From the IMG/VR virus record IMGVR_UViG_3300034072_001729, positions 1 to 24,338 of that record: DNA of 24,338 nucleotides. The stretch is one strand, 5' to 3'. The translations under genes were made by a program, and so were the position numbers. Below, piece by piece: positions 1 to 24,338 of the stretch; positions within the stretch are counted from its first letter, which is position 1; the number at the start of each line of letters is the position of its first letter. The DNA comes from a virus. The notes beneath the pieces are model-generated. The model was not told where the DNA came from. It worked only from the letters and a program-made list of their open reading frames with translations, and did no database searches.

Positions 1-31
1 CACCACTTTAACACAGTGATGAAACAAAAAA

Positions 32-104
32 GGTTTCTTAGCTCAGTTGGTAGAGCAACGGATTGAAAATCCGTGTGTCCCTGGTTCGATTCCTGGAGAA
101 ACCA
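32..104 (+). tRNA. tRNA-Phe (anticodon GAA)
   Basis: This is a complete 73-nt cloverleaf. The acceptor arm pairs GGTTTCT (32-38) with AGAAACC (97-103), with discriminator A104. The D stem is GCTC/GAGC (41-44/53-56). The anticodon stem is ACGGA/TCCGT (58-62/70-74) with anticodon GAA at 65-67. The T loop TTCGATT spans 85-91. The T stem (80-84/92-96) contains a T82-T94 mismatch. The 3' CCA is not encoded (bases 105-107 are CAA). The phage integrase follows directly, so the 3' half of this gene is the likely integration site, and the tRNA is left intact on this side. Confidence 0.97.
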
Positions 105-110
105 CAAAAA
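85..110 (+). other. Candidate prophage attachment site (tRNA 3' end)
   Basis: The T arm and acceptor end of the tRNA-Phe lie immediately before the integrase gene. Many tyrosine recombinases use tRNA 3' ends as attB. The other phage-host junction is outside the window, so no duplicated core can be shown and the limits are a guess. Confidence 0.4.
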
Positions 111-177
111 GATAGTAATTAATTGCGCCATTAAGGATTTCCTTGATTACAAAGCAATAAATATTACTATCTTTTTT
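106..177 (+). terminator. Long hairpin and likely terminator after tRNA-Phe
   Basis: A perfect 14-bp inverted repeat pairs 106-119 (AAAAAGATAGTAAT) with 163-176 (ATTACTATCTTTTT). It encloses a second small hairpin, AAGGA/TCCTT, at about 133-144. The right arm ends in a run of six T (172-177), as expected for an intrinsic terminator of the tRNA transcript. The 43-nt loop is long for a terminator. The structure sits exactly at the tRNA-prophage boundary, so it could also be part of the integrase binding region. Confidence 0.6.
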
Positions 178-193
178 GTTTTATATGCTATTC

Positions 194-213
194 TGTGACA
201 CAATTTTGTCACA
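194..213. promoter_or_regulatory. 20-bp dyad upstream of integrase
   Basis: TGTGACA (194-200) and TGTCACA (207-213) form a perfect 7-bp inverted repeat with a 6-bp spacer, the geometry of a dimeric HTH regulator or recombination-directionality protein. It lies about 100 bp before the chosen integrase start. Related CTGTG(A)CA-type words recur at 221-240 and 374-388. No clean -7/-33 promoter pair was found here. Function is inferred from position only. Confidence 0.4.
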
Positions 214-313
214 AGCCTATTTCTCTGTGTCAATTCTTGTTCTAATAACTATTTCAAAAATTATGAACGAGAAACTATTTAACCTAGAAGTGCGTCTAAA
301 ATCATTCTTTACA

Positions 314-1420
314 ATGAAAACAAGATTTTTACTGCACGGTTACCAAAACTCTTTTGGTGAGACACAAATTTTATTTTCTGTGACAATTAATAAGGAGAGA
401 AAAAGAATCCCAACCGGATATTTTATAAATCCTAAAGATTGGAACGCTAAAACCCAACGAACCAAAAAAAATGATGATCTTAATTTGGTTCTGGATAATA
501 TCATTGCTAAGTCAATCGATATTCAGACTTATTTTAAACTGTCTGATAAAATGCTTTCGCTTGATGCTTTCTTAACTGAATTCTTCAGTAAATCCCCAAG
601 TTATGATTTTATCTCCTTTATGCAGAATAGAATTAATGAGCTGATAGAAAACCCAAACACCAAGAAAAAGCATAATTCTATCTGTAAAAAACTAAGAGAC
701 TACAAAGGTAAACTCCCTTTTAATGCGATTGATTTAGATTTTTTTAAAAAATATAGAAATCATCTCGCTAATATTGGCAACAATAAAAGCACCATCAACT
801 CTAATATTAAAGTGATAAAATATCACCTTATTGCTGCACAAAAAAAAGGCATTGCTTTTTCGTTTCATCTGGATGATTTGGTTGCAGGTTCTTGTTCCGG
901 GAACAGAACTTCTCTGAGTGTAGAACAAGTAAAAAAACTGCTCAATTATTTTAACAGTGGTTACTGCAAAGATAATTGGTCTATTTCTCTGGGTTATTTT
1001 TTGGTTTCCTGCTTTACAGGATTGAGAGTTTCTGATATTATGAATCTGAAACGACTTGATTTAAACCAAGAGGTTATCAGAATAAAGATGGTGAAAACGA
1101 GGAACGAAATTCCTGTGAAAATTTCTAAAAGAGCCAGAGAAATAATTACCTATAATCCGCAGTTGTTTCACAAGTTCTATAAGGAGCAAACGATTAACAA
1201 ACATTTGAGAGACATTGCCAAATATCTGGGAATTTACCGAAAAATCTCTATGCACATTGGTAGACATACATTTGCCACTTCTTACATACGAGCTGGTGGT
1301 GATGTAGTCTATCTGCAAAAAATTCTAGGTCACAGTAAACTGGAAACTACTATGATTTACACCCACATCTCCGAAGATGAAGCCATAGAAACCGTAAATA
1401 TTTTAGATGATATGTTCTAA
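314..1420 (+). CDS. Tyrosine recombinase (phage integrase), Bacteroidota type
   Basis: This 368-aa protein catalyses site-specific integration and excision of the prophage. The N-terminus (about 1-80) is the arm-binding type of Bacteroidota integrases, with the pattern ..TGYFINPKDWN... A SAM-like core-binding region lies at about 95-190. The catalytic domain carries the full set: Arg238 (TGLRVSD), His314 and Arg317 (HIGRH), His340 (LGHSK) and nucleophile Tyr349 (MIYTH). The reading frame is open upstream from a TTG at 176. I chose ATG 314 because family members begin with M-K-T-[RK]-F; ATG 185 and 263 would add a hydrophobic tail not typical of the family. It is the only rightward protein gene in the window. 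It sits next to tRNA-Phe and converges on the tail operon across a shared terminator. Confidence 0.93.
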   Translation: MKTRFLLHGYQNSFGETQILFSVTINKERKRIPTGYFINPKDWNAKTQRTKKNDDLNLVLDNIIAKSIDIQTYFKLSDKMLSLDAFLTEFFSKSPSYDFISFMQNRINELIENPNTKKKHNSICKKLRDYKGKLPFNAIDLDFFKKYRNHLANIGNNKSTINSNIKVIKYHLIAAQKKGIAFSFHLDDLVAGSCSGNRTSLSVEQVKKLLNYFNSGYCKDNWSISLGYFLVSCFTGLRVSDIMNLKRLDLNQEVIRIKMVKTRNEIPVKISKRAREIITYNPQLFHKFYKEQTINKHLRDIAKYLGIYRKISMHIGRHTFATSYIRAGGDVVYLQKILGHSKLETTMIYTHISEDEAIETVNILDDMF

Positions 1421-1489
1421 ATATTTCTTACTTTTGAATAATGATATGAATATATCTTCATTGATAATAATTAATGGAGAAATCAAACA

Positions 1490-1519
1490 AAAACCATCTT
1501 ACGGGAATAAGATGGTTTT
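1490..1519. terminator. Bidirectional terminator between integrase and tail operon
   Basis: AAAACCATCTTA (1490-1501) and TAAGATGGTTTT (1508-1519) form a perfect 12-bp stem with a 6-nt loop. A T-rich tract follows on the + strand (1516-1525) and an A-rich tract precedes it. It lies between the convergent integrase (stop at 1420) and tail-hub gene (stop at 1524), so it can end transcription from both sides. Confidence 0.88.
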
Positions 1520-1523
1520 ATTT

Positions 1524-3356
1524 TTATCTAATCGTTTCTGTGATAATTTCTACTTCATAGGTGGTTTCAGAAACTTTGTCTTTATTGAGCGTTTTTATCA
1601 AATGAATGTTATCATACGCATAGATGTAGTCATTGATACTATAATTCGCCATTTCTTCTATTGGTATGGTAAATTTCCAAGTATATTCATAGCATTCTAA
1701 TCTGCGTTTGAGCCAATTTTCCCAATTTTTATAAAATAATTCTGGAAAATGAGAACCTGCTGGATTTTTAGCATTATTGGTTCCGCCATTTAAGCCATCA
1801 TAGTACACTAACTGTAACATGGTGGTAGAATCTGTCTCTACACATGCTGTACTGTGTGAATTAGGCTTTGGCATGTACACAGGAAGACAATAACCGTCTA
1901 TCTCAATCACTTTTGTATCGGTAATTTCTTCGCCATTCAGTTTGAAGCCTTTTGCATCATAAAAAACATTATCTACTTTTCTATCCAGTTCTGGAAATTT
2001 CAAAAGATAACTCACGTTTCTTTTGTTTACTCGCTTTGGTTTTCGAGCTTCATATTTTCTGAAATCTTTCGGCTCAAAGAATTTTTCATTGGTTAGCTTT
2101 TTCATGTAGATGGTTTTATCACTTGGAATCATCGCATAATTAAACCAATTACAAATTTTATTGACCAAATCGCCAAAAGTAATTTCCGGAACTGCATTTT
2201 TTAGATTTACTTCATTTAAGTTGGTTACCAAACCGCTATCATCACCAAGTTCTGCATTAGAAATATCTTCTAAAACAGATGAAGTCACGAGTAAATCTGC
2301 CAACTGAAAATCCCAATCTGCATGGTATTGTTTTTTGGCAAAAAATGTAAGTACAGAGTTCTCCTGGTTTACTGCAAATTCAAAATTGATAGGAATATCT
2401 AACATATAATCTGCTTTGCTAGAATTAGTTCGCTTTTGCCAAAGTTTTTGACCATTAAGCGAAATCTGATAATTGGCAAACATTTTTTTAGCCTTCCAAA
2501 ATTTTATCATCCCTGCAATTTTGTAGCTTCCTGTTTTCTCTAGTGTGATATGGCGTTCATAGATGGCATAATCATCTGGACCATTTTCTAACAATAATTC
2601 ATCTGCTTGAGATGCTTTGATATTAAAATCAAATCTTCTTTGCTGTTTGCTGGTGAAATAATCTGTACCAGAATAGATGGTTCTGTAGTATAAATCTGCA
2701 TCTGTGAGAATATCTCCTTTCAGTTCGAAACCTGCATCTCTGAATCCTGTTTTCAACACATATAGAATATATGGCATAGGATGAATGATGTTTACATTGA
2801 AAATATTACCACCTGCATCAATGTAATTTCTGCGCATTTCTGTCATATCTTGCTTCATATCGTTCAGAAATCCGTCAAAAGCATCCCAAACTTCCGTAGT
2901 AGGATCATATTTTTTATTATAAATTCTAGGAAAATTAAAATTTACTTCTGGATATTTCTTTGGAATGATAGAAGTAGCAAAAGTATGTATATCTGGAACC
3001 TTAAAATTTTCGAGCGGTAATTCGCTCAATTTTTTATTCCAGTTCGGAAGTTCATCAAAACCGTAGTCTATCTGAGCATCTGCATAAAGACCTTCGTTTC
3101 CTAAAATTTCGAAAACGGCATCATACACTTTGCCTTCATGCTCCAGTTTACAATCTATTACCGTTTCTACATCTTTGGCAGTATGAGAAACGATATCTCC
3201 GATACTGTTCAGAATTTCTTCTGAAATTGGCAGAGAAAACGGAAATATAATTTTAGTAAATTGAGAATCCGAAACCTTAGCATTATTTTCTTGAATAGAA
3301 AATTTCTGTTTGCTAAGGTCTAATTTGGCAGTGGGTAAATATACTATTGTCTTCAT
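1524..3356 (-). CDS. Phage tail hub/tip (baseplate-like) protein
   Basis: This 610-aa protein is the last gene of the leftward tail operon. Its ATG overlaps the previous stop in an ATGA. No signal peptide, membrane segment or long coiled coil is visible, and the composition is a mixed beta-rich structural type. The N-terminal ~150 residues and the C-terminal ~250 residues (ending ..TTYEVEIITETIR) resemble the hub/tail-associated proteins that follow tape measure and distal-tail genes in siphoviruses. The middle part (about 250-370) looks like an inserted jelly-roll or carbohydrate-binding-like beta domain. The role is inferred mainly from the order tape measure, distal tail, hub. A receptor-binding role is possible but not shown. 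Confidence 0.65.
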   Translation of the reverse strand: MKTIVYLPTAKLDLSKQKFSIQENNAKVSDSQFTKIIFPFSLPISEEILNSIGDIVSHTAKDVETVIDCKLEHEGKVYDAVFEILGNEGLYADAQIDYGFDELPNWNKKLSELPLENFKVPDIHTFATSIIPKKYPEVNFNFPRIYNKKYDPTTEVWDAFDGFLNDMKQDMTEMRRNYIDAGGNIFNVNIIHPMPYILYVLKTGFRDAGFELKGDILTDADLYYRTIYSGTDYFTSKQQRRFDFNIKASQADELLLENGPDDYAIYERHITLEKTGSYKIAGMIKFWKAKKMFANYQISLNGQKLWQKRTNSSKADYMLDIPINFEFAVNQENSVLTFFAKKQYHADWDFQLADLLVTSSVLEDISNAELGDDSGLVTNLNEVNLKNAVPEITFGDLVNKICNWFNYAMIPSDKTIYMKKLTNEKFFEPKDFRKYEARKPKRVNKRNVSYLLKFPELDRKVDNVFYDAKGFKLNGEEITDTKVIEIDGYCLPVYMPKPNSHSTACVETDSTTMLQLVYYDGLNGGTNNAKNPAGSHFPELFYKNWENWLKRRLECYEYTWKFTIPIEEMANYSINDYIYAYDNIHLIKTLNKDKVSETTYEVEIITETIR

Positions 3357-5341
3357 GCTTTTACGATTAAAAATTCTAATTCTCTAGAGATTAATTCTTC
3401 TGTGCTGTCTTTTTTGTTAATCTTATTGGTGGTGAGAATTCCTCGGTAATATTCTCCGTCTATTTCTAGAAAAATCATTCTACTTTCTGCCAATTCATCC
3501 AGAATATCTATTTCTGTGCGTAAAATGAAGCCTGAATTTAAACTCAAAGCTTTGGTTTTATCAGAATCGAATTTTTCTTCGTTCCCCGAAATTACATTTC
3601 TAGAAATGGTATGCGTATAATCATCATAAATTCTATAGTCTCCAGTAATCGTAAGCCAATCTGGAACTAAATTAGAATTAAAGAAAGCTACATTGATATG
3701 CTGATTATTATTTGGCATGGTGATAATCTTGATAGGATTTACACCAATATTGAACTGTTTTACAGTTGGCCAAGTAAAAAGTTGATCTGCAGTTTCAGTT
3801 TTGAGTACTGCAGCAACTTTTTCTGGAAGCACTGCGTAATTGGTGAAATCTGCACCAAAATCATTAATATCTGTAACTCCAGTGATGTAGGAGAAAATGA
3901 CTTTAGAATCTGCGCTTCTTCGTCTGATAAGATTATTGGTGAGAACAGGATAAGCCAATGGTTTTTTCCCTGCGAAAAATTTTAGATTATTTAGAGCTTC
4001 AGAATTCTTTACTTGATAATCTGCATCTAGTTCTTCTACATTCCCCGAAACGGTAACTGGATGATACCATAATTTAGCATTGAAAAAATTAGGAATATTA
4101 GCTTCTGCGAGAATATTGTAGATGTATTTTAAGTAATACGTTTGCAGAATAGCTCCTAAATCCATTTCGGCTTTTCCTTCAAGATAAGGTACTACGTAAG
4201 AACGTTCTACGGTTTTGGTTTCCAAAGGCGTTTTAAAAGTAATGGTAAGATTTGCACGAACAAAAACTCCTGTTGCATCTATTTTATAGAATTTCATCAG
4301 TTTTTTATCCAAACAGAAATTAAAATCACTGCTCAATTGTGAGCTGAAAAAATTGATAACTGAAAGCGAAACTGGAATGGTAATGGTTTTAGTCCCATCA
4401 AACGTAATGACAATATCACCAGAATAGTCTCCAATGTTAAGTGTAGAAGAATTTACAGTGTTTACAGTAATTGTACCGCCACTGCTTCCAGAACTTGGCG
4501 AAACGGTAAGAAAACTAGGCGCAGTAATGGTAAATGCTTTTCCGCTAGGATTGGCTAAATTGAAAGTTGCTGATTTGGTTTCTGACTTACTTTTTACCAA
4601 TTCGAACTCCAGTTCATTGATATTGGCGGTGATGTCATCATTTTCTAAAATAGAAACTTTTAAAGCAAAATTTGCAATGGTATTTCCTGCACTGTTTTTA
4701 AGAACCGCTTGAATTCCTAAAGGATTGCTAGTTACTGTTGCTAATTGCGCCAAGTCTGCTCCTGCTATAATATTGGTAGATGTAGCAAAAGAAGCATCTT
4801 GAATGGCAAAATACTGCGCAGATTGCGTAAGCTGTACCGAACAGTTTTCTGCTGCAGTATTATTGAGCAAAGAAATGACTGTATCTCCTGCAAAAGTATT
4901 GGTGCTTTTTAGATACTGGATTTCGTAGATATATTGGTTTGGAAGGATTGAAGTATTAGGTTTTACTGTGATATTTATGTAATGAGTAATTGTCTCTAAA
5001 ATAAATTCATTTCCTTCATTATCTTCTCCAGTAATATAAAATATAATCCCTGCTTCGTAATTTCCTGTGCTTAGTAAATTAATATCAACTAAATCAATAT
5101 CTACTGAAGCAGAAACAGATGCAGTGTTAATCTCTTGATTTATGAGTACATCTGTACCTGATAGAGTAACCCAGTCTTGAAGCCCTGAATTTATAACATA
5201 TTTAAGTTTATGATTAGTATAATCTGGATAAAGTTCATAAATAAAACCACCAAAATTTAAAACTAAACTTTCGGCAGTTGGTGTAGTTCCGCCAATTTGG
5301 TATTCTAGGCTTTGAGAAGCGATGTTAAGTGATAGTGCCAT
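3353..5341 (-). CDS. Distal tail protein with N-terminal Ig/BACON-like repeats
   Basis: This 662-aa protein follows the tape measure with a one-base TAATG overlap. Residues about 1-335 look like three tandem beta-sandwich repeats. The third (about 240-335) carries the FLTVSPSSGSSGGT pattern and a GDYSGDIVIT ending typical of BACON/Ig-like domains, which are common in Bacteroidota surface and phage proteins and often implicated in glycan or mucin binding. The C-terminal half (about 340-662) has no such repeats and resembles a distal-tail/baseplate structural module. I infer a tail-tip protein decorated with adhesion domains, which would touch the host surface. The exact repeat limits are estimated by eye. 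Confidence 0.62.
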   Translation of the reverse strand: MALSLNIASQSLEYQIGGTTPTAESLVLNFGGFIYELYPDYTNHKLKYVINSGLQDWVTLSGTDVLINQEINTASVSASVDIDLVDINLLSTGNYEAGIIFYITGEDNEGNEFILETITHYINITVKPNTSILPNQYIYEIQYLKSTNTFAGDTVISLLNNTAAENCSVQLTQSAQYFAIQDASFATSTNIIAGADLAQLATVTSNPLGIQAVLKNSAGNTIANFALKVSILENDDITANINELEFELVKSKSETKSATFNLANPSGKAFTITAPSFLTVSPSSGSSGGTITVNTVNSSTLNIGDYSGDIVITFDGTKTITIPVSLSVINFFSSQLSSDFNFCLDKKLMKFYKIDATGVFVRANLTITFKTPLETKTVERSYVVPYLEGKAEMDLGAILQTYYLKYIYNILAEANIPNFFNAKLWYHPVTVSGNVEELDADYQVKNSEALNNLKFFAGKKPLAYPVLTNNLIRRRSADSKVIFSYITGVTDINDFGADFTNYAVLPEKVAAVLKTETADQLFTWPTVKQFNIGVNPIKIITMPNNNQHINVAFFNSNLVPDWLTITGDYRIYDDYTHTISRNVISGNEEKFDSDKTKALSLNSGFILRTEIDILDELAESRMIFLEIDGEYYRGILTTNKINKKDSTEELISRELEFLIVKA

Positions 5342-8300
5342 TATCTTTTATTTTTTTCGATTATACGGTTTCTTTCTTCTTTGGTTTCTTCTATTTGTTC
5401 TACTGCTTTGTAGAGATTTTCCCAACGAGCAATCACTCCGAATTTGCTAAGTGTTTCCAGAGATTGGTTTACATTTTCCATTACCTGCATGGCTTTTATA
5501 AGAATTTCATCTGAAGAATTATTGCTATTAGGAATCATGCCAGTTTCATAACCTTTCACACGCTGAATTTCTCTCATGTATTCCTGCTGAATGGTTGGGT
5601 TAATTCTTTTGAGCGTTTTAGAATCTACTACCAATTCTGTTTTATTTCCTTCGCCTACGAGAACGGTAGGTTCCGAGTAAAGACCAGCTCTAAGAGATTT
5701 TCTACGAGCATTGAACATTTTGCCGTCTTGCTGACGAATGGTAGGGTAGTAACCGTCTTCTGCTCCTGGTACTTCTGGCAAAGGTTGGCGCATGATAGTC
5801 GCTACTTGTAAAGCTCCTAATGCTCCCACAACACCAGACATGATAGTTGCAGTGATACCAAAATCAGCCTTTGGAAAATCTGCCCAAATTCCCATAATGG
5901 CCATTGCGGTATTTGCAATAGTTTGAGCAATCTGCATATCACGTTGGCGTTTTGCTTGTTTGTACTCTATCTCTGCTTTCTTACGGTCTAGTTCTTCATC
6001 TGCTTGAAGCGTAAGTTTCTTATACGTCTCTTGGTTAATATAACCAGCATCTAGTTCTGCTTTTAATCTTCTTTTCTTACGGTCAGAATTTACTTCGTAT
6101 CTGCGTAATTCTGCCTGCATATTTGCCTGTTGGAAAGAGTAGAATTGTGCATACATTTGTTGTGCAACTTGTACCGCTAAACCAATTTTTTTAATATTGG
6201 TAGCTAAGTCATCAGTTTTGGTAAACATCGCTTTCCACTGGTCTTCATTAAGCCCTAGAATATCTGTAGAACCACCACCTGTTAAGCTAGAAAAATCTGC
6301 TTTTTCTTTGCTATTGTTACCACTTTCACCATTTTTAAGCTTCTGAATTTCTGCTAAAAGTTCAGTGATTTTTTGCTTATATTTTTCTATTTGGTCTAAT
6401 TGCTCTGGAGAGAATGACATTGGCATTGTTGCCATTACTGCATTATACTCCGCAATTTTAGTCTGTAAGAAAATAACCTGGTCTTCTAGTGCTTTTTGCT
6501 GATAGTATTTCTCTATTTCTTTCCTACCTTCTTCCCATGTTCTAATCAATCGTAGAGAATCATCTGAATAACCTAGACTTGCAAGAAACATCTTTTGCTG
6601 TTCTACAGTAGTGTTTTCTGCAAGTGCCTGATTGGTTAGATTTTTATAATTTTCTAAATTTTTAGATAATTGTTCTTCTTGTTTTTTAAAGGCTTCCTGT
6701 TGTGCTTTTTGGTTTAATGCACCAATTTTGAAAGCGGTAGTTTCGGCAGCTAAAAGTTTTAATTTATCTAGTGAAGCATTATTTTCTATCCATTGTTCTT
6801 TCAGAGCTTCAAACTTTGTTTTTTCGGCTCCTTTTGATTTGGCGATGATTTCATCTAATTTTGTGAACTCATCATCAGAAATTCTTTTCTTATCTAATTC
6901 TGCTTTCTTACGGTCTTCTGCTGCTAAAATTTCTAATAATTCTCTTTGATACCAATCATTTTTTAAATTGGCAAGAGTTTCTTGCTTATCAATTTCTAGG
7001 TCTATTTCTAATTGGTTGGCTTTTTCTATCTCATCAAGCATACGGTTTTGAAGCTTCTGAAATTCTGAAACTTTATTCTCTGTGGTGTTTTTGCTTGATG
7101 ATGATGAAGTACTACCAAAATCTGTTTTATAATTAGATTCTGATGTAGTAGAATTAGTAGATGTAGAAAGCGGGTCTCCTTTAGAAATTATTTTGGTATA
7201 TGGTTCTAAATCTTTATTCCTTTGTTTATATAAATTCTTCAAATTTTCAGTTTCAGCTTGGAATCTTGCTTTGGCAGATGCTTGGTTTTCTGATTTGCTT
7301 ACTTTTTGGTAGGTTCCACCGCCAGTCATTCCACTTCCTTGGATAAAAACTGTCTCATCTTTAGCATTTCTATAATCTATATTAGCCTGCTCCATTCGTT
7401 TTCTGATGGCTTCTTCTTCATCTAAGTAAGTTTGACTGATTTGGTCAATCTTATTTTGAGCGGCTTTTGCTTTAGCAGAATCTATAATTGCCTGTTTTAA
7501 TTTATTATAAGCTCCTGCCGCTTTACCAACTAGAAAATCTTCTGTTTTTAGATTATCAAAATAACCAGGATATTTAGATTTTAAATCATCTAGTATTTTA
7601 ATTCTTTCTTTTTCTTCAATGTTTTTATTGACTAATTTTTTATAGGCTTGGTCTAGAGCATTAGTTTCTGAAATTGCATTTTTCTTACCTTCCAGCATTG
7701 CATCATTAAACTCACGCTTTGATTTGGTAGCTTCTTGGTTACGCTTATAAAGCAAATAAGTAGCAGCTGCTAATGCAGTTACCAAAGCAATGACAGCTCC
7801 AATAGGATTTGCAGCCATAGCTAAGTTCCATCTAGTTTGAGCAGCAGTCTGTAAATTGGTGGCAACAGTAGAGAAACCTAGTAATCCTGTTAATTTACCT
7901 ATTAGGAAAGAACCTGCTGCAATAGAACCATTCCATAAGGTTTGTAAGGTAGTGCTTAAAGCTAACCTTACATTTCTAGCTTTTTCTATAACATCTAATG
8001 CAATATTTTTTACAATAGAATCTTTAATCAGATTATTGTAAACTGCAATTGCTGTACTTACACTCACGAATGCTGTAACTCCTATCACTACTATTGCAAA
8101 TAAATCTGATAGTGTTCTTCTGAATAGCGATGTTTTCTTTTCTGCTTCATTGCCTACGCCTAGAAGATTGGCAACTGCGCTAATCATCATATTCAAACCT
8201 TTAGCTATTGTTTCAGAAGAAAAAGCACCTACAATAGATTTTTTAACTTTCTCAAATATTGCAGCAGTATTGGTGTTTACACGGTTAAATTCTGTCTGTA

Positions 8301-9639
8301 AAGAAGTTCCTTCTGCTAATGCTTGGTTAGATGTTTCGATAGACTTACGGAAACGGTCTGTGCTTTCTGAAGCTGCACCAATTACGGAGATTACTTCGGC
8401 ATCATTAAGTTTTAAGAACTCCAGCATTTTAGAAACTTCGGTAGCATCTAAACCTTTGGCTCCTTCTGCAAATTTTAAGAAGAACTGTAAAGTATCTTGA
8501 TTGATTAGTTTCTTTACTTCTTCTTCTGAGATACGCATTACTTCTGCAAACTTCTTGGTTTCAGTTGCTGCAACTCTCACAAATTTATTGTAACCAGAAG
8601 AAGCACGTTCTGCATTCAATCCGCTTTCTTCAAATGCTGCACCTAATCCTAGTGTTTCTGCAATGCTTGGTTTTAATTTCTCAGGAAGCGTACCCACTCT
8701 CAATGCAAAATCAGAAACGTTTTCTGCACTGGCTGTACCTTGGTTATCTAATTCATTAAGTGCAGAACCTATATCATTGATAGCATCTGCCACGTTTTGG
8801 TCTTTGGTTTCTTTGAAGATGCCTTTTAGCTTCCCTAACTTATTGGCAACTGCTTCTACACCGCCAGAGAAGTTGTCTCCTAATGCTACAAATGCTTTGT
8901 CTACTTCTTGGGTAAATGCTTTAATCTCTGCTTTTGGTACGCCTAACTTACCACCTACTTCGGCAATCTTTAGTAGGTCCATGTTCGATGTTCTGGTCTT
9001 GAACTCTGAGAATGATTTAGTAAGTTCCTTTACTTCTTCATTGGTCATTCCTGTAGCTTTGCCAACCTTAGTCTGTGCATCTACAAGTTTATTATTATAA
9101 TCTATAACTCCCTGCACAGATAACGCAACACCTGCCATCGTAGCAATGACAGCAGTAGCAATCCCAGAATACTGATTGAACTTATCTGCAAGACTAGAGA
9201 TAGATGTACCAGAAGCTTTGGCTCCATTGCGCAACTCTAGCATTCTAGATTCTACACCTTTCAAATCTCCCTGTACTCTTTTGAAATCAGCAGAGTTGGG
9301 GTTCATATTATTCATGGTGAGTTTAAGGTCTTGCGCTTTCTTACGCAACTGCTCCATGGTAAGCCTAGAGTTATCCATAGACTTTATTTGCTCATCAATC
9401 TTCTTTTTATTATCAGCAATGGAAATAGTAAGTCGCTCTATCTCTGCCTTATTCGCTTTGTATTCTGCTGTATCCTGTTTGCGCTGTTTAGATAGCTCTT
9501 TTTGCTTATCACTAAGGTCTTTTATTCTAAGTGATAAGGTTTTATTAGCACTTTCTAAGTCTAGGATTTCTTTTTGAGCTTCGTCACCATTTACGATGAC
9601 CTTTAACTTCATGAGTTCGTCTGAGATAACTTTTGCCAT
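5341..9639 (-). CDS. Phage tail tape measure protein
   Basis: This 1432-aa protein sets tail length and probably forms the DNA channel at injection. The first ~130 residues form a long coiled coil. A TP901-type tape-measure core follows at about 150-500 (repeated VANKLG, LNELDNQGTASAENVSDFA-like motifs). Hydrophobic stretches at about 525-545 and 605-630 could insert in the membrane, and a second coiled coil covers about 840-1200. The C-terminal module (..DGYYPTIRQQDGK.. and ..VLVGEGNKTELVVD..) is typical of Bacteroidota phages. The frame opens at a TTG at 9705, but ATG 9639 gives the natural start M-A-K-V-I-S and lies 17 nt after a -7-like element. No tail-chaperone frameshift gene precedes it; its upstream neighbour is a regulatory cassette. 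Confidence 0.93.
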   Translation of the reverse strand: MAKVISDELMKLKVIVNGDEAQKEILDLESANKTLSLRIKDLSDKQKELSKQRKQDTAEYKANKAEIERLTISIADNKKKIDEQIKSMDNSRLTMEQLRKKAQDLKLTMNNMNPNSADFKRVQGDLKGVESRMLELRNGAKASGTSISSLADKFNQYSGIATAVIATMAGVALSVQGVIDYNNKLVDAQTKVGKATGMTNEEVKELTKSFSEFKTRTSNMDLLKIAEVGGKLGVPKAEIKAFTQEVDKAFVALGDNFSGGVEAVANKLGKLKGIFKETKDQNVADAINDIGSALNELDNQGTASAENVSDFALRVGTLPEKLKPSIAETLGLGAAFEESGLNAERASSGYNKFVRVAATETKKFAEVMRISEEEVKKLINQDTLQFFLKFAEGAKGLDATEVSKMLEFLKLNDAEVISVIGAASESTDRFRKSIETSNQALAEGTSLQTEFNRVNTNTAAIFEKVKKSIVGAFSSETIAKGLNMMISAVANLLGVGNEAEKKTSLFRRTLSDLFAIVVIGVTAFVSVSTAIAVYNNLIKDSIVKNIALDVIEKARNVRLALSTTLQTLWNGSIAAGSFLIGKLTGLLGFSTVATNLQTAAQTRWNLAMAANPIGAVIALVTALAAATYLLYKRNQEATKSKREFNDAMLEGKKNAISETNALDQAYKKLVNKNIEEKERIKILDDLKSKYPGYFDNLKTEDFLVGKAAGAYNKLKQAIIDSAKAKAAQNKIDQISQTYLDEEEAIRKRMEQANIDYRNAKDETVFIQGSGMTGGGTYQKVSKSENQASAKARFQAETENLKNLYKQRNKDLEPYTKIISKGDPLSTSTNSTTSESNYKTDFGSTSSSSSKNTTENKVSEFQKLQNRMLDEIEKANQLEIDLEIDKQETLANLKNDWYQRELLEILAAEDRKKAELDKKRISDDEFTKLDEIIAKSKGAEKTKFEALKEQWIENNASLDKLKLLAAETTAFKIGALNQKAQQEAFKKQEEQLSKNLENYKNLTNQALAENTTVEQQKMFLASLGYSDDSLRLIRTWEEGRKEIEKYYQQKALEDQVIFLQTKIAEYNAVMATMPMSFSPEQLDQIEKYKQKITELLAEIQKLKNGESGNNSKEKADFSSLTGGGSTDILGLNEDQWKAMFTKTDDLATNIKKIGLAVQVAQQMYAQFYSFQQANMQAELRRYEVNSDRKKRRLKAELDAGYINQETYKKLTLQADEELDRKKAEIEYKQAKRQRDMQIAQTIANTAMAIMGIWADFPKADFGITATIMSGVVGALGALQVATIMRQPLPEVPGAEDGYYPTIRQQDGKMFNARRKSLRAGLYSEPTVLVGEGNKTELVVDSKTLKRINPTIQQEYMREIQRVKGYETGMIPNSNNSSDEILIKAMQVMENVNQSLETLSKFGVIARWENLYKAVEQIEETKEERNRIIEKNKR

Positions 9640-9656
9640 TACAGTAATATTTACTG

Positions 9657-9698
9657 CAATTCTACTGACAGTCAGAGGAAAAAACTGTAACACTAAAA
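9657..9698 (-). promoter_or_regulatory. Putative phage-specific promoter of the tail operon
   Basis: The minus strand carries the 20-bp word TTTTAGTGTTACAGTTTTTT (+ coordinates 9679-9698), which recurs exactly at 19160-19179. In both places the ACAG is followed after exactly 20 nt by an octamer matching TAnnTTTG at 7 of 8 positions; here it is TAGAATTG (9657-9664). The conserved block replaces the usual -33 TTTG, suggesting activator- or phage-factor-dependent late transcription. The tape-measure ATG is 17 nt downstream. A short palindrome, CTGAC-A-GTCAG (9665-9675), lies in the spacer. Confidence 0.6.
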
Positions 9699-10087
9699 TT
9701 TTCAATATGAATTAAAACCCACCACTATGGTGGTAAGATTTAATTCTTCAATAGGAATTCTCAGCACCATTAGTGGTGCTACGCACACATGGTGCAAAGA
9801 ATGTAGTATTGGTGGGCGCAAAACCATATTTCCGAAAAAACCATATATAGGCAACTGCAAAAACGATTCTTCGCGGCGTCGGCTCTGAATGATACAAAAC
9901 CGCTGTTTTTATGTTAAATTCACGTTAAATCATTGTTTATCAGTGTTTAAGCGTTTTTTTAATTTAACATTAACAGCAGTTTTTTAATATTTTGGAAGAA
10001 TTTTTTATTTTTTGGGAATGTTCTGAAACTTGATAGAATAAACCAAAATTTTATAGCGAAATATTGATGAATAAAAAGTTTAGGCAT
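9699..10087. other. Non-coding, structured spacer before the tail operon
   Basis: No credible ORF is present on either strand. It holds two similar hairpins, CCACCA/TGGTGG (9719-9724/9728-9733) and AGCACCA/TGGTGCT (9763-9769/9774-9780), and further TGGTGC and TTGGTGGG words near 9790 and 9811. Two copies of AAACCATAT occur near 9821 and 9838. There is a short GC-rich island (9870-9885). A large imperfect inverted repeat pairs 9896-9920 with 9961-9983, including an exact ATGTTAAATT/AATTTAACAT. It could be an origin, a packaging site, a regulatory RNA region or the scar of a cassette insertion; none is shown. Confidence 0.5.
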
Positions 10088-10113
10088 AAAAAAAACTTTA
10101 GCAACTGCTAAAG
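10088..10113 (-). terminator. Intrinsic terminator (second of tandem pair)
   Basis: CTTTAGC (10096-10102) pairs with GCTAAAG (10107-10113) around AACT. It is followed in the minus direction by eight U (A run 10088-10095). It backs up the terminator at 10130-10167. Confidence 0.85.
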
Positions 10114-10129
10114 CTTCTGATTTTGCTAC

Positions 10130-10167
10130 AAAAAAAAATCTCCCTCATTTGTGACGAAATGAGAGAG
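10130..10167 (-). terminator. Intrinsic terminator of the helicase/PP-loop/ParB cassette
   Basis: CTCCCTCATTT (10140-10150) pairs with AAATGAGAGAG (10157-10167). On the transcript this is an 11-bp stem with one G-U pair, followed by nine U (A run 10130-10138). It lies about 60 nt after the last cassette gene. Confidence 0.9.
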
Positions 10168-10196
10168 AAAACCCACAAAAGTTACTCCGTGAGTAC

Positions 10197-10232
10197 TACA
10201 CTGCAAATATAGTGTAAATTTTTATTATCAAA
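10197..10232 (-). promoter_or_regulatory. Leftward promoter with overlapping operator, possible small RNA
   Basis: On the minus strand TTTG (+ 10229-10232), a 17-bp spacer and TATATTTG (10204-10211) match the Bacteroidota promoter. A dyad, TACACT-N8-AGTGTA (10197-10216), covers the -7 element and the likely start site. The -33 overlaps the end of the XRE gene. Transcripts from here would meet the terminator at 10167-10130 within about 70 nt, so the product is either a small RNA or read-through towards the tail genes. Confidence 0.6.
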
Positions 10233-10452
10233 TTTTCTCTTTATCAATTTTTAATTCTGCATCCAGAACTAGTAAAATTAAGTATAATTGGTCTGCGTTA
10301 GGCGAAAATCTGTTATTTTCTATCCTCGCAATGGTATTTCTAGCGAAACCTACTTTTTCTGCCAATTCTTCTTGAGTCCATCCTTTTTGAACTCTTTTTC
10401 GCTGAATGATTTCTGCTACTTTTTGGCGTTTTTCTGCAATTAATTCTTTCAT
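10228..10452 (-). CDS. Small XRE-family HTH regulator
   Basis: This 74-aa protein is almost entirely one helix-turn-helix domain. Residues about 12-68 follow the XRE/Cro pattern, with WTQEELAEKVGFARNTIARIENN covering the helix-turn-helix and the next helix. There is no extra effector domain. It is the last gene of the seven-gene cassette and starts one base after the 121-aa gene stop. It is a good candidate for autoregulating the cassette through the palindromic operator at 14836-14855, or for binding the dyad at 10197-10216; the two dyads differ in sequence, so at most one is likely its main site. It could instead be an antitoxin-like regulator, but no RelE/HigB-like toxin is next to it. Confidence 0.85.
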   Translation of the reverse strand: MKELIAEKRQKVAEIIQRKRVQKGWTQEELAEKVGFARNTIARIENNRFSPNADQLYLILLVLDAELKIDKEKI

Positions 10453-10453
10453 T

Positions 10454-10819
10454 TTAATTTAAAATTGAGGTTTCGTTTTCGTCTATATTTCTGTCTTCCC
10501 ACATGAGATAAGCTTTATACCAATCGAAAGCTTGTTGCAGAAAGTCTGCATCTGTGATTTCTGGAGCCAATTCTCCGCCTGTTGCTGCCACATTATTCTG
10601 AACAATGATAAATTCAAAGGTTTCATCTTGGTAAGTGAATGTTTTTCTAGATTTTCTCCTGTTTTCTTCGTTCAAGATTGGAGTAATATCTATTTCACTG
10701 ATGACCATTATCAGGCTCAAATAGTGTGGAGAGTAAATCCACTCTACGCCTATATATTCTTTGGTAGGTTCTTCTGCCAAAAGAAACTTTGGTAATTTTA
10801 GGTCTATTATTCTTCCCAT
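10454..10819 (-). CDS. Hypothetical 121-aa protein of the cassette
   Basis: I do not recognise the family. The protein is soluble and acidic, with no signal peptide or transmembrane segment. A beta-rich centre (about 70-85, TFEFIIVQNNVAATGGEL) is followed by an acidic, aromatic stretch (about 95-112, FDWYKAYLMWED). Its start overlaps the ParB-like gene by 13 nt and it ends one base before the XRE gene, so it is translationally linked to both. Conserved linkage suggests an accessory factor of the ParB/PP-loop module, which is inference only. Confidence 0.7.
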   Translation of the reverse strand: MGRIIDLKLPKFLLAEEPTKEYIGVEWIYSPHYLSLIMVISEIDITPILNEENRRKSRKTFTYQDETFEFIIVQNNVAATGGELAPEITDADFLQQAFDWYKAYLMWEDRNIDENETSILN

Positions 10820-11325
10820 GATTCTGAAAAATTTTTATTTTGAAATAATTCTGCTAAACCAGATAACTGTTTTAAACGCAATAATTCATCTGCATCCATT
10901 CCTATTTGTTTCATGATCCAATCGTCACCCATTCCAGACTTTGTAAGCTCTGAAACAATATTAGTCATTAATTCTATACTGTGAGAACCTCTAGCTCTAT
11001 TATGTCTAATAGTAGAAGCCATTCTATTATTCAAATCTTTTTTTATTTGAGAAACTGGCAAACATCCATTTTCTCTCTCAAAAATTCTCTTGCTAAAATG
11101 TTTAGAATTAGGGTTCATAAGAGAATATCTATGAAAGCCATCTACTACTTCAAAAACTCCATCTTCTGGAACAAAATAACAGACTACTGGCATTGTATAT
11201 CCATCTTCCCAAATAGAAAGCTCTAATAGTTTCATTTCTGGTGGAGCAACTGAATTTGGGTTATAAGAATTAGCTCTTATTTTTTCTATTGGCACTGGTA
11301 TTACATTGTAAACTGGTGAACTCAT
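10807..11325 (-). CDS. ParB N-terminal-domain protein (IbrB-like)
   Basis: This 172-aa protein carries the ParB/Srx-type fold. An N-terminal strand has the I-x-x-N-x-Y-N-P-N pattern (about 16-24) and a helix LELSIWEDGYTMPVV (34-48) follows. The nucleotide-binding motif is DGFHR (62-66), in place of the usual GERR, and the second motif is STIRHNRARG (104-113), which matches the IbrB subgroup. A predicted HTH-like tail follows (about 125-160). IbrB proteins are encoded next to PAPS-reductase-like IbrA, exactly as here, where the ATG overlaps the stop of the PP-loop gene. ParB folds can act as CTPases, nucleases or phosphotransferases; the activity here is unknown. DGFHR also resembles the DGQHR motif of DndB-like proteins. 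Confidence 0.85.
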   Translation of the reverse strand: MSSPVYNVIPVPIEKIRANSYNPNSVAPPEMKLLELSIWEDGYTMPVVCYFVPEDGVFEVVDGFHRYSLMNPNSKHFSKRIFERENGCLPVSQIKKDLNNRMASTIRHNRARGSHSIELMTNIVSELTKSGMGDDWIMKQIGMDADELLRLKQLSGLAELFQNKNFSESWEE

Positions 11326-12602
11326 AATATATTTTTGTATTTATCAATTATATTTTTTCTTCTTGTCATTTCTTGTTTTGTCAATCCAAAACCAAGCGTT
11401 TTACACGCTGTATCATTTTTCATTATAGCGATGCACATTCGCTTATAAGTTGGCAGTAAATTCGGATTTTTAATATTCGTTTCATCTAAATATTCTTTGA
11501 ATTTTATCACATTATATTCTCGCGAATAATTAACGTTATTTTTAGGCTTTCCTAAATTTTCAAAATCTAAAGAATCATCTAATTCTTTTACTACATCTAC
11601 TGGAAGCGCACCTCCTTTTTCTAACCAATACGCAAAAGAAGTTTTCAGTTTTCTTAGGTAATTTTCTCTAGTTTCTTCTGGGAGTGTATCAAGAAGAAAA
11701 TACATATATTCTTTCCAAGTAAAATGAGCAGGTTTTGTGATGGAGTTCCAACCCATCGCTGTGGTTCCACCGTATAAACCTGTGAAATTTACACCGTTTA
11801 CTCTGCCAATTAATTTGCCCCAATTATTAGGATCTATTACTTTGTAAAGCTTCAAAGATTCCTGTGCAGCATCATTAAACGGAGAAGCAACTCTCATAGA
11901 ATTAAGCGGAACTCCTGCTTGATACATCAAATCATATAATTTATTATAATCATATCCAAATTTTGCATTAGCTATCCAAATATCATCTACTAACCAATCA
12001 TAAATTGGGTAAGCATTAATGCAATTTTTAGAAATTAAAGTAGTCCATTTCTTAGATTTATACTCATTTCTATCATCAAATTTATTGACTGCTTTATATC
12101 TGTGCAAACTTTCTTGAGTTCTTATTCCAATGAAAAAAGCAGTCTTTTTATTTTTAGAAATTTCTTTGGCAAATTTCAGATTAAATTCATAGTCCGAAAC
12201 TTCATAATCAAAACTAAATTGATGATTTTCTTCATTGATAGAATTTTCTGGTAATTCTCTACACCAAAGATGTTTTTCTTCTGCTTTCCATGGTTGCCAA
12301 TAACTCTGAAACATAGAAGTAGAGCATTGTGCTTTTATAGGAAGGCAAACCCAATATTGCTTTACTTCTTTTGGTAGATTTTCAAAAGTTCTAGTCACGT
12401 AATCCGTAGTCATTTGATACTGTGCTTCATAATCCATGTGATAAACTGAAACTTTATCCAGTTGATTTATTTTTTTGGCATAATCTAAAACTAAATTGAG
12501 CATTACTCCAGAATCTTTACCACCAGAAAAAGAAACAACTATTTGCTCAAATTCTTCAAAAATAAAGGCAATTCTTTTTATTGCAGCTTCGTAAACATTC
12601 AT
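11322..12602 (-). CDS. PAPS-reductase-like PP-loop ATPase (IbrA-like)
   Basis: This 426-aa protein belongs to the adenine-nucleotide alpha-hydrolase/PP-loop superfamily. The PP-loop SGGKDS is at 26-31 behind a hydrophobic strand (IVVSF), and the following HMDYEAQY (about 55-62) matches the second nucleotide-contact region. The length exceeds a plain PAPS reductase. The C-terminal ~180 residues form an extra domain as in the DUF3440/IbrA group, and no C-terminal ECGLH reductase motif is seen, so assimilatory sulfate reduction is unlikely. Related PP-loop enzymes activate nucleic-acid bases or DNA backbone for sulfur transfer (DndC, TtcA, MnmA). It overlaps both helicase and ParB-like genes by four bases. 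I infer nucleotide-activation chemistry on DNA or RNA, with substrate unknown. Confidence 0.88.
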   Translation of the reverse strand: MNVYEAAIKRIAFIFEEFEQIVVSFSGGKDSGVMLNLVLDYAKKINQLDKVSVYHMDYEAQYQMTTDYVTRTFENLPKEVKQYWVCLPIKAQCSTSMFQSYWQPWKAEEKHLWCRELPENSINEENHQFSFDYEVSDYEFNLKFAKEISKNKKTAFFIGIRTQESLHRYKAVNKFDDRNEYKSKKWTTLISKNCINAYPIYDWLVDDIWIANAKFGYDYNKLYDLMYQAGVPLNSMRVASPFNDAAQESLKLYKVIDPNNWGKLIGRVNGVNFTGLYGGTTAMGWNSITKPAHFTWKEYMYFLLDTLPEETRENYLRKLKTSFAYWLEKGGALPVDVVKELDDSLDFENLGKPKNNVNYSREYNVIKFKEYLDETNIKNPNLLPTYKRMCIAIMKNDTACKTLGFGLTKQEMTRRKNIIDKYKNIL

Positions 12603-13816
12603 AAAACTTCTTTTAATTGTTCTTTACTTATTTTTTTTAGGTACTCAGATATTCCGAGTTTCTTTTTATTGTTTTCAAAAATTAAATTTTCTAAACCTAC
12701 ATCGCCAATCAATCGCAGATATCGGCAGTCATTTTCTTGTCCTGTTCGGTAGTTCCTGTGTTGGCTCTGCACTACATCTCCCCAATCGAAAGTCTGGTCA
12801 AAATAAACAGTGAAAGGTTTATCCTGCAAGTTCAGAGAAAGGCTTCCTGTTTTATAGTTTAGAACCGTAGCTTTCGGGAAACGTTTCTTACATTCTTCTG
12901 CACTGGAGATGAATTTTGTAAAAATAATGGTTTTGCTTTCATCAGTTATCCAATCTTCTACTTTCTGAAATTTATTTTCGGAGCAACAATACTCATGCTG
13001 CATCTTCATGGTCATTTCTAGGAAAATATTGTTGTTCATCATCATCAATTTTTCATCATCCAGATATTTTTCTTTTAGAAAATTATACCGTTCTTTTTCT
13101 TCTTCTGAAAGTTGATAACTCTCATTTTCAAAAACCTGCTGAACATTCAGTTCTAAATCGCATTCATAAACATATTCCCCGATAAGCGAGTAGAGATAGT
13201 CTATATTTTCGTAACCAGTGATAAATTCTTTTGAATATTCTTTCCATGTTCCGAAACGCTTCGTGATGGTTGTGTACTTGCAAAATGTATTTTTAAATTC
13301 TGCCAAATTCATTCTTAGAATTTCTGGGTCAAGGAATTGAAATTGTGCCCAAATATCCAATAAATCTCTAGTGATGGGTTCTCCGTTTAGAATCAGTTTA
13401 TATTCACACCATTTCGCCATTTCCAGAAGTCTTTGGGTGCGTTTTGCTTCGTGATTTTTTATCTTAATGCTTTCGTCTACGATTAAGTAAGGATTAAGAG
13501 CATGACGAATTTTATTATAAACCTGCAAATATTGTCTATCTGAAGACTGAATGGTTTCTACACCTATGTAAATGACATTTTCGCATTGGAAACCTCCCCA
13601 TTTTGCTATCTCGTCTTTAATGGAAGGAACATTTTCTGCAATTGGCTTGATGCTTCGCAATGGAGCCACCCAAACTACTAAATCTATATCTTTTACTGCA
13701 TTTACCAATTCTAGCGCAACTCTAGTCTTACCAGTTCCCATCTTCATAAACAAAGCTATTACCTTGTAAGGTAGTTGCTTTGTTAGTGCTTTTTCTTGGT
13801 TGGGGAGAAGATTCAT
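12599..13816 (-). CDS. SNF2-type superfamily 2 helicase/ATPase, minimal
   Basis: This 405-aa protein holds both RecA lobes and little else. Motifs: Q-like LLPNQ (3-7), Walker A GTGKT (27-31), motif Ia VAPLRS (50-55), motif II DES (114-116; the family is usually DEAH or DEAQ), motif III-like NGEPI (144-148), and lobe 2 with IIFTKF (about 294-299) and motif VI QSQHRNYRTGQ (350-360). The QxxHRxxRxGQ form is the SNF2 signature of a double-stranded-DNA translocase rather than an unwinding helicase. It overlaps neighbours by four bases on each side. Phages use such proteins in replication, recombination or remodelling, but the pairing with PP-loop and ParB-like genes suggests it moves that machinery on DNA. 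Confidence 0.9.
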   Translation of the reverse strand: MNLLPNQEKALTKQLPYKVIALFMKMGTGKTRVALELVNAVKDIDLVVWVAPLRSIKPIAENVPSIKDEIAKWGGFQCENVIYIGVETIQSSDRQYLQVYNKIRHALNPYLIVDESIKIKNHEAKRTQRLLEMAKWCEYKLILNGEPITRDLLDIWAQFQFLDPEILRMNLAEFKNTFCKYTTITKRFGTWKEYSKEFITGYENIDYLYSLIGEYVYECDLELNVQQVFENESYQLSEEEKERYNFLKEKYLDDEKLMMMNNNIFLEMTMKMQHEYCCSENKFQKVEDWITDESKTIIFTKFISSAEECKKRFPKATVLNYKTGSLSLNLQDKPFTVYFDQTFDWGDVVQSQHRNYRTGQENDCRYLRLIGDVGLENLIFENNKKKLGISEYLKKISKEQLKEVL

Positions 13817-14097
13817 TTTTTTAATTTTGGTATTGAGTTATTTTCTAAAGGTTCTATTTTTTCTGGAGTGTGGTGTTCTACTCTAAAAGTAATGTCTTCA
13901 TCTGGTGGTTCGTGTCCTAATTTTTCTTTGTAAAGCCAATCTGGAATCTGAACATTTCCACCTAATTTTTTATTGACAATTAAACTTTTGCAAAATCTTT
14001 TAGGCAACCAAATTTCTATATGATGCAACTTCACCAAGTAAGCTTTTGCGGTTGCCGTTTCGTACTTGGTGAAGCGTAGAATTGCCCAATTACTCAT
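13813..14097 (-). CDS. Hypothetical 94-aa phage-type protein
   Basis: I do not recognise a named family. The core about 5-45 reads as a small beta-rich domain, with T-A-K-A-Y-L-V-K, H-I-E-I-W-L-P-K-R-F and a following basic strand, a pattern seen in small phage proteins of unknown function. The C-terminus is Pro-, Glu- and His-rich and looks disordered. The start overlaps the previous gene by 8 nt and the stop overlaps the helicase ATG, so it belongs to the cassette. There is no signal peptide or membrane segment. Confidence 0.68.
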   Translation of the reverse strand: MSNWAILRFTKYETATAKAYLVKLHHIEIWLPKRFCKSLIVNKKLGGNVQIPDWLYKEKLGHEPPDEDITFRVEHHTPEKIEPLENNSIPKLKK

Positions 14098-14779
14098 TGA
14101 TATAAGTTAGTGGTGCGAATTTTTTAAGCAAACTTTTTTCTCCTTCTGTCTGAAAAAGCACTTTTACGTTATCTTCTGTTTCTTCTATAATTTCACCTAA
14201 ACCAAATCTAGCATGTCTCACTTTTTTACCATTTCCAAGTTCGTAAACTTTAGATTTTTGCTCATTAGATTCTACAGGTTTATCAGCTTCTTTGCTTTTA
14301 GCTTCTGCTAAAGCTTTTTCCTTATTTTTTGCATAAACAATATTCAGTTCTTCTTGCAGTTTTCCGCCGAAAACTTTTTCTGCATAATCGCCAAATTTAG
14401 AATAGAATTTCATTTCTTCGTACCATTTTGGTTCTGCATCTGAATTTTCTTTTACCAAAACATCAGCAGTTCCTTCTTCTTCATTGATTTTATAATCAAT
14501 TAATTCTAAATTAAGTTGAGAAATGATATTTTCTATTCTAGTAGTAACTTCTTCAACTACTTTTTCTTCTTGAGATTCAATCCATTGATAAGATTGAGAA
14601 GGACAGTCTATATTACAAGAAACTTTGTAGTCTCCATTTTTATCTACATAAACATACGTTTTGGTAGACATTTTTTTAGTATTGTAACCTTCGTCTAAGT
14701 AGATTCTTTTAAGATCTCCTTTTACCCAAAGTTTTCCGTTAAGTTTTTCAGCTAATTGTTCGAAAGTGATAGTTTTCAT
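14090..14779 (-). CDS. Two-domain protein with UvrD/PcrA C-terminal Tudor-like domain
   Basis: This 229-aa protein is the first gene of the cassette. The N-terminal ~60 residues form a small beta domain (LWVKGDLKRIYL, KTYVYVDKNGDYKVSC) of no family I know. An acidic helical linker follows at about 65-175. Residues about 183-225 match the Tudor-like fold at the C-terminus of PcrA/UvrD helicases: KVRHARFGLGEI, then VKVLF, then KSLLKKFAPL. In PcrA/UvrD this fold contacts RNA polymerase or partner proteins. Here it occurs without a helicase on the same chain, but an SNF2-type ATPase is encoded two genes later, so an adaptor role is plausible. The ATG lies about 50 nt after the predicted start site of the 14834-14864 promoter. 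Confidence 0.72.
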   Translation of the reverse strand: MKTITFEQLAEKLNGKLWVKGDLKRIYLDEGYNTKKMSTKTYVYVDKNGDYKVSCNIDCPSQSYQWIESQEEKVVEEVTTRIENIISQLNLELIDYKINEEEGTADVLVKENSDAEPKWYEEMKFYSKFGDYAEKVFGGKLQEELNIVYAKNKEKALAEAKSKEADKPVESNEQKSKVYELGNGKKVRHARFGLGEIIEETEDNVKVLFQTEGEKSLLKKFAPLTYINE

Positions 14780-14833
14780 AATCTTATCGCCGTATTACTG
14801 TTGCCGCCAGTTCTATTTGTTAATTTTCTCCTA

Positions 14834-14864
14834 CAAAGATACATATAAGTATCTTATTTACAAA
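14834..14864 (-). promoter_or_regulatory. Perfect Bacteroidota promoter of the seven-gene cassette
   Basis: On the minus strand TTTG (+ 14861-14864), a 19-bp spacer and TATCTTTG (14834-14841) match the TTTG-N19-TAnnTTTG consensus exactly. It lies in the 118-bp gap between the large terminase stop (14898) and the ATG at 14779, so the cassette can be expressed independently of packaging genes, possibly in the lysogen. Confidence 0.85.
14836..14855. promoter_or_regulatory. Palindromic operator inside the cassette promoter
   Basis: AAGATAC (14836-14842) and GTATCTT (14849-14855) form a perfect 7-bp inverted repeat with a 6-bp spacer. It covers most of the -7 element and the adjoining spacer, so a bound protein would block RNA polymerase. 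The XRE protein at the end of the same operon is the obvious candidate; no binding evidence is available. Confidence 0.6.
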
Positions 14865-14897
14865 AATAAAAGTGTTAAAATTTTGTTAAAATTAAAA

Positions 14898-16607
14898 TTA
14901 AATTATTCCTGGGTCTCCCAAAATTACAAATTTATTCTTTTGGATGTTCACAAATTCTGGGCGATAGATAAAATATTTAAAAGCATCACTCATATTCGTA
15001 GAATACATCGGTCTCTTGTGCATTGGGAGCTTCTCTGAAGACTTATCTTTAAAAATCTGACGTACACCTTGATTATTGGCTTTTACTATCTGTTTTGCCA
15101 CGTTCATACTCGAAATAAGTTGTTGGCATTGGTATTTGTCAATATGTATTTTCGGCAAAGCTTTGTAAACTTCACCCAGCATATTGTTTACTAATGTAAA
15201 TTCCTCTTGTTGAGTGATGGTAGATTGATTTCTACTCATCAATTCCACAGTCCAACCAGTTGGCGTTCCGTCTTCGTATTTTTCTAAGAAATTTTTGAGT
15301 TCTCCTGCCCAGTCACGCCCATGTTGCACATAAGCGTTTCCGCTTCTATCATAGTACATTTTGATGTATTTGTACTGATGATTGCGGAAGAAATTTAGAA
15401 ATTTATTAGCGAGATGTCTCGCCGTTTCTTTCTCGGAAATAAGCGTGTAAAAATTCTTCAGTAAATAGATGTCATTCATTTTGGTTTGACCAACTACCAT
15501 ACTCATCATATCGCCAAAATCAATTCCCATTTCTATAGGTCTATTGATGTCGCAGAAACGCAAATCTCGGCTATCTACTTCGGCATCGTCTCCAGTGTTG
15601 AAACGTGCCATATTTTCGAAGATAATACCATCGCTGTAGATATGCTTTTCCTCGTCTAGATTAATGTAGAATTTTTGTCCTGCTTCTACTTTTGGTGGCA
15701 TACTTAGAATTGAGGTATTAAATTCTTCTTCGCCTAAAGAAGCGAGTGAAGTTTTAAAAAAATCGAGCCTCAATACATCTACGTTTACAAAAGAAGAAGC
15801 TACGTAAAAAAATGTAGAATTCTGACGAAGTTGATGATGCAACACCGCCAGTTTTTTAATCTGATTTTCTGCTGCTTTGGTCAGTCTCGCATTTCTTTTT
15901 CTGGAATAGTATAAATGTTTCTTTCGAGCTTCGTTTAGCTGTAATGAAATTTGGAGCAACATTTTAAGTTGCTTTAAGTCCATATCTTTTGCACGTTCCA
16001 GAATCCAATCATATTCTCCAGGCATAATGATATTAGGGTAGTCGGTAGTAAATGTAGCACCTAAATAATACGGAGAATGTCCGAATAGAGTAGCTGGACC
16101 ACGCAAAGCGGGAAACAACTTATCTATACGTTTTTTCTCTATATATTTACTCTCATCGCCGAAAATATGCTGATAAGAGTTCCCTGCACCAGAACTGGGC
16201 GTATCCATAGAAATATAATTGAAAAAACTCCCTGTAATCGTAGAAATGGTATGCTTATAAGTGTGCGGAGATTTATAAGGAAGTTTAAAATGTTTTGGCG
16301 GTGGATCATCTACTACGTAATGAACTCCTTTTCGCCAACCGTTTCGTTCCCAACCTTCCATCAAGGCAACGGAAATATTTTTCAAAATATTGGTATAAGT
16401 ATCTGCCACCAAAGCAAGGTAAGAACCGGGCATGTCATAACAAACATTCTGACTTCTTTTGGCTAAAAAATCAGAGGTTTTGGCAGTTGCTCTGCCGAGA
16501 ATTAAAAAAGCATCTTTCGGCTCCATAATATCTACTAGAGCCGAAAGCCAATTGCTGTATAAAAGTTCTTGGTCTATAAATTTATCATTTACGAGAATCT
16601 TCTCCAT
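14898..16607 (-). CDS. terL: Phage terminase large subunit
   Basis: This 569-aa protein is the ATP-driven packaging motor and nuclease. The ATPase domain has a Walker A of unusual form, GRATAKT (38-44), behind the strand AFLIL, and Walker B HIFGDES (147-153). A coupling region follows at about 195-215. The nuclease domain shows the RNase H-like first strand MGIDFGD with Asp363, a second strand ending MYYDRSG, and a late acidic site in MSDAFKYF near residue 548. Length and motif order fit large terminases of Bacteroidota phages. It overlaps the preceding gene by 23 nt. No portal gene follows; the next operon is the helicase cassette, which is unusual because terL and portal are normally adjacent. 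Confidence 0.9.
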   Translation of the reverse strand: MEKILVNDKFIDQELLYSNWLSALVDIMEPKDAFLILGRATAKTSDFLAKRSQNVCYDMPGSYLALVADTYTNILKNISVALMEGWERNGWRKGVHYVVDDPPPKHFKLPYKSPHTYKHTISTITGSFFNYISMDTPSSGAGNSYQHIFGDESKYIEKKRIDKLFPALRGPATLFGHSPYYLGATFTTDYPNIIMPGEYDWILERAKDMDLKQLKMLLQISLQLNEARKKHLYYSRKRNARLTKAAENQIKKLAVLHHQLRQNSTFFYVASSFVNVDVLRLDFFKTSLASLGEEEFNTSILSMPPKVEAGQKFYINLDEEKHIYSDGIIFENMARFNTGDDAEVDSRDLRFCDINRPIEMGIDFGDMMSMVVGQTKMNDIYLLKNFYTLISEKETARHLANKFLNFFRNHQYKYIKMYYDRSGNAYVQHGRDWAGELKNFLEKYEDGTPTGWTVELMSRNQSTITQQEEFTLVNNMLGEVYKALPKIHIDKYQCQQLISSMNVAKQIVKANNQGVRQIFKDKSSEKLPMHKRPMYSTNMSDAFKYFIYRPEFVNIQKNKFVILGDPGII

Positions 16608-17226
16608 CTTCTTCGAAAACTTTTATTTTGGTAATCAGTGCTTCCTGTTTAATACGTTCGATTGCTTTTACTGGCAATTGCTTCACATTGGTATCAATCC
16701 ATTGTTCAATTTCTTCCTTCGGAACGTTGCCAATTTCGAACATATCCATATCCAAAGTATAAACTTTGTTTGGTTTTTGGTAGATGAGTTCGTCTGGTTT
16801 TTCAATTTCTGGAACATCAAGACCACGGAATTTATAAGCACGTTCTAAAATTTTGGTAGCTTTCTCTATTTGGTCGGGCGTTTCTGCCAATTCTAAAGCG
16901 AGATAGTACGCTTTTTCCAGTTCTGAAGCATAGAAGTTTTTCCATGCTTTTTGGGAAATGGTATCATTGGCATAGAACCATTCTATAGTTTCTGCATAAA
17001 GTTCGTTGGCACGAAGTCTATTTCCTTTGAGTGATGGCTCGAACTGGAGTAAATAATTTACGATGGCTTCTTTGCTCCCGAATTTATCTTTTCGGAGAAT
17101 CATTCCTCTGATTTTGTCTAGCAAATTAGCATACTGCATCAGTTCTTCTGATACAGGAATGGTATATCCGCTTTCTACCCAAGCGTATAAATCATCTAAA
17201 TTATAGTCCGTCAATTTCTTCGCCAT
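16585..17226 (-). CDS. Putative terminase small subunit-like protein
   Basis: This 213-aa, largely helical and acidic protein directly precedes and overlaps terL. The N-terminal ~120 residues are helical (YAWVESGYTIP, EAIVNYLLQF, TIEWFYANDTIS), with LELAETPDQIEKATKILERAYKFRGLD at about 113-140. The C-terminal tail is charged. Position and helical make-up fit a DNA-recognition or oligomerising subunit of the packaging complex, but no clear HTH signature is seen. The 110-aa gene just upstream is a competing candidate; the two could form a split small terminase. Confidence 0.5.
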   Translation of the reverse strand: MAKKLTDYNLDDLYAWVESGYTIPVSEELMQYANLLDKIRGMILRKDKFGSKEAIVNYLLQFEPSLKGNRLRANELYAETIEWFYANDTISQKAWKNFYASELEKAYYLALELAETPDQIEKATKILERAYKFRGLDVPEIEKPDELIYQKPNKVYTLDMDMFEIGNVPKEEIEQWIDTNVKQLPVKAIERIKQEALITKIKVFEEDGEDSRK

Positions 17227-17533
17227 AGAGATATTTTTTCTTTAGATTTTCTACGCGTTGCGTTCGTTGTATCTTTTCGAGTTGCTGAATGGCGGTAATG
17301 TTACCCCCTTTCGCATTTTCTGCGAGCTTCATTGCTATTGCTGCACTATCTACAAGTAAACCTCTGTCATAATGATAGCGCACCAATGTATCTGGATGTT
17401 TCCACTCTTTAATGAATTTGAGTTTCGGAACATCTAGATACATCGCAATTTTTTCTGGAGAGTAACCTGCACCCGCCAAAGTTTCAATCTCTTGCAATTC
17501 TTCTTCAGAAAATTTAAGCTCTAGATATATCAT
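17201..17533 (-). CDS. Small HTH-type protein, terminase small subunit candidate
   Basis: This 110-aa protein has an N-terminal helix-turn-helix-like segment: ELQEIETLAGAGYSPEKIAM followed by YLDVPKLKF (about 12-42), the pattern used by many small terminases and terminase-associated phage regulators (AG.[ST]..[EQ]IA..LGV). The rest is helical and basic at the end (RTQRVENLKKKYLYG). It overlaps the 213-aa gene by 26 nt, and its start overlaps the 74-aa gene by 20 nt. Immediate linkage to terL supports a role in genome recognition. Sequence-specific DNA binding is inferred. Confidence 0.55.
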   Translation of the reverse strand: MIYLELKFSEEELQEIETLAGAGYSPEKIAMYLDVPKLKFIKEWKHPDTLVRYHYDRGLLVDSAAIAMKLAENAKGGNITAIQQLEKIQRTQRVENLKKKYLYGEEIDGL

Positions 17534-17738
17534 TTGTATTTTCTTCTAAAATTTCATTTAAAAGTTTTTCATTTAATAAATTAACATTTCCCAAATAGGA
17601 AATTTTATTATCTGAAATGTAAATAAAATCAAAAGGTAATCCTTCTTCCTGTTCTGATAAATCAACAATATAAAAACCAGATGAAAGTTTTGAGCAAACT
17701 TCACTTTCTTTAATTTTCTTAATATTAATTGTTCTCAT
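17514..17738 (-). CDS. Hypothetical 74-aa protein, AT-rich insert in the packaging operon
   Basis: I do not recognise this protein. ATG 17738 overlaps the preceding TGA (ATGA); a GTG one codon earlier is also in frame but ATG is preferred. It is soluble and acidic, with alternating hydrophobic strands (GFYIVDLS, DFIYISDNKISYLG) and a C-terminal helix. Its DNA is visibly more AT-rich than the flanking genes (judged by eye), suggesting late acquisition between conserved packaging genes. Confidence 0.6.
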   Translation of the reverse strand: MRTINIKKIKESEVCSKLSSGFYIVDLSEQEEGLPFDFIYISDNKISYLGNVNLLNEKLLNEILEENTNDISRA

Positions 17739-18301
17739 CACTCAAAAATTTGTTTTCTAAATTCATAGACTTCTGCATCATTGCAAAAGGTATATTGTTC
17801 CAGTTGTGCGTTTTCGCTAAAGTTTCCGCTTCCTTCTAAAACAAAGAAGTGATCTTTTGTTTTTATCAGCGTAACCTTGCTATGGTTCCAGTAGTATTTT
17901 ATTTTAAAATTAGCATTGCTTTTGGCCACAGCTTCCAGATTGTCTATGGTCTGCGGATTTCGCTTTATCATAGAATCTGAAATAAGTAGGGTAACTTCGC
18001 CCACTTTTCCGTCTTGTTGCAGTTCCTGCAATGCTTCTACCACTCTGCGAGAAATAGAATACGTACTGGCATAGATTTCTTCTATAAAAAACTTTTTGGC
18101 AATCCAAGGAATAAACGTAAACGCATTGAAGGCTTTTTCTGTTTGCAAGAAAAAAACCTCTCCATCATCTGGGATTCTGCACAGTTCTGATACGTTTTCT
18201 ATTCTTTGTAAATGCTTATTCAGATACTTAGAAAAAACGCCCTCTACTTGCGCTTTGGGCGTTTTCGTTAATATAGAATGTATGTCAAAGTATTTACCCA
18301 T
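17738..18301 (-). CDS. Phospholipase D-like protein with one HKD motif
   Basis: This 187-aa protein fits the PLD/nuclease superfamily. A core strand pattern (FIEEIYASTYSIS, about 71-83) is followed by EVTLLISDS, and the catalytic block is His140, Lys142 and the GSGN loop (157-160), with Asp150 in between. Only one HKD motif is present, so the active form would be a homodimer as in Nuc/BfiI-type nucleases. The Asp lies eight residues after Lys rather than five, a small deviation. No signal peptide is seen, so it is probably cytoplasmic and more likely a nuclease or packaging-associated DNA-end processor than a lipase. The start overlaps the previous gene by 8 nt, in the operon leading to terL. 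Confidence 0.8.
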   Translation of the reverse strand: MGKYFDIHSILTKTPKAQVEGVFSKYLNKHLQRIENVSELCRIPDDGEVFFLQTEKAFNAFTFIPWIAKKFFIEEIYASTYSISRRVVEALQELQQDGKVGEVTLLISDSMIKRNPQTIDNLEAVAKSNANFKIKYYWNHSKVTLIKTKDHFFVLEGSGNFSENAQLEQYTFCNDAEVYEFRKQIFE

Positions 18302-19109
18302 TCAGTTTTTTATCTACTAATGCTTTTTTAGCTTCTAAAAAATCTAGTTTTTTCTGTGCTTCTGCTTTTTCTTCGTCAGATTTCGCTTCGTCTAGTTTCT
18401 TTTTGGCTTTAGATTTTGCAGAATTGAAACCAGAAACGAATGAAGCCATTTTTGCAGGTGTCATTTTTTCTACTTCACGCTCTAGTTTTAGAGCAGCGAA
18501 AATTTCATGTTCGCCTAGAATTTGTTTTTCTTTAGCATAATGCTCCAGTTCTGCATAAATTTCTTGATTGGCTGTGAAATCTTCCAGCAATTGTGCAGCA
18601 ACTTCGTAAACTTGCTCATTGCTCAATTGTGGTTCTGTAACTGCGCAAAGCTTTGCGAATAAATCTTCGTGAGCATTTTTGTAATCGTGGAATGCTGTAA
18701 TGGCATCATTTACCAAGATTTTAAGTTCATTAGGACAATCTTTTTCTCTAAGGAAAGGAAATCTGCCTTCTAAAGTAAATCCTTGCTTTGCAGAATCGTT
18801 TACATCTTTCAAGATTTCTAAGAAAACATCTTTTTTCTCGGTAACTACCACTTGCAAATCTCCTTCGTAAGTTGGGATTTGTGGCTTTTCTGGAGTGAAA
18901 TTGATAATATCTACATCTGTGACATTGACCAATTTTTTAAGCTCGTAGTGAAGCGAGGAAAGGTTTTTCGGAGTGTAACCTGTTCTGTTATAGAAACGCT
19001 GTGTATTGGCATTGCCATTGTGTTCTCTAAAGAGTTCCATCGCTTTATTAAACTGTTCCTGTTCTTTGGCGGGAAGTTGTTTAAAATATTCAAGGACTTT
19101 TTTGCTCAT
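18294..19109 (-). CDS. Hypothetical 271-aa helical/coiled-coil phage protein
   Basis: I do not recognise the family. Residues 1-65 are helical with a possible DNA-binding turn (FYNRTGYTPKNLSSLHYELKKL). A beta segment follows (about 68-100, with GDLQVVVTEKK), then helices, and the last ~60 residues form a Lys/Glu-rich coiled coil (KSKAKKKLDEAKSDEEKAEA). It is the first gene after the repeated promoter element and overlaps the PLD gene by 8 nt, so it leads the packaging operon. A DNA-binding or scaffold-like role is possible but not supported by motif. Confidence 0.7.
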   Translation of the reverse strand: MSKKVLEYFKQLPAKEQEQFNKAMELFREHNGNANTQRFYNRTGYTPKNLSSLHYELKKLVNVTDVDIINFTPEKPQIPTYEGDLQVVVTEKKDVFLEILKDVNDSAKQGFTLEGRFPFLREKDCPNELKILVNDAITAFHDYKNAHEDLFAKLCAVTEPQLSNEQVYEVAAQLLEDFTANQEIYAELEHYAKEKQILGEHEIFAALKLEREVEKMTPAKMASFVSGFNSAKSKAKKKLDEAKSDEEKAEAQKKLDFLEAKKALVDKKLNG

Positions 19110-19137
19110 AACGTTATGATTTTGTTAGTTTAAAGCA

Positions 19138-19179
19138 CAAATAAAGTAAGCAACTGCCAAAAAAACTGTAACACTAAAA
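19138..19179 (-). promoter_or_regulatory. Putative phage-specific promoter of the packaging operon
   Basis: This is the second exact copy of TTTTAGTGTTACAGTTTTTT on the minus strand (+ 19160-19179). After ACAG, exactly 20 nt lead to TTTATTTG (19138-19145), which matches TAnnTTTG at 7 of 8 positions. Box identity and spacing are the same as before the tape measure at 9657-9698. It lies just after a strong terminator and 28 nt before the 271-aa gene start. Confidence 0.6.
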
Positions 19180-19181
19180 CG

Positions 19182-19212
19182 AAAAAACCTCAGAGTGTTA
19201 GTCTGAGGTTTT
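19182..19212 (-). terminator. Intrinsic terminator after the 99-aa gene
   Basis: AAAACCTCAGA (19184-19194) and TCTGAGGTTTT (19202-19212) form a perfect 11-bp stem with a 7-nt loop. A six-U run (A 19182-19187) follows in the minus direction. It insulates the packaging promoter next to it. Confidence 0.9.
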
Positions 19213-19231
19213 AATTCGAAATTTTATTATT

Positions 19232-19531
19232 TTAGAAAACAATAAAAGACTGTCCCAATTTTGGATGATTCAGTATAATTTTATATTGAAATCTTTCTTT
19301 TTCCCAAAATTCTGTAATATCTGGATTTATAAATTCACCTTCATCTGAAAAACAACTTGGTGGATATGCTTCATTTAATTGTGTTACTTCTAAATTTAAA
19401 CTTTCATATTTTTCACCAAATTTTTCTTCTAATTTTTCATTGATTGTTTTTGACTTTAAAGCAATTATATGATGTATTTTAATATCTAAACTAAGTGGTA
19501 CATTTAATCTATATTTTGGATATTCATTCAT
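19232..19531 (-). CDS. Hypothetical 99-aa protein
   Basis: No known family is recognised. It is soluble and acidic, with a start M-N-E-Y-P-K-Y-R-L-N-V-P, a helix rich in Lys/Glu (about 23-50) and a C-terminal strand FQYKIILNHPKLGQSFIV. The gene is AT-rich and isolated: a weak terminator precedes it (19563-19597) and a strong one follows (19182-19212). It therefore looks like a separately transcribed accessory gene, although no good promoter was found in the 87-bp gap. Confidence 0.65.
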   Translation of the reverse strand: MNEYPKYRLNVPLSLDIKIHHIIALKSKTINEKLEEKFGEKYESLNLEVTQLNEAYPPSCFSDEGEFINPDITEFWEKERFQYKIILNHPKLGQSFIVF

Positions 19532-19562
19532 AATTATTTTTTTATAAAATTAGTAAAATTTC

Positions 19563-19597
19563 AAAAACCCCGAAAAAAATAAATCCTTCCGAGGTTT
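19563..19597 (-). terminator. Weak intrinsic terminator after the three-gene unit
   Basis: AAACCCCG (19565-19572) pairs with CGAGGTTT (19590-19597) with one G-U pair on the transcript. The loop is long (17 nt) and the U tail short. It lies just after the 62-aa gene. Confidence 0.5.
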
Positions 19598-19618
19598 AAA
19601 ACAAGAATTGACTATCAA

Positions 19619-19807
19619 TTATTCATCATTTGTGTTATTAGAATCACTGATTTCTGTAAAATCTTCTTCATTATAAGGCACTTCTACATATCTGTCTTCA
19701 TCTACCAATATCATTATATCATCTACTTTTTGCCAAAGGCTTCCTGCATCTACAAAATCACCGTCTTTCAATTCTATGTCTTCTATGTTCCTAAAAGTGT
19801 TTTGCAT
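19619..19807 (-). CDS. Hypothetical acidic 62-aa protein
   Basis: This small, strongly acidic protein (ELKDGDFVDAG, DDIMILVDEDRY, a C-terminus of Asn/Asp/Glu) has one predicted beta-hairpin core. It overlaps the preceding 88-aa gene by 25 nt, so it is probably translated by coupling. Family and function are unknown. Very acidic small phage proteins are sometimes DNA mimics or anti-defence factors, but nothing specific supports that here. Confidence 0.6.
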   Translation of the reverse strand: MQNTFRNIEDIELKDGDFVDAGSLWQKVDDIMILVDEDRYVEVPYNEEDFTEISDSNNTNDE

Positions 19808-20049
19808 AGTGTATTTTCTAAAATTTTAGTTTCATCTGGGTTTTGGTCTAATGTTCTGAAAAATCTTCTAAGCAAAGCATGAAGAAATTTTCTCTTATCA
19901 ATATCTAAGTCTTCTAAATCTTCTGTGTAAGCATCTTCGAATACTTCAAATAAAGTGTCTTCTAATTCTCTGGGTGAATAAACATTGATAGAATCTAATA
20001 ATACATCTGCTAGTTCTCTCTCGAACGCTGTTAAATTTGTTTTTTGCAT
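19783..20049 (-). CDS. Hypothetical acidic helical 88-aa protein
   Basis: This soluble helical protein has an acidic centre (TLFEVFEDAYTEDLEDLDIDKRKF, split across residues about 32-55) and a basic patch, LLRRFFRTLD. The family is not recognised. It starts 17 nt after the 85-aa gene and overlaps the 62-aa gene, forming a three-gene unit behind the structured leader. No signal peptide or membrane segment is seen. Confidence 0.6.
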   Translation of the reverse strand: MQKTNLTAFERELADVLLDSINVYSPRELEDTLFEVFEDAYTEDLEDLDIDKRKFLHALLRRFFRTLDQNPDETKILENTLCKTLLGT

Positions 20050-20066
20050 CGTTAATTAATTTTTTG

Positions 20067-20324
20067 TTAAACGGTTCCAAATTTGCGCTTTAATTCTGAG
20101 AAAGCCTCATGAAATGTATTACCATAACCGTAAATTTCTCTACCGTTTTTAACGACAGAAACTCTAGTCGCAAAGCGTAGTTTCTTGGAACGGAGCGATT
20201 TAAGATTATTTTCTTTGATAAAATCTACAAAAGAAGTTTCTTTTTTAGGTGAAAGAAATTTTTTGATTTCTGCGAGAATAACTGCTTTTGCAGTTGGGTT
20301 CTCTTGTCTTGTTGTGTTTCGCAT
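20067..20324 (-). CDS. Hypothetical basic 85-aa protein behind a structured leader
   Basis: This small basic protein (many Lys/Arg) has an N-terminal helix (AVILAEIKKFLSP), then strands FATRVSVVKNGREIYGYG and a helix FHEAFSELKRKF, an alpha-beta-beta-alpha outline that could bind nucleic acid. The family is unknown. Its first coding bases (20311-20322) are exactly complementary to 20393-20404 in its own 5' leader, so translation may be controlled by RNA folding. It is the first gene of a three-gene unit transcribed from the promoter at 20499-20529. Confidence 0.65.
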   Translation of the reverse strand: MRNTTRQENPTAKAVILAEIKKFLSPKKETSFVDFIKENNLKSLRSKKLRFATRVSVVKNGREIYGYGNTFHEAFSELKRKFGTV

Positions 20325-20417
20325 ATTTTAAATTTAAGGTTTTCCTCTTAAATCACCACAAAAGACAAAAAAACCTTGACTTTCGTGGTGTCGCGAAACA
20401 CAACCAATCCGAGGAAA
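20311..20417 (-). promoter_or_regulatory. Structured 5' leader that can pair with the start codon region
   Basis: Three nested or crossing complementarities lie in the leader. Helix A is a perfect 12-bp repeat, 20311-20322 (covering the G of the ATG and the next codons) with 20393-20404. Helix B is 7 bp, TTTCCTC (20341-20347) with GAGGAAA (20411-20417). Helix C is 11 bp with one G-U, 20354-20364 with 20380-20390. A and B cross, so they form either a pseudoknot or two alternative folds, one hiding and one freeing the start codon. C can form in both. This is the layout of a translational switch, thermometer or autoregulated leader; the ligand is unknown. Confidence 0.6.
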
Positions 20418-20453
20418 GGTAACCACTACTTGCCAAGGCAAAGTATTTTAATT

Positions 20454-20480
20454 AAAAAAAATATCTGATTATTCTCAGAT
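20454..20480 (-). terminator. Possible attenuator hairpin in the leader
   Basis: ATCTGA (20463-20468) pairs with TCAGAT (20475-20480). Eight U follow in the minus direction (A run 20454-20461). It lies only about 12 nt after the predicted start site, so it could end transcription early. The 6-bp AT-rich stem is weak. Confidence 0.4.
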
Positions 20481-20498
20481 TGATTGTATTTCGCGTGA

Positions 20499-20529
20499 CA
20501 AATGTACATAAAAAAAAATATCCGCCAAA
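20499..20529 (-). promoter_or_regulatory. Perfect Bacteroidota promoter of the three-gene unit
   Basis: On the minus strand TTTG (+ 20526-20529), a 19-bp spacer and TACATTTG (20499-20506) match the consensus exactly. The -33 falls in the loop of the terminator at 20513-20547, so the preceding unit ends and this one begins within the same 50 bp. The leader is about 165-170 nt. Confidence 0.85.
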
Positions 20530-20547
20530 TAAAAGCGGATATTTTTT
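20513..20547. terminator. Terminator after the HIRAN-BRCT gene
   Basis: AAAAAATATCCGC (20513-20525) and GCGGATATTTTTT (20535-20547) form a perfect 13-bp stem with a 9-nt loop and U runs on both strands. It lies 8 nt past the stop at 20556. Confidence 0.93.
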
Positions 20548-20555
20548 CTAATATT

Positions 20556-21578
20556 TTATTGTAATCCTAGAATTTTTATAATTTCTTCTTCAGAGAAAAT
20601 CATTATTCCATAATCATTGGCCTTTTCAAGTTTTTTCCAACCAGCATAATTTCCTTTGATGATATAATGAGTTTTTTCTGTTATTATAGTATCAATATCA
20701 GCTCCTGATTCATAAAGAATTTCTGCTAACTCATTCCTATCTGGAAAGCGATTAAATTCGCCTGTTATTACTATTTTCTTTTTGAAAAACATATTAATAT
20801 CTTCTGCATCTTTTTTTGGACGAAGATATTTACTGTCAATTTTTCTTGATTGTAGTTCTTTTAAAGTTTTAGAATCTAAATAATATTTTTTATCTGGATT
20901 TTGTTCATCTGATGCATATAAATTAACAAATACATCTAAATAATCATCTTTATAAACTATATCAGAAATTTTAGCGATGTGTTTAAATTTTATTATTTCA
21001 GAAATTTCTTCTATATCTGTTCTTGGAACATATCCGATTAAATTTTTTTCTTGAAAAATTGCTATTGCATTTTTATCATAAATATTATTAGGTTCTCTTT
21101 TTAAAATTAATGTCTCACCTTCTGATATATTAAAAATTAGATTCTCTTTCCTATTCTCTATATGAACGCCAGCAATTTTAAAAGTTGTTTTGAATTTATA
21201 ATTATTATCAATTTCACTTTCATTTATTTGATAATTTTCTGATTTTATTTTTTCTAAAACTTTAAGATAAAAGTTATAGTTAATATATCCTTTATCTGAT
21301 TTTTCTCTAATAGCCCTTTGATAAATTATATTTTCTACTTTATTTAAATAAAATAGTTGATATTCAATTTGATAAGCGTATTCTCTTGGACAATCTCTAA
21401 TAAAATTTAAAAAAGTGATAGAATCTACAATTTTAGGATTTGGAACGTCTAGAGTTACAGTCTTTTCACCTGTTTTATAATTATTTTCAATTGTATTTCC
21501 GTAGTTATCTTTTTGCGGTTTAGAAGCTATAAAAATTATAATTATAAAAACTACAAAAATTATTATTAAAAACTCCAT
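20556..21578 (-). CDS. Membrane-anchored HIRAN-BRCT protein
   Basis: This 340-aa protein has three recognisable parts. Residues 3-19 are one hydrophobic N-terminal anchor. Residues about 131-221 match the HIRAN domain: FKIAGVHIE, LILKREPNNIYDKNAIAIF and LIGYVP. HIRAN binds DNA 3' ends in HLTF-type proteins and occurs in many bacterial mobile-element proteins. Residues about 264-338 match a BRCT domain of the NAD-ligase/RFC1 kind (KKIVITGEF, ETGAD-like ESGAD, GWKKLEKANDYGI). The region 25-125 is helical and unassigned. No nuclease or helicase motif is seen. It lies 1 nt after an exported small protein, in a unit with its own promoter and terminator, so it is probably a lysogeny-expressed moron. 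A DNA-sensing role at the membrane, perhaps against incoming DNA, is inference. Confidence 0.8.
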   Translation of the reverse strand: MEFLIIIFVVFIIIIFIASKPQKDNYGNTIENNYKTGEKTVTLDVPNPKIVDSITFLNFIRDCPREYAYQIEYQLFYLNKVENIIYQRAIREKSDKGYINYNFYLKVLEKIKSENYQINESEIDNNYKFKTTFKIAGVHIENRKENLIFNISEGETLILKREPNNIYDKNAIAIFQEKNLIGYVPRTDIEEISEIIKFKHIAKISDIVYKDDYLDVFVNLYASDEQNPDKKYYLDSKTLKELQSRKIDSKYLRPKKDAEDINMFFKKKIVITGEFNRFPDRNELAEILYESGADIDTIITEKTHYIIKGNYAGWKKLEKANDYGIMIFSEEEIIKILGLQ

Positions 21579-21579
21579 A

Positions 21580-21945
21580 TTATTTTTCTTTTATAATTTC
21601 AACTTCTTTACTTAGAATTGCAGCTCCGAGATTTACAACAAAATATTTGGTAAAGGCATAAACAACTCCATCAGCTTCTTTGAAAAATTTGATAGGTTGT
21701 TTCATCATTGAAATTTTAGAACCGCTTTGTCTTATTGGTTCGTTGAAATTATTAAGGTCTTGAGAAAATTTGAAACTTCCATCTAGATTAGTTCCAATTT
21801 TAAAGAAAATTACATCTCCTACTTTTATAGAATCATTTTCTATGAATACTGGAGTAGTAGATTTTTTCTTGAGAGAAATACTTCTTCCTTGGCTAAAAAT
21901 AAAAATGCAAGAAATCAGTGAAAACAGTAATGCAATTTTTTTCAC
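21580..21945 (-). CDS. Exported 121-aa protein of the moron unit
   Basis: The likely start is GTG 21945, giving V-K-K-I-A-L-L-F-S-L-I-S-C-I-F-I-F-S-Q-G, a signal peptide of the Flavobacteriia type ending in FSQG. ATG 21996 is in frame but lies inside the terminator stem of the previous gene and upstream of the -7 element, so I do not use it. A lipoprotein reading (LISC) is possible but hydrophobic residues continue past the Cys. The mature ~100 residues are beta-rich (KVGDVIFFKIG, GVVYAFTKYFVVNLG) with no known family. It ends 1 nt before the HIRAN-BRCT gene. It may be a surface or periplasmic partner of that protein. Confidence 0.65.
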   Translation of the reverse strand: MKKIALLFSLISCIFIFSQGRSISLKKKSTTPVFIENDSIKVGDVIFFKIGTNLDGSFKFSQDLNNFNEPIRQSGSKISMMKQPIKFFKEADGVVYAFTKYFVVNLGAAILSKEVEIIKEK

Positions 21946-21971
21946 AGTTATTAATTTTAAGGTTAGTGTTA

Positions 21972-21979
21972 CAAATATA
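21972..21979 (-). promoter_or_regulatory. -7 element of the moron promoter
   Basis: Minus-strand TATATTTG matches TAnnTTTG exactly and lies between the terminator of the structural operon and GTG 21945. No TTTG is found at the -33 position. Next to it the + strand reads TTAGTGTTACA (21963-21973), the same 11 bases as the core of the late-promoter box but in the opposite orientation. Confidence 0.55.
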
Positions 21980-21981
21980 AT

Positions 21982-22006
21982 AAAAAAACCAATCATTAAG
22001 GATTGG
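21982..22006 (-). terminator. Terminator of the structural operon
   Basis: CCAATC (21989-21994) pairs with GATTGG (22001-22006). Seven U (A run 21982-21988) follow in the minus direction. The hairpin contains the stop codon of the 136-aa gene. Confidence 0.85.
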
Positions 22007-22406
22007 CTTTTTGTTCTACATCGGCAAACTGTTTTTTTACAGCATCTGTAAATCCAAAGGAGAGTTCTTTTACTAAGAAACGTTTATTGCTCCAGATAAC
22101 TTTATTGTGAATAGGGTAGAATTTCTTTCTGATTTTTCCTGTTTTCAGTCTTTTTTTAGTGAGTGAAGTTCTATTTCCTGCATTTCTGGTTTTCATATCT
22201 ACAAACCTGTGCTGCGGAAGATGTTCATACGTAAGCGTATTATCTGAAGTATTAACAGAAACATGGTTCCATTTTACACTGGTAAATCCTTTTTGCTCAC
22301 GTTTGCTTTCAGAGAGAATATCTTTTCCCATCTGATTGAGTTTTGCAGTAATAAAACGCTGTTCTATTATTCCTGTGCTTGTATTTCTGCGGTCTAATAA
22401 ACTCAT
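21996..22406 (-). CDS. Putative neck/tail-completion (gp10-like) structural protein
   Basis: This 136-aa, strongly basic protein has an N-terminal helical part (GIIEQRFITAKLNQMGKDIL), a beta hairpin (NTLTYEHLPQHRFVDMK) and a basic middle (KKRLKTGKIRKKFYP). Size and charge fit the minor tail/virion-morphogenesis proteins that join head and tail. It overlaps the 146-aa gene by 4 nt and is the last gene before a terminator. The assignment rests on size, charge and neighbours, not on a clear motif. Confidence 0.5.
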   Translation of the reverse strand: MSLLDRRNTSTGIIEQRFITAKLNQMGKDILSESKREQKGFTSVKWNHVSVNTSDNTLTYEHLPQHRFVDMKTRNAGNRTSLTKKRLKTGKIRKKFYPIHNKVIWSNKRFLVKELSFGFTDAVKKQFADVEQKANP

Positions 22407-22843
22407 CTCGTTTCAAAATTGATAGAATATCCGTTGCAATCTGCTTTTCTCCAAACTGGCTCTATGGTAATTCCTTCTACATCTATATGCTCCAAAAGGC
22501 TAGAACAACCCATTTCTGCTTTAGAAATCAGAAAATCTACAATGGCATTCGCAGTTTGATAAGTGCGCTCAAATAGGGCAATGTATTCGTCATAAGTAAG
22601 TGTAGAGTAGTCGCATTTCTCTAAAATCATGAGCATATTAACAGAGGTAGTTCTGTGACCAGAAACATTTCCTGTTTTGCCATAATCTGGGAAAACTCCC
22701 AAAAGCAACTGATTATCTGCTGAATGAAAATCCTGCAGATAATTGACCAACTGGCTATCATCTACCAAAGCATAGGTTTTTTTTATGCTTGGGATTTCTG
22801 ATTTAATTTCTGTGAGAAGATTATTGAGCTGTACTGGTGTCAT
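22403..22843 (-). CDS. Putative tail terminator/connector protein
   Basis: This 146-aa soluble protein is helical at the N-terminus (LNNLLTEIKSEIPSIKK). It then carries strands and a long helix, and a C-terminal strand pair, HIDVEGITIEPVWRKADCNGYSINFE, split around residue 125. The ending, with an acidic strand, a conserved W/C and a G-[YW]-x-[IL]-x-F strand, resembles tail-terminator proteins. It overlaps the 289-aa gene by 23 nt. A structural role is likely from context; the exact one is uncertain. Confidence 0.45.
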   Translation of the reverse strand: MTPVQLNNLLTEIKSEIPSIKKTYALVDDSQLVNYLQDFHSADNQLLLGVFPDYGKTGNVSGHRTTSVNMLMILEKCDYSTLTYDEYIALFERTYQTANAIVDFLISKAEMGCSSLLEHIDVEGITIEPVWRKADCNGYSINFETR

Positions 22844-23690
22844 TTTTCTGTGAATTTTGTTCGTCTAACGTTTTTTTGCGTAACTGATAAAGCCTTGGTA
22901 AGATGTTCCAAAGCATTTCCTTTCTCGTTTCTTGGTAGGAACCAAAAACGTGGCTCTCGGCAATATCATAAACTACACCTTTCATTCCTATTCCTGGTAT
23001 AGAAGATTTTACGGTTCCTGTTCCTGCATCTTGGTAGATGATTCCCATATCTATGAGATTTCCGCCGAGATAGATTTCTCCGCTCGTAATCCACAATTGT
23101 ATGGCTGCAAAGGTGAGATAGAAACCATATAAATGGCGAATGTCTATGTGCTTGAAAAAGCCTTTTGCTCTTTTCTTGCTTCTCATTGCATCATAGACTT
23201 CGCCTTTTCTTAAATAAAAAATCGCAAATAAATTGATGAGATATTGCAAATCTCCTGTTTGAGAGAAATTTATGTATTCTTCTAGTCCGTCTTCATATTG
23301 TCCGAGCGTAACATTCTCGAACGCTTCTGCTGGTCCGTGAAATTTCCCGAAAAAACGAAGTACAGGTAAATGATTATGAATGTAAAATTGATTCGGTAAT
23401 AATTGAATATTTCCATCATCAGTAGTTCTTTCTGTGAAAAAATCTTTTACCAGTTCAGAAATACGGAATACATTCTCATTGATGAGTTCGTTTTTACTAT
23501 TTTTTTTGTGATGCTTCATGTTCAGAAGCGCATAAACAGATAATGTTTTGAAAGCTTCATAAGTGATTTCGCCTTTAAAAAGCCAATACATGAGCTTTGC
23601 CATTTCTGCATATTGCTTGGCATCACACTCTCCCAAATTTTCTGGAAAGTACAGCGTTTGTTTTCGTTCTGGAATTTCTAAGTAGTGCAT
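22821..23690 (-). CDS. Hypothetical 289-aa phage structural/assembly protein
   Basis: This helical protein begins with LYFPENLGECDAKQYAEMAK (about 13-32). A middle motif, T-L-G-Q-Y-E-D-G-L-E-E-Y, is followed by GDLQYLINLFAIFYLRKGEVYD. The two-part pattern (ENL..C....YA.., then TLGQYE..... LFAIFY) recalls tail-assembly-chaperone or baseplate-assembly proteins of Bacteroidota phages, but I cannot confirm it. The C-terminus (RKKTLDEQNSQKNDTS) is polar. Its start lies 10 nt after the connector gene and its end overlaps the 146-aa gene. Confidence 0.45.
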   Translation of the reverse strand: MHYLEIPERKQTLYFPENLGECDAKQYAEMAKLMYWLFKGEITYEAFKTLSVYALLNMKHHKKNSKNELINENVFRISELVKDFFTERTTDDGNIQLLPNQFYIHNHLPVLRFFGKFHGPAEAFENVTLGQYEDGLEEYINFSQTGDLQYLINLFAIFYLRKGEVYDAMRSKKRAKGFFKHIDIRHLYGFYLTFAAIQLWITSGEIYLGGNLIDMGIIYQDAGTGTVKSSIPGIGMKGVVYDIAESHVFGSYQETRKEMLWNILPRLYQLRKKTLDEQNSQKNDTSTAQ

Positions 23691-23700
23691 AGCTTAATTT

Positions 23701-24338
23701 TTAGATTAAATCGGGATCTAAAAATCCATCATCTTGAGTAATATTTACATAAACATTCACTGCATCATCTGATGATAATGCTCTGCTTACCATTTTCTCT
23801 AGCTCTAAAATGTAGCTTCTAAAATCTTCTTGAAAAGTTTGTGCGCTTCCTGCGTAAGTGAGTTTTTCTGAAGCTTTAGAGTTTGAGCCTTCACTTATAG
23901 TATTGGGTTGCAAAATTCCTGTTGGGAATATTTGGAAATTCAATCTTTTACAAGCCCATTCCATTGCATAATTCACACAAGCGGCTTTAATCTCGAATTT
24001 CATTTCATCGGTAACTTCTGTAATTGCTTTAATTCTTGGCGCAATTTCTTTTCGCTCACATTCTACCAATGCTGGAATAAGTTTGAAATACATGTAGTGC
24101 GAACTATTGATATCAAAAAACTGTTCGAAAGTTTCCAGATTAGAAACATAAAGGTCTTTAGTATCATATTTTTTGATATTGATGAGCTTATCATTTTTAA
24201 TCATATAGCGCAAAAGCACATCCAGATGACGGTAATAATTCTGCAAAAGAGCACCGTTATAATCATCTACCTGCCATTTCCATGGAGTAGAAGTGTGTTC
24301 ATCATTTCGGTTTTTCAGTCCGTTTTTGGTTTTTGCCA
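23701..24338 (-). CDS. Putative head-tail connector-like protein, 5' end cut by the window
   Basis: The frame stays open to the right edge: reading back from TTG 24246, another 30 codons run without a stop to GCA at 24336-24334. The preceding codon is ?TG (24339-24337), so the true start is probably the ATG just missing its first base, giving M-A-K-T-K-N-G-L. About 212 aa are visible. The protein is helical and acidic (AITEVTDEMKFEIKAACVNY, YILELEKMVSRAL) and ends in DDGFLDPDLI. It resembles neck/connector proteins that follow capsid genes in Bacteroidota prophages. The identification is from overall shape and position only. Confidence 0.5.
   Translation of the reverse strand, partial: AKTKNGLKNRNDEHTSTPWKWQVDDYNGALLQNYYRHLDVLLRYMIKNDKLINIKKYDTKDLYVSNLETFEQFFDINSSHYMYFKLIPALVECERKEIAPRIKAITEVTDEMKFEIKAACVNYAMEWACKRLNFQIFPTGILQPNTISEGSNSKASEKLTYAGSAQTFQEDFRSYILELEKMVSRALSSDDAVNVYVNITQDDGFLDPDLI

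Follow-up and report, generated by a model that had tools for sequence, protein, structure and literature searches.

A SNF2-family ATPase encoded beside the enzyme pair IbrA-IbrB, in an operon lying between the large terminase gene (TerL) and the tape-measure gene (TMP) of a phage, raises the question of what such a combination does and for whose benefit. Phage IbrA and IbrB are often annotated as sulfur-metabolism genes or virulence regulators, and the initial annotation of this locus had taken the operon for a compact nucleic-acid-modifying or sulfur-transfer system with a DNA translocase. The stretch of DNA analysed here (24,338 nt, hereafter the window) comes from a phage of Bacteroidota-type bacteria.

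Operon layout and cargo site

The operon and its surroundings contain the following features, listed in transcription order after the site itself.

9706-14897 (.): variable cargo site between TerL (14898-16607) and TMP (5341-9705)
14865-14834 (-): Bacteroidetes-type promoter, TTTTG-N19-TATCTTTG, upstream of g7
14779-14090 (-): g7, first gene transcribed, 229 aa; conserved N-terminal domain and UvrD/PcrA-type tudor C-terminus
14097-13813 (-): g6, adaptor of 94 aa; predicted beta-barrel and disordered C-terminal tail
13813-13890 (-): region coding for the conserved g6 C-terminal tail (FRVEHHTPEKIEPLENNSIPKLKK); tail HMM 8.7e-11
13816-12599 (-): g5, SNF2-family ATPase of 405 aa, from an IbrAB-dedicated clade
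12602-11322 (-): g4, IbrA, 426 aa; PP-loop (PAPS-reductase-like) enzyme with DUF3440
11325-10807 (-): g3, IbrB, 172 aa; ParB/sulfiredoxin-fold protein
10819-10454 (-): g2, 121 aa; sole match phrog_18499 (1.5e-6)
10452-10228 (-): g1, XRE/HTH_3 regulator of 74 aa (Pfam HTH_3, 5.4e-14)
10194-10171 and 10168-10139 (-): two tandem terminator-like hairpins at the operon end

From g7 to g1, consecutive genes overlap by 8, 4, 4, 4 and 13 nt, and a 1-nt gap separates g2 from g1; the gene coordinates thereby bear out the tight seven-gene arrangement described initially. The same is true of its perfect host-type promoter, which matches the Bacteroidetes consensus exactly (the pattern occurs twice in the whole window on both strands, against 0.48 matches expected by chance), of its two tandem terminators and of its PP-loop, ParB and SNF2 motifs, found as SGGKDS in g4, DGFHR and IRHNRARG in g3, and QSQHRNYRTGQ in g5.

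The cassette does lie between TerL and TMP, as first noted; that it takes the place of capsid genes did not hold. TMP also follows TerL in 12 of 16 TerL-related records, with a gap of 1.1-7.7 kb filled by variable cargo, and thus no capsid genes are displaced here. Displacement is ruled out, moreover, by sibling elements in which TerL and TMP are nearly adjacent. Most siblings lack the module at this site, one carries SIR2+DUF4062 there, and SNF2, adaptor and IbrAB have been swapped independently of one another; the sequences show that the module is exchanged piece by piece at this site. A TMP search of viral contigs found no relatives.

An IbrA-IbrB pair without support for sulfur chemistry

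The g4 product exceeds the Pfam cut-offs for DUF3440 (7.1e-81) and PAPS_reduct (1.8e-14), and its AF2 model (pLDDT 89.7) matches the folds of CysH, APS reductase, TilS, CysD and FAD synthase. It adjoins, with a 4-nt gene overlap, the ParB-like g3 (phrog_2159, 1.8e-70), whose profile matches include structures of ParB, Noc, SbnI and free serine kinase; g4 and g3 are thus an IbrA/IbrB pair. A partition role for g3 finds no backing, with ParB_N at 13.9 versus 26.3 bits, no HTH match and no ParA found next to the gene. A family profile search detected no recognised DNA-binding domain in either IbrA or IbrB.

The IbrA PP-loop is intact, and not one cysteine is invariant across 66 relatives; ECG[LIV]H, the active-site motif of CysH, is present in 1 of the 66 and a CysH-type CCxxRK in none. 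Scores of g4 were 16.7 bits against TIGR00434 (cut-off 165) and 31.5 bits against DndC (cut-off 290). Beyond this weak DndC match in the cassette, no dndA-, dndB-, dndD- or dndE-like genes were seen among the window proteins searched. Because IbrA has no invariant cysteine, the sulfur transfer or phosphorothioation proposed initially is not supported, and we rejected it on cysteine conservation together with the family cut-offs.

A dedicated SNF2 clade and a recurrent gene core

The g5 protein matches Pfam SNF2-rel_dom (9.6e-10), carries the helicase motif GTGKT besides QSQHRNYRTGQ, and gives a profile match to the Sulfolobus SNF2/Rad54 structure 1z63 (1.5e-28). In phylogeny, all 71 of 71 IbrAB-linked SNF2 proteins fall into one clade with support of 1.0, the two exceptions inside that clade being contigs that end beside SNF2, whereas a similarity search for other phage SNF2s gave 55, none of them accompanied by IbrAB. 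These comparisons show a dedicated SNF2 ATPase clade, genetically tied to the IbrA-IbrB pair.

Among 109 fetched loci with SNF2, IbrA and IbrB, some of them the same contig fetched twice, all three genes invariably share one strand; 97 have the window's order SNF2-IbrA-IbrB, and the commonest junction is a 4-nt overlap. The adaptor-SNF2-IbrA-IbrB core is a widespread phage module, present also in many unrelated phages. Its recurrence in many genomes defeats the condition named initially as refuting, that the genes never co-occur elsewhere, and supports the idea of a compact cassette of accessory genes that includes a DNA translocase. XRE-like genes follow IbrB in many loci; g2 had no relative among the module loci compared and is not conserved with the module. 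IbrAB without SNF2 is also found, in chromosomes as well as phages, and the pair therefore has a more general function. No paper treating SNF2 together with IbrAB was found in the literature searched, which was mainly open-access.

Small adaptors share a C-terminal tail

The AF2 model of g6 reaches a pLDDT of about 90 for residues 11-60 and 55-68 thereafter; residues 4-60 or so are predicted to form a six-stranded beta-barrel, followed by a disordered C-terminal tail. A fold search with g6 returned no significant PDB match and only uncharacterised small phage proteins. The tail, of about 25 residues, is common to several sequence-unrelated N-terminal domains. It occurs at 85 C-termini among 21,312 ORFs, all near an IbrAB-type SNF2; a model built from one adaptor family recovers the others, and the g6 tail itself is matched at 6.8e-8 by a model trained only on another family. 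Applied to 3,687 unseen ORFs, the search gave exactly three matches, all upstream of an IbrAB-type SNF2. Cross-family training and the unseen loci rule out a chance resemblance. At the level of sequence, small putative adaptors are thus shown to combine differing N-terminal domains with one common C-terminal tail and to be encoded beside IbrAB-type SNF2. The tail is probably a docking peptide; no description of it was found in the literature searched, and tblastn with the 25-aa consensus gave no result.

That translational coupling with SNF2 merely gave rise to the tail is unlikely, because tail genes can also stop over 150 bp upstream, differences are greatest at third codon positions, and L170 has its tailed gene ahead of IbrA, with SNF2 following IbrB. 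One tailed adaptor type is the Cas8c/Csd1 C-terminal (Cas11c) domain (2.4e-10), seen in 8 of 69 distinct tailed proteins and absent from the window; this domain could be a nucleic-acid-binding part rather than a mimic. A KA...PK pattern is common to adaptor families 0 and 1, which may have a single barrel fold, whereas the Csd1-like family is clearly different; we do not claim that all N-terminal domains are unrelated. Other loci have long upstream proteins, about 380-450 aa with acidic ends, for which no Pfam match exceeded the cut-off; a HARP-like domain in them is only an impression.

Upstream of g6, the C-terminus of g7 matches the UvrD/PcrA tudor domain (PF21196, 2.1e-6, above the Pfam cut-off). 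The tudor domain of PcrA contacts RNA polymerase. Genes like g7 directly precede g6-type adaptors in L010, L013, L024, L030, L045, L055 and L065, the full-length tudor protein being seen only in the window and L010.

Carriers and neighbours of the module

In Streptococcus phage D4276, acrIIA5, adaptor, SNF2, IbrA and IbrB are consecutive; phage CHPC877 repeats this arrangement, its AcrIIA5 being 100% identical, and in CHPC1062 acrIIA5 lies just upstream. Phages without such a SNF2 in the SNF2 search, for example Sfi21, also carry acrIIA5, and its neighbourhood is therefore an association only. In Streptococcus phages the module sits between the lysis genes and those for replication. Two carriers, D4276 (PMC6060171) and FCL-2 (PMC4541368), are virulent, and no integrase or repressor was found in FCL-2. 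The acrIIA5 link, the conserved g6 tail, the dedicated SNF2 clade and the cargo hotspot were all absent from the initial annotation.

IbrAB adjoins the terminase in Athena, LiSara, Taranis, FCL-2 and the window. In LiSara and 055SW001 its neighbours include annotated methyltransferase genes, and in five loci a methyltransferase-like gene separates IbrA from IbrB; of the annotated methyltransferases near IbrAB, two had no Pfam match and a third only weak ones. In phiFN37, IbrAB adjoins a ParB/TGT/queuosine-transporter set resembling dpd.

Function of the module

The reading we favour, at somewhat less than even probability, is that of an exchangeable counter-defence module of phages whose target is DNA or complexes bound to it. 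We counted for it the core order, the SNF2 clade, the tail, the Cas8c-type adaptor, the acrIIA5 neighbours, the virulent carriers and the sibling SIR2+DUF4062; against it, that the acrIIA5 neighbourhood is association only and that IbrAB occurs without SNF2 in chromosomes and phages (E. coli ybdNM). To our knowledge, there is no biochemical or genetic result for the module. Among the uses named initially, context favours anti-restriction or defence.

The sibling cargo could also speak for a module with which a prophage protects its host by excluding other phages, as could the best PADLOC matches of g5, DpdE (1.4e-9) and ZorD. Those matches are only partial and weak, however, the best reaching 34 bits, PADLOC found no full-length defence-system match for the seven proteins, virulent phages carry the module, and no toxic effector is obvious; we consider host defence unlikely. 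Virulence, with the lack of an integrase or repressor in FCL-2, argues too against gene regulation. On that reading IbrAB would co-activate genes of the prophage or the host, in the way that IbrAB of E. coli ECOR-9 is reported to activate the eib genes, transcription complexes would be the target of SNF2 and the tudor protein, and the XRE protein would be the switch. Sandt 2002, as cited in PMC7649339, reports that E. coli IbrB raises Eib expression, and the tudor domain of g7 and the XRE-like genes after IbrB fit such a role; given the rarity of the full-length tudor protein and the lack of recognised DNA-binding domains in IbrA and IbrB, we regard it as quite unlikely.

A system that modifies the phage's own DNA as it is replicated or packaged, any evasion of defence being secondary, would suit the terminase, methyltransferase and dpd-like neighbours of IbrAB. 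The poor Pfam record of those methyltransferases and the presence of IbrAB in cellular chromosomes make it distinctly improbable, and we know of no measured base modification. That ordinary replication or recombination genes came together by chance is very improbable: relatives of the phrog_62 DNA helicase are common across phages, but this SNF2 clade is restricted to IbrAB loci, and the module changes position between phages, is cargo and is missing from most siblings. A gene for sulfate assimilation or phosphorothioation is the least probable reading; PAPS-reductase-type genes count among the auxiliary metabolic genes reported for phages (PMC10434257) and g4 has the PAPS_reduct domain, yet conserved cysteines, the CysH motif in all but one relative, a DndC match near the cut-off and pathway partners are all wanting.

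Under the counter-defence reading, the tail would dock the adaptor (in the window, the g6 beta-barrel together with g7) onto the SNF2 translocase, and the adaptor would pick the target, either DNA or a DNA-bound host complex. There IbrB, with its nucleotide-binding ParB/Srx fold, and IbrA would perform a chemical modification, most likely on DNA, the IbrA PP-loop activating a carbonyl or phosphate by adenylation while the SNF2 motor remodels or travels along DNA. The beneficiary would be the infecting phage, whose genome would survive host nucleases or CRISPR. A bolder, rather unlikely version is a modular plug-in conflict machine, in which a SNF2 motor with a tail socket takes interchangeable adaptors (beta-barrels, a Cas11c mimic, others) that direct motor and IbrA-IbrB to one or another host defence complex or DNA structure, specificity being changed by swapping adaptors and enzymes.

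On this evidence, many phage IbrA/IbrB are better filed as the enzymes of a mobile module of several components, which has its own SNF2 motor and a portable tail, probably for docking. With the tail as a handle, more adaptors can be found, among them perhaps unknown anti-defence proteins. Should the counter-defence reading be true, phages would possess a system that aims one ATP-driven motor at different targets by swapping small subunits.

Comparison with known systems

The window proteins belong to the same families as E. coli ECOR-9 IbrA/IbrB and K-12 YbdN/YbdM, a DUF3440 PP-loop protein with a ParB-like neighbour, although no SNF2 or tailed adaptor is known there; K-12 ybdNM is a chromosomal operon repressed by CitR (PMC9068703). 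Flavobacterium phages FCL-2 and 6H and the S. thermophilus phages combine SNF2 and IbrAB with a tailed or tail-like adaptor, but in FCL-2, 6H and L304 IbrB precedes IbrA and IbrA is only about 33% identical. The literature searched treats phage IbrAB as putative virulence factors, without discussion of SNF2 and tail. Dnd/Ssp systems have, like IbrA, a PP-loop enzyme of the PAPS-reductase superfamily, and DndB is a ParB-superfamily protein (PMC12839542); the window cassette differs in falling below the DndC cut-off and in having neither a conserved cysteine nor DndA, DndD or DndE. Dpd 7-deazaguanine DNA modification, source of the best PADLOC match, DpdE, also pairs a ParB-like protein with a SNF2 helicase, whereas the cassette yields no TGT (DpdA) or DpdC match and g3 matches no PADLOC model. 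AcrIB4, an anti-CRISPR homologous to the Cas8b C-terminal domain (PMC13131331), resembles the stand-alone phage Cas8 C-terminal domain among the adaptors of related loci; in contrast to AcrIB4, that adaptor bears the SNF2-linked tail, and in the window its place is taken by the beta-barrel.

A widespread module with a dedicated SNF2 clade

Searches of viral contigs with IbrA, SNF2 and IbrB as queries, and of bacterial genomes with IbrA, recovered all three enzymes together in at least 109 loci, the same contig sometimes being fetched via different queries. In all 109 the three genes share one strand, mostly in the order SNF2-IbrA-IbrB (97 loci; IbrA-IbrB-SNF2 in 10, SNF2-IbrB-IbrA in 2), and a 4-nt overlap is the most frequent junction between module genes. 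The core enzyme set is a widespread module, carried by Flavobacterium, Streptococcus, Lactobacillus and Fusobacterium phages; locus counts apply to samples of at most 80 loci per search, drawn from biased collections and fragmentary contigs. IbrA and IbrB (IbrAB) occur without module-type SNF2 in phages of Mycobacterium, Arthrobacter, Bacillus and E. coli, and in bacterial genomes.

High-scoring SNF2s in the newly fetched SNF2-anchored loci accompany IbrAB in 21 of 24 cases, the remaining three lying at contig ends; of 55 lower-scoring ones, none does. A FastTree phylogeny places 71/71 non-redundant IbrAB-linked SNF2s in one clade (support 1.0), and the contigs of the two unlinked members (L064, L163) stop beside SNF2. 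By sequence, this clade is dedicated to IbrAB. The converse fails, as about half of the IbrB-anchored loci are without module-type SNF2.

Several neighbours of IbrAB were also recorded. In Fusobacterium phage phiFN37 (L053:6001-12468), IbrAB-SNF2 adjoins a set of ParB, queuine tRNA-ribosyltransferase and queuosine transporter reminiscent of dpd DNA modification. Where SNF2 is absent, a conserved protein of ~135 aa comes before IbrAB in L219:7580-7987 and 18 more loci (GNAT acetyltransferase-like by eye; no Pfam match above cut-off), and a ~140-aa protein of unknown family lies beside IbrAB in 34 loci without SNF2 (L158:2420-2851 and relatives). In three loci an apparently degenerate SNF2, its Walker A gone by eye, lies upstream of IbrA (L251:6742-7983; no Pfam match).

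The cassette and its cargo site

In the window, a virus record of 24,338 bases, the initial annotation described seven overlapping genes between the large terminase (TerL) and the tape-measure protein (TMP), running from a host-type promoter to two terminators. This layout is borne out: the genes are on the minus strand, the promoter is an exact Bacteroidetes-type match, and two terminator-like hairpins are present.

Features of the window and of a sibling element
176-1420, integrase
5341-9705, TMP
14898-16607, TerL (name carried over from the initial annotation; no match in Pfam or PHROG)
20556-21578, 340-aa protein with HIRAN and BRCT domains, the BRCT related to LigA C-termini; an uncommon pairing for a phage element
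g7, minus strand, tudor-tailed
g6, minus strand, family unknown
g5, minus strand, SNF2
g4, minus strand, IbrA (PP-loop and DUF3440)
g3, minus strand, IbrB (ParB-like)
g2, minus strand, family unknown
g1, minus strand, XRE
L308:11753-14485, SIR2-like (PADLOC LmuA 7.5e-14, ThsA 1.5e-12) and DUF4062 genes at the sibling's TerL-TMP cargo site

The TerL-to-TMP order of the window recurs in 12 of 16 TerL relatives, with intervals of 1.1 to 7.7 kb. Only the siblings L301 and L304 among these relatives carry SNF2-IbrAB there; the L308 interval holds SIR2 and DUF4062 and no SNF2-IbrAB. Between the window and L304, SNF2 is 79% shared and IbrA 34%, and the adaptors (the small proteins before SNF2) differ in their N-terminal domain and retain their C-terminal tail. 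Motor, adaptor and enzyme pair have thus been exchanged separately at the site.

A C-terminal tail shared by adaptors

About 25 residues at the C-terminus of the small protein whose gene lies upstream of SNF2 are conserved, with a consensus of roughly hxIExHxPEKxEPKENNxIxxLKK (FRVEHHTPEKIEPLENNSIPKLKK in g6). In a set of 21,312 ORFs, a model of this tail matches 85 C-termini at E < 0.06, every one near an IbrAB-type SNF2 and on its strand. The signal is not circular, because models built from a single adaptor family recover the tails of others (g6 scores 6.8e-8 with the family 0 model) and 3,687 ORFs of loci outside model training give exactly three matches, each upstream of an IbrAB-linked SNF2. 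The tail-model search found no tail where IbrAB occurs without SNF2, or where other SNF2s occur without IbrAB. From this co-occurrence we infer that the tail binds SNF2.

The tail is carried on N-terminal domains of at least five sequence families, and tandem pairs or triplets of tailed genes occur in several loci. In the AF2 model of g6 a six-stranded barrel is confident and the tail is of low confidence, as expected of a docking peptide; Streptococcus-type relatives show a barrel pattern of the same kind and a tail-like end. Pfam identifies the domain of one tailed family as a Cas8c/Csd1 C-terminal domain of Cas11c type (2.4e-10). Such stand-alone, Cas11c-like proteins bearing the SNF2-linked tail (L022:198-569, L025:2103-2519 and relatives) are possible anti-CRISPR candidates.

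Chemistry of IbrA and IbrB

IbrA retains the PP-loop residues S26, G28, K29, D30 and S31, along with further invariant residues; across 66 relatives no Cys is invariant, and the CysH motifs are missing apart from ECG[LIV]H in 1 of the 66. The IbrA model (pLDDT 89.7) matches CysH, APS reductase, CysD, TilS and FAD synthase, mostly over the PP-loop half. Adenylation would fit better than persulfide transfer, since the PP-loop is present without a catalytic cysteine. Profile searches link IbrB to ParB, Noc, SbnI and free serine kinase.

Possible functions

Sequence and co-occurrence are what is shown of the mechanism; its further steps are hypothetical. Pointers to DNA modification come from IbrAB positions adjoining terminases, the dpd-like neighbours in phiFN37 and annotated methyltransferases in some loci, although these annotations are weak. 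A pointer to regulation is that IbrAB of E. coli reportedly acts on eib (Sandt 2002, cited in PMC7649339), together with the tudor domain of g7.

Counter-defence is our preferred reading, at slightly less than an even chance. It is suggested by acrIIA5, directly upstream of the module in D4276 and CHPC877 and with the module just downstream of it in CHPC1062; by carriage in virulent phages (D4276, PMC6060171; FCL-2, PMC4541368); by the defence-type cargo at the sibling's site; and by the Cas8c C-terminal adaptor, for which Cas8-type C-terminal mimicry has a published precedent in AcrIB4, a Cas8b C-terminal homolog (PMC13131331).
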